Below, one piece after another: positions 1-58,137 of a DNA stretch of 58,137 nucleotides. The stretch is from Faecalibacterium longum CLA-AA-H243 (GTDB taxonomy: Bacteria > Bacillota > Clostridia > Oscillospirales > Ruminococcaceae): assembly GCF_020687245.1 (NCBI RefSeq), contig NZ_JAJEQG010000017.1, forward strand, positions 1-58,137, read 5' to 3'. The position numbers and the translations under genes were made by a program. How positions within the stretch are numbered: position 1 is the stretch's first letter; each line of letters starts with the position of its first letter. The notes below the pieces were generated by a model that did no database searches, was not told where the DNA came from, and saw only the letters and a list, made by a program, of their open reading frames with translations.

Positions 1-30
1 GACTTGAAAATCGCGCCCGAATCCCCTACA

Positions 31-258
31 ATGAAATTGTCCGAAACCCCTGCCGTAGAACCTTCTGACCAGACCAGAAAAACCGTCCGACACGCCCCGC
101 TCGTTTACCGGGTGGAAGAGATTGCCCAACTGTTGGCGATCTCCAACCGTGCTGCGTACAATCTGTGCAACACCACGAAAGATTTCAAGGTGATCCGCCT
201 CGGTACCAGCATCCGGGTAAGCAAGCAGAGCTTCGATGATTGGTTTGCAGCGGTCTGA
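31..258 (+). CDS. Excisionase-like helix-turn-helix DNA-binding protein
   Basis: Small protein (about 75 residues from the ATG at 31) with the MerR/excisionase-type helix-turn-helix layout: a helix around VEEIAQLL, a turn, a second helix around AAYNLCN, then a wing (FKVIRLGTSIRVSK) and a final short helix ending FDDWFAAV. Proteins of this kind sit directly upstream of tyrosine integrases in integrative elements and bias recombination toward excision. The integrase starts 14 bp downstream, so the two are probably co-transcribed. The start is uncertain: a TTG at 4 is in frame, no clear ribosome binding site precedes the ATG at 31, and the frame is open to the window edge. Function is inferred from fold and neighbour. 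Confidence 0.75.
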   Translation: MKLSETPAVEPSDQTRKTVRHAPLVYRVEEIAQLLAISNRAAYNLCNTTKDFKVIRLGTSIRVSKQSFDDWFAAV

Positions 259-272
259 GGGAGGGAACATCT

Positions 273-1673
273 ATGGCATCTATTATGAAACGTGGCAACA
301 CGTATTCCGTCCGATACAACTACAAAGATCATGCTGGCAAGCCCTGCAAGGGCTGGGAAACCTTCAAGACCAAGGCCGAAGCGCAGGAGCGCAAGATCAC
401 GGTGGAGAAGGAGCTGCTGGACGGCACCTTCCTCGTGCCCGACACCATGACGGTGGAGGAGATGCTGTACAAGTGGATCCCCATTCAGTCCAGCAAACAC
501 AAGTGGTCTCCCAAGACCTACACCCAATCTGTGGCGATGGTGCAGAACCTCATCGTGCCGTATATCGGAAAGCGAAAGGTGCAAGACCTCCGCACCTACG
601 ACATTGAGCAGTTCTACGCCACCCTGAGCCAGACCCCCTGCGGGCAGTATGTGCACGGTGTGAAGCAGGAGCTGACGGAAAATCAGAAGAAACGGCTGTT
701 ATCCAGCACGTCCATTCACGAAGTCCACACGCTCCTGAAGACCGCCTTTTCGTATGCCGTTGACTGGGATCTGATTCACAAATCGCCTACTCCCCGTGAA
801 GCCCCCAAGATCAACACCGAAGAACGCACCATCTGGGATGAGCGCACCATGTTGGCGGCGCTGCAGACCATCGAGAACCCCGCTCTGCATCTGGCGGTGC
901 ACATGAGCATGATCCTCTCGCTCCGTGAGGGCGAGATCCTCGGCTTGCAGCCGGGAGACCTCGACTTTGATGCAGCAGACGGACGGGGAACCATCTCGGT
1001 GAACAAAGCCCTGCAGCGTGCCGACAAGGTCGCCTTGTCCAAGATCGACCCCACCCAGATCTACCACACCTTCCCGGACAGACGGGAGGGGAGCAAGTCC
1101 TCGCTGATCCTCAAGCGGACTAAGACCAAAAAGTCCAACCGCATCCTGTACATGACCAAGCCCTTGAAAGAGGAGCTTCTGGCATGGCTGGAAAAGATGA
1201 AGCAGGACGAGCAGAGCGCCCCGGAAAAGTACAGCAACTGCGGTCAGCTGTTCCGCTTACCAGACGGCTTACCCATTGCCCCGGACGTTCTGACCAAGTG
1301 GTATCGGCAGTGGCGAGCAGAGCACCCGGAGTTTGAGAAGATCGTGTTTCATGGTCTGCGACACTCCAGTGCCACCTATCAGCTGTTGCAGTCTGGCGGT
1401 GACTTCAAATCGGTGCAGGGCAACACAGGTCATGCAACTGCTACCGTCCTGATGGACACCTACGCTCACACGCAGGACAGGCCCCGGTTGGAGCTGGCAA
1501 AGAAGATCGAAGCCGACTTCTACCGGCAGGACACAGCAGGAGCAGGGCCGCAGGCGTCCCCGGAAAGCAAAATGCCGGCGGCAACAAAAATCACAGGCAA
1601 AATGATCCTTGAAGCCATCCGGCAGATGGACGCAGAAGAACGCCGCGAGCTGACGCGGGTACTCTTCGCGTAA
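273..1673 (+). CDS. Tyrosine recombinase / phage-type integrase
   Basis: A 466-residue site-specific recombinase that would integrate and excise a mobile element. The N-terminal third holds an arm-type DNA-binding region (KRGNTYSVRYNY...) and a SAM-like core-binding domain. The catalytic domain shows the expected residues: Arg218 in LSLREGE, His360-x-x-Arg363 in HGLRH, His387 in GHATAT, and nucleophile Tyr397 in DTYAHT. The start at 273 was chosen because GAGGGAG lies just upstream, rather than the earlier in-frame TTG at 240. The gene points toward the 3' end of tRNA-Arg only 153 bp away, the usual geometry for an element integrated at a tRNA gene. Only this end of the element is in the window, so its cargo is unseen. 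Confidence 0.95.
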   Translation: MASIMKRGNTYSVRYNYKDHAGKPCKGWETFKTKAEAQERKITVEKELLDGTFLVPDTMTVEEMLYKWIPIQSSKHKWSPKTYTQSVAMVQNLIVPYIGKRKVQDLRTYDIEQFYATLSQTPCGQYVHGVKQELTENQKKRLLSSTSIHEVHTLLKTAFSYAVDWDLIHKSPTPREAPKINTEERTIWDERTMLAALQTIENPALHLAVHMSMILSLREGEILGLQPGDLDFDAADGRGTISVNKALQRADKVALSKIDPTQIYHTFPDRREGSKSSLILKRTKTKKSNRILYMTKPLKEELLAWLEKMKQDEQSAPEKYSNCGQLFRLPDGLPIAPDVLTKWYRQWRAEHPEFEKIVFHGLRHSSATYQLLQSGGDFKSVQGNTGHATATVLMDTYAHTQDRPRLELAKKIEADFYRQDTAGAGPQASPESKMPAATKITGKMILEAIRQMDAEERRELTRVLFA

Positions 1674-1724
1674 AATTCTCTTTTTTGTGCAGCGAAATAC
1701 ACGCTGTGCAAGCGATGCAAAGAG

Positions 1725-1802
1725 TTCATGGCTTTTTTGTAAAGTGTGCAGAAAGTGTGCAAGTGTGTGCGACCTCTGCCAGAAAAACAAAAAAGCCATG
1801 AA
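1725..1802. repeat. 16-bp inverted repeat and GTGTGC repeats beside the att site
   Basis: TTCATGGCTTTTTTGT at 1725-1740 recurs as an exact reverse complement at 1787-1802. Between them, 1742-1771 carries three closely spaced GTGTGC motifs. The stretch lies between the integrase stop and the tRNA 3' end, where integrase or excisionase arm sites would be expected. One repeat copy is also part of the tRNA terminator, so the function is an inference. Confidence 0.55.
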
Positions 1803-1823
1803 ATCTTTCGATTTCACGGCATT
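1791..1823 (-). terminator. Terminator of tRNA-Arg
   Basis: The hairpin GCCGTGAAATC...GATTTCATGGC, read on the minus strand and followed by TTTTTTGTTTTT, lies immediately downstream of the tRNA 3' end. Confidence 0.75.
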
Positions 1824-1826
1824 TTC

Positions 1827-1903
1827 TGGTGCGATGGAAGGGACTCGAACCCCCGGCCTACTGATTCGTAGTCAGTCACTCTATCCAGCTGAGCTACCAA
1901 CGC
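1827..1903 (-). tRNA. tRNA-Arg (anticodon ACG)
   Basis: A 77-nt cloverleaf on the minus strand with the 3' CCA encoded (1827-1829). The D arm contains AGCTCAGCTGGATAGAG, the anticodon loop is CTACGAA (anticodon ACG at 1869-1867), and the T loop is TTCGAGT. The acceptor stem pairs GCGTTGG with CCATCGC, leaving a U-U mismatch at the fourth pair. The 3' end faces the integrase, so this tRNA is the probable attachment gene. The mismatch fits a 3' half supplied by the element's att site, but this cannot be proved from one sequence. Confidence 0.95.
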
Positions 1904-1928
1904 ATACGTTCCGTTCGGAACATGATGT

Positions 1929-1957
1929 ATTTTATCACCGAACCGGGGTTTTGTCAA
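1929..1957 (-). promoter_or_regulatory. Promoter of tRNA-Arg
   Basis: TTGACA (1957-1952), a 17-bp spacer and TAAAAT (1934-1929) on the minus strand, ending about 26 bp before the tRNA 5' end. This is a near-consensus housekeeping promoter. Confidence 0.85.
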
Positions 1958-2032
1958 CACTTTTTCAGAAATATTTTTGAGATTCCTGAAAAAGAACGTC
2001 TTTTCATCCACTTTTCTTTTATTTTCTATGCA

Positions 2033-2908
2033 TCAGCCCTGCTCTGCCAGAGCCTGCGCAATGCGGACGCCGGTGGGCGTGGCGGCAAGACCGCCCTGAC
2101 CGGTCTCGCGGAGGTCGGGGGAGAGCAGGCTGCCCACGCGGCCCATGGCGTCGATGACCTCATCACAGGGGATGGCGTAGTCCACCCCGGCAAGGGCCAT
2201 ATTCGCACAGGAGACGGCATTCACTGCGCCAACGACATTCCGCTTGACGCAGGGAACTTCCACGAGGCCGGCCACGGGGTCGCAGACGAGGCCCAGCAGG
2301 TTGCCCAGAGCCATTGCGGCGGCAGCGGCGCACTGCTCAGGCGCGCCGCCCTTGAGGTGGCAGAGAGCGGCGGCTGCCATCGCGCTGGCAGCGCCCACCT
2401 CGGCCTGACAGCCGCCCTCCGCGCCCGCGAGAGTGGCGCGGGCCGCGATGACCTGACCGAACCCGGCGGCGACATAGAGGGCGTCGCAAATGGACTCTTC
2501 GTCGGCCTCGCCGCTGCGGGCCAGCGGCAGCAGAACAGCGGGCAGGACGCCGCAGCTGCCCGCCGTGGGGGCAGCGACGATGCGCTTCATGCAGGCGTTG
2601 CACTCGGCGGTCTTGAGAGCTTCGGCAGTCACTGCGGCGAGGTAATCGCCGCCAAGGCTCTTTCCTTCTTGATGGGCCTGCTCCACCCTGGCTGCATCGC
2701 CGCCCGAAAGGCCGCTTCGGCTGCGCTGGGCCGGGTCATAGTCCCGGCTGGTGGCCTGCATCACCTGCCAGAGGTGGTGCATCATCTCCCGGCTGTGGGC
2801 CTCGGTGAGGCGGCTCTCGGCTAAATCACTGCGGAGGATGGCCTCCGAAAGGGAAATATTCTGGCTGCGGGCAGCGGCCAGCATCTCTTCACAGGATAAA
2901 AACGACAC
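2033..2908 (-). CDS. sdaAA: L-serine ammonia-lyase, iron-sulfur type, alpha subunit
   Basis: Catalytic subunit (291 residues) of the two-subunit, oxygen-sensitive [4Fe-4S] L-serine dehydratase, which converts L-serine to pyruvate and ammonia in the cytoplasm. The sequence has the family hallmarks: SGGDA near residue 68, the Cys-containing segment CNACMKRIVAAPTAGSCG, a Gly/Ala-rich core (GAEGGCQAEVGAASAM), CDPV, and the C-terminal ETGQGGLAATPTG. The start is a GTG at 2908, with GAGGAGGG inside the end of the beta-subunit gene. Only three bases separate the two genes, so they form a tight operon transcribed beta then alpha. Pyruvate produced here could feed the pyruvate:ferredoxin oxidoreductase encoded at 29-33 kb. 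Confidence 0.95.
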   Translation of the reverse strand: MSFLSCEEMLAAARSQNISLSEAILRSDLAESRLTEAHSREMMHHLWQVMQATSRDYDPAQRSRSGLSGGDAARVEQAHQEGKSLGGDYLAAVTAEALKTAECNACMKRIVAAPTAGSCGVLPAVLLPLARSGEADEESICDALYVAAGFGQVIAARATLAGAEGGCQAEVGAASAMAAAALCHLKGGAPEQCAAAAAMALGNLLGLVCDPVAGLVEVPCVKRNVVGAVNAVSCANMALAGVDYAIPCDEVIDAMGRVGSLLSPDLRETGQGGLAATPTGVRIAQALAEQG

Positions 2909-2911
2909 TTC

Positions 2912-3595
2912 TCAGCCCTCCTCGCATTCTTCCGGCTCGTCGATGTTCAGGCAGGTGACTTTGCGGATGCCCGGCATCACGGCCATCTGCTGTTCCAGCA
3001 CGTGGGGGATGTGGGAGTCGCATTCCAGCACCATAACGGCGTAGCCGCCCGTCGCGGCGCGGAACACCTGCATGGACGCGATATTGATGCGGCGCTGGGC
3101 CAGCGACATAGTGACCTCGGCGATGCAGCCGGGGGTGTCCTCGTTATGGATGATAAGGGTGTTGCTGTCCCCGCCAAAGTCGGCAGGCACACCGTCGATC
3201 TCAGTCACGCGGATGCGTCCGCCGCCCACAGAGGCCGCCTTCAGGACGAGGGTCCGGCCCGCCTTACTCTTTAAGGTAAGCACCGCCGTATTCGGGTGGG
3301 CGGCACGGAGCTCCACCGGATGGATGGTGAACTTCATGCCGGCCTCCTCGGCCAGCGCGAAGCTGTCGGGCAGGCGGGGGTCGTCTGGGCGGAGGCCCAG
3401 CAGGCCCGCCACCAGCGCACGGTCGGTGCCGTGGCCCCGGCCTGTGGTGGCAAAGCTGCCGTAGAGTCCAATGTCCGCCTCGGCGGGGACATCGCCCAGC
3501 AGCTTCTGAGCCGTATATCCAATGCGGGCTGCACCCGCCGTATGGCTGGAGGAGGGGCCGATCATCACCGGCCCGAGAACGTCGAACAAACGCAT
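2912..3595 (-). CDS. sdaAB: L-serine ammonia-lyase, iron-sulfur type, beta subunit
   Basis: Regulatory and structural partner (227 residues) of the serine dehydratase alpha subunit. The N-terminal half carries the beta-subunit signature GPSSSHTAGAARIG. The C-terminal part (from about residue 150, NTLIIHNEDTPGCIAEVTMSLA) is an ACT domain, a small-molecule-binding fold. The ATG at 3595 opens the operon. The length is usual for the Firmicutes split-subunit enzyme. Transcription probably starts from a TATAAT at 3677-3672, back-to-back with the trigger factor promoter. Confidence 0.95.
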   Translation of the reverse strand: MRLFDVLGPVMIGPSSSHTAGAARIGYTAQKLLGDVPAEADIGLYGSFATTGRGHGTDRALVAGLLGLRPDDPRLPDSFALAEEAGMKFTIHPVELRAAHPNTAVLTLKSKAGRTLVLKAASVGGGRIRVTEIDGVPADFGGDSNTLIIHNEDTPGCIAEVTMSLAQRRINIASMQVFRAATGGYAVMVLECDSHIPHVLEQQMAVMPGIRKVTCLNIDEPEECEEG

Positions 3596-3671
3596 GAGGT
3601 GTACACTTCCTTCCGTTTTGCAGCGCCCGGGACTCCATTCGCTGACAAAAGAACAGATTTTCTTTCTTTTT

Positions 3672-3704
3672 ATTATACCGCTTTTGAGCTTATTGTGCTA
3701 TAAT
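3672..3704. promoter_or_regulatory. Divergent -10 elements for sdaAB-sdaAA and tig
   Basis: TATAAT is present on the minus strand at 3677-3672 (toward sdaAB) and on the plus strand at 3699-3704 (toward tig). The two back-to-back promoters must overlap in their -35 regions; neither has a strong TTGACA. Confidence 0.6.
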
Positions 3705-3761
3705 AACTTCATAATGTTTTGAATCTTGCCCTTTCAGGGGGCAGCACGGAGGGTAGAACCT

Positions 3762-5057
3762 ATGAAACTGGTAAGCGTGGAAACTCCCGAAAAGAGTGTC
3801 TGCAAAATGACTTTCAGCGCTTCGGCTGAGGAGCTGGAAGCTGCGTCCAACGCCGTGTACGAGCGCACCCGCGCAACGTACACCATCAAGGGCTTTGCCA
3901 AGGGCGAGGCTGACCGCGCCCAGATCGAGGCCGACCGCGGCGAGCACACCTTCTGGTACGACGCCATCAACGATTTGATGGACAAGGATGTCCCGGCCCT
4001 ATACGACGCAGCGATGGCAGAACACGGCTTCCACGCTGTGGACGAGCCGGTCTACGACCTGGTCAGCGTGAAGAAGGACGAGGGCTTTGTGGCCACTGCC
4101 ACCACCGCCCTGCAGCCTGAGCTGAATCTGACCCAGACCACCGGCTTCAAGACCGAGTGCGTCACCCCGGAAGTCACCGACAAGGAGATCGACGCTGTGC
4201 TGGAGCGCCGCCGCGCCATGGCCGCTGAGCTGGTGCCTCACAAGGGTCCGGCCGTCAAGGGCAACATCGTCCACATCGACTACGAGGGCCTGCTGGAAGG
4301 CAAGCCTTTCAACGGCGGCACCGCCCAGAACCAGACCCTGCAGCTGGGCAGCGGCCGGATGATCCCCGGCTTCGAGGAAGGCATCCTCGGCCACAAGGGC
4401 GGCGAGGAGTTCGACATCTTCGTCACCTTCCCGGCACGCTACCACGTCAAGGACCTGGCCGGCAAGCCCGTGGTCTTCAAAATCAAGCTGCACGACGTCT
4501 GTGTCCGCCAGCTGCCCGCTCTGAACAGCGATTTTGCCAAGAAGGCTGCCAATGTGGACACCATGGACGAGTTCCGCGCCCAGATCCGTCAGCAGCTCCA
4601 CGACAATAAACACGCCGCCGCGCTCAACCGCGCCAAGGACGCCATCCTCACCCAGCTGGCCGCAGCCGCTGAGGGCGAGCTGCCCAGCGTTCTCGTCGAG
4701 AGCGCCTATCAGCAGGAGATGGAGCAGATCCAGCAGCAGCTGCAGATGCAGCGCCTGAGCCTCGACCGCTACCTGAGCCAGATCCATCAGACCCGCGAGA
4801 GCTTCACTGCCGCTGTCCGCACTGCTGCGGAGAAGAACACCCGCGCCCGGATGGCCCTGCTGCAGATTGCTCAGAACGAGGACCTCGTTCCCACTGAGGA
4901 GGACATCGACAAGACCCTGTCCGAGCGCGCTGAGCGCACCAAGAAGACCCTCGAGGAAGTCAAGGCTGCGTCCAACGTGGAGGCCATGCGCCGCAACGAG
5001 GGCATCCGCCGCGCTGCCGACTATGTCATCGAGCACTCCACCATCGAAGAAAAATAA
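3762..5057 (+). CDS. tig: Trigger factor, ribosome-associated chaperone and prolyl isomerase
   Basis: A 431-residue protein with the trigger factor layout: an N-terminal ribosome-binding domain (about 1-115), an FKBP-type prolyl isomerase domain (about 155-245, with HIDYEGLLEGKPFNGG and MIPGFEEGILGHKGGEE), and a long helical C-terminal arm domain. It would bind near the ribosomal exit tunnel and shield nascent chains. The start at 3762 follows GGAGGG by the usual spacing; the upstream in-frame ATG at 3726 lacks one. The ribosome-contact loop reads GFAKGEAD (44-51) rather than the familiar GFRKGKxP, so the central Arg of the FRK signature is Ala. Confidence 0.95.
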   Translation: MKLVSVETPEKSVCKMTFSASAEELEAASNAVYERTRATYTIKGFAKGEADRAQIEADRGEHTFWYDAINDLMDKDVPALYDAAMAEHGFHAVDEPVYDLVSVKKDEGFVATATTALQPELNLTQTTGFKTECVTPEVTDKEIDAVLERRRAMAAELVPHKGPAVKGNIVHIDYEGLLEGKPFNGGTAQNQTLQLGSGRMIPGFEEGILGHKGGEEFDIFVTFPARYHVKDLAGKPVVFKIKLHDVCVRQLPALNSDFAKKAANVDTMDEFRAQIRQQLHDNKHAAALNRAKDAILTQLAAAAEGELPSVLVESAYQQEMEQIQQQLQMQRLSLDRYLSQIHQTRESFTAAVRTAAEKNTRARMALLQIAQNEDLVPTEEDIDKTLSERAERTKKTLEEVKAASNVEAMRRNEGIRRAADYVIEHSTIEEK

Positions 5058-5071
5058 TTTATCCTGCTTTT

Positions 5072-5100
5072 GCGCCTGCACCACTGTGCAGGCGTTTTTT
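5072..5100 (+). terminator. Terminator of tig
   Basis: Hairpin CGCCTGCA...TGCAGGCG followed by six T, 15 bp after the stop codon. Confidence 0.9.
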
Positions 5101-5119
5101 ATTGTTCATTTTTTCTCTC

Positions 5120-5148
5120 TTGACTTTTTTTCTCTGCTGCGGTATTTT
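5120..5148 (+). promoter_or_regulatory. Promoter of the DUF4097-like gene
   Basis: TTGACT, a 17-bp spacer and TATTTT on the plus strand, about 107 bp before the start codon. The leader between them contains a GC-rich hairpin built around GGCCGCAGCTGCGGCC. Confidence 0.6.
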
Positions 5149-5255
5149 TAAGGTGAGAAATTCTATCCGGCCGCAGCTGCGGCCCGGACGGATAAAGTAA
5201 AATCTTCTGCGGGACATTCCGCTCATCTATTTTATTGCGACAGGAGGTTTTCCTT

Positions 5256-6080
5256 ATGAAAAAGTTTCTTCTCGCTCTTCTGACGGCTGTCACGGCGGCT
5301 GCGCTCTTCTGCGGCGCGGCAGCACCTGTGGCCACTTACAGCGCCAGCTATGACGCACCGGCCGGCATCAACGCCATCGTGGTGCAGGACAACAGCGCTG
5401 CGGTCATTCTGCAGGCCGCCGACATCGACCACATCCGCGCCGATTACACCTACACCTCGAGCTACGCCTTTGAAAGCTCCAAGCTCTACGACTTCACGGT
5501 GGCGGGCAGCACCCTCACCGTGACCAAGACCCGGGAGCCCAACGCTTCCCTCATCATCCAGAGTGAGGACACCCGCAGCTGCACCCTGACGCTGCAGGTA
5601 CCCCGCCAGACGCTGGCAAACATCACCGTCAGCACCACCAACGACAGCATCACGCTGGACGGCGTTTCGGCACAGACCGCCAGCCTCACCACTGACAATG
5701 GCCGCATCGAGGTATCGAACTTCAACGGTTCCACCCTGAGCGGCACCACCCGCAACGGCAAGATCACCATGAGCGGCGTCACCTCCCAGAATGTGGCTGC
5801 CACCATCCAGAACAGCGGCACCCTCAAGCTGGAAAACATCTCTGCCAACGTCTGCAACGCCAAGGTGCAGAACGGCAGCATCACCGGCTCTGTGATCGGC
5901 AGCGGCAGCTCTTACGGCTTTGATCTGGCCGCAGGCGGCGGCAAGATCCGCGTCTCCGACGCCAGCGACAAGAACTTCGTCTTCTTCGGCAAGGACACCC
6001 TGCAGCAGAATGCAGATGCCCCCAACAAGCTGAACCTCGCCACCAAGAACGGCGACGTTGAGGTCGAGTTCGTCCGTTAA
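5256..6080 (+). CDS. Secreted DUF4097-like beta-strand repeat protein
   Basis: A 274-residue protein with an N-terminal signal peptide (MKKFLLALLTAVTAAALF, then a small-residue cleavage region). The rest is rich in Thr, Ser, Asn and Gly and looks like repeated beta strands (ITVSTTNDSITLDGVSAQTA, IEVSNFNGSTLSGTTRNG, ITMSGVTSQNVAAT), the parallel-beta-helix-like pattern of DUF4097/DUF4098 'putative adhesin' proteins. Its biochemical role is unknown. There is no lipobox and no sortase or membrane anchor, so it is probably released or held noncovalently. The start at 5256 follows AGGAGG. It stands alone between two terminators. Confidence 0.7.
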   Translation: MKKFLLALLTAVTAAALFCGAAAPVATYSASYDAPAGINAIVVQDNSAAVILQAADIDHIRADYTYTSSYAFESSKLYDFTVAGSTLTVTKTREPNASLIIQSEDTRSCTLTLQVPRQTLANITVSTTNDSITLDGVSAQTASLTTDNGRIEVSNFNGSTLSGTTRNGKITMSGVTSQNVAATIQNSGTLKLENISANVCNAKVQNGSITGSVIGSGSSYGFDLAAGGGKIRVSDASDKNFVFFGKDTLQQNADAPNKLNLATKNGDVEVEFVR

Positions 6081-6090
6081 AAGAACATTA

Positions 6091-6131
6091 AAAATGCCTG
6101 TGCAGCATCTGCCGCACAGGCATTTCTTTTT
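6091..6131. terminator. Bidirectional terminator
   Basis: Hairpin AAATGCCTGTG...CACAGGCATTT, with T-rich flanks on both strands, between the convergent DUF4097-like gene and the TauE/SafE gene. Confidence 0.85.
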
Positions 6132-6143
6132 GTCCGGATACGG

Positions 6144-6920
6144 TCAGCTGAGCCAGTTGAAGCCCATGACCACCACGCCGAGGATGACGAGGATGATGCC
6201 GGTGGCGCGGTTGAGGGTCTTGGCGTCGGCCTTATTGGCAAAGACCGCCGCGATGCGCGCCCACAGCAGGGTGAAGACGACGCAGAGCACCCAGACGTGC
6301 CAGTCCGGTGCGCCGCCGATGGCAAAGTGACTGACAGCTCCGGTCAGGGCCGTGAAGGTCATGATGAACACGCTGGTACCCACAGCCGTTTTCAGCTCGT
6401 AGCCGAGGACGCTGGTGAGGATGAGGAGCATCATCATGCCGCCGCCTGCGCCGATAAAGCCGCAGATGAAGCCGATGAGGATGCCGCAGACGATGGACTG
6501 GATGGCCCGCTTCTTTGCGCTGACGCCCTGCATGGCCTCTTTGGTGGTCATGACGGGCCGGACAATGAACTTGATGCCCAGCAGGAAGGTCATGAACACC
6601 GAGAAACTGCCCATCGTGGCCGAGGGGAGCAGGCTGGCCACCCAGCTGCCCACCACCGTGAACACCAGCACGCTCACCATCATGATGAGGCCGTTTTTGA
6701 TGTCGAGGTTCTTGTTTTTATGGTAGGTGTAGGCCGATACGGCGCTGGCCAGCACATCCGACGAGAGGGCGATGCCCACGGCCATATAGGGGTCCATATG
6801 CAGAAAGGTGATGAGCATGGGGCTGATGACAGCCGCCGCGCTCATGCCCGCAAAGCCGGTGCCGAGGCCCGCGCCCATGCCGGCGAAAAAGGTGACTAAG
6901 ATCGTAAATAAAATGTTCAT
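6144..6920 (-). CDS. TauE/SafE (TSUP) family membrane exporter
   Basis: A 258-residue integral membrane protein with about eight hydrophobic segments arranged as two similar halves, each opening with a Gly/Ala-rich motif (GAGLGTGFAGMSAAAVISP near the N-terminus and GFICGFIGAGGGMMMLLIL near the middle). This is the pattern of the TSUP family, which moves sulfite, sulfoacetate, thiosulfate or related small anions; the substrate here cannot be read from sequence. The ATG overlaps the stop of the upstream MarR-type gene by 4 bp, so the two are translationally coupled and the regulator probably controls the exporter. Confidence 0.85.
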   Translation of the reverse strand: MNILFTILVTFFAGMGAGLGTGFAGMSAAAVISPMLITFLHMDPYMAVGIALSSDVLASAVSAYTYHKNKNLDIKNGLIMMVSVLVFTVVGSWVASLLPSATMGSFSVFMTFLLGIKFIVRPVMTTKEAMQGVSAKKRAIQSIVCGILIGFICGFIGAGGGMMMLLILTSVLGYELKTAVGTSVFIMTFTALTGAVSHFAIGGAPDWHVWVLCVVFTLLWARIAAVFANKADAKTLNRATGIILVILGVVVMGFNWLS

Positions 6921-7354
6921 GTTTCTCCTTCCAGAATGGCGTCCAGATTCTTATTTATGATGTCCATCGTCTCGAAGAACGCCTTTCGCTGTGCTTCATT
7001 GGTGTGTTCCAGCAAACGCGCACCAAATTCCTCCTGCAAGGCCCGGCCCTGCTCAATGATGGGGCAGGCTTTTTCGGTGCAGCGCAGCAGGGTGCGGCGG
7101 CGGTCGCCGGGGTCAGCCTCGCGGACGAGGTAGCCCTCCTGCACCAGACGGTCTACGTTCACCGAGACGAGGTTTGCTTTCAGTTTGCGCACCTCTACCA
7201 CGTCGCTGGCAGTCTGGTAGCCGGGGTTGTTGGCGAGGAACATCAGGATGTCAAAAGCCGTCTGGGGCAGATGGAGCTTCTGGCACAGGGGCTTGCAGAG
7301 GGCGGCGTAAGCCGCCGAGGTCTTCCGCCCAAATTCGATGCCCGGGGTATTCAT
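6917..7354 (-). CDS. MarR family transcriptional regulator
   Basis: A 145-residue winged helix-turn-helix protein of MarR type. The recognition region is ASDVVEVRKLKANLVSVNVDRLVQEGYLVRE, followed by the wing DPGDRRRTLLRCTEKA and flanking dimerisation helices. MarR proteins are usually dimeric repressors released by small ligands. It shares a 4-bp overlap with the downstream TSUP exporter. A perfect 12-bp palindrome, TTCAAATTTGAA, just downstream of its own -10 element is a plausible operator for autoregulation of the pair. The ligand is unknown. Confidence 0.9.
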   Translation of the reverse strand: MNTPGIEFGRKTSAAYAALCKPLCQKLHLPQTAFDILMFLANNPGYQTASDVVEVRKLKANLVSVNVDRLVQEGYLVREADPGDRRRTLLRCTEKACPIIEQGRALQEEFGARLLEHTNEAQRKAFFETMDIINKNLDAILEGET

Positions 7355-7386
7355 GGGGCGCCTCCTTGTGATTCAAAATTGTATCA

Positions 7387-7431
7387 TTCAAATTTGAAGT
7401 AATAATAGCACAAAAACGCAGCGATTGTCAA
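7387..7431 (-). promoter_or_regulatory. marR-exporter promoter with palindromic operator
   Basis: On the minus strand: TTGACA (7431-7426), an 18-bp spacer and TATTAT (7407-7402), followed at once by the perfect palindrome TTCAAATTTGAA (7398-7387). A second related half (TTCAAAATTG) begins near 7374. The position over the start of transcription suggests repression. Confidence 0.7.
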
Positions 7432-7433
7432 GA

Positions 7434-7469
7434 GAAAAGGAGCGGCCCGCATCTTGCAGGCCGCTCCCT
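7434..7469 (-). terminator. Terminator of feoAB
   Basis: The minus-strand hairpin GGAGCGGCC...GGGCCGCTCC followed by TTTTCTC lies just past the feoAB stop codon. Confidence 0.85.
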
Positions 7470-7482
7470 GTTTCCGTTTTCT

Positions 7483-9822
7483 TTACAGCATCATGATGAG
7501 CCGCGTGCCGAAGGCCGCCAGCCATGCTACGATGCACTGATTTGCCACCATGATAAACGCCCACTTGCCGCCCAGTTCCCGCTTGACCGAGGCCACCGCC
7601 GCGATGCAGGGCGTATAGAGCAGGCAGAACACCAGCAGGGGTGCAGCCGCCGCCGGGGACAGCGCGGCGGCAAAGGCCGCAGAGGAGCCATAGAGGATGG
7701 TGAGGGTCGAAACGACGCTCTCCTTGGCCATAAAGCCGGTGATCAGGGCCGTAGACACCCGCCAGTCGGCAAAGCCCAGTGGCGCAAACAGCGGCGCGAT
7801 ACCGCTGGCCAGCCATGCAAGGATGCTCTGCTGCGGGTCAGCGGTGAGGCTGAGCCGCAGGTCGAAGCTCTGCAGGAACCAGATGATGATGGTCGCCACA
7901 AAGATGACCGTAAAGGCGCGCTGGAGGAAATCGCGGGCCTTTTCCCAGAGCAGCTGGACCACATTCTTGAGGCCGGGCAGGCGGTAGTTGGGCAGCTCCA
8001 TCACAAAGGGGACGGCCTCGCCCTTAAAGACACTGCTCTTCAGCAGGATGGCCATCAGAATGCCCACCGCAATGCCGAGGAAATAGAGGCTGACCATCAC
8101 CAGAGCCGCGTGCTCCGGGAAGAAGGCCGCCGCAAACAGGCTGTAGATGGGCAGCTTGGCCGAGCAGCTCATAAAGGGGGTGAGCAGGATGGTCATTTTG
8201 CGGTCGCGCTCCGAGGGCAGGGTGCGGCTGGCCATGACGCCGGGGACGGTGCAGCCGAAGCCGATGAGCATTGGCACGATGCTGCGCCCCGAGAGGCCGA
8301 TGCGGCGGAGAAGCTTATCCATCACGAATGCCACGCGGGCCATGTATCCGGTATCCTCCAGCAGAGAGAGGAAGAAGAACAGGGTCACGATGATGGGCAG
8401 GAAGCTCAACACACTGCCCACACCGGTGAAGATGCCATCGATGACCAGCGAGTGGACGGCTGCGTTGACGTTCCACGCCGTGAGGGTGGAGTCCACCGCG
8501 GCGGTCAGGGCATCAATGCCCACTTCCAGCAGGTTCTGGAGCGCCAGACCGATGACGCCGAAGGTGAGGTAGAACACTAGCGCCATGATGCCCACAAAGG
8601 CCGGGATGGCGGTATAGCGGCCCGTGAGGAACCGGTCGATCTGGGCCGAGCGGAGCTGCTCCTTGCTCTGGCGGGGCTTCACGACGGTCTGCTCCACCAG
8701 CTGGTGGATGAAGTGGAACCGCATATCCGCGATGGCGGCGGCGCGGTCCAGACCCCGCTCCTGCTCCATCTGGACGATGATGTGCTCGATCATCTCTTTT
8801 TCGTTCTGGTCGAGCTTCAGGGCCGCCTCGATGCGCTGGTCGCCCTCCACGAGCTTTGTGGCCGCAAAGCGCACCGGGATGCCTGCGGCCTCGGCATGAT
8901 CCTCGATCAGGTGGATGATGCCGTGGATGCAGCGGTGGACTGCGCCGCCGTGATCCTCCTCGCTGCAGAAATCCATCCGGCCCGGCCGCTCCTGATACTT
9001 TGCGACATGGAGCGCATGATCCACCAGCTCGTCCACACCCTCATTCTTTGCCGCAGAGATCGGCACGACCGGGATGCCCAGCATGGCCTCCATCTTATTG
9101 ATGCGGACAGTGCCACCGTTGCCGCGCATCTCGTCCATCATGTTCAGCGCCAGCACCATCGGCGTATCCAGCTCCATGAGCTGCATAGTGAGGTACAGAT
9201 TCCTCTCGATGTTGGTGGCGTCCACGATATTGATGATGCCCGTGGGCTTCTCGCCGATGATGAACTGCCGGGTCACGATCTCCTCGCTGGTATAGGGCGA
9301 CATGGAGTAGATGCCGGGCAGGTCTGTGACCTCCGTATTCGGGTTATTCCGGATCGCACCGCTCTTGCGGTCCACCGTCACACCCGGGAAATTGCCGACG
9401 TGCTGGTTGGAGCCGGTGAGCTGGTTGAAGAGGGTCGTCTTGCCGCAGTTCTGGTTGCCCGCCAGCGCAAAGGTAAGGGTCGTGCCGTCGGGCAGAGGGT
9501 TCTCGCCCTTTTTGGTGTGGTAGCGTCCGCCTTCGCCGAGGCCCGGGTGCTCCACCGGCTTGTCACTTTCTGCCGCCGCCTTTTTCACCGCCGGGGCTTT
9601 GGCCAGAGTGACCCCGATGCGGGCGGCATCGTCCAGCCGGAGGGTCAGCTCGTAGCCGTGGATGCTCAGCTCCATCGGGTCGCCCATCGGGGCAAATTTG
9701 ACCAGCGTGACCTCCTCACCGGGGATCAGCCCCATATCCAGAAAATGCTGCCGCAGAGCGCCTTCGCCGCCCACGGTCCCGACCACGGCGGTCTCGCCGA
9801 TGTTCAAATCTTTCAACGTCAT
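7483..9822 (-). CDS. feoB: Ferrous iron transport protein, FeoA-FeoB fusion
   Basis: A 779-residue Fe2+ transporter in which FeoA (about 1-76, an SH3-like domain) is joined by a charged linker to FeoB. The cytoplasmic G domain has G1 GNQNCGKT (122-129), a switch region FPGVTVDR, G3 DLPG (167-170) and NMMD near 220. The C-terminal membrane part has the two Gate regions, including IGFGCTVPG. It would bring Fe2+ across the membrane under anaerobic conditions. FeoA and FeoB are usually separate genes; fusions occur in some anaerobes. No FeoC gene is seen. The ATG is at 9822. A consensus promoter overlapped by GTTAG-type operators lies upstream, suggesting iron repression. Confidence 0.97.
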   Translation of the reverse strand: MTLKDLNIGETAVVGTVGGEGALRQHFLDMGLIPGEEVTLVKFAPMGDPMELSIHGYELTLRLDDAARIGVTLAKAPAVKKAAAESDKPVEHPGLGEGGRYHTKKGENPLPDGTTLTFALAGNQNCGKTTLFNQLTGSNQHVGNFPGVTVDRKSGAIRNNPNTEVTDLPGIYSMSPYTSEEIVTRQFIIGEKPTGIINIVDATNIERNLYLTMQLMELDTPMVLALNMMDEMRGNGGTVRINKMEAMLGIPVVPISAAKNEGVDELVDHALHVAKYQERPGRMDFCSEEDHGGAVHRCIHGIIHLIEDHAEAAGIPVRFAATKLVEGDQRIEAALKLDQNEKEMIEHIIVQMEQERGLDRAAAIADMRFHFIHQLVEQTVVKPRQSKEQLRSAQIDRFLTGRYTAIPAFVGIMALVFYLTFGVIGLALQNLLEVGIDALTAAVDSTLTAWNVNAAVHSLVIDGIFTGVGSVLSFLPIIVTLFFFLSLLEDTGYMARVAFVMDKLLRRIGLSGRSIVPMLIGFGCTVPGVMASRTLPSERDRKMTILLTPFMSCSAKLPIYSLFAAAFFPEHAALVMVSLYFLGIAVGILMAILLKSSVFKGEAVPFVMELPNYRLPGLKNVVQLLWEKARDFLQRAFTVIFVATIIIWFLQSFDLRLSLTADPQQSILAWLASGIAPLFAPLGFADWRVSTALITGFMAKESVVSTLTILYGSSAAFAAALSPAAAAPLLVFCLLYTPCIAAVASVKRELGGKWAFIMVANQCIVAWLAAFGTRLIMML

Positions 9823-9847
9823 ATGGAATGTTCCTCTCGAGCGCGTT

Positions 9848-9899
9848 TGTTAGTTTGCATTAACAACAGTAATATAGGCTAACTTTCCGGCGTTGTCAA
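9848..9899 (-). promoter_or_regulatory. feoAB promoter with iron-box-like operators
   Basis: On the minus strand: TTGACA (9899-9894), a 17-bp spacer and TATATT (9876-9871). The -10 element is overlapped by AAAGTTAGCCTATATT, whose reverse complement contains TAGGCTAAC, the centre of the DtxR/IdeR consensus. Just downstream lies a second site, the inverted repeat TGTTA-N8-TAACA (9848-9865). The position would block RNA polymerase. The family assignment is an inference. Confidence 0.65.
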
Positions 9900-9972
9900 G
9901 AGAAACGGGGCTGTTCTGAACTGTTCTCTGAAAAAAATCATGCCGCCTTCCTCGAATATCAGAAAAAGTGCA

Positions 9973-10027
9973 AAAAATAAGAGCCTGTACCCGGGAAGTA
10001 CCCGCCGTACAGGCTCTTATCGTTTTT
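9973..10027 (-). terminator. Terminator of galE
   Basis: The minus-strand hairpin AAGAGCCTGTAC...GTACAGGCTCTT followed by ATTTTTT, just past the galE stop. Confidence 0.9.
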
Positions 10028-10030
10028 TAT

Positions 10031-11056
10031 TCAGTTCGCGCTGTGGTAGCCGTCAGGGTTCTTCTTCTGCCAGTTCCAGCTGTCGGCGCACATTTCCTCG
10101 ATGCCGTACTCAGCCACCCAGCCAAGCTCATTCCTGGCCTTGGTGGGGTCAGCATAGCACTCGGCGATGTCGCCGGGGCGGCGGGCCTCGATGACGTAGG
10201 GGATGGGCTTGCCGCAGGCCTTCTCGAAGGCGTGGATGACATCCAGCACGCTGTAACCCTTGCCGGTGCCGAGGTTGCAGATGAAGAGGCCGCAGTTCGT
10301 TTCCAGCTTCTTGATGGCGCAGACATGGCCGCGGGCCAGGTCCACGACATGGATGTAGTCGCGGACGCCGGTGCCGTCGGGAGTGGGGTAGTCATTGCCG
10401 AAGACATGGACCTTTTCCAGCTTGCCCACAGCCACCTTGGCGATGTAGGGCATGAGGTTGTTGGGGATGCCGTTGGGGTCCTCGCCGATGAGGCCGGACT
10501 TGTGGGCGCCGATGGGGTTGAAGTAGCGCAGCAGAGCCACGTTCAGGGTGGGGTCAGCCTTGCAGACATCGGTGAGGATGCGCTCGGTCATGGCCTTGGT
10601 GGTGCCGTAGGGGTTGGTGGTTGCACCCACGGGGAAGTCCTCGGTGATCGGCACACTGGCGGGGTCGCCGTAGACGGTGGCGGAAGAGCTGAACACGAAG
10701 TTGTGGCAGTTGTGCTTGCGCATCACATCCAGGATGACCAGCGTGCAGTTGAGGTTATTGTAGTAGTATTCGATGGGCTTGGACACGCTCTCGCCAACGG
10801 CCTTATAGGCTGCGAACTGGATGACCGCCGTGATGTCGGGACACTCGGCGAAGATCTTCTCCACATCCTCGTGTTTGGTCATATCGGCCTGATAGAAGCG
10901 GAAGTCCTTGCCGGTGATCTGCTTGACGCGGTCGAGGACCACAGGGGATGCATTATAGTAATTGTCCGCCACGACGACGTCGTAGCCGGCATTCAGAAGC
11001 TCGATGCAGGTGTGGCTGCCGATGTAGCCTGCGCCGCCGGAAACCAAAATAGCCAT
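10031..11056 (-). CDS. galE: UDP-glucose 4-epimerase
   Basis: A 341-residue short-chain dehydrogenase-type epimerase that interconverts UDP-galactose and UDP-glucose using bound NAD. The Rossmann dinucleotide site is [10 protein letters not shown] near the N-terminus. The catalytic region shows SSSATVYG and the YGTTK motif (Tyr-x3-Lys). RYFNPIGAH and the C-terminal WGW-like segment ELGWVAEYG fit the GalE family. The start at 11056 was chosen for its AGAGAGG ribosome binding site and for matching the family N-terminus; a longer in-frame start at 11212 adds 52 unconserved residues. With the adjacent galM it covers two steps of Leloir galactose use, but each gene has its own terminator. Confidence 0.95.
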
Positions 11057-11246
11057 GTCCAGTACCTCTCTTGTTCCAAATGTTGCTTCGCACAGAGCCC
11101 TTGTGCTCTGTCTGCCTAAAGGATACCGCTTTTTGCACAGAGAATCAAGTACCGGCTTTTTTATTAAAATGTATTTTTGTTGCATCTTTTCATCCAGTCT
11201 GATGAACTGCAAAGATTTTTAGTCTGCAAGGCATGGAGAGGACACG
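11057..11246 (-). promoter_or_regulatory. galE promoter and leader
   Basis: A minus-strand TTGATT, 17-bp spacer and TATCCT lie within about 11105-11150. They are followed by a leader hairpin ACAGAGC...GCTCTGT and the galE ribosome binding site. Nothing else is recognisable in this gap. Confidence 0.5.
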
Positions 11247-11295
11247 CAAAAAACAGCAAAGGGCAGCTCCCACAAGAGAGCTGCCCTTTGCTGCG
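11247..11295 (-). terminator. Terminator of galM
   Basis: The minus-strand hairpin CAGCAAAGGGCAGCT...AGCTGCCCTTTGCTG followed by TTTTTTG. Confidence 0.9.
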
Positions 11296-11326
11296 GCTGA
11301 TATTTGCTTAGAAAACGGATTCTCTT

Positions 11327-12400
11327 TTATAATCGGCCGCACTGACGGCCGGTGAAGAAGCGGAGCGTAGTGTTGGCTCGGAAGACTTTGCCTGCCCGCA
11401 GCACCGTCGTCGGGAACTCCGGGTGAGAGGGGCTGCAGGGGAAGTGCTGGGTCTCAAGGGCAAAGCCGCCGTACTTTTCCAGCGGGACGCCGCCCTTGCC
11501 GGGGGAGGGGCAGTCCTGCAGGAAGTTGCCGGTGTAGAGCTGGATGCCCGGCTGGGTGGTGTACATCTTCATGCTGATGCCGGTCTTGTCGCTGGACGCC
11601 CAGGCGCAGAGGCTCTGGCTGGCACCCCGGGGCCGGTCGAGGACATAGCAGTGGTCGAAGCCGCCGCCCGCCATGGTGGTCTGGTAGAAGCCGGTGTCGA
11701 GGTCGCGTCCCAGAGGCTTTCCGGTGCGGAAGTCCATCGGCGTACCGTCCACAGGCAGGATCTTACCCGTGGGGCAGGTCTCGTTGTTGCCCTCGAGGTA
11801 GTTGGAAGCGTAAATGCGGAGCTTCTGGCCCAGCACATTGCCGCCGCCGTCGAGGTTGAAGTAGGTGTGGTTGGTCAGGTTGATGATGGTGTCCTCGTCA
11901 GTGGACACACGGTAGTCCATCCGCAGGGTGTTGTCTGGCGTGAGGATATACCGCACACTGACCTTCAGATTTCCGGGGAAACCGTCTTCGCCCGCCGGGC
12001 TTTCGGTCTCCATCAAAAGGGTGTCGCCGAACATCTTCACATCGTAAATTTTGCGGGGGAAGGTGCCGTGCAGGTGATTTTTGCCATTGTTGGCTTCCAG
12101 CTTGTAGGTCTTCCCGCTGAGAGAAAATTCCGCATTTTCAATGCGGTTGGCGTACCGGCCCACGAACGCACCGCAGCAGGTGCTGCCGGATGAGTTGAAA
12201 TCCGCCTCATAGTCGGCGAGGGTGTCGTGTCCGACGACCACATCCACCGGACCCGTTTTTGTAGGGACGAAGAGATTTTTGATCACACAGCCATAGTTCA
12301 GCACGCTGATCTCAAGTCCACCGGGATTGGAGATGATGTATTCATCCACCTTATCGCCGTTTTTGGTCACACCAAAGGGCTTGGAGCGGAACTGTGCCAT
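11327..12400 (-). CDS. galM: Aldose 1-epimerase (mutarotase)
   Basis: A 357-residue galactose mutarotase that interconverts the alpha and beta anomers of aldohexoses, supplying the form used by galactokinase. Family motifs are visible: GRYANRIENA near residue 75, NNGKNHLHG (substrate His), the catalytic-His segment NLTNHTYFNLDG, and the late acidic segment GFALETQHFP containing the likely general-base Glu. The start at 12400 follows GGAGGCG; the ATG at 12421 is less well placed. It is transcribed toward galE but separated from it by a terminator, so the two are neighbours rather than one operon. A TGC-extended TATAAT lies at 12473-12468. Confidence 0.93.
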   Translation of the reverse strand: MAQFRSKPFGVTKNGDKVDEYIISNPGGLEISVLNYGCVIKNLFVPTKTGPVDVVVGHDTLADYEADFNSSGSTCCGAFVGRYANRIENAEFSLSGKTYKLEANNGKNHLHGTFPRKIYDVKMFGDTLLMETESPAGEDGFPGNLKVSVRYILTPDNTLRMDYRVSTDEDTIINLTNHTYFNLDGGGNVLGQKLRIYASNYLEGNNETCPTGKILPVDGTPMDFRTGKPLGRDLDTGFYQTTMAGGGFDHCYVLDRPRGASQSLCAWASSDKTGISMKMYTTQPGIQLYTGNFLQDCPSPGKGGVPLEKYGGFALETQHFPCSPSHPEFPTTVLRAGKVFRANTTLRFFTGRQCGRL

Positions 12401-12558
12401 AAGGCTCGCCTCCTTCTTCATTATTTTCGGTCAGGGCAGCGCAGCCCCGGCCTCGTCCATAATTATGATTATAGCACAGTTTTCCAGACTTGTGTGAGAA
12501 TGCTTTTAGATTTATCTTCCAAAATTTCGAGAGATTTTTTGGATATATTGCGAAACAG

Positions 12559-12597
12559 AAAAGGGAGCTGCTGCAAAATGCAACAGCTCCCTTTTGA
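12559..12597 (-). terminator. Terminator of the RND transporter gene
   Basis: The minus-strand hairpin GGGAGCTGTTGC...GCAGCAGCTCCC followed by TTTTC. Confidence 0.85.
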
Positions 12598-12609
12598 ATC
12601 TGTATAAAA

Positions 12610-15600
12610 TTATGCTTCCGGCTGAGCCTCGGCGGCGTTCGACTGCGCGATATACTCGGCGGCATCATCGGGGATGTCGTCCATTCCGTCGTCACCTACA
12701 TCGACCACCAGCGGCGGCTTCTTGAAGAGGATGTCGTAGAGGATGGGGACGATGTACAGGGTCATCAGGGTGGCATAGCTCAGGCCGCAGATGATGACGA
12801 TGGCCATGCCGCTCATGAGCTGGCTCGCCATATCGTTGCTGAACACCATCTGCAGCATGGCCAGAACGGTGGTCAGGGTGGTCATGAGGATAGGACGCAT
12901 ACGGGTCTTGCCGGTGGCGACAAGGGCCGCACGGCGCTCCAGACCGCCCAGACGCAGCTGGTTGGCGTAGTCCACGAAGACAATGCCGTTGTTGACGACG
13001 GTACCCATCAGGACGATGAAGCCCATCAGGGAGATCATGGTCAGCTGCTGGCCGGTGACCAGCATACCCAGCAGGCCGCCAGTGAAGGCCAGCGGCACCG
13101 TGAACAGGACGATGAAGGGGGACAGCAGGCTCTGGAACTGAGCCACCATGACCAGATAGACGAAGGGCAGGGCCAAAGCCATCCACTGCACCATCTCATC
13201 GACCATCAGGTTGACGGTGGAGGACTCGCCGCCCAGCGAGAAGGAGCAGCCCTCGGGCATCTCATCGGTGAGGGCGAAGGCGTCCAGCGTCTTCTGCAGC
13301 ACGCGGGACTGGACCGTGGTGTTGTAGCCGTCCAGCGTGTCTGCCGTCACCGTGATGTAGCGGGTCTGGTTCTCGCTGGTGATGGAGTCGGGGGCAGTAC
13401 CCGTCGTCCAGGAAGCAATATCGCCCAGCGTGCAGGTGCCGGTGGTGGTAGTGCCGGTGGCGTCCATGACACTGGTGGTGAAGGTCATGTCCATCATGTT
13501 TTCCTTGGTCATAGGGTCAAGATTATCGCTGATCTGGACTTTCATGGTGGAGCCGTCTACCGTGACGGGCGTCTCCGCCGTCGTGGTGGTGGTGAGCTTG
13601 GCGGCGATCTGCTGGTAGACCTGCGCAACCGTCAGGCCATAGGCGCGGACCTTGTCGCGGTCGATGTCCAGATTGATGGTCGCATCGCCCTGACCGAGGC
13701 CGGTGGCGGCATTGGCGAAGCCCTCGGTGTCGTTGACCATCTGGACGACCTTATCGCCCAGTGCAGTAATGGTATCGGCGTCGGGGCCGTAGATCTTGAC
13801 AGAGAGGCCGCTGCTCAGCTGGCTGGTCAGATCCTGCATACCGCTGATCTCGACGGTGCCGGTGCAGTTCCCGACGCCGGAAACGGCATCATTCAGGGCC
13901 TGCTCCACGGCGGCGATCCGGGTAGAGGACAGTGACTCGTCCAGCATGACGTTGAACTGGTAGCTGCCGTAGCTGTTGGCGGCGCTCAGCAGGTCGGTAA
14001 TAGCGCTGGGCAGGCCCAGCTGGCCGATGTCGATGCCGGCCACAGTGGTATCGGTGGTGACGCCCACCTCTTCCACGCCGTCCACGGCCATGACGGCCTC
14101 GACGACCTGTCCGGCCACACCGTAGGATTCCTCTTTGGTCAGGCCGTCGTCGGTGGAGAGGGCGATGGTGGCCTCATTGCTGGAAATTTCGGGCAGAAGG
14201 ACGACGCCCATGGAGAAGACCTTCCAGCCGCAGAAGGCCAGCAGCACGACAGCGGCCAGCAGCGGCAGAGCGCGGTGCCGCAGGCACCACTCGAGGCTGT
14301 GGGCATACTTATCCTGAATCTTTTCGAACCAGACCAGACGCTTCGGCTCAGCCTTTTTCAGGACAGTGGAAGCAGCGGCAGGCACGACGGTGATGGCTAC
14401 GATGAGAGAGGCCATCAGGCAGTAGCCGATGCACATGGACATGGGCTGCAGCAGGCTGCGCACCGTACCGGAGGCGAACACCACCGGCAGGAAGACGCAG
14501 ACCGAAGTAAGGGTGGATGCCACGACCGACATTCCCACCTGACGAGCGCCCTGCACGGCGGCGCGGGCCGCCGGTACGCCCCGGCCCCGCAGACGGTAGA
14601 TGTTCTCGATGACGACGACCGAGTTATCCACCAGCATACCGACACCCAGCGACAGGCCCGCCAGCGTCATGATGTTCATGTCGAGGCCGGTGAAGTACAT
14701 CAGAACGACGGCGAACAGGACGGACAGCGGGATGCTGACGCCGACCACGAGGGTGGGCTTGATGTCCTTCAGGAAGATGGCCAGCACGATGATGGCCAGC
14801 GCAGCGCCCACCAGCATACTGCTGATGATGCTGTTGACGATGATGGTGATGTAGTTGCCCTGATTGGACAGGACGACGACGTGAAGGTCAGAATACTGAG
14901 CCTGCAGCTCCTTGAAGGCATTCAGGCAGCCGTCCGAGACGCTGCTGGCGCTGGAATTGGCGTTGCGGAAAATTTTCAGCACCACGGCCCGCTCCCCGTT
15001 CAGGCGGGTGTAGCTGGCCTCGGCGTTGTCGATGACGGCCACGTCGGCCACATCGGAGAGGCGGACATCGCCGAAGCCATCGACGTGGAGCAGAAGTGCG
15101 CCCTCGATGTCCGAAACGCTGTCGTACTCTTCGCCGACCTTCAGCAGCCAGGACTCGCCGCTCTTATCGGCGACGTAGCCGGCAGGCATCGAGAAGTTCT
15201 GAGCGTAGATGAGCTGGGCGAGGGTCTTGATGTCCAGCTGCTTGGCCACATCGGCGCTGGCAAGGGCCTTTTCCTTGCTCTCCTCGTAGAGCTGCTTGGC
15301 GTCTTCCAGCTGGTTCTCATAGTCCTTGAGCATCTCGCGGGCCTCGGTAAAACGCATATAGGCGCTGAGCTGCTGGCTGGAATAGCTGCCCAGAGCGACG
15401 GAGAACTGGTTCATCAGGCCGGGGACATTGTCCATGGCTTTGATGACCTCGTCCAGAGTCTTATAAATGGTGCTCAGGCTGTTGGAGACTTCCAGCTCGT
15501 CGGCAAGGTCGGAGACGGTGCCGTCGCTGGTACCCAGACGGCCCTGCAGCTCTTGCAGAGCGGCGGTGAGCCTATCGGTGATGTCGCGCAGCTCGCCGAC

Positions 15601-16536
15601 GATCTCGATGAGGGAGTCGATGTCCCGCATACCGGTCTGGTTGAACTGGTCCACGACACGCTGCAGGCCGTCGCGGACGTCGATGAGGGCCTGCTGGATC
15701 TCCGGTTCATTGACCACGCCGATGAGCTGGTTGACGCTGTTCAGCAAAGCCTGCGCCTGGTCGCGCACGACGGTGACGGCGTCGGCCACCTCCGTACCCA
15801 TCTCTGCCATGACCGTATCGGAGACGGTGTTGCCGAAGTTTTTCAGCTGTTTTTCATACTCGGCGCGGCCCTCGGCGATTTGCGCCTCCGCGGCGTCGAG
15901 CTGGGCGCGGGCGTCGGCCAGCTGGGTGTCGATGAGTTCCAACAGGCGGGCGTTCACTTCGTCTATCTTATCCTGATTCAGCTGCACCTGCACCATCTTT
16001 TCGATGAGGCCGTTGGCCGACACACTGGAAACGCCGCTGGTGCGGCCCACATAAGGCACGAGGGTGTTATCCACAAAATCCGACAGATCGTAGACATCGC
16101 TGCCCTCCCGGCTGACAGCCACCGTCATAAAGGCGTTCATGTTCAGGCTGTACTCGATGATGGAGGGGGTCAGACAGGTGCTGGGCAGACTGGACGCAGT
16201 CTGGTCCACCTTATTGGAGGTCTTGACCATCGCGCTGTTCATGTCGGTGCCTTCGGCGAATTTCATGAGCAGAAGGCTGTAGTTTTCTGCCGAGGTCGCC
16301 GTGATGCTCTCGACGCCGGACACTGTACCCAGCGCGTTCTCCATCACATCGGAGACTTCTGATTCCACACGCTCCGGGCTGGCACCGGGGTAGACAGTGA
16401 CCACCATGAGGTATGGCGTGCTGATGTCGGGCAGAAGGTTCGTCTGCAGGTTCGTGATGGACACGAAGCCCAGCAGCAGGACCATGATGACCGCAACAAG
16501 GATGGTGAACGGCTTTTTGACACTGAATTTTTCCAT
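12610..16536 (-). CDS. Large RND-superfamily efflux transporter
   Basis: A 1308-residue RND (AcrB-like) proton-driven exporter. The N-terminus has a first transmembrane helix and the porter start NLLPDISTPYLMVVTVYPGASPE. The central membrane bundle has VDNSVVVIENIYRLRGRG; here the AcrB Asp-Asp pair is Asp-Asn. A second porter domain and a second six-helix bundle follow. Residues about 195-455 are a long insertion with heptad-like helices (LLELIDTQLADARAQLDAAE..., LEDAKQLYEESKEKAL), predicted coiled coil, placed in the extracytoplasmic loop. Length exceeds AcrB (about 1050) mainly because of this insertion. No membrane-fusion protein or outer-membrane channel gene is adjacent. The substrate is unknown. 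Confidence 0.9.
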   Translation of the reverse strand: MEKFSVKKPFTILVAVIMVLLLGFVSITNLQTNLLPDISTPYLMVVTVYPGASPERVESEVSDVMENALGTVSGVESITATSAENYSLLLMKFAEGTDMNSAMVKTSNKVDQTASSLPSTCLTPSIIEYSLNMNAFMTVAVSREGSDVYDLSDFVDNTLVPYVGRTSGVSSVSANGLIEKMVQVQLNQDKIDEVNARLLELIDTQLADARAQLDAAEAQIAEGRAEYEKQLKNFGNTVSDTVMAEMGTEVADAVTVVRDQAQALLNSVNQLIGVVNEPEIQQALIDVRDGLQRVVDQFNQTGMRDIDSLIEIVGELRDITDRLTAALQELQGRLGTSDGTVSDLADELEVSNSLSTIYKTLDEVIKAMDNVPGLMNQFSVALGSYSSQQLSAYMRFTEAREMLKDYENQLEDAKQLYEESKEKALASADVAKQLDIKTLAQLIYAQNFSMPAGYVADKSGESWLLKVGEEYDSVSDIEGALLLHVDGFGDVRLSDVADVAVIDNAEASYTRLNGERAVVLKIFRNANSSASSVSDGCLNAFKELQAQYSDLHVVVLSNQGNYITIIVNSIISSMLVGAALAIIVLAIFLKDIKPTLVVGVSIPLSVLFAVVLMYFTGLDMNIMTLAGLSLGVGMLVDNSVVVIENIYRLRGRGVPAARAAVQGARQVGMSVVASTLTSVCVFLPVVFASGTVRSLLQPMSMCIGYCLMASLIVAITVVPAAASTVLKKAEPKRLVWFEKIQDKYAHSLEWCLRHRALPLLAAVVLLAFCGWKVFSMGVVLLPEISSNEATIALSTDDGLTKEESYGVAGQVVEAVMAVDGVEEVGVTTDTTVAGIDIGQLGLPSAITDLLSAANSYGSYQFNVMLDESLSSTRIAAVEQALNDAVSGVGNCTGTVEISGMQDLTSQLSSGLSVKIYGPDADTITALGDKVVQMVNDTEGFANAATGLGQGDATINLDIDRDKVRAYGLTVAQVYQQIAAKLTTTTTAETPVTVDGSTMKVQISDNLDPMTKENMMDMTFTTSVMDATGTTTTGTCTLGDIASWTTGTAPDSITSENQTRYITVTADTLDGYNTTVQSRVLQKTLDAFALTDEMPEGCSFSLGGESSTVNLMVDEMVQWMALALPFVYLVMVAQFQSLLSPFIVLFTVPLAFTGGLLGMLVTGQQLTMISLMGFIVLMGTVVNNGIVFVDYANQLRLGGLERRAALVATGKTRMRPILMTTLTTVLAMLQMVFSNDMASQLMSGMAIVIICGLSYATLMTLYIVPILYDILFKKPPLVVDVGDDGMDDIPDDAAEYIAQSNAAEAQPEA

Positions 16537-16890
16537 GATTTCCTATCCATTTCTTTTTTATGCCGCCGCGCGGCAAGAGGTACGCCGCAGCCACAGCAGT
16601 ACCCTCTGAACGCTTCTTATCATTCCTATTATACACAAGGGAATCCCCCTTGCAATAGTCCTGAAGTAAATCTTTAACAAAACTTTCCTTAAATCGCCTT
16701 AGTTTAGGAAGTCAATGGGAAGATCCCGGCTACTTTCTTGCCATATTTCGTGGAAATACGGGCCGGATTATGCTATACTAGAATGCAGAATGGAATTTTA
16801 TCGCAATTTCAGGCACAGCGCCTATCCAGACTGCATAAGGCCCATGTTCCGGGCTTATATACGTTCGATACGACCTCAAAGAGGAATGCT
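16537..16890. promoter_or_regulatory. Divergent promoter region between the RND transporter and yaaT
   Basis: RND promoter on the minus strand: TTGCAA (16655-16650), a 16-bp spacer and TATAAT (16633-16628). The spacer contains the inverted repeat CAAGGG-N5-CCCTTG, a possible operator. YaaT promoter on the plus strand: extended -10 TGCTATACT, with TATACT at 16774-16779. No further gene is evident in this 354-bp gap. Confidence 0.65.
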
Positions 16891-17832
16891 ATGAAGAAAG
16901 TTATATCCGTCCGTTTCAAGGACAACGGCAAGACCTATTATTTTGACCCCGCAGACACCCCCATCAAGACCGGCGACTATGTTATCGTCGAGACAGCCCG
17001 GGGCGTGGAGTGCGGCGAAGTGGTGCAGGGCGTGAAGGAGATCGCCGACTCCGCTGTCCCCAAGGCCCTCAAGCCCATCACCCGGATGGCCGACAGCGTG
17101 GATGTGCGCCGGATGCGCCAGAATCGTGAGGACGAAAAGCGCGCCTACCACACCTGCCAGGAGTGCATCGCCCGCCACGGGCTGGAAATGAAGCTGGTGG
17201 AGGCCGAATACACCCTCGACCGCTCCAAGATCATGTTCTATTTCACCGCCGATGGCCGTGTGGACTTCCGTGAGCTGGTCAAGGATCTGGCCGGCATCTT
17301 CCACACCCGCATCGAGCTGCGCCAGATCGGCGTGCGCGACGAGAGCAAGATGATAGGCGGTCTGGGCATCTGCGGCCAGCCCTTCTGCTGCAGCCGCTTC
17401 CTGAAAGACTTTCAGCCCGTCTCCATCAAGATGGCAAAAGAGCAGGGTCTTTCCCTCAACCCGACCAAGATCAGTGGTGCCTGCGGCCGCCTGATGTGCT
17501 GCCTGGCCTACGAGGAGAGCGCCTACGAGTACCTGAACAGCATCATGCCCATGGTGGGCAGCACCGTCCGCACACCAGACGGCCTCGGCACTGTGCTCGA
17601 GGTCAACCCCATCTCCGGCTATCTGCGGGTGCGCTGCGGCACCGAGGCCTTCGCGCCCCGGTACTATAAGGTGAGCGTCTGCGAGTATATCTCCGGCGGC
17701 AAGCGCGCACCCCGCCGCCCCGACCCGGACGACGATTATTCCGGCGTGCGCGACCCTGCCCCGGTGGTGGCTTCGGCCAACGCCAACGGCACCTCGTCCT
17801 GCCCCGGCTGCGGCAGAAAAGATAAAAAATAA
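16891..17832 (+). CDS. yaaT: PSP1 domain protein, YaaT-like
   Basis: A 313-residue cytoplasmic protein of the PSP1/YaaT family, known in Bacillus as part of a complex affecting phosphorelay and RNA turnover (Y-complex with RicA and RicF). The PSP1 domain lies in the first half (SVRFKDNGKTYYFDP..., FYFTADGRVDFRELVKDLAGIF). A Cys-rich segment follows (GGLGICGQPFCCSRFL..., KISGACGRLMCCLAYE), typical of Fe-S-associated family members. The start at 16891 follows AGAGGAAT. In Bacillus the order is holB-yaaT-yabA-trmN-rsmI. Here yaaT precedes trmN and rsmI, but yabA's place is taken by a ferredoxin and holB lies 5 kb downstream. Confidence 0.9.
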   Translation: MKKVISVRFKDNGKTYYFDPADTPIKTGDYVIVETARGVECGEVVQGVKEIADSAVPKALKPITRMADSVDVRRMRQNREDEKRAYHTCQECIARHGLEMKLVEAEYTLDRSKIMFYFTADGRVDFRELVKDLAGIFHTRIELRQIGVRDESKMIGGLGICGQPFCCSRFLKDFQPVSIKMAKEQGLSLNPTKISGACGRLMCCLAYEESAYEYLNSIMPMVGSTVRTPDGLGTVLEVNPISGYLRVRCGTEAFAPRYYKVSVCEYISGGKRAPRRPDPDDDYSGVRDPAPVVASANANGTSSCPGCGRKDKK

Positions 17833-17861
17833 GAGGCTGGAAATAGCGGGGTCTCTGAGCG

Positions 17862-18024
17862 GTTAGTCTGTTAAAACTAACTTTGCTTCGTGATTTTCGC
17901 CAAAAAACCTCTTCAAATTTCTCCAAAAGTTAGCCTGTGCTTTTGTGCAACCCACCAAAAAACGAAAAATTGCTTTTGGGCGGGTACGGTTAGTCTTGCC
18001 TTTTTGAAACGGCTTTGTTAGAAT
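17862..18024 (+). promoter_or_regulatory. Ferredoxin promoter with multiple GTTAG operator motifs
   Basis: Promoter: TTGCCT (17996-18001), a 17-bp spacer and TAGAAT (18019-18024). Candidate operators: the inverted repeat GTTAGT-N8-ACTAAC (17862-17881), AAAAGTTAGCCTG ending at 17937, and GGTTAGTCTTG (17988-17998) overlapping the -35. AAAGTTAGCCT is also found at the feoAB promoter. The remainder of this 290-bp gap is AT-rich without an ORF. Confidence 0.6.
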
Positions 18025-18122
18025 GCAGTCAAGGATACGATTTCCGAGGGGTCTGCCAGAGCCGTGCAGGGGCAGATTTCTTCATAAATACTGAGCACGG
18101 GGAGATAAAGGAGAGTTCTATT

Positions 18123-18293
18123 ATGGCACACAAGGTTTCTGACGCATGTGTTGGCTGCGGCGCTTGCGAGGGCGCTTGCCCCGTTGGTGCAGTCGCTGTT
18201 GAGGGCGGCGTTGCAGTTGTGAACGCAGACGCTTGCATCGATTGCGGCGCTTGCGAGGGTGCTTGCCCCACCGGTGCTATCACCGCTGAATAA
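18123..18293 (+). CDS. 2x[4Fe-4S] ferredoxin
   Basis: A 56-residue clostridial-type ferredoxin. Two Cys-x2-Cys-x2-Cys-x3-Cys-Pro clusters are visible (CVGCGACEGACP and CIDCGACEGACP), each binding one [4Fe-4S] centre. It is a soluble, low-potential electron carrier and a plausible electron acceptor for the pyruvate:ferredoxin oxidoreductase encoded at 29-33 kb. The start at 18123 follows AAAGGAG. It is a single-gene unit with its own promoter and terminator. GTTAG motifs around the promoter resemble those at feoAB, suggesting iron-responsive expression. Confidence 0.97.
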   Translation: MAHKVSDACVGCGACEGACPVGAVAVEGGVAVVNADACIDCGACEGACPTGAITAE

Positions 18294-18324
18294 TTTTTAG
18301 CAGATAGCGCGCGAATAACGCATC

Positions 18325-18365
18325 AAAAGCAGCAGACCTGCCAGGCGGGTCTGCTGCTTTTCTTT
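18325..18365 (+). terminator. Terminator of the ferredoxin gene
   Basis: Hairpin AAGCAGCAGACC...GGTCTGCTGCTT followed by TTCTTTC. Confidence 0.85.
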
Positions 18366-18426
18366 CTTGCATAATTTTTTCATCTTTCGGGACACAATAT
18401 TTTGTCGGAGGATTTCGGCTGGGCGT

Positions 18427-19107
18427 ATGGAACATTCTACCGAGATTTTGTATAATAAAACAGAAGTATACTGCTCCGCCGTCCACCGGTTCGGCTCGGA
18501 CGCGCTTTTGCTGGCCCGCTTCTGCGAGCCGCGGCGCAGCCAGAAGGCGGCAGACCTGTGCTCCGGCTGCGGCATCGTGAGCCTTGAGTGGCACGACCGG
18601 GGCCATCGCGGCCTCTGCGCCGCCGTGGAATTGCAGCCCGAGGCCAGTGCGCTCTTACAGGAGGCTGTGACCGCGCAGGGCATCGAGCACATCACCCCTT
18701 ATCTCACCGACCTGCGCACCTTCCGGGAAGGGGAGGGCCAGTTCGATGTCTGCGCCTGCAACCCGCCCTACTTTACCGCCGGGCCGCAGAGCACCGACGC
18801 GGGCCGTGCCACGGCCCGCCACGAGACGGACTGCACCCTCGAGGATGTCTGCGCCTGTGGTTTCCGCCTGCTGAAGGACGGCGGAAAGCTTTCCCTCTGC
18901 CATCGGCCCGAGCGTCTGGCCGAGGTGCTGGCTGTGCTGCGGGCGCACCGCCTCGAGCCGAAGCGTCTGGCCTTTGTGAAGAATAAGTCTGACGCCGCGC
19001 CGTGGCTTTTTCTTGTGGAAGCCCAGAAAAACCGCCGCACCGGCCTGCGCATCGAACCGGATGTGCTCATCACCGCCGGGGCGGCGATGTACGGAGAAGT
19101 AAAATAA
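18427..19107 (+). CDS. tRNA1(Val) adenine-N6 methyltransferase-like protein
   Basis: A 226-residue SAM-dependent methyltransferase of the TrmN6/YfiC (YabB) type. The opening TEVYCSAVHRFGSDALLLARF matches the family N-terminus. Motif I is ADLCSGCGIVSL and the catalytic motif is NPPY (in VCACNPPYFTAG), which marks amino-methylation of adenine. Family members methylate N6 of an adenosine in a tRNA anticodon loop; the exact substrate here is inferred. The start at 18427 is preferred, although its GGAGG lies about 15 bases upstream. It is followed 20 bp later by rsmI, as in Bacillus. Confidence 0.85.
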   Translation: MEHSTEILYNKTEVYCSAVHRFGSDALLLARFCEPRRSQKAADLCSGCGIVSLEWHDRGHRGLCAAVELQPEASALLQEAVTAQGIEHITPYLTDLRTFREGEGQFDVCACNPPYFTAGPQSTDAGRATARHETDCTLEDVCACGFRLLKDGGKLSLCHRPERLAEVLAVLRAHRLEPKRLAFVKNKSDAAPWLFLVEAQKNRRTGLRIEPDVLITAGAAMYGEVK

Positions 19108-19127
19108 CAACATCAGGGAGGTCAATC

Positions 19128-19979
19128 ATGGCCGGTATTCTTTATATCGTGGCAACCCCCATCGGCAATCTGGACGACATGCCGCCCCGCGTGGCCGCCA
19201 CCTTCGGCGCGGCGGACTTCGTGGCCGCCGAGGACACCCGCGTGACCATGCGGCTGCTGAACTATCTGGGCCTGAAAAAGCCGATGGTCAGCTACTACGA
19301 GCACGCATTGCAGAAGGGCGAGGGTATCCTGCGCCGCATTGAGGCGGGCGAGAACTGCGCCCTCTGCTCTGACGCCGGAATGCCCTGCGTCTCTGACCCG
19401 GGCGAGGTCATCGTGCGGGACGCGCTGGCCCGGGGCATCAAAGTCGTGCCTGTCCCGGCGGCGTCCGCCTGCGTGACAGCGCTGGCCGTCTCGGGCCAGG
19501 ACACCTCCCGCTGGGTGTTCGAGGGCTTCCTGCCTGTGAACCGGAAGCAGAAAAAAGAGCGTCTTGCTGAGCTTCTGGGTGAAAAGCGGACCGTCATCTT
19601 CTACGAAGCACCCCACAAGCTGCGCACGACGCTGGACGACCTCGTGAACGCCTTCGGCCCGGAGCGGAGCATCACCCTCTGCCGTGAGCTGACCAAGCTC
19701 CACGAAGAGATTTGGAAGACCACCCTCGGGGAGGCACAGGCCCACTACGCCGCCAACGAGCCGAGAGGCGAGTATGTTCTGGTCATGGCCGGTGCGCCAG
19801 CTTCCACAGAGCCGGAAGCAGAAATGACCCTCGAACAGGCCGCACAGCGCGCCCTCGAGCTGACCGGACAGGGCTTCGGCCCCACTGCCGCCGCCAAGGC
19901 CGCAGCCCAGGGGACGCCCTACTCCAAGAGCGAAGTATATAAGGCCCTGCTGACCATCCAGCAGCGCGACCCGGAATAA
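19128..19979 (+). CDS. rsmI: 16S rRNA (cytidine-1402-2'-O)-methyltransferase
   Basis: A 283-residue tetrapyrrole-methylase-fold enzyme that 2'-O-methylates C1402 in the 16S rRNA decoding centre. It begins with the family signature LYIVATPIGNLDDMPPRV, followed by AEDTRVTMRLLNYL, the SAM-binding region CSDAGMPCVSDPG and VPVPAASACVTAL, and FEGFLPVNRKQKKERL. The C-terminal part contains an RsmI-type helical domain. The start at 19128 follows AGGGAGG. It lies 20 bp after the trmN-like gene and 23 bp before the phosphodiesterase gene, within one plus-strand operon. Confidence 0.96.
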   Translation: MAGILYIVATPIGNLDDMPPRVAATFGAADFVAAEDTRVTMRLLNYLGLKKPMVSYYEHALQKGEGILRRIEAGENCALCSDAGMPCVSDPGEVIVRDALARGIKVVPVPAASACVTALAVSGQDTSRWVFEGFLPVNRKQKKERLAELLGEKRTVIFYEAPHKLRTTLDDLVNAFGPERSITLCRELTKLHEEIWKTTLGEAQAHYAANEPRGEYVLVMAGAPASTEPEAEMTLEQAAQRALELTGQGFGPTAAAKAAAQGTPYSKSEVYKALLTIQQRDPE

Positions 19980-20002
19980 AATTTGAGGAGGATCCTTTTC
20001 CC

Positions 20003-20494
20003 GTGACGAAACTTCTGATTTTGAGCGACAGCCACAACAGCCGTCTGGCCATCGAAAACATTCTGGCCGCCGAGGCGGACAGCATCGACGCGCTCATCTT
20101 TCTGGGCGACGGCCTGCGCGACCTCGAGCAGGCGCTCACCTTTTACCCCTCTCTGCGGGCCTATGCTGTAGCCGGAAACTGCGATTTCGGTGCGCTGGAG
20201 CCGCTGGACGGGCTTGCCGCCTTTGACGGGGTGGTCGTCTTCTACACCCACGGCCATATGTACGGGGTGAAATACGACCTCGACACGCTGGCTGACGCAG
20301 CCGCAGCCCGGGGCGCGAACGTCGCCCTCTTCGGTCACACCCACATCCCGGTGGCAGAAGAGCGGGGCGGGGTGTTCCTGTTCAACCCCGGCTCCTGCGG
20401 CCGGTGCTACACCGGCCCCAACACCTACGGCATCCTGACCCTTGCCGACGGCAAGGTGGTCAGCCACGAGCACAAAGAGGTACCCAAAGCATGA
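20003..20494 (+). CDS. YfcE/MJ0936-type metallophosphodiesterase
   Basis: A 163-residue calcineurin-like phosphoesterase. The metal-binding motifs appear in order: SDSHN (D-x-H), GDG, GNCD (GNxD), THGH and GHTH. Members of this small-domain family cleave model phosphodiesters with Mn2+; the physiological substrate is generally unknown. The start is a GTG at 20003 preceded by GAGGAGGA. Its stop overlaps the start of birA in an ATGA arrangement, so the two are translationally coupled. Confidence 0.9.
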   Translation: MTKLLILSDSHNSRLAIENILAAEADSIDALIFLGDGLRDLEQALTFYPSLRAYAVAGNCDFGALEPLDGLAAFDGVVVFYTHGHMYGVKYDLDTLADAAAARGANVALFGHTHIPVAEERGGVFLFNPGSCGRCYTGPNTYGILTLADGKVVSHEHKEVPKA

Positions 20495-21258
20495 GCATCA
20501 ACGAGGTGCGCTGGCTGTCCGAGTGCGGCAGCACCAACGCTTACGCAAAAGAGCATTTTGAAGAGTTCGGCCCGGTGGGCGCGGTATACACCACCAATCA
20601 GACCGCAGGCCGGGGCCGTCTTGGCCGCAGCTGGGTGAACGCCGAGGGCCGCGCCCTCTATTATACGGCGGTCATCCGGGAGCCTCTGGCCCAGCCTGCC
20701 ACCCTGCCGCTGCTGGCAAGCCTTGCCGTCCGCGATCAGCTGGCCCAGCGCTACGGCGTGGACTGCCAGATAAAATGGCCCAATGACCTGCTGCTGAACG
20801 GCAAAAAGATCGTGGGCATCCTCTGCGAGAGCGTCAGCTACGGCTACCAGATGCAGGGCCGGGGCATCGTCTGCGGTATCGGCATCAATCTGGCACAGCC
20901 CCAGAGCTATTTCGACGCCGCAAACCTGCCCAACGGCACCTCCCTCGAATTGCAGGGCGCGAAAGTGGACCTTGCCGCCGACCCCCAGTGGCTGGCCGAG
21001 GCGCTGACGGACTTCGGCTTTGACCGTCCGCTCTACACCTTCGCGCGGGAGGGCTTCGCTCCCTTCCGGGACGAGTACAAGGCGGCCTGCGTCAACCTGG
21101 GCCGCCACGTCACCTTCGATTTGCCGGGCGGCGGCACAGGCAGCGGCACAGCCATCGACGTGGACGCCGACGGCCAGCTCATCGTCCGCACCGACAGCGG
21201 CGAGGAGAAGGTCTTCACCGGCGAAGTCTCCGTCCACGGCATCTACGGGGCCGTATAA
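20491..21258 (+). CDS. birA: Biotin--[acetyl-CoA-carboxylase] ligase
   Basis: A 255-residue biotin protein ligase. Catalytic hallmarks are present: STNAYAK, the adenylate-binding loop GRGRLGRSW near residue 49, and the KWPNDLLLNGKKIVGIL segment. A small SH3-like C-terminal domain follows. It lacks the N-terminal DNA-binding domain of E. coli-type BirA, so it should attach biotin without acting as a repressor. The ATG overlaps the phosphodiesterase stop by 4 bp. It is the last gene before a terminator and the DnaA-box cluster. Confidence 0.95.
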   Translation: MSINEVRWLSECGSTNAYAKEHFEEFGPVGAVYTTNQTAGRGRLGRSWVNAEGRALYYTAVIREPLAQPATLPLLASLAVRDQLAQRYGVDCQIKWPNDLLLNGKKIVGILCESVSYGYQMQGRGIVCGIGINLAQPQSYFDAANLPNGTSLELQGAKVDLAADPQWLAEALTDFGFDRPLYTFAREGFAPFRDEYKAACVNLGRHVTFDLPGGGTGSGTAIDVDADGQLIVRTDSGEEKVFTGEVSVHGIYGAV

Positions 21259-21273
21259 ATTTTCCAGCATTCC

Positions 21274-21313
21274 AGCGCCTCTGCGGGCCGTCCGGCCCCG
21301 GGGGCGCTTTTCT
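21274..21313 (+). terminator. Terminator of the trmN-birA operon
   Basis: GC-rich hairpin AGCGCC...GGGCGCT, with inner GGGCC/GGCCC pairing, followed by TTTTC. Confidence 0.75.
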
Positions 21314-21330
21314 TTCCTCCCTGCAAAGTT

Positions 21331-21670
21331 TGTGGAAAACTCGGGTTTTCCCACGGTTTTCCACACATGGTTTTTGCCGGGCAGCGTTTGTGGAAAACTC
21401 CTGCGCCAAAAATTCCAGAGGGGAGAGGCGCTTTTGCCCCAAGCGCGAAACGCCGCAGAAAATAAATTTTTGGCCTCGACTTTCTTTTCAAAAAAAGGCT
21501 CTTCGACCCCTTTTCTCTCCAGATTTTCCCTCTTTTCCCGTTTTGGAATACATCGTGTATAACCCAAAACTCAATTTTCTGTGGAAAACTCGGTGGAAAA
21601 AGTGGAAAACACTGTGGGAAGCCCTACTTCTTTTTCACAAAATCGGTGGAAAACCCAGTGGAAAAAGTTA
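21331..21670. repeat. Cluster of DnaA boxes in the birA-rhomboid gap
   Basis: Five exact matches to the DnaA-box consensus TTWTNCACA on either strand: 21331-21339, 21357-21365, 21389-21397, 21580-21588 and 21631-21639. Several one-mismatch copies of GTGGAAAA lie between 21592 and 21667. The gap 21259-21835 holds no gene. The same TTTTCCACA form occurs at the presumed origin around dnaA, 23-25 kb away. Confidence 0.7.
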
Positions 21671-21835
21671 AAAAATCATTCCAGATGGGATACTCTTCCG
21701 ATAACCGCCCCAAAATGGAGCCCCGCACTTCCCACGGATTTTCTTGAATGAGCCGGGCAAACATGATACAATGAAAGACAGAAAATGGCCCCGGACATGG
21801 GCCGCAAAAATTTCTTTTCACGGAGGCGTCTGCCT

Positions 21836-22477
21836 ATGAACTGGATCTCCCGCCTTGAGCGGAAATACGGCCGCTTTTGCATCCCCAACCTCATCTCTAT
21901 CATCGTAGGTGGACAGATTTTAGTCTACGCCATCGAACTGTTCGTCAACCAATTCATCTCAGTCTATCTCGGCCTGAGCCGGAGCCTGCTGCTGATGGGG
22001 CAGGTGTGGCGGCTCATCACCTTCGTCTTTATCCCGTTTTCGGGGGGCGGGCCGCTGAGCGTCATCCTCGGCATCTACTTCACATGGTTCATCGGCACGG
22101 CGCTGGAAAAGGAGTGGGGCGATTTCCGCTTCAACCTCTACTTCCTGCTGGGGATGATCGGCACCGCGCTGGGCTGTCTCGTCACCGGCATCCCTGCCGA
22201 CACCTACTGCCTGTCGCTGTCGTTGCTGCTGGCTTTCGCCATGCTCTACCCCGAGGTGCAGGTGCTGCTGTTCTTCGTCATCCCGGTAAGGGTGAAGTAT
22301 TTCGGTCTCTTCGCCGCTGCCATGTGGCTGTTCAGCTTCCTGACTGCCGGGTGGCTGTATAAGGTGAGCTATCTGCTGAGTATGCTGGGATTTGCGCTCT
22401 TCTTCGGGCCGCAGGCACTGCGCAGCGTCCGGGCGTGGATACGTCGGGAGCAGTGGAAGCGGAAGAACCGGAGGTGA
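21836..22477 (+). CDS. Rhomboid-like membrane protein, probably non-catalytic
   Basis: A 213-residue polytopic membrane protein with about six hydrophobic helices. The loop VWRLITFVFIPF and the segment FTWFIGTALEKEWGDFRFNLYFLLGM resemble the L1-TM2 region of the rhomboid intramembrane protease fold. The catalytic Gly-x-Ser motif is not present; the equivalent region reads GTALGCLVTG, and the partner His is not evident. It is therefore likely a rhomboid pseudoprotease (Derlin-like), with unknown function. The start at 21836 follows GGAGGCG. It ends 7 bp before holB and is probably co-transcribed with it. Confidence 0.7.
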   Translation: MNWISRLERKYGRFCIPNLISIIVGGQILVYAIELFVNQFISVYLGLSRSLLLMGQVWRLITFVFIPFSGGGPLSVILGIYFTWFIGTALEKEWGDFRFNLYFLLGMIGTALGCLVTGIPADTYCLSLSLLLAFAMLYPEVQVLLFFVIPVRVKYFGLFAAAMWLFSFLTAGWLYKVSYLLSMLGFALFFGPQALRSVRAWIRREQWKRKNRR

Positions 22478-22484
22478 GCCGCTC

Positions 22485-23444
22485 ATGATGATAGACCGCC
22501 TTGCGGGCAATGCGGCCCTGAAAGACAGCGTCCGCCTGATGCTGGGCAGCAGCCGCCTGACCCACAGCGTGTTATTGGTGGGCGAGACGGGCCTGGGCGC
22601 GGGCTACGCGGCCCGGTGCGTGGCGGCAGACTATCTTTACCCGGCAGGCGGCGCACCTGCTGAGGCCCTTCTGCGGGGCGAATGCTGCCGTGCCGTGGGC
22701 AAAGCCGGTGACCGCGACAGCGGCCGCATCGAGACCGGCGTGGTACGGGAGGCCATCTCCGTCACCGGCATGGGCTCGGGCGGGCGGTATCTCGTCAGTC
22801 AGGTCAAGGCCATGCGCACCGAAATTTTCAATACCAGCCTCTCCGCCGAGGGCCGCGCCGTCCTGCTCTACCATGTGGAGCGGATGAACGAGGAATCCGC
22901 CAACGCCTTGCTGAAGGTGATGGAGGAGCCGCCGGAAGGCGTGCTCTTCCTGCTGACGGCAGACTCGCTGGCCGGTGTGCTGCCCACCATCCGCAGCCGC
23001 TGCGTCAGCTTCGCCGTGGCCCCGGTCAGCCCCGAGGAATGCGCCCAGTGGTGCATCGGGCAGGGCGTGGACAAAAAGCAGGCCCGGCTCTACAGTGAGC
23101 TGTTCGACGGCCACATCGGCACAGTGCTTGCCGCCGCCCGGGACGACGCCCGCCGGGAACAGGTGGAAAAGGCCCTGACGCTGGCCAAGGCCGCGGCGGC
23201 TCACGACAGCTATGCCGCCGCCGTCCTACTGGCCGGGTACGAGAAGGACAAGGCCGCAGCAGCGGCCCTGCTGGGCGATTTCCGGGCCGTGGCCGCCGCC
23301 GGACTCCGGGGATGTACCAGCACCCCTCTGACGGCTGACGCCGCCCGCCGCGCCCTCTCGCTGGCCGATGCGGCCATTCAGCGGCTCGCCGCGCAGGTAA
23401 ACCCCAAAATCACTCTTTCCGTTCTTGCAGCGAAGCTTGGATAA
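22485..23444 (+). CDS. holB: DNA polymerase III, delta' subunit
   Basis: A 319-residue clamp-loader subunit. It has the AAA+ delta' layout: DRLAGNAALKDSVRLML at the N-terminus, a degenerate P-loop (LLVGETGLGAGYAA, without GKT), the sensor segment NEESANALLKVMEEPPE, and LPTIRSRCVSFAVAP, the SRC motif. It cooperates with DnaX and delta to load the beta clamp (dnaN at 43.7-44.8 kb). The Cys pattern of the zinc module is reduced. The start at 22485 follows GGAGGTGAG; a second ATG is the next codon. It ends at a bidirectional terminator. Confidence 0.92.
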   Translation: MMIDRLAGNAALKDSVRLMLGSSRLTHSVLLVGETGLGAGYAARCVAADYLYPAGGAPAEALLRGECCRAVGKAGDRDSGRIETGVVREAISVTGMGSGGRYLVSQVKAMRTEIFNTSLSAEGRAVLLYHVERMNEESANALLKVMEEPPEGVLFLLTADSLAGVLPTIRSRCVSFAVAPVSPEECAQWCIGQGVDKKQARLYSELFDGHIGTVLAAARDDARREQVEKALTLAKAAAAHDSYAAAVLLAGYEKDKAAAAALLGDFRAVAAAGLRGCTSTPLTADAARRALSLADAAIQRLAAQVNPKITLSVLAAKLG

Positions 23445-23445
23445 A

Positions 23446-23475
23446 GCAAAAGCTCCCCTTCCGGGGAGCTTTTAC
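23446..23475. terminator. Bidirectional terminator
   Basis: Hairpin AAAAGCTCCCC-TT-CCGGGGAGCTTTT between convergent holB and the carboxypeptidase operon. Confidence 0.85.
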
Positions 23476-23493
23476 TATTGCTATTTGATTCTA

Positions 23494-24783
23494 TTATCTT
23501 TTGCGGGACCGACTCCGCCGCCGCAGGTTCAGCGAACCGCCGCCGGCCACCATCGTCAGGAAGCCCAGCACGATGAGGATGCCGATGAGCGCGGCCATGA
23601 GAAGAAGAGTCGTTTTGGCGTCGGTGCGAAAGTCCGACACATATTCTTTGTGGGTCACAAGGTCCACCGTTCCCATCTCGTAGCCGTCGAGGTAGACGGT
23701 GGCCGTACCAAGCACAGCACCCTCCTTGACGGTGGCCGAAGTGCTCTCCGGCACCGAGAACTCGAAGGTCACTTCATCGTCGGCGTGGCCGTAGCCGCTG
23801 AGGCCGCTGGCGGCGTAGAGCTCCACGGCTTCCTCCGTGCGGCACTTGGTCAGCGGGACGGTGGTGAGCACCGTCTCCGTGTCCACGAGCTGACGGTCAG
23901 AAAAGCTCGAGAAAGCCCAGTCCAGAATCTCCGCACACTCGCGGTAGATGTTGTTCATATCACTACCCAACACCACGAGGCCGTAGGTGTGGCCGTCCTG
24001 CTGGGCAAAGGTGACGAAGCACCGGCCTGCGAGGGTAGTAAAGCCGGTCTTCATGCCCCGGACATAGTCGCGGTGATAGGCATACTCCGGGTCCAGCATG
24101 AGGTTGGTGGACTTGATGCTCCGCTCGTTCTGGTGCAGGTTCGTGGCGGGCAACGTATAGGTGAGGGTGTTCGCGGCCTGCATATAGGTCTCGTTAGCGT
24201 AGCAGGCAGCGGCAATTTTTGCAAGGTCCTCTGCCGTGGAGACGTTGCCGTAGTCGTACAGGCCGTGGACGCAGGTGAAGGTGGTGTCCATGCAGCCCAG
24301 CTCCTTGGCGCGGGCGTTCATCTGGGCCACAAAGGCCGTCAGGTCGCCGCCCGAGACGTCGCTGGCGATGACGCTGGCCGCGTCGTTGGCGCTGGCCACC
24401 AGCAGACCGTAGAGCAGGTCGATGCGGCGCACCGTCTCGCCGATGCGGAGGTTCATGGTGGAGCCGTTGGCGTTCTGGATGTCCTTGAACTCCTGGGTCA
24501 GGCTGGTGGGGATGGTGATCTCAGCGTTCATGTCTTTGCCGCTCTCGAGGAAGAGCAGAGCCGTCATCATCTTGGTGAGGCTGGCGATGTAGCGCTGCTG
24601 GTCAGAGTTCTGCCTGAGGATGGGCTTGCCGGTATCCAGATTGAAGAGATAGACCGACTCGGCGTCGCTGGCCGTCTGGATGGGCATCTGATAAGCGGCA
24701 AACCCGGGCAGGGCGGCGCAGATCATCAGCACCAGCGTGAGCAGCAGCGCCGTGCTCCGGCGCAGGAAGGTGGGTCGATTCAT
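23494..24783 (-). CDS. D-alanyl-D-alanine carboxypeptidase, membrane-anchored
   Basis: A 429-residue low-molecular-weight penicillin-binding protein that trims the terminal D-Ala from peptidoglycan stem peptides. It has a signal peptide (about 1-30) and the active-site motifs S68-L-T-K71, S131-A-N133 and K245-T-G247. A beta-rich C-terminal domain follows, then a transmembrane helix (about 395-420) and the basic tail RRRSRSRKR. The start at 24783 follows AAGGAGG. It is the second gene of a two-gene operon. The upstream paralogue has its catalytic motifs at nearly identical positions but lacks the C-terminal domain and anchor. Confidence 0.93.
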   Translation of the reverse strand: MNRPTFLRRSTALLLTLVLMICAALPGFAAYQMPIQTASDAESVYLFNLDTGKPILRQNSDQQRYIASLTKMMTALLFLESGKDMNAEITIPTSLTQEFKDIQNANGSTMNLRIGETVRRIDLLYGLLVASANDAASVIASDVSGGDLTAFVAQMNARAKELGCMDTTFTCVHGLYDYGNVSTAEDLAKIAAACYANETYMQAANTLTYTLPATNLHQNERSIKSTNLMLDPEYAYHRDYVRGMKTGFTTLAGRCFVTFAQQDGHTYGLVVLGSDMNNIYRECAEILDWAFSSFSDRQLVDTETVLTTVPLTKCRTEEAVELYAASGLSGYGHADDEVTFEFSVPESTSATVKEGAVLGTATVYLDGYEMGTVDLVTHKEYVSDFRTDAKTTLLLMAALIGILIVLGFLTMVAGGGSLNLRRRSRSRKR

Positions 24784-24810
24784 AGGCTTGTCCTCCTTAA
24801 CATTCAAACA

Positions 24811-25770
24811 TCAGCCAAACACTTTGTGCCAGAATGCACTCAGCCCGTGCTTCTCGGGTTCAACCTCGGGCTCTGCCGGGGCGGGGTGCAGTTCGGGGCT
24901 GGTAAAGGCCCAGTCGAACAGCTCTGCCGCCTCCCGGAAGATATTCTGGGAGTTCGAACCCAGAATGACCAGCCCATAAGTATGGCCGTCCTGCTGGGCA
25001 AAGGTAACGAAGCACCGCCCGGCCTGGGTGGTGAAGCCGGTCTTCATGCCGTGGGCATAGCTGCGGTAATAGCCGCTGCCGGGCTGCAAAAGCTTGTTGG
25101 TGGTCGTGACCGTCCGGGCCGGATGCACGTTGGTGGCGGGCAGTTTATAGGACATTGTGTCCGCTATCTGGCGGTAGGTCGGGTCCGCATAGCAGGCCAG
25201 CGCGATCTTCGCCATATCACGGGCCGTGGAGTAGTTGCCGCCGTCGTAGAGGCCGTGGGGGCAGGTGAAATGGGTGGCCGTACAGCCCAGCTGACTGGCC
25301 CGGACGTTCATCTGGGCCGCGAAGGCGGCCAGACTGCCGGAGGTATCGACGGCCAGCACGCTGGCTGCGTCGTTGGCACTGGGCAAGAGCATGGCGTACA
25401 TCATATCGATGCGGCGCACCGTCTCGCCGGCCTGCAGGCCGATGGTGTGGCCCCGGTTGGCCCGGATGGACTGAAGTTCCGGCGTGAGGCTGGCCGGGAT
25501 GGTGATACTGGCATTGAGGTCGGTGCCGCTTTCCAGCACGAGAAGGGCCGTTATCATCTTGGTCAGGCTGGCAACGCAGCGGGGAAGGTCGGGGTTCTGC
25601 TCCACGAGAGCTTCGCCAGTGTCGGCATCGAAGAGATAGATGGATTCCTGCGGGTAGGCGGCCTGAATAGGCATCGCGTAGACGGCGAAACCGGACAGTG
25701 CCGCTGTAGTCATGAATGCAGCGGTCAGGGCCAGAGCCAGAAACCGCTGCGCAAAGGGATGAAACTGCAT
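24811..25770 (-). CDS. D-alanyl-D-alanine carboxypeptidase, short form
   Basis: A 319-residue serine-type carboxypeptidase with a signal peptide and the motifs S68-L-T-K71, S131-A-N133 and K243-T-G245. It is clearly a tandem paralogue of the following gene: long stretches such as ASLTKM, SGF..Y.MPIQ, FVTFAQQDGHTYGLV and LGS are shared. It ends soon after the transpeptidase-like domain in a Pro/Glu-rich tail (PAPAEPEVEPEKHG), so it has no membrane anchor and may be secreted or held through its signal peptide. The start at 25770 follows GAAGGAG. It lies 27 bp upstream of its paralogue. Confidence 0.92.
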   Translation of the reverse strand: MQFHPFAQRFLALALTAAFMTTAALSGFAVYAMPIQAAYPQESIYLFDADTGEALVEQNPDLPRCVASLTKMITALLVLESGTDLNASITIPASLTPELQSIRANRGHTIGLQAGETVRRIDMMYAMLLPSANDAASVLAVDTSGSLAAFAAQMNVRASQLGCTATHFTCPHGLYDGGNYSTARDMAKIALACYADPTYRQIADTMSYKLPATNVHPARTVTTTNKLLQPGSGYYRSYAHGMKTGFTTQAGRCFVTFAQQDGHTYGLVILGSNSQNIFREAAELFDWAFTSPELHPAPAEPEVEPEKHGLSAFWHKVFG

Positions 25771-25823
25771 AAATTGATACTCCTTCGGAAGCCTGGGGGC
25801 TTCCTTGCTCCGACAATAAGAGC

Positions 25824-25829
25824 TATAAT
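25824..25829 (+). promoter_or_regulatory. -10 element for the gamma-carbonic anhydrase gene
   Basis: TATAAT on the plus strand, 47 bp before the start codon. The -35 region is weak. Confidence 0.45.
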
Positions 25830-25875
25830 AAAGAATACCATAAATGAAGCAAAAGAGAAAGGTGGTTTTTCAACA

Positions 25876-26400
25876 ATGATGCTCTCCTTTGGTGGAAAAA
25901 TGCCCCGGGATGAGGGTGCTGTCTTTGTGGCAGCGAATGCGACGGTGCTGGGCGACGTGACACTGGGCAGGGGCGTGAATATCTGGTACGGGGCTGTACT
26001 GCGGGCCGATGAGGGCGCACTGATACTGGGCGAAAACAGCAACGTGCAGGACAACGCCGTGCTCCACTGCGACCCCGGCGGGCAGGTCGTTCTGGGCAAA
26101 AACGTCACCGTAGGCCACAGCGCCCTCGTCCACGGCTGCACGGTGGGGGACAACAGCCTCATCGGGATGCATGCTACCATCCTCAACCACGCCGTCGTGG
26201 GCAGAAACTGCATCATCGGGGCCGGGGCGCTGGTACCTGAAGGAATGGTCATCCCCGACAACTCGGTGGCGGTAGGCGTGCCTGCCCGGGTCATCAAGAC
26301 CATCCGGGACGACCAGCTGGCCCACAACATCGAGAACGCAAAAGCTTATGTGGAGATGGGTCGTCAGCACGCGGCGCTGGGCTCTCATGCTGAAAAATAA
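25876..26400 (+). CDS. Gamma-carbonic anhydrase-like hexapeptide protein
   Basis: A 174-residue left-handed beta-helix protein built from hexapeptide repeats (ATVLGDVTLGRGVNIWYG, NVQDNAVLHC, VTVGHSALVHGCTVG). The three His ligands expected for the metal of gamma-carbonic anhydrases are His64, His81 and His86, with Arg43 and Asp45 nearby. It may hydrate CO2 or be an acyl/metal-binding relative such as PaaY/YrdA; catalysis cannot be judged from sequence. The start is ATG at 25876 (a second ATG is the next codon). The reading frame stays open far upstream, but only this part is coding. Confidence 0.9.
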   Translation: MMLSFGGKMPRDEGAVFVAANATVLGDVTLGRGVNIWYGAVLRADEGALILGENSNVQDNAVLHCDPGGQVVLGKNVTVGHSALVHGCTVGDNSLIGMHATILNHAVVGRNCIIGAGALVPEGMVIPDNSVAVGVPARVIKTIRDDQLAHNIENAKAYVEMGRQHAALGSHAEK

Positions 26401-26455
26401 GCATCTTTCTCCCAAAAATTTCACAGGCCGATTAACAAATCTTTCACAGGAAAGA

Positions 26456-26485
26456 CATGATTTTGGCCGGTAATTCGGGTATACT
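26456..26485 (+). promoter_or_regulatory. Conserved promoter of sRNA cassette copy A
   Basis: CATGAT (26456-26461), 18 bp and TATACT (26480-26485). The same CATGAW-N18-TATACT arrangement occurs in copy B, and both have a CAYAGG block a few bases further upstream. It is not a TTGACA-type -35. Confidence 0.55.
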
Positions 26486-26491
26486 ATAGCT

Positions 26492-26612
26492 CACAAGGGT
26501 GCGGGGCCGCAACCGCCCCTTGCACATGATTCCTCCTCACACCAAAGCAATACCCCAAACAGCAAGGCCCCCTCTGGCGTCGCCGCAAGCGCCAGACGGG
26601 GGCCTTGTTGTA
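26492..26612 (+). ncRNA. Candidate small RNA, cassette copy A
   Basis: Predicted transcript of about 120 nt. Stem-loop 1 (26494-26522) has the loop GGCCGCAA. A single-stranded linker follows, carrying ATTCCTCCTCAC (26529-26540) and ACCAAAGCAATA. A strong terminator hairpin (26564-26608) has GCCGCAAGC in its loop. The U-run is weak (TTGTTGTAT). Copy B on the other side of mgtE has the same layout; the stem-loop 1 sequences differ but keep pairing. The linker is complementary to Shine-Dalgarno sequences such as the GAGGAGGAA before mgtE. No known family is assigned. Confidence 0.65.
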
Positions 26613-26624
26613 TCTGGGAAACAG

Positions 26625-26663
26625 AACGCCCCCGCTCAGCACTTCCTGAGCAGGGGCGTTTTT
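26625..26663. terminator. Terminator at the end of mgtE
   Basis: Hairpin AACGCCCCCGCTCAG...CTGAGCAGGGGCGTT followed on the plus strand by TTT, usable in both directions between sRNA copy A and mgtE. Confidence 0.8.
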
Positions 26664-26669
26664 GTATAT

Positions 26670-28244
26670 TTACATCATGCCGCGGAAGACAGCCTGTGCG
26701 ATTTGGAAATACAAGATCAAGCTGCAGGCGTCCACGATGGTGGTGATGAAGGGGGTCGCCATGATGGCCGGGTCGGCGCCCAGCTTCTTGGCGGCCAGGG
26801 GCAGCATACCGCCCACCAGCTTTGCGAGGATGACGCTGAAGAACAGCGACACGCTGACGACCACTGCGTAGCCGATAACATTGTCATACTGGCCGGCGTA
26901 GAGGTAGGTGTACATCAGGTAGATGCGCAGGCCGTTGACGAGGCCCAGCACCGCGCCGACGATGGCGGAGACCCGCAGCTCCTTGCCCAGAACTTTGAGG
27001 AAGTCGCTGGGCTCCACCTCACCCAGAGCGAGGCCGCGGACCATCAGGGTGCTGATCTGGTTGCCGCAGTTGCCGGCAGTATCCATCAGCATAGGCATGA
27101 AGGAGACCAGCAGGGGCAGGCTGACGAAAGCCTCTTCGTAGTGGGTCGTGACCATGCCGGTGAAGGTTGCAGAGAGCATCAGGATGAGCAGCCAGGGGAT
27201 ACGCTGCTTGGCGTGGGTCCAGACGCTGGTGCCGAAGTAGGTGGTGGCATCGTCGTCGGGCAGAATAGCTGCCATCTTCTGCATATCCTCGGTGCTCTCA
27301 TCGGTCAGGACGTCGATAGCGTCGTCGATGGTGATGATACCGACGAACATGCCCTCGTTGTCCAGAACAGGCATCGCGGTGAAGTCGTAGCGCTGCATCT
27401 CGCGGGCCACGAACTCCTGGTCATCCGTGACCTTCACGGTGACGACATTGTCGTCCATGATGTCCACGATGGGGGTAGAGGGGTCAGACAGCAGCAGGCT
27501 GCGGGCCGACACGACGCCCAGCAGGCGGTTGCGCTCCACCACATAGCAGGTGTAGACCGTCTCAGCGTTCTCACCCTGCTTACGGATAGCGGTGAAGGCG
27601 TCGCTGACGGTCATCTCCTGCCGCAGACGGACGTATTCGGGGGTCATCAGGCTGCCGGCAGAGCTCTCGGGGTAGTTCAGCAGCTTGTTCAGGCTCTCAC
27701 GGGTCTGGCGGGACGACTTTTCCAGCACCCGCTTGACCACGCCTGCGGGCATATCTTCCAGCAGGTCGGCGGCGTCGTCAAGGCTCATATCCTCGATGGC
27801 GCTCACCAGCTCGACGTCGGAGAAAGCATTCACGAGGTCGTCGCGGGCCTCATCGGACATATAGGCGAATGCTTCTGTTGCAACGTCCTTTTTCAGCAGA
27901 CGAAACACCACGAGGCGGTTGTTCTCGTCTAGCTCTTCCAGCAGCTCGGCCAGGTCGGCGGGCTGCTCTTCCTCAGTCACTTCGCGCAGCTTGACGTACT
28001 GCTTTTTGACGAGCAGCTTGAGCAGACGGCTCTTGGTCAGCATCTCGGGGTTGGCCTTGACTTCTTCGTCGTTGGCCTCCTCTTTTTCGGCCTCGCGGAC
28101 GTCCTGCTTGAGGTCTTCGGTGGCCTGCTCGTTCAGGTCTTCGGCCAGCTTCTGGCGCACCTCAGCGGGAATATCCGTGGGCAGCTCCTGCACCGGAAGA
28201 GCCTGTTCCTCTTCGCGCTCCGGGGTCTTCTTTTCTTCTTCCAT
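26670..28244 (-). CDS. mgtE: Magnesium transporter MgtE
   Basis: A 524-residue Mg2+ channel. A highly charged N-terminal extension (about 1-60, Glu/Lys rich) precedes the Mg2+-sensing N domain (LAELLEELDENNRLVVFRLL..., DLLEDMPAGVVKRVLEKSS). A pair of CBS domains follows (about 195-320, MTPEYVRLRQEMTVSDAF and AMPVLDNEGMFVGIITIDDAIDV), then five C-terminal membrane helices containing MPMLMDTAGNCGNQ, the pore-lining segment. In MgtE, cytosolic Mg2+ closes the pore through the N and CBS domains. The start at 28244 follows GAGGAGGAA. The leader is unusually long and structured, and the gene is bracketed by two sRNA cassettes. Confidence 0.95.
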   Translation of the reverse strand: MEEEKKTPEREEEQALPVQELPTDIPAEVRQKLAEDLNEQATEDLKQDVREAEKEEANDEEVKANPEMLTKSRLLKLLVKKQYVKLREVTEEEQPADLAELLEELDENNRLVVFRLLKKDVATEAFAYMSDEARDDLVNAFSDVELVSAIEDMSLDDAADLLEDMPAGVVKRVLEKSSRQTRESLNKLLNYPESSAGSLMTPEYVRLRQEMTVSDAFTAIRKQGENAETVYTCYVVERNRLLGVVSARSLLLSDPSTPIVDIMDDNVVTVKVTDDQEFVAREMQRYDFTAMPVLDNEGMFVGIITIDDAIDVLTDESTEDMQKMAAILPDDDATTYFGTSVWTHAKQRIPWLLILMLSATFTGMVTTHYEEAFVSLPLLVSFMPMLMDTAGNCGNQISTLMVRGLALGEVEPSDFLKVLGKELRVSAIVGAVLGLVNGLRIYLMYTYLYAGQYDNVIGYAVVVSVSLFFSVILAKLVGGMLPLAAKKLGADPAIMATPFITTIVDACSLILYFQIAQAVFRGMM

Positions 28245-28534
28245 TTGTGTTCCTCCTCTTTTCTGTCTCAGGAGGACACAGCCGCATCAACGCAAAAAGC
28301 GCCGCTCCTGCGCCGCAGACCCCGGGCCGCACTGCCCATCTGCACGCGCAAAGCTGCGCCTCTTTTGTACGGCAGCCGGACAGCGGATACTCCGCTGTTC
28401 AGCGTACAAAAAAGGCGAACGCAGCACCTTTCGCGGTCATTCCGGCCGCATCATTCCATCGTCTTCGACTATGATCCGGGTCCATTGTCCTGCGTTCACC
28501 TCCACAAATTCGTTTTACTAAGTTTCTTAGCCTA
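28245..28534 (-). promoter_or_regulatory. Long structured 5' leader of mgtE (candidate riboregulator)
   Basis: About 290 nt lie between the predicted start of transcription and mgtE. AGGTGAACGCAG (28502-28491) can pair with CTGCGTTCGCCT (28423-28412), which is followed directly by TTTTT, like a terminator closing stem. The same 3' strand can instead pair with GGCGCAGC and CGTACAAAAGA further downstream, an exclusive alternative. Enclosed hairpins include ATCAT...ATGAT with a GTC-GAA-GAC tip. I do not see the conserved M-box sequence blocks. Ligand unknown. Confidence 0.5.
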
Positions 28535-28541
28535 CAGGTTT

Positions 28542-28570
28542 ATTATATCTCCACTCAAATGCCCGGTCAA
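28542..28570 (-). promoter_or_regulatory. mgtE promoter
   Basis: TTGACC (28570-28565), a 17-bp spacer and TATAAT (28547-28542) on the minus strand. Confidence 0.85.
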
Positions 28571-28605
28571 CCCTGTAAGGCGTCCATTTCCGGAATATTG
28601 ACGCA

Positions 28606-28728
28606 GAAAAACGCACAGCGCCCTCTCCGGTGCTTGCGGCTTCACCGGAAAGGGCGCTGTGTTTGGATATTGCTTTGGTGTGAGGAGGAATCATGTACAA
28701 GGAATCGGTTGCGGCCCCGAATCCTCAT
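28606..28728 (-). ncRNA. Candidate small RNA, cassette copy B
   Basis: Inverted relative to copy A and upstream of mgtE on the same strand. Stem-loop 1 (28725-28700) again has the loop GGCCGCAA; two of its base pairs differ from copy A by compensatory exchange. The linker has the same ATTCCTCCTCAC (28690-28679) and CACCAAAGCAATA. The terminator hairpin (28661-28613) is unrelated in stem sequence but again has GCCGCAAGC in the loop, followed by TTTTTC. Promoter: CATGAA (28764-28759), 18 bp, TATACT (28740-28735). The transcript ends about 36 bp before the mgtE -35 element. Confidence 0.7.
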
Positions 28729-28811
28729 GGCTGTAGTATAGCAGATTCCGCACCGGATTTCATGAAAAACCTATGAAGAAAGTGTAAAAGACACAAAAAT
28801 ACGCCCCGGAC

Positions 28812-29205
28812 ACTGTTTCCAGTGAGCGGGGCGCTAAAAACGGGATCCGTTTTTGACTGCGGCAAGATACCTGCAAGCAGGTCTTATGCAGCAGGCGGGG
28901 CAAGGTATCTGCGAACAGACCTTATGCTCCTGACACACGCGAAGTATGCTTTCAAGGACCCTCGCGGGCGCTTTGGTATTTCATGCTCTGCCCGACCCGA
29001 CGCGTTCGGAGGCGGGCAGAGAGTTGAAATCAGTTTGGAGTACAAAGCTCCAGTCTCTGCGTAGAAATAAGCCTGTCATTTCTTCTCTGGCCGGGGCCAC
29101 AGTTTCGTACTGCTGCGTTGCGCAGTAATCGCCAGCACGGAGCAGCCGCCCTTTCGGGACTAAGGTGCCGCTGCGGCAAAATTCCAGCCAGAGTCAAAAG
29201 AACTT
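28812..29205 (-). ncRNA. Highly structured region downstream of the PFOR gene
   Basis: About 390 nt without a convincing ORF, read on the minus strand after the PFOR stop. A closing stem, CTCTGGCTGG (about 29197) with CCGGCCAGAG (about 29090), encloses several hairpins. Further along is CTCTGCCCG...CGGGCAGAG, then two tandem 28-nt bulged hairpins (28927-28900 and 28889-28862). The region ends with a strong hairpin GCCCCG...CGGGGC followed by TATTTTTG (28845-28808). It could be a long 3' UTR or a separate RNA. It does not show RNase P, tmRNA or SRP RNA signatures. Confidence 0.45.
28862..28927 (-). repeat. Two tandem 28-nt bulged hairpins
   Basis: Repeat 1 at 28862-28889, repeat 2 at 28900-28927, separated by 10 bp. 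Each folds as ten base pairs with two dinucleotide bulges and a four-base loop. The copies differ at six positions: four form two compensatory base-pair exchanges (A-U to G-C and C-G to U-A) and two are in the loop. Confidence 0.75.
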
Positions 29206-29209
29206 TGGT

Positions 29210-32200
29210 TTACTTGTACAGCTCGACCAGGCGGGTCAGATGCTCGTAACGGTCGATTGCGACCTGCTCGTTGCGAGCGAACAGCTGCTTTGCACGCTCC
29301 GGGAATGCACGAGTCAGGCGGCTGTAACGAGTCTCGTTTGCCAGCAGGGCCTGATACTTCTCGGCATCCACAGCCTTGGAGGTCAGGGTGAAGGGGTTCT
29401 TGCCCTGAGCCTTGTTGGCCGGATTGAAGGTGAACAGGTTCCAGTAACCAGCCTCAACTGCCTTCTTCATCTCGTTCTGGCAGTTGGTCATGCCGCCCTT
29501 AACACCGTGCAGCTCGCAGGGAGCGTAGCCGATGATGAGGGAAGGACCGGGATATGCCTCAGCCTCTGCGATAGCCTTGACAGCCTGGTTCATGTTAGCG
29601 CCCAGAGCGATCTGAGCAACATAGATGTAACCGTAGGTCATAGCGATCTCAGACAGGCTCTTCTTGCTGATCTCCTTACCAGCAGCAGCGAACTGGCAGA
29701 CCTCGCCGATGTTGGAGGCCTTGGATGCCTGTCCGCCGGTGTTGGAGTACATCTCAGTATCGAAGACCATGACGTTGACATCCTCGCCGGAAGCCAGGAC
29801 GTGGTCCAGACCGCCGAAGCCGATGTCATATGCCCAGCCGTCACCACCGAAGATCCAGACGGACTTCTTGGCGATGAACTCCTTGCTCTTCAGGATCTCA
29901 GCGGACTCGGCGCAGCCAGCGGCAGCAGCCTTCTCCAGCTCAGCGATCAGAGCCTTAGCGGGGGCATCGTTAGCCTTGGTGTTGTTCTTGGTTGCCATGA
30001 ACTCGTCAAAGGCAGCCTTCAGCTCAGCAGAAGCCTTGTCAGAACCAGCGACCTCAGCGATGCGCTTGATCAGGTTCTCACGGACGGTCTTCTGGCCCAG
30101 ATACAGGCCCAGGCCGTGCTCTGCGTTATCCTCGAACAGGGAGTTGCACCATGCAGGACCGTGGCCGCTGTCCTTGTTGACAGTGTACGGAGAGATGGAA
30201 GCAGTACCGCCCCAGATAGAGGAGCAGCCGGTGGCGTTGGAGATGTACATCTTCTCGCCGAACAGCTGGGTGATCAGACGTGCGTAAGAGGTCTCAGCAC
30301 AGCCTGCGCAGGAGCCAGAGAACTCCAGCAGCGGCTGGTTGAACTGAGAGCCGATGACGGTGTCGTCTGCGAACTTAGAGGGCTTCTTGGAGATGTTGGC
30401 GACGCAGTAGTCGAAGACTGCCTGCTGATCGGCCTGAGACTCCTGAGGAACCATCTGGATAGCCTTGGTGGGGCAGACGGTGACACACTCGCCGCAGCCC
30501 ATGCAGTCCAGAGGAGACACAGCCATAACGAACTTGTACTCGTTAGCGGGCTTGTTGTCGCGGCTCTTGGTCTGTGCGGGAGCTGCTGCCAGCTCGTCAG
30601 CGGTCAGCTGGAAGGGACGGATGGTTGCATGAGAGCACACGAATGCGCACTGGTTGCAGCCAACACACTTGGAAGCATCCCACTCGGGGACGTTCACAGC
30701 GGTGCCGCGCTTCTCGTAAGCGGAAGCACCCTGCTCCCACTCGCCGTTTGCGTTAGCAACGAAAGCAGAGACAGGCAGGCTGTCGCCGTCCATACGAGCG
30801 ATGGGCTCCATGACGTCGCGGATCTGCTTGACCAGCTCGGGACGGCCAGCCAGCTCCTTCGGAGCGGGATCGGCCTCGGGGTTGGACCAGGAAGCGGGGA
30901 CGTCCACCTTGTGGATGGCGTCAACACCGGCATCGATGGCCTTCCAGTTCATCTCAACGACGTCCTGACCCTTCTTGCCGTAGCTCTTCTGAGCTGCCTG
31001 CTTCATGAAGTTGACGGCGTCCTCGATGGGCATAACGTCAGCCAGCTTGAAGAAAGCGGACTGCAGGATGGTATTGGTGCGCTTGCCCATACCGATCTCG
31101 ATAGCCTTATCGATAGCGTTGATGGTGTACAGCTGGATGTTGTTGTCAGCGATGTACTTCTTGGCCTCAGCGTTCAGGTGATGGCCCAGCTCCTCATCGT
31201 TCCACTGGCAGTTGATCATGAACACGCCGCCGGGCTTGACATCCTGGACCATCTTCATGCCCATGTGGATGTAAGCGGGGTTGTGGCAGGCCACGAAGTC
31301 AGCCTGGTTGATGTAGTAGGGGCTGCGGATGGGCTTGTCGCCGAAACGCAGGTGGCTGATGGTCACGCCGCCGGTCTTCTTGGAGTCATACTGGAAGTAT
31401 GCCTGAACATACTTATCAGTGTGGTCGCCGATGATCTTGACGGAGTTCTTGTTAGCACCGACGGTACCGTCGCCGCCCAGACCCCAGAACTTGCACTCCT
31501 TGGTGCCAGCTGCTGCGGTGATGGGAGCGGGCTTGACCTCAGGCAGAGACAGGCCGGTGACATCATCGGTGATGCCGAGGGTGAAGCGCTCCTTCGGCTG
31601 ATCCTTCTCCAGCTCCTTGAACAGAGCGAAGATGGAGGACGGGGGAGTGTCCTTGCTGCCCAGACCGTAACGGCCACCGGTCAGGATGACATCATTCTTG
31701 CCAGCCTCACGCAGGGTAGCTGCGACATCCAGGTACAGGGGCTCGCCCAGAGAGCCGGGCTCCTTGGTGCGGTCCAGAACTGCGACCTTCTTAGCGGTAG
31801 CAGGCAGGACCTTCAGCAGAGCGGAGGACACCCAGGGACGGTACAGGCGGACCTTGATGATACCGACCTTCTCGCCCTTAGCGTTCAGGTAATCGATGAC
31901 CTCGTCAGCAACGTCGCAGACAGAGCCCATAGCGATCATGACGCGATCGGCATCGGGTGCGCCGTAGTAGTTGAACAGGTCGTAGTTGGTGCCCAGCTTC
32001 TCGTTGATCTTGGCCATGTACTTCTCGACGACTGCGGGCAGTGCGTCGTAGACAGAGTTGCAGGCCTCACGATGCTGGAAGAACACGTCGCCGTTCTCGT
32101 GGGAACCGCGCATCTTGGGGTGCTCGGGGTTCAGAGCCTTTGCACGGAACTCCTCGACAGCCTTCATGTTGCACATTTCCTTCAGGTCGGCGTAGTCCCA

Positions 32201-32755
32201 CTTCTCGATCTTCTGGTACTCGTGAGAAGTACGGAAGCCGTCGAAGAAGTTCAGGAAGGGAACCTTGCCCTCGATAGCTGCCAGATGGGCAACAGGGGAC
32301 AGGTCCATGACTTCCTGCACGCTGCTCTCGACCAGCATTGCGAAGCCGGTCTGGCGGCATGCCATAACGTCGCTGTGATCACCGAAGATGTTCAGGGACT
32401 GGGTAGCAACGGTACGTGCAGAAACATCGAACACGCAGGGCAGCTGCTCAGCAGCGATCTTGTACATGTTGGGGATCATCAGCAGCAGGCCCTGAGAAGC
32501 GGTGAAGGTGGTGGTAACAGCACCTGCACCCAGAGAGCCGTGCACAGCGCCTGCAGCGCCTGCCTCAGACTCCATCTCGACGACCTTGACCTGGTTGCCG
32601 AAGATGTTCTTCTGGCCCTGAGCGGACCACTGGTCCACAGAGTCAGCCATCGGAGAAGAGGGGGTAATGGGGTAGATGGCAGCCACGTCCGTGTAGGCAT
32701 ATGCTACATGAGCGGCAGCGGTATTGCCATCCATGGTTTGCTTTGCTCTAGGCAT
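29210..32755 (-). CDS. nifJ: Pyruvate:ferredoxin (flavodoxin) oxidoreductase
   Basis: A 1181-residue single-chain PFOR that converts pyruvate and CoA to acetyl-CoA and CO2 and reduces ferredoxin. Domain order is as expected: an N-terminal pyrimidine-binding domain (AYAYTDVAAIYPITPSSPMA), a gamma-like domain with GLGGDGTVGANKNS, a two-cluster ferredoxin domain (CVGCNQCAFVC and CMGCGECVTVCP), and a C-terminal TPP-binding domain (CAGCAET, ATGCSSIWGG, GDGWAYDIGFGGLDHVL). It is the central carbon enzyme of the window and likely the partner of the ferredoxin at 18 kb. The start at 32755 follows GGAGG. The 5' leader holds three tandem structured units and the 3' side is also highly structured. Confidence 0.97.
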   Translation of the reverse strand: MPRAKQTMDGNTAAAHVAYAYTDVAAIYPITPSSPMADSVDQWSAQGQKNIFGNQVKVVEMESEAGAAGAVHGSLGAGAVTTTFTASQGLLLMIPNMYKIAAEQLPCVFDVSARTVATQSLNIFGDHSDVMACRQTGFAMLVESSVQEVMDLSPVAHLAAIEGKVPFLNFFDGFRTSHEYQKIEKWDYADLKEMCNMKAVEEFRAKALNPEHPKMRGSHENGDVFFQHREACNSVYDALPAVVEKYMAKINEKLGTNYDLFNYYGAPDADRVMIAMGSVCDVADEVIDYLNAKGEKVGIIKVRLYRPWVSSALLKVLPATAKKVAVLDRTKEPGSLGEPLYLDVAATLREAGKNDVILTGGRYGLGSKDTPPSSIFALFKELEKDQPKERFTLGITDDVTGLSLPEVKPAPITAAAGTKECKFWGLGGDGTVGANKNSVKIIGDHTDKYVQAYFQYDSKKTGGVTISHLRFGDKPIRSPYYINQADFVACHNPAYIHMGMKMVQDVKPGGVFMINCQWNDEELGHHLNAEAKKYIADNNIQLYTINAIDKAIEIGMGKRTNTILQSAFFKLADVMPIEDAVNFMKQAAQKSYGKKGQDVVEMNWKAIDAGVDAIHKVDVPASWSNPEADPAPKELAGRPELVKQIRDVMEPIARMDGDSLPVSAFVANANGEWEQGASAYEKRGTAVNVPEWDASKCVGCNQCAFVCSHATIRPFQLTADELAAAPAQTKSRDNKPANEYKFVMAVSPLDCMGCGECVTVCPTKAIQMVPQESQADQQAVFDYCVANISKKPSKFADDTVIGSQFNQPLLEFSGSCAGCAETSYARLITQLFGEKMYISNATGCSSIWGGTASISPYTVNKDSGHGPAWCNSLFEDNAEHGLGLYLGQKTVRENLIKRIAEVAGSDKASAELKAAFDEFMATKNNTKANDAPAKALIAELEKAAAAGCAESAEILKSKEFIAKKSVWIFGGDGWAYDIGFGGLDHVLASGEDVNVMVFDTEMYSNTGGQASKASNIGEVCQFAAAGKEISKKSLSEIAMTYGYIYVAQIALGANMNQAVKAIAEAEAYPGPSLIIGYAPCELHGVKGGMTNCQNEMKKAVEAGYWNLFTFNPANKAQGKNPFTLTSKAVDAEKYQALLANETRYSRLTRAFPERAKQLFARNEQVAIDRYEHLTRLVELYK

Positions 32756-32795
32756 TTTTCTTCCTCCATTCAGAATTTGGTACCTTCTGCGCGGG

Positions 32796-32957
32796 GCAAA
32801 CGTCTTTTTACCGGAGCCGGAGAACTCCTTTGAAAAACGTATTGCTCAACTGATAAGCGCCGCACTTCGCCGGAGCCGGAGAACTCCACAAAAGCACACG
32901 CTCATCGAGGGCAATAGCCCTGCCCGGGGCCGGAGAACCCCATGAAGGCACTATTGC
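32796..32957 (-). promoter_or_regulatory. Triple tandem structured element in the PFOR 5' leader
   Basis: Three units, each with an outer stem around an inner hairpin GGRG-TTCTCCGG-CYCC. Unit 1: 32957-32911 (outer GCAATAG/CTATTGC, inner hairpin GGGG/CCCC at 32941-32926). Unit 2: about 32902-32855 (inner GGAG/CTCC at 32887-32872, weaker outer AGCG/CGCT). Unit 3: 32845-32796 (outer GCAATACGTTTTT with AAAAAGACGTTTGC, inner GGAG/CTCC at 32828-32813). Inner hairpins are spaced 54 and 59 bp apart. All lie within the predicted 205-nt leader. No known riboswitch family is recognised. Confidence 0.65.
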
Positions 32958-32966
32958 TCATCTAAT

Positions 32967-32995
32967 ATAATAGCAAATTCCGCCGGTAAAGGCAA
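32967..32995 (-). promoter_or_regulatory. PFOR promoter
   Basis: TTGCCT (32995-32990), a 17-bp spacer and TATTAT (32972-32967) on the minus strand, placing the start of transcription about 3 bases before structured unit 1. Confidence 0.65.
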
Positions 32996-33142
32996 CGCAA
33001 ACCGACTGTAAAAACACAACAAAAATTCAAGAAATTTTTTAGCGCTTTTTTACAGATGTGTTCTTTGCTGCATCCATGACGGTGTTATGCTCCAAAATCC
33101 AGTATCCATGAGGCTTTTTCTTACAAAATTCTAAATTTATAA

Positions 33143-33172
33143 TTGACATTTGTACAGATTCTGCCGTAAACT
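33143..33172 (+). promoter_or_regulatory. Promoter of the nudF-rluA-gntR operon
   Basis: TTGACA (33143-33148), an 18-bp spacer and TAAACT (33167-33172). The AT-rich stretch 33000-33140 upstream holds nothing else recognisable. Confidence 0.65.
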
Positions 33173-33224
33173 TTATCTATAGTATCATGCGCTGCACAGC
33201 GCAGGGGAGGACAGGCACAAAACG

Positions 33225-33776
33225 ATGGATGCTGCACATTTTGAAAAGACGCTCTCGAGCGAAGTTCTCTTTGAGGGCCGGGTGGTCACGCTGACCAAAG
33301 ACGTGGCTCTGCTGGAAAACGGTGAGACTTCTATCCGGGAAGTGGTCCACCACCACGGCGGGGCCTGCATCGTACCGTATTTTGAGGACGGCACCCTCTG
33401 CATGGTGCGCCAGTTCCGCTACGCCATGCAGCAGGAGCTGTGGGAGCTGCCCGCCGGCAAGCTGGAAAAGGGCGAAGACCCCTTCGAAGCCGCCAAGCGG
33501 GAGCTGGGCGAAGAGTGCGGCCTGACCGCCGACCACTACACCCCGCTGGGCGAGTTCTACCCCACGGTGGGCTATGACACCGAGATCATCTATATGTGGG
33601 TGGCCACCGGCCTGCACACCACCCAGATGCATCTGGACGACGATGAGTTCCTGACGCCCGACCGCATCCCGCTGGCAAAAGCCTACGAGATGGTCATGAG
33701 CGGCGAAATAAAGGACGGCAAGACCATCGCGGGCGTGCTCAAGCTCAAGGCGCTGGTGGACGAGGGCAGGCTGTGA
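33225..33776 (+). CDS. Nudix hydrolase, ADP-ribose pyrophosphatase-like
   Basis: A 183-residue Nudix enzyme with a perfect Nudix box starting at Gly78 (G-x5-E84-x7-R92-E93-L-x-E96-E97-x-G99-L), the Mg2+-binding catalytic helix. The surrounding features PYFEDGTLCMVRQFRYAMQQELWELPAG and the downstream FYPTVGYDTEIIYMWVATGL match the NudF/ADP-ribose pyrophosphatase subfamily, which splits ADP-ribose into AMP and ribose-5-phosphate. The exact substrate is inferred from subfamily. The stop overlaps the GTG of the following pseudouridine synthase gene by 4 bp. Confidence 0.92.
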   Translation: MDAAHFEKTLSSEVLFEGRVVTLTKDVALLENGETSIREVVHHHGGACIVPYFEDGTLCMVRQFRYAMQQELWELPAGKLEKGEDPFEAAKRELGEECGLTADHYTPLGEFYPTVGYDTEIIYMWVATGLHTTQMHLDDDEFLTPDRIPLAKAYEMVMSGEIKDGKTIAGVLKLKALVDEGRL

Positions 33777-34498
33777 TACTCTACGAAGATACAGCCCTCG
33801 TGGTTCTGGACAAGCCCGCCGGGCTTTCCAGCGAGGACGGCGTACCCGCCGCCCTGCGGAAGCTCTGGGGCAGGCCCGACGCCTATGTGGGCGTCATCCA
33901 CCGGCTGGACACCGGCGTGTCGGGTCTGATGGTCTATGCGAAGACCCCGCAGGCAGCCGCCGCCCTCAGCCGTCAGGTGACGCAGAGCCAGCAGGTTTAT
34001 GCCGAACAGGATGGCCGGGCCGAGCCTGACGCCGGCACACCGGACGCGCCGCCTTTCGTGAAACAATACCGCGCCCTCATCGCAGGCGGGCCGGACGAAA
34101 AGCTGCCCGCCGAAGGCGTCCTGCGGGACTACTTATTCAAGGACAGCCGGAAAGGCCGTGTTTTTCCGGTGAGCCGTCCGCGCAAGGGCGTGAAGGAGGC
34201 TGTGCTGGAATATCGCATTTCTGCCTCCGCCCCGGACGGCAGCACCAGCCTCGCGGACATCACCCTCCACACCGGGCGCACCCACCAGATACGGGTGCAG
34301 TTCGCGTCCCGCCGCCACCCGCTCTGGGGCGACGGCAAATACGGCAGCCGCATCAAGGGAGACCTTGCGCTTCAGAGCGCACGGCTCCGCTTCATCCATC
34401 CCGACACCGGAAAGGTAATGGACTTCCGCCTCCCGGTCCCCGGGACATGGCCCGCTTGGGGCATCAGACAGGAAAACGACAATGGAACAACAGTATAA
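33773..34498 (+). CDS. RluA-family RNA pseudouridine synthase
   Basis: A 241-residue pseudouridine synthase. Motif II is VIHRLDTGVSGLMVYAK, with the catalytic Asp at residue 46. Other family segments are FVKQYRALIAG, TLHTGRTHQIRVQFAS and the late PLWGDGKYG. There is no N-terminal S4 domain, so it belongs to the short RluA-like group; the rRNA or tRNA target is unknown. The start is a GTG overlapping the Nudix stop. It overlaps the next gene by 17 bp, suggesting one operon. Confidence 0.9.
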   Translation: MILYEDTALVVLDKPAGLSSEDGVPAALRKLWGRPDAYVGVIHRLDTGVSGLMVYAKTPQAAAALSRQVTQSQQVYAEQDGRAEPDAGTPDAPPFVKQYRALIAGGPDEKLPAEGVLRDYLFKDSRKGRVFPVSRPRKGVKEAVLEYRISASAPDGSTSLADITLHTGRTHQIRVQFASRRHPLWGDGKYGSRIKGDLALQSARLRFIHPDTGKVMDFRLPVPGTWPAWGIRQENDNGTTV

Positions 34499-35153
34499 AA
34501 CAGATTCTGAAATATACGCCGTCCTCGAGCGGGAGATCATCGATTTGACCCTCCGGCCCGGCTGTTCGCTGAGCGAAAACCCGCTCTGCACCCGCTTCGG
34601 CGCGCCCCGCTCCCTCATCCGGGTGGTGCTGCAGCGGTTACAGGAGAACGGGCTGGTGAAGATCGTGCCTTACAAAGGCACGACTGTCACCCGGCTGAAC
34701 CGGGACATCGTGGACGAGCTGATTTATGAGCGCATCGCGGTAGAGGCCCGGGTCCTGCGGGACTTTGCGCCCCACTGCACACCGGAGCACCGCGCCCTCA
34801 TCCGCCAGCGTGCCGCCGCCTACGACGAGCTGGCCAAGGCCGAAACGCTGGACTTCAACCGTCTCTACGAGGCTGACACCCGGCTCCACGAGACGTGGTT
34901 CTCCGCCATGGGCAAGATGTATCTCTGGCGCACCTTGCAGAACGCCCACGCCGACTACAGCCGCTTCCGGATGCTGGACACTCTGACCACCGGCGGGCTC
35001 GCCGAGGTGGTGGCCGACCATCACAACCTCATCGACGCCATCGAGCGGTGCGACCTCGCGGCCTTTGAGCCGCTGGTGGAACGCCACCTTTACGGCGGCA
35101 TCCGCCGCCTCGGCTCCAAGCTCACAGAGGAATACGCCGATTATTTTGAATGA
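34482..35153 (+). CDS. GntR family regulator with FCD ligand domain
   Basis: A 223-residue transcription factor. The N-terminal winged helix-turn-helix (about 10-75) contains LRPGCSLSENPLCTRFGAPRSLIRVVLQRLQENGLVKIVPYKGTTV, split here by family spacing; the usual 'SRTPVR' triplet is altered to APRSLIR. The C-terminal all-helical FCD domain carries the metal-ligand-type residues Asp/His (DTRLHETWF and ADHHNLIDAI). FCD regulators usually sense organic acids. Its targets and ligand are unknown. It overlaps the pseudouridine synthase gene by 17 bp and ends the operon. Confidence 0.9.
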   Translation: MEQQYKTDSEIYAVLEREIIDLTLRPGCSLSENPLCTRFGAPRSLIRVVLQRLQENGLVKIVPYKGTTVTRLNRDIVDELIYERIAVEARVLRDFAPHCTPEHRALIRQRAAAYDELAKAETLDFNRLYEADTRLHETWFSAMGKMYLWRTLQNAHADYSRFRMLDTLTTGGLAEVVADHHNLIDAIERCDLAAFEPLVERHLYGGIRRLGSKLTEEYADYFE

Positions 35154-35170
35154 TGTTCCATGGGGAACAA

Positions 35171-35206
35171 AAAAGCGCCTCTGCACGATGTGCAGAGGCG
35201 CTTTCT
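35171..35206. terminator. Bidirectional terminator
   Basis: Hairpin AAAGCGCCTCTGCA...TGCAGAGGCGCTTT, with T-rich flanks both ways, between the gntR-type gene and the poly-serine lipoprotein gene. Confidence 0.9.
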
Positions 35207-35238
35207 CATATCAGTTTATTGGAGATTTCATCCGACTG

Positions 35239-36114
35239 TTAGTCGTCATCTTCCACCAGTTCGTACTGGCTCAAGATCTTCTCGAAGTTCATGTAGTTTG
35301 CGTCTGCGTAAGTGTCGCATCTGGTGATCTGGCCTTCCATGACAGTCTGGACAGCAGTCTCACCCTGCACTTCGGCAACGCCCTTCACGATCATATACTT
35401 CGGCTTGCTGCCGTTGAAGCAATAAATCATTGCGACCGTCACAGGCACACCATTCTCAGTTTCCGTAAAAGCAATGCAGTCTGCCGGATACTCGGTAGAG
35501 CCGATTTTGTAGTAGCCCTGCATGATCTTGTACTTAGTGAAGTCTTTGATGACCGTGTCGTCGTCATCATCAGGCTTCGTCGGATACTTGCTCCAGTCAG
35601 TGACAGTATAAGTACCCTTAATGCCATCGATATCCCAGCTCTTTTTCTGAGCCTCATCGTGCAGGTTAATCTCATCCCTCCTATATTCCGGAGCAAGCGT
35701 TCTATTGTAACTCTTGTTTCCGTCAGTAGACTGGACAGTCTTCATGCTGACCGTCATGCTGCCCGCCAGCATCTTCACGTTCATCTCAAGAGTATACTTC
35801 TCAGAGTTCATGTTCTTCAGATAGCTGCTCGTGAAAGGAACGACCTTGACATTAGTCATGCCAAGCTGCTCTGCAATGTTTTTATCAGTCGTCGTGCCGG
35901 AAGAGCTGGAAGAACTGGAGCTGCTGCTCGAAGAGCTGGAAGAAGAGCTCGAAGAGCTGCTGGAGCTAGAGCTGGAGCTGCTGGAAGAGCTGCTGCTCGA
36001 GCTGGAAGAATCGCTGCTGGAGCCGCCGCCGCCACCACCGCCGCAGGCGGTGAGCATCGAAACCGTCATAGCCGCAGCCAGTGCGACTGCCATTACCTTT
36101 TTTGCCAATCTCAT
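35239..36114 (-). CDS. Lipoprotein with poly-serine linker
   Basis: A 291-residue predicted lipoprotein of unknown function. A signal peptide ends in the lipobox LTAC (Cys24), so it would be anchored to the outer face of the membrane. Seven Gly and then an almost uninterrupted run of more than 40 Ser (about residues 32-73) form a flexible stalk. The C-terminal domain (about 75-291) has alternating strands (VKVVPFTSSYLKNMNSEKYTLEMN, MKTVQSTDGNKSYNR, GTYTVTDWSKYP) and an acidic end. The Ser codons are mixed AGC/TCC/TCT. The promoter contains a run of eight G between -35 and -10, so expression may be switchable by slippage. Confidence 0.8.
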   Translation of the reverse strand: MRLAKKVMAVALAAAMTVSMLTACGGGGGGGSSSDSSSSSSSSSSSSSSSSSSSSSSSSSSSSSSSSSSSSSGTTTDKNIAEQLGMTNVKVVPFTSSYLKNMNSEKYTLEMNVKMLAGSMTVSMKTVQSTDGNKSYNRTLAPEYRRDEINLHDEAQKKSWDIDGIKGTYTVTDWSKYPTKPDDDDDTVIKDFTKYKIMQGYYKIGSTEYPADCIAFTETENGVPVTVAMIYCFNGSKPKYMIVKGVAEVQGETAVQTVMEGQITRCDTYADANYMNFEKILSQYELVEDDD

Positions 36115-36181
36115 GGTAAATTTCCTCCCACATTTTCAAAATCGACAGCGGAAATCCTCGTTCGGCCCCTCTGTTTCTCTA

Positions 36182-36211
36182 AATTTACCCCCCCCTGTAT
36201 CGATTTGTCAA
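36182..36211 (-). promoter_or_regulatory. Lipoprotein promoter with an 8-G spacer tract
   Basis: TTGACA (36211-36206), an 18-bp spacer and TAAATT (36187-36182) on the minus strand. The spacer half next to the -10 is a run of eight G (36195-36188); gain or loss of one G would change spacing to 19 or 17. Confidence 0.7.
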
Positions 36212-36321
36212 GTAGTTTTGATAAATTTGTGTTATTTAATAAAATCGTCCCTGAAATTGCATCAATTTGACAACAAACATCGTTTCAGTTTATCCCGGCA
36301 TACAAGAGTCCTGTTCAACAA

Positions 36322-36364
36322 AGAAGCGGCACATCCACCGCAAAGGAGAATGTGCCGCTTTTCT
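36322..36364. terminator. Terminator of mntP
   Basis: Hairpin AAGCGGCACA...TGTGCCGCTT just past the mntP stop, T-rich on the plus strand and TTCTTTG on the minus strand. Confidence 0.75.
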
Positions 36365-36373
36365 ATATTTTTT

Positions 36374-36958
36374 TCAGCCCATCATGCCGGAAATGAAGAT
36401 TTCCAGGCCGATGCCGATGAGGATGACGCCGCCGAGGACGGAGGCTTTGCCGGAGAGCTTGGTGCCGAACTTTTTGCCGATGGCAAGGCCGGCCTCACAG
36501 ATGAAGAAGGTGACGATTGCCACGATGAGGGAGCAGACCAGCGCCATGAACCAGCCGTACTCCGAGATGGTGAAGCCCACCGACAGCGCGTCAATGCTGG
36601 TGGCGACGCCCTGCATGAAGAGTGCGCCCGCGCTCAGCTCAGCGGCTTCCTCGGCCTCTTCGCCCTTGATGCCCTCGATGAGCATTTTACCGCCGATGTA
36701 GCCCAGCAGGATGAGGGCGATCCACGGGATGAACTTTTCAAACGAAGAGAACAGCTCCACGATGGTGTGGACGCAGACCCAGCCCGTCATGGGCATGACA
36801 GCCTGAAAGATGGCGAAGGTGCCTGCGATTTGGACGCCCCTGCGGCGGGACATCTGAGGGTCATGCAGACCGTTTGCCATCGAGACGGAAAACGCATCCA
36901 TGGCAAGGCCCACGCCCAGCAGGGCGCTGTTGAAGAAAAACAAAAAACTCCATTCCAT
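36374..36958 (-). CDS. mntP: Manganese efflux pump MntP
   Basis: A 194-residue membrane protein with six hydrophobic segments in two similar halves. Each half carries the family's acidic motif: GLAMDAFSVSMANGL in the first and ATSIDALSVGFTIS in the second, with GGKMLIEG between. The MntP family exports Mn2+ to prevent toxicity. The start at 36958 follows GGAGGC; the frame stays open upstream through the leader. A yybP-ykoY manganese riboswitch and a terminator lie directly upstream, which strongly supports the Mn2+ assignment and predicts induction by Mn2+. Confidence 0.95.
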   Translation of the reverse strand: MEWSFLFFFNSALLGVGLAMDAFSVSMANGLHDPQMSRRRGVQIAGTFAIFQAVMPMTGWVCVHTIVELFSSFEKFIPWIALILLGYIGGKMLIEGIKGEEAEEAAELSAGALFMQGVATSIDALSVGFTISEYGWFMALVCSLIVAIVTFFICEAGLAIGKKFGTKLSGKASVLGGVILIGIGLEIFISGMMG

Positions 36959-36997
36959 AACGATGCCTCCTGATTTGACCGGAATTGGTGGGCAGAC

Positions 36998-37039
36998 AAA
37001 AGACCCGGAATCGGCGCGCATTTCGCCAATTCCGGGTCG
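36998..37039 (-). terminator. Riboswitch-controlled terminator before mntP
   Basis: The minus-strand hairpin GACCCGGAAT...ATTCCGGGTC followed by TTTTG lies between the aptamer and the mntP ribosome binding site, so it is the likely expression switch. Confidence 0.8.
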
Positions 37040-37069
37040 GATTTTTACAAACTGACTCCATGTGGAATG

Positions 37070-37205
37070 GGCGTGGTACTCGCACCAAAGCACATGAGTC
37101 TCGCAAATGAAAGCAAGCCAGACAGCCGCCCGGGCCGTCATTGTGTTGACTTGCTGCGCTGCCTGCAAAACAGCGCCTGCTACTCCCCCATGAGGATCTT
37201 TCTTG
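37070..37205 (-). promoter_or_regulatory. yybP-ykoY manganese riboswitch
   Basis: On the minus strand the leader contains the two conserved loops of this family: GGGGGAGTAGC (near 37192-37182) and TTTGCGAGACTCATG (near 37108-37094), framed by a helical arm with GTCAACACAATGAC. A promoter (TGGACA, 18 bp, TACTAT) ends near 37213. Known members bind Mn2+ and turn on Mn exporters, matching mntP downstream. Confidence 0.85.
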
Positions 37206-37264
37206 TTGTCCGGCTATAGTACCACACAAACAGCGGATTTGTCCAGTATAACCGTGATTTTTTG

Positions 37265-37313
37265 CAAAAACCTGCGGGAGAGCACCGCAGAAAGCGTGTA
37301 CTCCCCCGCAGGG
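37265..37313 (-). terminator. Terminator of gyrA
   Basis: The minus-strand hairpin CCTGCGGGGGAG...CTCCCGCAGG followed by TTTTTG, 25 bp past the gyrA stop. Confidence 0.85.
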
Positions 37314-37337
37314 TCAGTTTATGTGTGGAAACGAGGT

Positions 37338-39917
37338 TTATTCCTCGTCGCCGGTGTCAGCCTCGGGAGCTTCGGCGGCCGATGCCTCATCGGCTGCTTC
37401 CATCTCCGCCAGCTGCTCGGCAGTGGGCTCGTCCTCGGTATCGGCCTCGATGCTCTCGGTCTGTGCCTCGTCGTCGTGGTCGGTGCGGGCCAGCACCATC
37501 ACCTTATCGTTCTCGCCCAGACGCATGACCCGGACACCGGAGCCGTAGCGGCTCTGGACGGGGATCTCGTTGGCGTGCAGGCGGATGATGATGCCCTCCT
37601 GACTGCTCAGCAGCACATCGTCGATGTCGTCCACGATCTTGACGGCTGCCACCTTGTCCTTGGAGGCATCGTAGTTGCGGATGCCCTTGCCGCCGCGGGC
37701 AGTGATGCGGTAGGTGTCGATGTCAGAGCGCCGGCCCTTGCCGTTTTCGGTGACGGTGAGCACCGTGCCGCCCTCGCGGCAGATGCAGACGCCGACGACC
37801 TCGTCGCCCTCGGCCAGCTTGATGGCGCGGACGCCGTGGCCGCTGCGGCCCATCGGGCGGGCATCGGCCTCGTTGAAGCGGATGGCCTGACCGTTGCGGG
37901 TAGCCACGATGAGCATATCATTGCCGGTGGTCAGGCGAGTCCATGCCAGCGCGTCGCCCTCGTTGAGCGCAATGCCGATGAGGCCCGTCTTGCGGATGTT
38001 GGCGTACTGCTCCAGCGGGGTGCGTTTGATGAGGCCCTGCTTGGTGACCATGGTGACGAAACCGCCCTTGTTGTCCTCGTCCTTGGGGTAGCAGAGCATG
38101 TTGGTGACCTTTTCGCCCTCGGCCAGCTGCAGCAGGTTGACGATGTTGCTGCCCTTGCTGGTGCGGCTGCCCTCGGCGATGGTGTAGCCCTTGATGCGGA
38201 AAAGACGGCCCTTGTCGGTAACGAACAGGACATAATCATGGGTAGAGCCCACGAACATCTCCTGCACGATGTCCTCTTCCTTCCGGGTCATGCCGGAAAT
38301 GCCGCGGCCTCCGCGCTTCTGGGCCTGATAGGTGGCCTTGAGCTGGCGCTTGATATAGCCGGCCTCGGTGAGGGTGTAGACGCACTGCTCCTCGGCGATG
38401 AGGTCTTCGATGTCCACTTCGCCGGTGACGGACTGGATCTCGGTGCGGCGCTCGTCGCCGAAGCGCTTCTTCATGTCCAGCAGCTCGTTCTTCACGATTT
38501 CCAGAACACGGGCGTCGTTGGCGAGGATGTCCTCCCAATCCTTGATTTTTGCCTGCAAGCCGGACAGCTCTTCCTCGATCTTGAGGATCTCGAGACCAGC
38601 CAGACGGCCCAGCTGCAGCTTGACGATAGCGTCGGCCTGCGGGTCATCGAAGCCGAACTGCTCCATGATAGCGGCTTTTGCCTCGGCCATGCCGCCCTTG
38701 CAGGCGCGGATGGTAGCGATGAGCTCATCCACGATGTCGGTGGCCTTTTTCAGACCCTCGAGGATGTGGGCGCGCTCCTTGGCCTTCTTCAAATCATACT
38801 GAGTGCGGCGGCGGACGACTTCATCCTGGAACTCGACGTACTTCTGTATCATCTGTTTCAGGGTCATGACCTTCGGCACCTTGTGGTCGATGGCCAGCAT
38901 GATGACGCCCACAGTATCCTGCAGCTGGGTGTACTGGTACAGCTGGTTCAGGATGACCTGTGCGTTGGCGTCCTTGCGGATGTCCACCACGATGCGCATA
39001 CCCTTGCGGTTGGTCTCATCGTTCAGGCCGGTGATACCCTCGATGCGCTTTTCCTTCACGAGGTCGGCCATGTTCTCAATAAGACGGGCCTTGTTGACCA
39101 TATACGGAATTTCCGTAATGATGATCTGGGTACGGCCATTCTTGGTCTCTTCGATGGTAGCACGGCCCCGCAGAGTAATTTTGCCGCGGCCGGTGGCGTA
39201 GGCGGCGCGGATGCCGCTTCGGCCCATGATGATACCGGCAGTGGGGAAGTCCGGTCCCTTGATGTGCTCCATCAGGCCGGGCAAATCGATGTCAGGATTC
39301 TCGATATAGGCCACGCAGCCGTCGATGACCTCACTGAGGTTGTGGGGCGGGATGTTGGTGGCCATACCGACGGCGATGCCCTGACTGCCGTTGACCAGCA
39401 GGTTGGGGAAGCGGCAGGGCAGGACGCTGGGCTCTTTCTTCGTCTCGTCGAAGTTGGGGTCCCAGTTGATGGTGTCTTTGTCGATGTCGGTCAGCATCTC
39501 GACCGCCATGCGGCTCATGCGGGCCTCGGTGTAACGGTAAGCAGCCGGGGGGTCGCCATCGACCGAGCCGAAGTTACCCTGACCATCCACCAGCGGGTAG
39601 CGCAGGGAGAAATCCTGTGCCAGACGAACCATGGCGTCGTAGACGGAGGCGTCGCCGTGGGGGTGGTAAGAGCCCAGCACCGCACCGACGGTATCCGCCG
39701 ACTTGCGGTAGGGATGGCTGGGGTCGTTGCCGCGTTCGTGCATGGTGTAGAGGATGCGGCGGTGGACAGGCTTCAGGCCGTCACGCACATCCGGCAGGGC
39801 GCGGGCCACGATGACCGACATGGAGTAATCCAGAAACGCCGTTTCGATCTCCTTCTTGACGTCCCGGATGATCATCTTGGTACCGCTGCCCGGTATCATC
39901 ACATAATCTTCTTCCAT
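37338..39917 (-). CDS. gyrA: DNA gyrase subunit A
   Basis: An 859-residue catalytic subunit of the type II topoisomerase that introduces negative supercoils. The N-terminal breakage-reunion domain contains the active Tyr in [11 protein letters not shown] (Tyr129) and the quinolone-determining region [13 protein letters not shown]. The C-terminal half is the beta-pinwheel, with repeats such as [15 protein letters not shown], and a GyrA-box-like QKRGGRG. A long acidic tail ([19 protein letters not shown]) ends the protein. Position 90 is Ala rather than the Ser found in many bacteria. The start at 39917 follows GGAGG; a TTG at 39929 is in frame. It lies 12 bp after gyrB. Confidence 0.98.
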
Positions 39918-39929
39918 TGTTTCCTCCAA

Positions 39930-41978
<2,049 letters not shown>

Positions 41979-42001
41979 TCAATCGCTGGTTGGTAATTGA
42001 A

Positions 42002-42051
42002 CCTCTCAGTCAAAGCCTGTCGGCTTTGCCAGCTCCCCTGATAGGGGAGCC
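42002..42051. repeat. REP-like palindromic element (family 1, single copy)
   Basis: Begins CCTCTCAGTCAAAG and ends with the palindrome GCTCCCCTGATAGGGGAGC. It is related to the elements at 48045-48188, which share CCTCTCNGTCA, a small inner palindrome, TGCCA and a CTCCCC/GGGGAG hairpin. Confidence 0.7.
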
Positions 42052-42090
42052 GCTGGCGTACCGGGCAGGCCCACGCCGGACGAGCAAAGC

Positions 42091-42381
42091 TCAATATTTC
42101 GGAAGCTGTAGCACCCTGCTGTCCAGATCAGCGACTGTTGTCTCCGTGCGCCGTTTGAGCGCAGCCGGCGACAGCTCCGAGAGATAGATCGTATCCACCG
42201 GCGAATCTGCCAGCACATAGCTCTGGGGCAGCTCATCGGACAGACTCACCACCGCCCCGTTTTTCTGGGCGTAGTTCAGAAACTCCCGCCCCCGGGGTGA
42301 GATAGTCGTCGTTTCCAGATTGAAGATGCCGATGATGTCCCGGTCGTTCAGGACATAATCGCGGCCAAGGTGTACATACAT
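42091..42381 (-). CDS. remB: RemB (YaaB)-like protein
   Basis: A 96-residue small protein beginning MYVHLGRDYVLNDRDIIGIFNLETT, the hallmark of the DUF370/RemB (YaaB) family found between recF and gyrB in many Firmicutes. In Bacillus, RemA and RemB influence matrix and osmoprotection genes; RemA binds DNA. Here the C-terminus (about 60-96) has the segment DTIYLSELSPAALKRRTET typical of the family. The function in this organism is inferred from family and position. It lies 4 bp downstream of recF. Confidence 0.88.
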   Translation of the reverse strand: MYVHLGRDYVLNDRDIIGIFNLETTTISPRGREFLNYAQKNGAVVSLSDELPQSYVLADSPVDTIYLSELSPAALKRRTETTVADLDSRVLQLPKY

Positions 42382-42385
42382 TGCA

Positions 42386-43507
42386 TCACACTTTCGTCAG
42401 CACGCCGCCGTTCATCCGGTAGACCTCGCCGTCTGTTTTGAGGAAAGCGGTGTCGTCGCAGCTGGTCACGAAGGTCTGCTTTTCCCGCATCCGGGTGAGC
42501 AGATACTGCTTGCGGCCATCGTCCAGCTCGCTGAGTACGTCGTCCAGCAGCATCACCGGGTGTTCGCCCGTGATGGAGGCAGCTGCGGCGGCTTCGGCCA
42601 TTTTAAGGCTGAGCACGACGCTCCGCTGCTGTCCCTGACTCGCATACACTTTTGCAGGCTGACCATCCAGAAGAAGGTCTAAATCTTCCCGGTGAGGGCC
42701 GCAGAGGCTCTGCCCGGCCCGCAGCTCTTCGGGCATTTTCTGCCGCAGAAGCTGGGCCAGACCGCCCGGCTCGAACTGGGCCGCATACCGCAGACTCAGT
42801 GTTTCCGCCCCGCGGGAAAGCTCCTCATAGTTGGCACAGGCCAGCGGGGAGAGAGCGGCGAGATAGGCTCTGCGCCGCTGCTGGATGGCCTCGCCCTGCT
42901 GGGCAAGCTCCACATTCAGCACTTCTAATAAGGCCCGCTTTTCAGCATAAGGCCGCTCAATGCCATTGGAAGAGCGCCGAAGCAGCGCGTTTTTCTGCTG
43001 CAAAGCCCGGACATAGCGGCGGTAGAGGGTCAGGTAGCCGGGGTAGAGCTGGCAGAGGGCAGCGTCCAGAAATTTCCGCCGCCCTTCCGGCGCGCCCTTC
43101 ACGAGACTCAGGTGTCCGGGGTCGAAAACCACCGCCGGAAAGCTGCCCGCAAGGCTGGCCGCCCGCTTGACTGCGCCCCCGTTCACCGAGACTGTCCGGC
43201 CCGGGCGGGGAGAGTCCGGCGCGCCCACCGTCAGGCGGACGCGGTTAGGCTCTTCCTTTTCCTGCTCTTCCTGCTGTGCGCGGAGGGTGGACGCTTTGAG
43301 TACGGCGAAGGGTTCGCCCCGGCGCACCAGCTCTGCGTCCTTGCCGCCCCGGAAGCTCTTGCCGCCGGTAAGCAGCCAGATGGCTTCCAGGAGGTTCGTC
43401 TTGCCCTGGCCGTTGTTGCCGCAGATGACAGTCAGCTCCCGGCCCGGCGTCAGGCTGGCCGAGGCGATGTTCCGGTAATTTTCGACTTCGAGAGAGAGCA
43501 GCCGCAT
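42386..43507 (-). CDS. recF: DNA replication/repair protein RecF
   Basis: A 373-residue SMC-like ATPase that helps load RecA at gaps. The Walker A motif GNNGQGKTN lies near residue 31 in the opening LLSLEVENYRNI...LTVICGNN. The signature motif region and the Walker B with D-loop (HPVMLLDDVLSELDDGRKQYLL) are near the C-terminus. The start at 43507 was chosen because it shares one base with the stop of the S4-domain gene (TGATG) and fits the family N-terminus; the frame extends 50 codons upstream without conservation. Confidence 0.96.
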   Translation of the reverse strand: MRLLSLEVENYRNIASASLTPGRELTVICGNNGQGKTNLLEAIWLLTGGKSFRGGKDAELVRRGEPFAVLKASTLRAQQEEQEKEEPNRVRLTVGAPDSPRPGRTVSVNGGAVKRAASLAGSFPAVVFDPGHLSLVKGAPEGRRKFLDAALCQLYPGYLTLYRRYVRALQQKNALLRRSSNGIERPYAEKRALLEVLNVELAQQGEAIQQRRRAYLAALSPLACANYEELSRGAETLSLRYAAQFEPGGLAQLLRQKMPEELRAGQSLCGPHREDLDLLLDGQPAKVYASQGQQRSVVLSLKMAEAAAAASITGEHPVMLLDDVLSELDDGRKQYLLTRMREKQTFVTSCDDTAFLKTDGEVYRMNGGVLTKV

Positions 43508-43722
43508 CAGCCGCCCATCCCGATCTCGATGGTCTGGCCGTCCAGCTCCACGGTATCGCCCGGGCGGCACTTCTTGCCGCGCATGGTGCAGACTTCGCCG
43601 TTGACCTTCACGGCCCCGCCCTGAACGAGCTCCTTGGCTTCGCCGCCGGTCTCGCACAGGCCCGCATATTTCAGCAGGGCGTCCAGCTTGATAAATTCGG
43701 TATGGATGAGGATCTTTTGCAT
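43507..43722 (-). CDS. yaaA: S4 domain RNA-binding protein YaaA
   Basis: A 71-residue protein consisting of a single S4 RNA-binding fold ([33 protein letters not shown], then [13 protein letters not shown]). It is always found between dnaN and recF in Firmicutes origins; its role is thought to involve RNA or ribosome binding but is not settled. The ATG at 43722 follows GAGGCG. It lies 13 bp after dnaN and overlaps recF by one base. Confidence 0.92.
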
Positions 43723-43735
43723 TTTATTACGCCTC

Positions 43736-44842
43736 TCAGTCGTTTTTGAAGCGGACGGGCAGAACCAGATACAGGAAGTCATTGCCCTCCACCGGCAGCA
43801 CTTTCACCGGGCTCAGCGGGCCGCTGATCTCCATCCGCACTTTCTCGGTGCGGGCATTGCGCAGCGCGTCCAACAGGTAGCGGTTGTTGAAACCGATCTC
43901 CACCTCGTCGCCCTCGCACTCGGCGTTGAACTCATCGACGACGCGGCCCAGATTGGTCTGGCAGCGGACGACGACTTTACCCTCTGTAAAAGTGATGCGG
44001 AGGGGATTTTTTAAACGCTCTGTAATAATCAGAGAAGCGCGCTCGATGGTCTCGATGAACTCCTTGGTGTCGATGGTCACCCGGGTGCGGCTGCCTGCCG
44101 GAATGACATTGTGATAGTTGAGGAACTCGCCCTCAATGAGGCGGCTCATGATGGTGTAGCCAGCGGTCATGAACACGACGTAGCGGCGGTTGGCACAGAT
44201 GTGGACCGGCTCTTCGTCGTCGTTGGGCAGCAGATGAGACACTTCGGTCATGGTCTTGCTGGGGACGATGATGCGGATGTCCTTGACTGCAGTGACGGGC
44301 CGCTCCACGATGGCCAGACGGTAGCCGTCCAGGGCAACGATGGTCATTTTATCCGGCTCTATCTCAAAAAGTTCACCGGTATGCGCAGGTTTTTTTTCAT
44401 CCTGGCTGACAGCGTAGAGGGTGCGGTCGATCATATCGCGGAGCACGCCGGTCTTGATGGTCAGGGTCTCCTCGGCGCCGGTGTTGGGCAGCTCGGGGAA
44501 ATCGGTGGCCGACATGGACTGGATCTCGAACTGCGCCACGCCGCTCTGGATGGTGGTTTTGCCATTATCGGCAGACTGAATCGTGATCTGGCCTGCCGGC
44601 ATCCGGCTGATCATGCTGCTGAGGAGCTTGGCATTCAGCACGATCTCACCGGGTTCTTTGACATTGGCTTCGATGGTGGTCACGATGCCCATTTCGAGGT
44701 CGTAGCCGGTAAGGGTCAGCTGGAAGCCTTCTGCCTTTAGTAAAATGCCCTCCAGTACCGGGATGGTAGAGCGCAGAGTGACTGCTTTGGATACGCCGTC
44801 AATGGCTGCACTCAGAAGAGTTTTGTCGCAGATGATGTTCAA
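43736..44842 (-). CDS. dnaN: DNA polymerase III beta sliding clamp
   Basis: A 368-residue sliding clamp that forms a ring dimer around DNA and gives the replicase its processivity. It starts with [21 protein letters not shown] and has three similar domains. The C-terminal segment [28 protein letters not shown] and the ending [10 protein letters not shown] contribute to the peptide-binding groove. It is the second gene of the dnaA operon, separated from dnaA by the origin-like AT-rich gap. Confidence 0.97.
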
Positions 44843-45240
44843 ATCTTCTTCTCTCCTTTTTTGCGTCTGTTTTGCTGTCGTTCCTCATGGGATCCGATGC
44901 AAAAACCTGTTTTCTTTATTGAACTTGTTGTAGTAATCGTAGTAGGGGGTGGGGAAGATGTGGAAAACTCTGCAAACCCTTGCCGGGATGCGGGGATTTG
45001 GTTTTCCACGGAGATGTTGAGGAACTGTGAATGGAATGTTGAATCGGGGAGAGCGGTGGTTCTTTCCACATCCGCTGTGAAAAACGAAAGTTGAATGTTG
45101 AAAACCATGTGGAAAGAGTGGAAAGTTTCGGCCTTTCACCACAATATCTAGGTCTATTTTCCCCTTTTTGTTCCTCTTTCTCCCCATATTTTGGGGTTTG
45201 ACCCCTGAATGAGTATGACTTTTAAGCCTGCTCTGGTGTG
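44843..45240. other. dnaA-dnaN intergenic origin region
   Basis: A 398-bp gap with exact TTWTNCACA DnaA boxes at 44959-44967 and 45076-45084 and near matches at 45002-45010, 45062-45070 and 45108-45116. The dnaA-dnaN gap is the second half of bipartite Firmicutes origins. No ORF is seen. Confidence 0.7.
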
Positions 45241-46563
45241 TTAAGCCTTCACATTCTTGATGATGTCGCTCACCGTCTCCCGCAGGTGCTGGTCATTCTT
45301 CATGTCCCGCTCCATGGTCTTGAGGGAGTAGACGATGGTGGAATGGTCACGGCCCGAGAACTCCCGGCCGATCTCCTCCATGCTCATGCCGGTGACCTCG
45401 CGCAGGATATAGATAGCCACGCGGCGGGCGGAGGCCACATTGGCGTTCCGCTTGGTGCCGCGGATGTCGGCAGGGGAGACGTTGAAGGTGCGGGATACCT
45501 CGCCCACGATCTTCTCGATGGTGACAGGCACGGGCTGGGTCTCGTTGAGGATGTCCTTGATGGCATTCTGTGCCACGCTGATGACCGGCTGGATGCCCTC
45601 GAGCATATAGTAGGCGTTGAGCTTTTTGACCGCGCCTTCCAGCTGGCGGATGTTATTTTTCAGATGGTTGGCGATGAACTCGGCCACGTCCTCGGGCAGG
45701 TCGAGGTGGAGAAGCTCTGCCTTGCGCTTGACGATGGCCACGCGGGTCTCGAAATCCGGCGGCTGGACGTCGGCGGTCAGGCCCCATTCGAAGCGGGTGC
45801 GCAGACGCTCTTCCAGGCTCTTGATCTCCTTGGCCGGGCGGTCGGACGCGATGACGATCTGCTTGTGGGCATCGTGGAGGGAGTTGAAGGTATGGAAGAA
45901 TTCTTCCTGGGTGGACTCCTTGCCCGCGATGAACTGGATGTCGTCCACCAGCAGCAGGTCGGCCACGCGGTACTTCATCCGGAAGTCCTCGGTGCTGCCG
46001 GCGCGGATGGCCGCGATCAGCTCGTTGGTGAACTGCTCACAGGTGACATACATGATGACGAAGTCGGGGTGGGTGCGCTTGATCTCGGTCTGGATGGCCG
46101 TCAGCAGATGGGTCTTGCCGAGGCCCGAGCCGCCGTAGATGAACAACGGGTTGTAAGCACCGGAAGGGTTGGCCGCAACAGCCTGCGCCGCAGCAAACGC
46201 AAACTGGTTGGATGGGCCTTTGATGAAGTTCTCGAAGGTGAATTCATAGTTGCCCTGCGGGGAGGCGGGGTTCGCCTCGTACTGCTGGGCCAGCACCACT
46301 TCGTGGGGCGGTGTGCTGGGGACGACGAGGGTGATGTCCACGTCAAAGCCCAGCACTGTTTTGAAGGCCTCTTTGAGCAGGCCGAGATAACGGTCCGTCA
46401 CGATCTTGCAGATGAAGTCGTTGCGCACCGAGAGGGTGATATGGCTGGAGTCCTCAAAGCTGATAGGCTCCAACCCGTCGATATAGAGATTATACGTCGG
46501 CTCCGCCATCTGCGCCTTGCAGTAGCTCTGGGCAGCCTCTAAAACGTCCTTGAAAGAATCCAT
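45241..46563 (-). CDS. dnaA: Chromosomal replication initiator DnaA
   Basis: A 440-residue AAA+ initiator that binds DnaA boxes and melts the origin. Domain I is at the N-terminus (YNLYIDGLEPISFEDSSHITL). A variable linker is followed by the AAA+ core with Walker A GGSGLGKTH, Walker B LLLVDDIQFI and sensor motifs. The C-terminal domain IV shows the DNA-binding signature REFSGRDHSTIVYSLKTME. A promoter with a TG-extended TATACT at 46619-46614 lies about 50 bp upstream. It is divergent from rpmH. Confidence 0.98.
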   Translation of the reverse strand: MDSFKDVLEAAQSYCKAQMAEPTYNLYIDGLEPISFEDSSHITLSVRNDFICKIVTDRYLGLLKEAFKTVLGFDVDITLVVPSTPPHEVVLAQQYEANPASPQGNYEFTFENFIKGPSNQFAFAAAQAVAANPSGAYNPLFIYGGSGLGKTHLLTAIQTEIKRTHPDFVIMYVTCEQFTNELIAAIRAGSTEDFRMKYRVADLLLVDDIQFIAGKESTQEEFFHTFNSLHDAHKQIVIASDRPAKEIKSLEERLRTRFEWGLTADVQPPDFETRVAIVKRKAELLHLDLPEDVAEFIANHLKNNIRQLEGAVKKLNAYYMLEGIQPVISVAQNAIKDILNETQPVPVTIEKIVGEVSRTFNVSPADIRGTKRNANVASARRVAIYILREVTGMSMEEIGREFSGRDHSTIVYSLKTMERDMKNDQHLRETVSDIIKNVKA

Positions 46564-46940
46564 AGTACATCCACTCCATTGAAGTTTTCAACAATGCTGC
46601 TGATACCAGGTTAGTATACCACAAAAATCCCCCTGCGTCTATATTATATAAGGTAATTTATAATACATAAAAAAGACATACCTGCGTCTGGGAAACGGCC
46701 TTGTGTCCAAGGCGGAGAAAAGCCACAAGATATTGTGGATAAAAAGTTTTCCACGGGAAATGGGTGAAAAAGTTGAAAGTTTCTCCACAGAGGTTTTTCA
46801 AAAAAGTTTGAAGGAAAGCGAAAAAAATGCTTGACAGAAGGCCATAGTGTGCGATATACTGTTGAATTGCAAGCCTGTCCCCATTTTGGGACCAGAATAG
46901 ACCCCATACCGGGGACGAGTTTTTACGGAGGAAATACACC
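46564..46940. other. dnaA-rpmH intergenic origin region
   Basis: A 377-bp gap with an exact DnaA box (TGTGGATAA, 46734-46742), neighbouring near matches at 46747-46755 and 46790-46798, and an AT-rich block (about 46638-46674), a candidate unwinding element. It also holds the dnaA promoter (leftward) and the rpmH promoter (rightward). The gene polarity flips here. Confidence 0.75.
46831..46860 (+). promoter_or_regulatory. rpmH promoter
   Basis: TTGACA (46831-46836), an 18-bp spacer and TATACT (46855-46860). The leader contains a GTCCCC...GGGGAC hairpin before the GGAGG ribosome binding site. Confidence 0.85.
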
Positions 46941-47075
46941 ATGAAGAGAACTTTTCAGCCCAAGAAGCGTCAGCGCAAGGAAGTTCATGGCTTCCTGACC
47001 CGCATGAGCACCAAGAACGGCCGCAAGGTCATCAACGCACGCCGTGCTAAGGGCCGCAAGAGCCTGACCGTCTGA
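46941..47075 (+). CDS. rpmH: Large ribosomal subunit protein bL34
   Basis: A 44-residue highly basic ribosomal protein of the 50S subunit, [13 protein letters not shown] at the start and [11 protein letters not shown] at the end, matching the family throughout. It is too short to show up in ordinary ORF lists. The ATG follows ACGGAGG. It is the first gene rightward from the origin. Its terminator separates it from rnpA, which is often co-transcribed with it in other bacteria. Confidence 0.98.
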
Positions 47076-47121
47076 TCCTGAGCAGTATGCATCAGGTCCG
47101 GCGCAGAATGGAATATGCGCA

Positions 47122-47160
47122 AAAAGGCCGCTGATATTGGATTGGCGGTCTTATTTTTTT
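47122..47160 (+). terminator. Terminator of rpmH
   Basis: Hairpin AAGGCCGC...GCGGTCTT followed by ATTTTTTT. Confidence 0.8.
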
Positions 47161-47244
47161 ACCCGGCATTCGGGAAAAAAGGCCGGAAAGCTGCGGTGAA
47201 TAGTCGCATTGCCTAAAAAAACTGTCAAAGATTTGGCAGAGAAA

Positions 47245-47288
47245 ACGCCCGGATGAGCTTTTCATGTCGGCGTTTTTTTGCTATACTG
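47245..47288 (+). promoter_or_regulatory. Hairpin with U-run and -10 element upstream of rnpA
   Basis: A terminator-like hairpin AACGCC...GGCGTT followed by TTTTT is overlapped by TATACT at about 47282-47287, which may start the rnpA-yidD-yidC-jag transcript. The rest of the gap 47161-47350 shows nothing recognisable. Confidence 0.45.
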
Positions 47289-47350
47289 AACACTGAGCAT
47301 TGCTTTTTTCCGGGCGGTGCTCCCACATCACCTGAAGGGAGGCGCACAGG

Positions 47351-47746
47351 ATGCGCTATCGTCCCATCCGCCGCAACGGCGAGTTTGGCCGTGTGTATGC
47401 CCGCGGCAAGTCCTATGTCAACCAGGCGCTGGTGCTCTACGTGCTCAAAACGCGGAGCAAGCGCACCCGGGTGGGCCTGACGGCCACCAAAAAGATCGGC
47501 CACGCCGTGCAGCGCAACCGCGCCCGCCGCGTTATGAAGGCCGCCATCGACGAGCATCTCGACTACAACATCGGCGGCTACGACCTCGTTTTCGTGGCCC
47601 GGGGCATGACCCCCCGGCTCAAGAGCTGGCAGCTCAGCGCCATCGTGGCAAAGCTCTTTGCCCAGGCCGGCCTGCCGGATAAGGCAAAGCAGCCGGGCGC
47701 AAAGCCCCCAGCCACCCTGCCGCCGGTCCGGAAGCCCGAGGCGTGA
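47351..47746 (+). CDS. rnpA: Ribonuclease P protein component
   Basis: A 131-residue basic protein that assists the RNase P RNA in processing tRNA 5' ends. Family motifs are [29 protein letters not shown] and the RNR signature [15 protein letters not shown]. The C-terminus carries a Pro/Lys-rich extension ([15 protein letters not shown]). The ATG at 47351 follows GGGAGG. Its stop overlaps the GTG of yidD by 4 bp. The RNase P RNA gene is not in this window. Confidence 0.96.
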
Positions 47747-48033
47747 GCATCTTTCAGAAAGCCCTCTGCGGGCTCATCCGGCTCTACCAGAAGTTCATCA
47801 GCCCGGGGCTGGGGCGGAACTGCCGCTTTTCGCCCTCCTGCAGCCAGTACGGCATCGAGGCCATCCGCACCCACGGCTGCGTCAAAGGGCTGCTGCTGAC
47901 GGCGTGGCGCATCGCCCGGTGCAATCCGCTGGGCCGCTGGGGCTACGACCCCGTACCGGAAAAGGGCCGCTGGAAAAATCCGGCCCGGCATCTCTCGGCC
48001 TCGGCTCTGTTTTCCACCAGACACGAAAAATAA
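47743..48033 (+). CDS. yidD: Membrane protein insertion efficiency factor YidD
   Basis: A 96-residue protein with the YidD signature: [31 protein letters not shown], then [29 protein letters not shown]. The conserved Cys residues and the amphipathic N-terminal helix are in place. It assists YidC and Sec in membrane insertion. The start is a GTG overlapping the rnpA stop. A tail of about 20 unconserved residues runs into the repeat cluster before yidC. Confidence 0.95.
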
Positions 48034-48044
48034 GTGGAAAATCT

Positions 48045-48188
48045 CTTCGTCGATGCTCTTTGGAAGAGCGCTGAAGCGGGGAAGACCTCTCCGTCAATGC
48101 CCTTTGAAAAAGGGCGGCAGAGGGGAGGAAAACCTCTCCGTCACGGCTTCGCCGTGCCACCTCCCCTAGCGAGGGGAGGCTGAGAGGA
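48045..48188. repeat. Three diverged tandem copies of the family-1 REP-like element
   Basis: Units start near 48045, 48089 and 48143, each opening (A)CCTCTYCGTC and carrying an inner palindrome (GCTCTTTGGAAGAGC, GCCCTTTGAAAAAGGGC, CGGCTTCGCCG). The last ends with CCTCCCCTAGCGAGGGGAGG. Related to the element at 42002-42051. No ORF. Confidence 0.7.
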
Positions 48189-48280
48189 AAAGCTATTATA
48201 ATTGCTTCTTGTGACGTGCTGAACTGTGGGCGGCGTGTCCTACGATAAAAATAACCGTCCCGCACCACAGGCGGGGCAGA

Positions 48281-49366
48281 ATGGACAGAGACATGAATAT
48301 TTTGTACATCCTCGGTGTACCTCTCGGCTATGTGATGGAGTGGATCTACAACCTCATCCCGAACTACGGCTGGGACATCATCATCTTCACCATCGTCATC
48401 CGCCTGCTCAGCATCCCTCTGCAGCTCAACCAGCAGAAGAGCATGGCCAAGATGTCCGCTTTCCAGCCGATGATCGCCGACATCCAGAAAAAGTACAAGG
48501 ACAAGCCCGAAAAGCAGCAGGAAGAGCTGCTCAAGCTCCAGCAGGAGTACGGCTATAAGCCCACCGCCGGCTGTATGCCCATGCTGGTCAACTTCCTCGT
48601 CATGTTCGGCGTCATCGAGGTCGTGTACCGCCCGTTGCAGCGCATCTTCCACATCGGCGCCGACGCCATCACCGCCGCAGGCGATGCCATGACCGCTCTG
48701 GGCATCAGCTTCACTCAGGTGACCCGCGACACCAATATCATCGCACAGGTGCTGGCCGGTGAGTCCACCGTCACCTCTGTGTTCACCGCAGACCAGCTGA
48801 ACACCATCACTGAGTTCGGCCAGCACATGGACTTCTTCGGCATCGACCTGACCCGTGTGCCGCAGTACAGCCTGGCAGCAGACAACCTGCCCCTGCTGAT
48901 CTTCCCCATCCTGGCTGTCGTCACCATGTTCATCTCCACCCACATCAGCATGAAGGCCTCCGGCCAGGAGATGCAGGGCAGCATGAAGCTGACCATGTAT
49001 ATGATGCCTTTGATGTACGTCTTCTTCTGCTTTACCGTTCCCTGCGCATTCTCTCTGTACTACGTCATTTCCAACATCGTGATGACCGTCCAGACCCAGG
49101 TCATGCGCAAGATCTATGACCCCGAGAAGATGAAGGAGCAGGTCAAGGCCGAGATCGCTTCCCGCAAGAAGGAAGAGAAGCGCGGCGTGAAGAGCACCAC
49201 CATCAAGGTTCAGGACGAGAAGACCGGTGAGGTCGTGGAAAAGAACATCTCCGCCAGCGAGATGAACAAGCGCCGCCTCGAGTATGCCCGCCAGCAGGAT
49301 GCTGAGCGCTACAAGGACGAGCGCACTGTCCCGCTGAGCGAGCTGCAGAACAAAAAGGAGGATTGA
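48281..49366 (+). CDS. yidC: Membrane protein insertase YidC
   Basis: A 361-residue Oxa1/YidC-family insertase, Gram-positive type without the large external domain of E. coli YidC. Five hydrophobic helices are expected. The conserved groove Arg lies in IVIRLLSIPLQLNQQKSM, followed by the cytoplasmic helical hairpin (MIADIQKKYKDKPEKQQEELLKLQ) and GCMPMLVNFLVMFG. No lipobox is seen at the N-terminus, unlike Bacillus SpoIIIJ. The start could instead be the ATG at 48293. The basic C-terminal tail is rich in Lys/Glu. It is followed 5 bp later by jag. Confidence 0.95.
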   Translation: MDRDMNILYILGVPLGYVMEWIYNLIPNYGWDIIIFTIVIRLLSIPLQLNQQKSMAKMSAFQPMIADIQKKYKDKPEKQQEELLKLQQEYGYKPTAGCMPMLVNFLVMFGVIEVVYRPLQRIFHIGADAITAAGDAMTALGISFTQVTRDTNIIAQVLAGESTVTSVFTADQLNTITEFGQHMDFFGIDLTRVPQYSLAADNLPLLIFPILAVVTMFISTHISMKASGQEMQGSMKLTMYMMPLMYVFFCFTVPCAFSLYYVISNIVMTVQTQVMRKIYDPEKMKEQVKAEIASRKKEEKRGVKSTTIKVQDEKTGEVVEKNISASEMNKRRLEYARQQDAERYKDERTVPLSELQNKKED

Positions 49367-49371
49367 CGGTT

Positions 49372-50523
49372 ATGATCCGTACGCAGGAAGCGACCGGCAA
49401 GACGGTCGATGAAGCACGCACCAACGCCTGCGCTCTGCTGGGCGTGGAAAAGGACGACATCAACGTTAGCTACGAAGTGCTGGAAATGCCCCAGAAGACC
49501 GGTTTTCTGGGCCTGAAGCTCACTCCCGCCAAGGTCCGCGTCAGCGTCGAGCTGCCGGACGAGCCTGTGGCAGCTCCTGCTGCCCCCGTTGAGGAGTCCA
49601 CTCCCGTTGTGGAGGAGAAGGCTGCTCCTGTGGCGGCTGAGCCTGTCGTCGAAGAGACTGCCCCTGAAGCTCCCGCTGCTGTGGAAGAGCCTGCTGCTCC
49701 CGCTGAGGAAGCTGCCCCTGCCGAAGAGCAGGCTGCTCCCGCCGCAGAGGGCGAAGAGGTGGAAGTCCCCATCAACATCGAGGAGAACGCCAAGGTCAAG
49801 GCCGCTGTGGACTACCTGAAGGATGTCATCGAGAAGATGGGCGTACAGGACGTCAAGTTCAGCGCTGTGCAGAAGGGTGAGGCTACCATCATCCGTCTGG
49901 ACGGCGAGAAGATGGGCGCCCTCATCGGCCGCCGCGGCGAGACGATGGAGAGCCTGTCCTATCTGGCAAGCCTCGTGGCAAACCGCCTCGAGGGCGACTA
50001 CATCAAGCTGGGCCTCGACGTGGCCGGCTACCGCGACAAGCGCGAGAGCGACCTGACCGCACTGGCGCAGCGCATCGGTGCCAAGGTGCGCCGCACTGGC
50101 CGCAGCTTTGCCATGGAGCCCATGAACCCCTACGAGCGCCGCATCATCCACTCTGCCATCGGCAAGATGGAGGGCGTCCGCAGCGAGAGCAAGGGCGAGG
50201 GCCGTGACCGCCGTGTGGTCATCTACTCCACCGACCCCAACGCTGTGGCTGAGAGCGCAAATGCACGTCCCCGCGGACCCCGCGGCGGTCATGACCGCAA
50301 CGGCAATGGCCGCAGCGGCGGCTATCATCGCGGCGGCGAGCGCCGTGGTGACCGGAATGGCCGTGGCCCGCGCAATGGCGGCGGCCGTGGCGGCTACCGC
50401 TCCAATGTGCCTGAGCGCACCTACACCCCGCGCGATGCCGAGAATGCTGCTCCTGTGGCACCCAAGCGCACCGAGCGTGTGGATGACTTCGCGGATCTGA
50501 GCTTCGGCAAGATCGAGCTGTAA
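49372..50523 (+). CDS. jag: KH/R3H RNA-binding protein Jag (KhpB/EloR)
   Basis: A 383-residue protein with an N-terminal Jag_N domain (TQEATGKTVDEARTNACALLG...GFLGLK, about 1-55) and a long Ala/Pro/Glu linker (about 62-130). A KH domain follows (GALIGRRGETMESLSYLASLVAN), then an R3H domain (RTGRSFAMEPMNPYERRIIHSAI). A Gly/Arg-rich tail (about 300-350, with RGG- and GRGG-type repeats) is not part of the standard family. Jag/EloR links RNA binding with cell elongation in other Firmicutes. The start at 49372 follows AAGGAGG. It is co-transcribed with yidC. Confidence 0.94.
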   Translation: MIRTQEATGKTVDEARTNACALLGVEKDDINVSYEVLEMPQKTGFLGLKLTPAKVRVSVELPDEPVAAPAAPVEESTPVVEEKAAPVAAEPVVEETAPEAPAAVEEPAAPAEEAAPAEEQAAPAAEGEEVEVPINIEENAKVKAAVDYLKDVIEKMGVQDVKFSAVQKGEATIIRLDGEKMGALIGRRGETMESLSYLASLVANRLEGDYIKLGLDVAGYRDKRESDLTALAQRIGAKVRRTGRSFAMEPMNPYERRIIHSAIGKMEGVRSESKGEGRDRRVVIYSTDPNAVAESANARPRGPRGGHDRNGNGRSGGYHRGGERRGDRNGRGPRNGGGRGGYRSNVPERTYTPRDAENAAPVAPKRTERVDDFADLSFGKIEL

Positions 50524-50534
50524 AAGCTGAATGA

Positions 50535-50585
50535 TAAGACCCTCTCCCGCATGGCGGAAGCCGTGCAGGGGAGGGTCTTTTTTGT
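50535..50585 (+). terminator. Terminator of the rnpA-jag operon
   Basis: Hairpin AAGACCCTCTCCC...GGGAGGGTCTT followed by TTTTT. Confidence 0.9.
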
Positions 50586-50735
50586 GCGAGGAACACTATA
50601 AATTTACACATCTTTTGCATGAAGATGGTTTACGATGAAAAGCGAATCTGAAAAAATAATTTAGGAAGAAAAGTCGTTCTTATCGGAAAATTGGAGAATA
50701 TGCCCAATTCCGGAAGAAATTTTTCTCCTACTTGC

Positions 50736-50768
50736 ACATTGTAAAACAATGTCGGCAAGCCTTATACT
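50736..50768 (+). promoter_or_regulatory. Promoter and palindromic operator of the 5'-nucleotidase gene
   Basis: TTGTAA (50740-50745), a 17-bp spacer and TATACT (50763-50768). The perfect palindrome ACATTGT-AAA-ACAATGT (50736-50752) covers the -35, a typical repressor or activator position. The rest of the gap 50586-50735 shows nothing else. Confidence 0.55.
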
Positions 50769-50820
50769 AGAGCTACAAATGCTTCGGAGTGTATACCAAG
50801 CAAAAAAGAGAGGAATTATT

Positions 50821-52632
50821 ATGGAACAGAATAAGATTTCCCGCCGTAATTTCCTGCGCGTGGCCGGTGCATCGGCTACCACCGCCGCAATGGGCGGTCT
50901 GGTCCCGGCTGCTTCCGCTGCCGGCATCAAAGACCTGTGGAGCATGGACCTGCAGATCCTTGCCACCAGCGATACCCACGGTAAGTTTGACCCCTGGGAT
51001 TACGCCGCCAACAAGGCCGACGCCTCCGGCAGCGTGGCCCAGCAGGCAACTGCCATCAAGGAGAACCGCACCAAGACCACGCTGGTCGTGGATGCAGGCG
51101 ACACCATTCAGGCAAACTCCGCTGAGCTGTTCCTGAACGACGATGTCCACCCCATGATCGCTGCTCAGAACGCCATCGGCTACGATGTCTACGTCACCGG
51201 CAACCATGAGTACAACTATGGCATGGCCACGCTGGAAAAGGTGCTCTCCCAGCAGAAGGCCAAGGTGCTGACAGGCAACGTCTACAGCCCCGAAGGCAAG
51301 CCTCTGGCTGACGGCTACACCATCATCAACAAGGGCGGCGTCAAGATCGGCGTCATCGGTATGGTCACTCCCAACATCACCCGCTGGGACGCCAAGAACC
51401 TCGAGGGCTGGACTGTTACCAACCCGGTGGACGAGAGCCGCAAGATCATTGATAAGATCAAGAACGATGTGGATGTCATCATCGGCGTTATGCATATGGA
51501 TGTTGACAATGAGTATGGCGTCTATGGCTCCGGCGTCACCGACCTGGCAAATGCCTGCCCTGAGTTCGATGTCATCGTCGCCGCTCACGGCCACAAGAGC
51601 ATCCCCAACAAGATGATCAACGGCGTGCTGGTGGTCGAGAACAAGAATGCAGGCGCCACTGTCTCCGACATCCACGTCTATCTGGAGCGCGGCCTGAACG
51701 GCAAGTGGAAGGTGAAGGACCGTACCTCTGAGAACCTGACCATCAAGGACTACGCTCCCGACCCCGAGCTGACCGCTCTGCTGGCAGAGTACGACCAGCG
51801 CGCTAAGGACGACGCCGTGACCCCCATCGGCCAGCTGGTCGGCGGTGATCTGGCCCCCGAAAACGAGATCGACTGCCTGCCGCAGGCCATGGTGCAGGAT
51901 ACCGCTCTGCTGGACTTCATCAACGAGGTACAGATGTACTACACCGACGCTCAGGTGGCCGCAACGGCTCTGACCTCCATGACTTCCCAGATGCGCGAGG
52001 GTACCATCCGCAAGTGCGACATGGCAAGCATCTACACCTACCAGAACACCCTGTACAAGCTGCAGATGAACGGCTGGCAGCTGCGTCAGTTCATGGAGTG
52101 GTCTGCTGCCTTCTTCAAGACCTGGGAGCCGGGCGATGTGACCATCGCATTCGACTCTTCCGTCCGCTACTACCTGTACGATGCCTTTGCAGGCGTCAAG
52201 TATGACCTCGACATCTCCAAGCAGCCCGGCAACCGCATCCAGAACCTGACCTGGATGGATGGCCGTCCGGTGGAGGACGATGACAGCTTCGTGGTGGCCG
52301 TCAACAACTACCGTGCCACCACCCAGCTGCTGACTTATGCTGACATCTTCAAGGAGGGTGACGAGCTGCCCAAGCTGCTGGAGATCGACGTGCGCGGCGA
52401 TGTGGGCGGCATCCGCGAACTGCTGGGCGAGTACATCCGCACCGTCAAGGGCGGCACCATCGAGCCGCACGTGGACAACAACTGGAAGCTCGTGGGCGAC
52501 AACTGGAACGCTGCTGATCACGAGAAGGCCGTCAAGCTGCTGCGCGAGGGCAAGCTGGCCCTGTCGGAGAATGCCGACAGCCGCACCCTGCCCGGCAAGG
52601 CCATCACCACGGCCGATATTGCCGCATTCTGA
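50821..52632 (+). CDS. Secreted 5'-nucleotidase / 2',3'-cyclic phosphodiesterase family enzyme
   Basis: A 603-residue bifunctional metallophosphoesterase of the UshA/CpdB type. The N-terminus has a twin-arginine motif, SRRNFLR, followed by a hydrophobic stretch and a small-residue cleavage site, so export through Tat is predicted. Metal-binding motifs are DTHGKFD, DAGDTIQAN, GNHEYNYG and AAHGHKS. The C-terminal 5'-nucleotidase domain (about 330-560) contains the substrate-stacking region (NLTWMDGRPVEDDDSFVVAVNNYRA). It probably releases nucleosides and phosphate outside the cell. It has its own promoter with a palindromic operator and its own terminator. Confidence 0.92.
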   Translation: MEQNKISRRNFLRVAGASATTAAMGGLVPAASAAGIKDLWSMDLQILATSDTHGKFDPWDYAANKADASGSVAQQATAIKENRTKTTLVVDAGDTIQANSAELFLNDDVHPMIAAQNAIGYDVYVTGNHEYNYGMATLEKVLSQQKAKVLTGNVYSPEGKPLADGYTIINKGGVKIGVIGMVTPNITRWDAKNLEGWTVTNPVDESRKIIDKIKNDVDVIIGVMHMDVDNEYGVYGSGVTDLANACPEFDVIVAAHGHKSIPNKMINGVLVVENKNAGATVSDIHVYLERGLNGKWKVKDRTSENLTIKDYAPDPELTALLAEYDQRAKDDAVTPIGQLVGGDLAPENEIDCLPQAMVQDTALLDFINEVQMYYTDAQVAATALTSMTSQMREGTIRKCDMASIYTYQNTLYKLQMNGWQLRQFMEWSAAFFKTWEPGDVTIAFDSSVRYYLYDAFAGVKYDLDISKQPGNRIQNLTWMDGRPVEDDDSFVVAVNNYRATTQLLTYADIFKEGDELPKLLEIDVRGDVGGIRELLGEYIRTVKGGTIEPHVDNNWKLVGDNWNAADHEKAVKLLREGKLALSENADSRTLPGKAITTADIAAF

Positions 52633-52651
52633 TTTTTCTTTCATACGCAAC

Positions 52652-52689
52652 GGGGTGTGCAGTCTTTCAGGGGCTGCACACCCTTTTTT
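52652..52689 (+). terminator. Terminator of the 5'-nucleotidase gene
   Basis: Hairpin GGGTGTGCAG...CTGCACACCC followed by TTTTTT. Confidence 0.9.
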
Positions 52690-52895
52690 GCTGCACAATA
52701 AAGTGAAGGATCAATGGGTAATATAGCTAAATTTAATTACCGCTTTTTAGCATATCATAGAAAATAAACGCTGGGATGCGCTGGATGTTTTCTTTTTGGG
52801 AGCTTCATGATAAAATAAGAAAAACCCGCAGAATAAAGGGGAAAGTGCGCCCTCGTGCAGTGCGGGGACGAATGCGGTTTGAAAAGAGGATGGCT

Positions 52896-53948
52896 ATGGA
52901 AGCATTGCGAAAGCTGCTGTATGCGGAGATGTCACGGGAGGAGTACAAAGCCTGTCTGCCGGATATACAGCGCTCCAACCGCCAACGTGTGACGGCCTAC
53001 CTGGGGATAGCCTGTGCGTTTCTTACAGTTTTATGGATACTGTCTGGGGCTCTGGAATTTTTGCGGCCCAATATGCCGGCCTATATGATAGCGCTGGCCG
53101 TGTGCATGGGCCTGCAGGCGGTCAACCGGACATTCCCGGGAAAAAACGGCCTGCTGCTGACCTGGCTGATGTACGCCTTTGAGGCTTTGCTCTATGTGCT
53201 GGGTATCTATCTGGGCATCCATCCTTCTCCCGATACTCCTACGGTAAGCTTTATTGCGTTTTTGCTGGCAGTGCCGCTGCTCTTCGTCATGCGGCCCATC
53301 CAGCATATCTTGAATGTCGTCTTTTTCGATGGTATTTTCATCCTGACCTGCTTTTTGTTCAAGAGTAAAGAGACGCTCCCAGTTGATATTCTGGACGGCA
53401 TGGTGTTTGGTGCGGTGTCCTGCATCATATCCACCTTCATCATGCTTTCGATGCACGAAAATTTTTCCATCCGGCACAAGCTGCTGGGCATCGCGGAGAC
53501 GGACTTGAACGTCGGCCTGAAAAACCGCAACGCCTACGAGAGCCAGATGCACGACTACCCGATGCACTGCAGCAGCACGCTGAGCTGTGTTTATCTGGAC
53601 GTGAACGGCCTGCATGAGCTGAACAACACCCGGGGCCACGCGGCAGGCGACGAGATGCTCAAGACCGTGGCAGCCAAGGTGCGGGACATCTTCGGCGAAG
53701 AGTACAGCTACCGTGTGGGCGGCGATGAGTTCGTGGCCTTTGCGATGGACAAGAGCGCCGAAGAGATGCGCGCGCTCATCCACAAGCTGGTGCAGGAGGT
53801 GGACGAGGCCGGTTACTCGGTGGCCGTGGGTACAGCGACTCACAGCGCGGGCGGCATCGACATGGAAGTCCTCGTCAAATCGGCCGAAACACGGATGTAT
53901 CTGGCAAAGGAAGAGCACTATCGCCTTGCCGGGAAGACCCGAGAATAA
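52896..53948 (+). CDS. Membrane-bound GGDEF domain protein (putative diguanylate cyclase)
   Basis: A 350-residue protein with five or six hydrophobic helices (about 33-185), predicted to sit in the cytoplasmic membrane, and a C-terminal GGDEF domain (about 200-345). The active-site loop RVGGDEF is intact (275-279), and the Mg-binding Asp lies in YLDVNGLHELN. The usual RxxD inhibitory site ahead of GGDEF is absent. It could make c-di-GMP in response to a membrane signal; no EAL or PilZ protein is nearby. The start at 52896 follows AGAGGA; upstream in-frame ATGs at 52776 and 52890 are less well placed. Confidence 0.88.
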   Translation: MEALRKLLYAEMSREEYKACLPDIQRSNRQRVTAYLGIACAFLTVLWILSGALEFLRPNMPAYMIALAVCMGLQAVNRTFPGKNGLLLTWLMYAFEALLYVLGIYLGIHPSPDTPTVSFIAFLLAVPLLFVMRPIQHILNVVFFDGIFILTCFLFKSKETLPVDILDGMVFGAVSCIISTFIMLSMHENFSIRHKLLGIAETDLNVGLKNRNAYESQMHDYPMHCSSTLSCVYLDVNGLHELNNTRGHAAGDEMLKTVAAKVRDIFGEEYSYRVGGDEFVAFAMDKSAEEMRALIHKLVQEVDEAGYSVAVGTATHSAGGIDMEVLVKSAETRMYLAKEEHYRLAGKTRE

Positions 53949-53953
53949 AATGC

Positions 53954-54000
53954 AAAAGCGGTACGCTGCCGGACTCCCCGGCGGTGTGCCGCTTTTTTGC
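53954..54000 (+). terminator. Terminator of the GGDEF gene
   Basis: Hairpin AAAGCGG...CCGCTTT with an inner GCCGG/CCGGC stem, followed by a T-run. Confidence 0.85.
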
Positions 54001-54036
54001 GCAGCATATTTCTTTTTTTGGCGGTTCGTGGTAGAA

Positions 54037-54042
54037 TATACT
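54037..54042 (+). promoter_or_regulatory. -10 element of mnmE
   Basis: TATACT 30 bp upstream of the mnmE start. A TTTTTG at about 54015 could serve as -35. Confidence 0.45.
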
Positions 54043-54072
54043 GTATTCATCTGCGCATAAGGAGGGGAGAAG

Positions 54073-55440
54073 ATGCAGCATTCGACCATTGCGGCCATTG
54101 CTACCGCTCCGGGTGCGGGCGGCATCGCCATCGTGCGGCTGTCCGGCCCGGAAAGCTATGAAGTGGCAGCGAAGGTGTTCCGTCCGGCCAACCCAGCCAA
54201 AAAAGTCGCGGACGCCAAAGGCTATACGGCCATGTTCGGTGCGTTCGTGGAGGGGGAAGAGGCTTTCGATGAGGGCGTGGCGCTGTTTTTCCACGCGCCC
54301 CACAGCTACACCGGCGAGGATGTGGTGGAGCTTTCCTGCCACGGCGGCAGTGCAGTCGCCCGGCGGCTGGTGGAAGCCTGCATTGCGGCGGGCGCATCGC
54401 CTGCCGCTCCCGGCGAGTACACCCGCCGCGCTTTCCTGAACGGCAAGCTCAGTCTGACCCAGGCCGAAGCTGTCATGGACATCATCTCCGCCGATGGCCG
54501 ACAGGGGGCCGCGCTGGCAAATGCCTCCCTGAACGGTGCGCTGGCCCGGAAGATAGCGGCCCAGAAAGATGCTCTGACGGCTTTGCAGGCCCATCTGGCC
54601 GCCTGGGTGGATTTCCCTGAGGAAGATGTCCCGGAACTGAGCCAGAGCCACTTGTGCGAGGTCTTAGGCGGGGTAGAGCAGGAGCTGGACGCCCTCATCC
54701 AGAGCTACGATGCGGGCGCTGTCCTCCGCGAGGGCGTGGACTGTGCCATCGTGGGCAAGCCCAATGCGGGCAAATCCACCCTGCTCAATCTGCTGGCCGG
54801 ATTCGACCGGGCCATTGTCACGCCGGTGGCCGGAACCACTCGCGACGTGGTAGAGCAGGCTGTTCAGCTGGGCGACGTCCGGCTGAATCTCTTCGATACC
54901 GCCGGTCTGCGTCAGACGGAAGACGAGATAGAAGCCGAAGGTATCCGCCGCAGCTGGAAGAAGCTGGACGAGGCGGGGCTTATCCTCGCCGTCTTCGACG
55001 GCTCGGAGCGCCCGACCCGGGAGGACCTGGAGCTGGCTCAGCGCTGCGCGGGTCGTCCGGCCATCGCGCTGGTCAATAAAGAGGACAAGCCCACCCGGTT
55101 TGACGCAGAGCTCATCGCACCCTATTTTGCGATGGTGCTGCCGGTCTGCTGTCAGGAAGAGGGGGCGCGGAAGGTCATCGCGGCGGCGGTAGCCCGCCTG
55201 CTGGGGACCAACCAAATCGACCCCCATGCCGCCAGCCTCTCGGGACAGCGGCAGCTTTCCGCTGCCACCCGCGCTCGGGATGCCGTAGCCGGAGCGCTGG
55301 ACGCCGCGCAGGGGCTCGGGCTGGACGCTGTGTCAGTCTGCGTGGACGACGCGCTGGATGCACTTTGCGAGCTGACAGGAGAGAACGCCTCGGAGGCGGT
55401 CATCAATGAGGTGTTTGAGAGATTCTGCGTGGGGAAATAA
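54073..55440 (+). CDS. mnmE: tRNA modification GTPase MnmE
   Basis: A 455-residue GTPase that, with MnmG, installs the carboxymethylaminomethyl group on wobble uridines of certain tRNAs. The N-terminal folate-binding domain (STIAAIATAPGAGGIAIVRLSG) is followed by helices and the G domain: G1 GKPNAGKST, G2 GTTRD, G3 DTAGLR, G4 NKED. The C-terminus is the family's FCVGK (canonically FCIGK), with the catalytic Cys. The start at 54073 follows AAGGAGGGGAG. mnmG follows after a 527-bp gap filled by a palindromic repeat element. Confidence 0.97.
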   Translation: MQHSTIAAIATAPGAGGIAIVRLSGPESYEVAAKVFRPANPAKKVADAKGYTAMFGAFVEGEEAFDEGVALFFHAPHSYTGEDVVELSCHGGSAVARRLVEACIAAGASPAAPGEYTRRAFLNGKLSLTQAEAVMDIISADGRQGAALANASLNGALARKIAAQKDALTALQAHLAAWVDFPEEDVPELSQSHLCEVLGGVEQELDALIQSYDAGAVLREGVDCAIVGKPNAGKSTLLNLLAGFDRAIVTPVAGTTRDVVEQAVQLGDVRLNLFDTAGLRQTEDEIEAEGIRRSWKKLDEAGLILAVFDGSERPTREDLELAQRCAGRPAIALVNKEDKPTRFDAELIAPYFAMVLPVCCQEEGARKVIAAAVARLLGTNQIDPHAASLSGQRQLSAATRARDAVAGALDAAQGLGLDAVSVCVDDALDALCELTGENASEAVINEVFERFCVGK

Positions 55441-55463
55441 AAATCAATTTTACGCAGGGTTAA

Positions 55464-55885
55464 GTTCTCTTTTGCGCACCAAAAGAGAACCAGAAAAGTG
55501 CCCGCTACTTTCGAGGCGCGGGAGGCACGAACTAGGGGCTGCTCGCCCCTAGTAACCCCGGAGAGGTGGGCTCCAACTCAAAATGCTGGAGATTCACGCC
55601 ATTCGGCGTGAAGATCTCTTAACCGCATTTTGAGCCTCCGCCGATTTGCTGCTCCGCAGCAGACTTCACGCTTTTGCTGGACGTAAAGTTCTGCTAAGAC
55701 ATAACGCCATCGGCGAAGCCGTAAATCGGAGAAACGAGAAAAAAGCGTTCAGCGAAGCGGCTAGCTTTTTTCCGTTTTGACTTCTCCTTTGGGGTCTGAA
55801 AGGGGCGAGCAGCCCCTTTCTCGTGGATCCAGCGCGTCGAAATCGCTGGTGGTTTTCTGGTTCTCTTTTGACATCAAAAGAGAAC
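55464..55885. mobile_element. 422-bp palindromic MITE-like element (family 2, copy 1)
   Basis: Both ends carry the same 31-bp inverted motif: GTTCTCTTTTG, a 5-base tip, CAAAAGAGAAC, then CAGAAAA, followed inward by a GGGGCTGCTCGCCCC hairpin. The interior is also imperfectly self-complementary and no transposase is encoded. It sits between mnmE and mnmG. Copy 2 begins just after mnmG. Confidence 0.7.
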
Positions 55886-55967
55886 AATTAGCCTTAATGA
55901 AAGAGCGCTCTGACCCGCGCACAGGCGCGATATGCACATAAAAACTCAGAGGAAAAAATAGACAACA

Positions 55968-57839
55968 ATGAACCATTTAGGAGACTACGACGTTATCGTC
56001 ATCGGTGCCGGACATGCGGGCATTGAGGCGGCCCATGCTGCCGCGATGCTGGGCGCAAAGACGGCGGTGTTCACGATGAGCTTGGACGCCATCGGCAATA
56101 TGCCCTGCAATCCCAGTATCGGCGGCACGGCAAAAGGTACGCTGGTACGCGAATTGGATGCACTAGGCGGTGTGATGGGCCTTGCGGCAGATGCCACCTA
56201 TTTACAGAGCCGGATGCTCAACAAGGGCAAAGGCCCCGCTGTCCACGCTCTGCGCGTCCAGACCGACCGCAAGCGCTATCATGAATATATGAAGCACGCC
56301 CTTGAGCTGACGCCGGGGCTGGCTATCCATCAGGCGGAAATCATTTCCATCGAGGTGGAGGACGGCCATGTGAAGGGCGTCGTTACCCAGCTGAACGGGG
56401 AGTATGGCGCAAAGTGCGTGGTCATCGCCACCGGCACCAACCTCGGCGGAAAAATTTTTGTGGGCGATGCATGGTACGCCTCCGGCCCCGACGGGATGCA
56501 CGCGGCCAACGCCCTCACCGAGAGCCTGAAAGCCGCCGGTCTGCCGCTGCGCCGCTTCAAGACCGGTACGCCTGCCCGCGTGCATCGGCGGAGCATCGAC
56601 TTCTCTAAGCTGGAATGCCAGCCCGGCGACCCGGACAATGAACTTCAGCCTTTCAGCTTCATGACCGATGCCCCTATGCACAACAAGGTGGAGTGCTGGA
56701 TCGCCTACACCAACCCTGAGACGCACAGAATCATTCTGGACAATATCCAGCGCAGCCCGCTCTACGGCGGCATGATCGAGGGCGTCGGCCCGCGCTACTG
56801 CCCGTCGATTGAGGACAAGGTAGTGCGGTTTGCAGGGAAGGACCGGCATCCCATCTTTGTGGAGCCTTGCGGCGAGAACACCGAGGAAATGTATCTGCAG
56901 GGTGCGTCCAGCAGTCTGCCGGAAGATGTGCAGAATGCATTCTACCGGAGCATCAAGGGCTTCGAGAATATTGAGATCATGCGCCCGGCCTACGCCATCG
57001 AGTACGACTGCGTAGACCCCACCAGCCTCGAAGCCACGCTGGAAAGCAAGGTGGTGCGGGGCCTCTACGGTGCGGGACAGTTCAACGGAACCTCGGGCTA
57101 CGAGGAAGCCGCCGCGCAGGGCCTTCTGGCCGGTCTGAACGCTGCCCGGAACGCATTGGGCGAAAGCCAGCTCATCCTGCCCAGGCAGTCGAGCTATCTC
57201 GGCACACTGGTCGATGACCTTGTGACCAAGGGCGTCATGGACCCCTACCGGATGATGACCAGCCGCAGCGAGTACCGCCTGACCCTCCGTCAGGACAACG
57301 CCGACACCCGGTTGACGCCCATCGGCAGGGAATACGGCCTCGTGCAGGATGACCGCTGGACAAAGTACCAGCAGACGCAGGCTGTGTTGGACGCAGAGCG
57401 CCACCGTCTGCATGACGCCCATCTGCGCACGGCGGACCTGCGCGCCGCGATGGAAGCAGCGGGCCTCGCTCCGGCCGCAGAGGGCGGCATTGCCGAAGAG
57501 CTGCTGCGCCGACCGGAAATCGACTATTCGCTCATCGCGGGCATGATCGGCTGGGGTGAGGGCATCACGCCTATGCTGGCTGAGCGTCTGGAAACTGAAA
57601 TCAAGTACGCGGGTTACATTGCCCGGCAGGACCGGATGATACACGAGGTGGCCCGCCACGAGAAGACCCTCATCCCGGAGGATTTCTCTTACACAGAGCT
57701 CACCGGCCTGACATTGGAAGCCCGCGAGAAGCTGGCCCGCATCCGCCCGAAAAACTTGGGGCAGGCTGGACGCATTCCCGGCGTGTCGCCGTCGGATGTG
57801 GCACAGCTGAGTATTGCGCTGGCGGCGAAGAGAAGCTAA
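55968..57839 (+). CDS. mnmG: tRNA uridine 5-carboxymethylaminomethyl modification enzyme MnmG
   Basis: A 623-residue FAD-dependent enzyme, partner of MnmE in wobble-uridine modification. The N-terminal FAD-binding motif is DVIVIGAGHAGIEAA, followed by NMPCNPSIGGTAKG with the family's conserved Cys and RMLNKGKGPAVHALR. The central C/GTGTPARVHRRSIDF segment and GLYGAGQFNGTSGYEEAAAQG are characteristic. The C-terminal helical domain (SEYRLTLRQDNADTRL..., KYAGYIARQ) binds tRNA and MnmE. The ATG at 55968 lies about 15 bp after GAGGAAAA. A repeat element begins one base after its stop codon. Confidence 0.97.
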   Translation: MNHLGDYDVIVIGAGHAGIEAAHAAAMLGAKTAVFTMSLDAIGNMPCNPSIGGTAKGTLVRELDALGGVMGLAADATYLQSRMLNKGKGPAVHALRVQTDRKRYHEYMKHALELTPGLAIHQAEIISIEVEDGHVKGVVTQLNGEYGAKCVVIATGTNLGGKIFVGDAWYASGPDGMHAANALTESLKAAGLPLRRFKTGTPARVHRRSIDFSKLECQPGDPDNELQPFSFMTDAPMHNKVECWIAYTNPETHRIILDNIQRSPLYGGMIEGVGPRYCPSIEDKVVRFAGKDRHPIFVEPCGENTEEMYLQGASSSLPEDVQNAFYRSIKGFENIEIMRPAYAIEYDCVDPTSLEATLESKVVRGLYGAGQFNGTSGYEEAAAQGLLAGLNAARNALGESQLILPRQSSYLGTLVDDLVTKGVMDPYRMMTSRSEYRLTLRQDNADTRLTPIGREYGLVQDDRWTKYQQTQAVLDAERHRLHDAHLRTADLRAAMEAAGLAPAAEGGIAEELLRRPEIDYSLIAGMIGWGEGITPMLAERLETEIKYAGYIARQDRMIHEVARHEKTLIPEDFSYTELTGLTLEAREKLARIRPKNLGQAGRIPGVSPSDVAQLSIALAAKRS

Positions 57840-57840
57840 A

Positions 57841-58137
57841 GTTCTCTTTTGCGCACCAAAAGAGAACCAGAAAAGTGCCCGCTACGTTCGAGGCGCGGGA
57901 GGCACGAATCAAGGGCTGCTCGCCCTTGATAATCCCAAAGGGGTTGTCGAAACGGAAAAAAGCTAGTCGCTGCGCTTAACGCTTTTTTCTCGTTTCTCCA
58001 ATTTGCTGCTTCGCAGCAGGTGTTACGCCCTCGCAGGGCGTGAAGTTCAGCAGAAACGTAAAATCTTCGGCGGAGCCGTAAATGGGAGAAGCACAAAAAA
58101 ATGCGTTTAGCGAAGCGGCTAGCATTTTTGGGCTTCG
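57841..58137. mobile_element. MITE-like element (family 2, copy 2, cut by window end)
   Basis: Starts GTTCTCTTTTGCGCACCAAA, the same terminal motif as copy 1, immediately after the mnmG stop codon. It continues with a GGGCTGCTCGCCC hairpin and AAACGGAAAAAAGCTAG, which also occur in copy 1 read from its other end. The element runs to the edge of the window. Confidence 0.7.

Follow-up and report, generated by a model that had tools for sequence, protein, structure and literature searches.

Organization of the PFOR locus

The window, by which we mean the whole stretch of 58,137 nucleotides from Faecalibacterium longum CLA-AA-H243 that was analysed (contig NZ_JAJEQG010000017.1), carries on its minus strand the gene for pyruvate:ferredoxin oxidoreductase (PFOR, nifJ). 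The product scores 1668.5 bits with TIGR02176 (cut-off 911.35), and PFOR is present in 29 of the 31 genomes of the genus and in 145/157 genomes of the family. The gene, its promoter and its leader are laid out as follows.

29210..32755, minus strand: PFOR/nifJ, an open reading frame of 1181 aa, downstream of the leader
32990..32995, minus strand: -35 box TTGCCT, from the promoter scan
32967..32972, minus strand: -10 box TATTAT, from the promoter scan
32951..32959, minus strand: segment a, GAGCAAUAG, the conserved 5' start of the transcript; its alternative-fold partner is CUAUUGC
32944..32951, minus strand: segment b, GUGCCUUC, the 5' strand of helix P1
32907..32959, minus strand: unit 1, outer stem GCAAUAG/CUAUUGC; matched by covariance model R1
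32926..32941, minus strand: hairpin core 1, GGGG-UUCUCCGG-CCCC
32908..32921, minus strand: mini-hairpin AGGGC-UAUU-GCCCU, in the P1 fold only
32907..32910, minus strand: CCUC, alternative-fold partner of GAGG in the ribosome-binding site
32852..32906, minus strand: unit 2, outer stem GAUGAGCG/CGCUUAUC
32872..32887, minus strand: hairpin core 2, GGAG-UUCUCCGG-CUCC
32793..32847, minus strand: unit 3; matched by covariance model R1
32813..32828, minus strand: hairpin core 3, GGAG-UUCUCCGG-CUCC
32780..32787, minus strand: segment b', GAAGGUAC, the 3' strand of P1, 12 nt ahead of the ribosome-binding site
32760..32767, minus strand: ribosome-binding site GGAGGAAG

The promoter TTGCCT-17-TATTAT given in a preliminary description of this DNA was recovered by the scan. 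Transcription is predicted to start near 32960, and unit 1 lies, as had been proposed, within about 3 nt of this inferred start. In relatives with a single hairpin unit, the place of the -35 box is mostly taken by TTTACT. It is noted that in 55/62 PFOR leaders of the family (L035-L062, L091-L130) the best promoter is TTTACA or TTTACT with a 17-base spacer, not TTGACA, under a scoring that itself favoured TTTACA. A simple consensus scan of 32700-33300 found no intrinsic terminator in the leader; the sole terminator-like site of that region, 32980-32995, overlaps the -35 box and the spacer. Compared with 200 shuffled sequences, the window leader as a whole folds better than 199, in agreement with the earlier proposal of a structured RNA ahead of PFOR. 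Beyond that proposal, the leader contains the long-range helix P1, the mini-hairpin at 32908-32921, which corresponds to the second hairpin in one-unit leaders, and an element reaching the ribosome-binding site near 32760. Elsewhere in the window, a frame of 292 positions including the stop (35239-36114, minus strand) encodes a lipoprotein-like signal sequence followed by a run of 37 serines.

Hairpin units and their covariation

The three GGRG-UUCUCCGG-CYCC hairpins described previously, at spacings of 54 and 59, are present with 0 mismatches to the pattern in all three core 16-mers, and the 2.96 Mb genome contains no other exact copy. Two further sites have one mismatch and 23 have two, giving 28 matches in all vs 6 for a reversed control pattern. 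For AGCAATAGTGCCTT, a single site with 0 mismatches was found in the genome, and there the control outnumbers the pattern by 21 hits to 6. The loop is invariant across the compared units and leaders, and the core pairing is intact in 72/72 cells (12 distinct units and leaders). The covariation claimed for the R-Y pair is borne out by G-C/A-U changes on both sides in 4 cells, all of one pair. This covariation score is equalled by 1/500 shuffles, a single two-sided pair being found in 436/500, and the rows behind the count are related sequences.

Taken alone, units 1 and 3 have z-scores of -1.45 and -1.87, with 12/200 shuffles as good in each case, and unit 2 has the strongest z-score of the three, -3.99, with 1/200. 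Outer stems are present in all three units, including unit 2, whose stem the preliminary description had not called strong.

One of only two sites outside the leader that come within one mismatch of the core lies in the PFOR coding sequence itself, at 30311-30326 (minus strand), where the codons of the LEFSGSC motif read GGAGTTCTCTGGCTCC, one base off the leader core and with the same hairpin fold. The exact 16-mer is found at this coding site in five relatives of the genus and, outside it, in L040, L053 and L055. Across the genus, 11/31 genomes contain the exact 16-mer pattern, 6 in leaders and 5 within the PFOR coding region, and the idea of a wider regulon sharing the element was rejected. 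The coding copy can be explained by protein conservation and codon choice, and its likeness to the leader core may be chance. A scan of the named genome collection with the leader pattern gave 8 matches, seven of them in Faecalibacterium and one in a Treponema MAG, which was read as chance after inspection of its surroundings.

Change in unit 2 between the window and its closest relative

Unit 1 is identical between the window and its closest relative, G002, and 15/56 bases of unit 2 differ in an ungapped comparison, with the loop untouched. In the PFOR gene, 87/3546 bases differ between the two, 75 of them at third positions (75/1182). Change within one leader is very uneven, as seen in unit 2 (32852-32906 against L022/L063) next to the identical unit 1. 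Among the pairs of unit 2 touched by substitutions, 9/11 are retained in the window fold and 10/11 when viewed from G002, with two changed on both sides in either view, and the energies are similar (-29.4 for the window and -30.2 for G002). When the same substitutions were placed randomly outside the loop, an energy as low as that of G002 was reached in 20/2000 trials. This ungapped comparison replaced an earlier count on the window and G002 with gaps allowed, which had given 56 pairs unchanged, 5 changed on one side, 0 on both, 4 broken and 3 gapped. From these sequences, the stem of unit 2 seems to have changed fast under pressure for pairing, with its loop fixed.

Distribution among relatives

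PFOR leaders could be read in 25 Faecalibacterium genomes; four further PFOR matches were cut or partial. Three hairpins occur in two of the 25, the window and G002, and one hairpin, GGGGUUCUCCGGYCCC, in twelve (6 distinct sequences). The GGRG-CYCC hairpin was to be sought upstream of PFOR in relatives, and it is present in 14/25 leaders including that of the window and absent in 11/25. The latter carry other hairpins, four (L034, L076, L081, L082) besides seven of a separate type; in L082, UUCUCCGG is present but lies in a different hairpin, and the core is absent. The separate type (L077-L080, L087, L088, L090) consists of two GC-rich hairpins and a constant tail, AAUAAAAAGUAAUGGAGG. RNAalifold predicts 29 pairs for six of these seven (L090 left out); 5 of the pairs have changes on both sides and several are broken in some rows.

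Retention of tandem modules among the relatives was not found, three units being confined to 2/25 leaders of the genus. The tandem arrangement, taken earlier as the essence of the element, does not hold that place, and no function shared by the genus can depend on three cooperating modules, because so few leaders have them. The three hairpins in tandem seem to be a recent addition to the leader RNA and not its core.

The 12 one-unit leaders, several of which are identical (6 distinct), are conserved from the transcript start to the ATG at 0.97-1.0 in bins of 15 columns, with one bin at 0.81 that spans the end of the first hairpin and the start of the second. Promoter bins reach 0.87-0.94 and pre-promoter bins 0.37-0.89.

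Covariance model R1 was built from six one-unit leaders with the inner pairing of RNAalifold rather than the favoured hairpin pairing, and it acts mainly through sequence. With 150 candidates scored per genome of the genus, matches below E 0.1 were PFOR leaders only, and units 1 and 3 of the window both matched. Its weaker hits include the PFOR leader of G026 and two further sites, G025 C22 and G001 C15. All seven leaders of the second type are missed at E 0.1. At the same threshold, R1 matched only the window's own genome among 157 family genomes and had no match in the 155 of them outside the genus (under strict filters, with 29 candidates per genome); the absence of the one-hairpin leader outside the genus is weakly shown by this search. 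Five other genera (L035 and L036; L037 and L112; L040; L045 and L046; L050) have PFOR leaders whose 5' start resembles AAGCAAUAGYGCC, differing from it by about three changes at most, so the transcript start may predate the hairpins.

The PFOR leaders of the rest of the family were folded as well. Of 70 leaders, 62 were used; two genus leaders were left out, L035, L036, L111, L113 and L116 had no promoter match and L107 had no ribosome-binding site. Their mean z is -2.1, with 49/62 below -1, and in all but one the pairing begins 0-10 nt from the assumed start. Control leaders, taken from other genes of the same loci, gave a mean z of -2.0 (n=36), or about -1.95 (n=31) in a figure computed by hand after removal of five leaked PFOR leaders, some near-duplicates remaining. 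The idea that PFOR leaders are specially structured across the family was rejected on this comparison (-2.0 for control genes vs -2.1), and we make no claim of PFOR-specific structuredness since the leaders of other genes are about equally folded.

A predicted long-range helix around the hairpins

Helix P1 is formed by GUGCCUUC (32944-32951) and GAAGGUAC (32780-32787) and encloses all three units. It was found in 18/25 Faecalibacterium PFOR leaders, which comprise 12 distinct sequences and six repeats; a clear P1 was not seen in the other 7/25. All 96/96 pair cells (8 pairs in 12 distinct sequences) are standard, a count that is descriptive and no blind test, the strands having been chosen by eye before the pairs were counted. 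Four of the eight pairs vary and two are changed on both sides, one from G-C to A-U in a single leader, the other from U-A to C-G in both leaders of the tandem type. The span of P1 ranges over 56-172 nt, with its 5' segment beginning at +11 to +13. Between b' and the ribosome-binding site there are 12-15 nt in 10/12 sequences, and 28 and 47 nt in the others.

Unaided, RNAfold picks P1 in the one-unit leaders and in L034, L076, L081 and L082. It does not select P1 in the two tandem leaders, where the partition-function probability is 0.2. In the one-hairpin leaders RNAalifold keeps P1 and chooses a different inner pairing, with no two-sided changes.

Two computed folds

The 5' strand of P1 can instead pair inside a long hairpin. 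We computed this arrangement as fold I, with segment a forced onto its partner a' and b paired within the long hairpin, and forced P1 as fold II. The two tandem leaders and 6/6 one-hairpin types can adopt either fold. The computed energies favour fold II by 4.2-5.6 kcal/mol in the six one-hairpin types and fold I by 0.9-1.0 kcal/mol in the tandem pair; in L076, P1 is ahead by 10.9 kcal/mol. In nascent RNA ending before b', a pairs a' in 4/6 one-hairpin types and in both tandem leaders, fold I not being favoured in the nascent RNAs of L065, L069 and L076. The probability that the ribosome-binding site is unpaired is 0.20 in fold I vs 0.61 in fold II for the window, and 0.52-0.58 vs 0.68-0.73 for the one-hairpin leaders. 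By computation, the effect of the fold on the ribosome-binding site is clear only in the tandem form. Fold II leaves about 12 nt of the 5' end unpaired. An H-type pseudoknot, with a/a' present together with P1, is topologically allowed.

Comparison with known leader RNAs

As in the preliminary description, which had recognized no riboswitch family, none was identified in the window leader or in eight relative loci. Across the window only a tRNA at 1830-1903 reaches its Rfam 15 gathering score. At E up to 10, the region 32700-33240 gives six matches, all under their cut-offs, the best being Esr41 with 22.2 vs 102 bits, and the eight relative loci give no match.

A leader-peptide attenuator was judged unlikely, there being no shared AUG frame; the AUG of the window at position 3 is ACG or ACA in 10/12 one-unit leaders. 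Most of nine leaders listed share some frames starting with GUG (position 13) or UUG (LPRAKGTKF), because the RNA strands are conserved; in G002 the UUG frame has shifted, and in L076 it has no stop. An anti-Shine-Dalgarno role of the loop was rejected as unsupported. CUCC is complementary to GGAG, yet the best such duplex does not exceed chance; shuffles equal it at fractions of 0.135-0.245 for the six one-unit types, 0.6-0.625 for the two three-unit leaders and 0.06-0.88 for all 28 leaders examined. The absence of the hairpin in 11/25 leaders also counters this mechanism.

Riboswitch and attenuator leaders have two mutually exclusive folds that act on translation. The PFOR leader resembles them in that its 5' strand has two partners and the computed accessibility of the ribosome-binding site depends on the fold. 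It differs in having no known aptamer or ligand and no terminator seen in the leader, and in being tied to one gene in one genus. Stem-loops at the 5' end of the ompA and aprE type stabilize abundant mRNAs. The PFOR mRNA, expected to be abundant, is likewise folded near its 5' end, with a stem whose distance from that end differs by fold; unlike those stem-loops, it has an invariant loop and a conserved long-range helix.

Among the papers listed in literature searches, no PFOR leader RNA came up. In PMC8040213, PMC11109978, PMC8632094 and PMC6429828, the words ferredoxin, nifJ and Faecalibacterium do not occur where they were looked for (ferredoxin and Faecalibacterium only in the case of PMC8040213). 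A comparable setting is that of the aceE-II motif, a riboswitch candidate upstream of pyruvate dehydrogenase in Thioalkalivibrio (PMC11109978). As presented there, it too is a conserved leader restricted to one genus and found exclusively before an enzyme that turns pyruvate into acetyl-CoA; the organism and the enzyme are different, and the likeness noted here is one of setting. Tandem arrangements of TPP and thiS riboswitches are described in PMC6429828 and share with the PFOR leader the presence of multiple structured modules. The PFOR leader differs in its variable copy number (one in 12 and three in 2 of 25 leaders) and in that no separate expression platform is seen for each module.

A proposed role of the leader RNA

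The PFOR leader RNA is real and conserved, it is seen at a single gene, for the most part within one genus, and it is not in Rfam. Both P1 and the hairpin covary, and two folds can be computed. It is probably regulatory, and it looks like a new regulatory RNA of narrow distribution. The reading that we favour, at roughly an even chance, is that of a cis-acting structured RNA working as a two-fold switch on translation or on mRNA life, with the loop as a putative recognition site. The 5' strand AGCAAUAG-UGCCUU would choose between the folds. In fold I it would pair with the sequence just ahead to make one long hairpin, which is mostly the computed nascent fold. In fold II its second half would pair with GAAGGUAC near the ribosome-binding site, releasing two smaller hairpins and exposing that site more than fold I does. 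The hairpin with the invariant UUCUCCGG loop would be the likely site for a protein, RNA or ligand that biases the choice, and the choice would set the translation or lifetime of PFOR mRNA. From conservation and computed folding we infer that the leader switches, that the loop hairpin is bound and that expression is affected. In the window genome and one sister, the hairpin unit may have been multiplied to give three sites, with folds near equal in energy.

The main rival, possible but clearly less probable, is a constitutively structured 5' end that protects an abundant mRNA or insulates the ribosome-binding site without switching or sensing, its interior hairpins being free to vary. Their variation in number and sequence across the genus fits this explanation, as do the family PFOR leaders, folded beyond shuffles (mean z -2.1) and paired near the start. 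The leaders of other genes are about as folded, however, so that nothing PFOR-specific follows, and the invariant loop and the sequence conservation of both P1 strands are left unexplained. The roughly 12 nt unpaired at the 5' end in fold II also speak against protection of this kind.

A bolder version of the favoured two-fold switch is doubtful. It would be confined to Faecalibacterium and respond to a metabolic or redox signal through the UUCUCCGG hairpin, the step from one to three copies having retuned it from a P1-biased to a balanced state, with the near-copy in the coding sequence maybe serving as a second binding site.

A metabolite riboswitch with cooperative tandem aptamers, close to what was first proposed, is improbable. 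Conserved sequence, two computed folds and tandem copies agree with it, and the aceE-II candidate (PMC11109978) precedes another enzyme that converts pyruvate to acetyl-CoA. Against it, triple copies occur in only 2/25 leaders; all R1 matches below E 0.1 in the genus, with 150 candidates per genome, are PFOR leaders; no R1 match was found in the 155 genomes outside it under strict filters; and an 8-nt loop on a short stem was judged small for an aptamer. Nothing found points to a ligand, and the cooperative sensing suggested earlier is speculation.

Finally, a DNA operator, with a transcription factor binding the conserved sequences and the RNA structure incidental, would suit the position at the transcription start and the conserved primary sequence, but it is most improbable, as the G-U pairs of P1 and the hairpin are not palindromic in DNA and the compensating changes maintain RNA pairing.

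PFOR is a central enzyme, converting pyruvate to acetyl-CoA, and Faecalibacterium is among the commonest bacteria of the human gut. Close relatives carry natural one-hairpin, three-hairpin and other versions of the leader, so that a direct test of RNA control of PFOR is possible.
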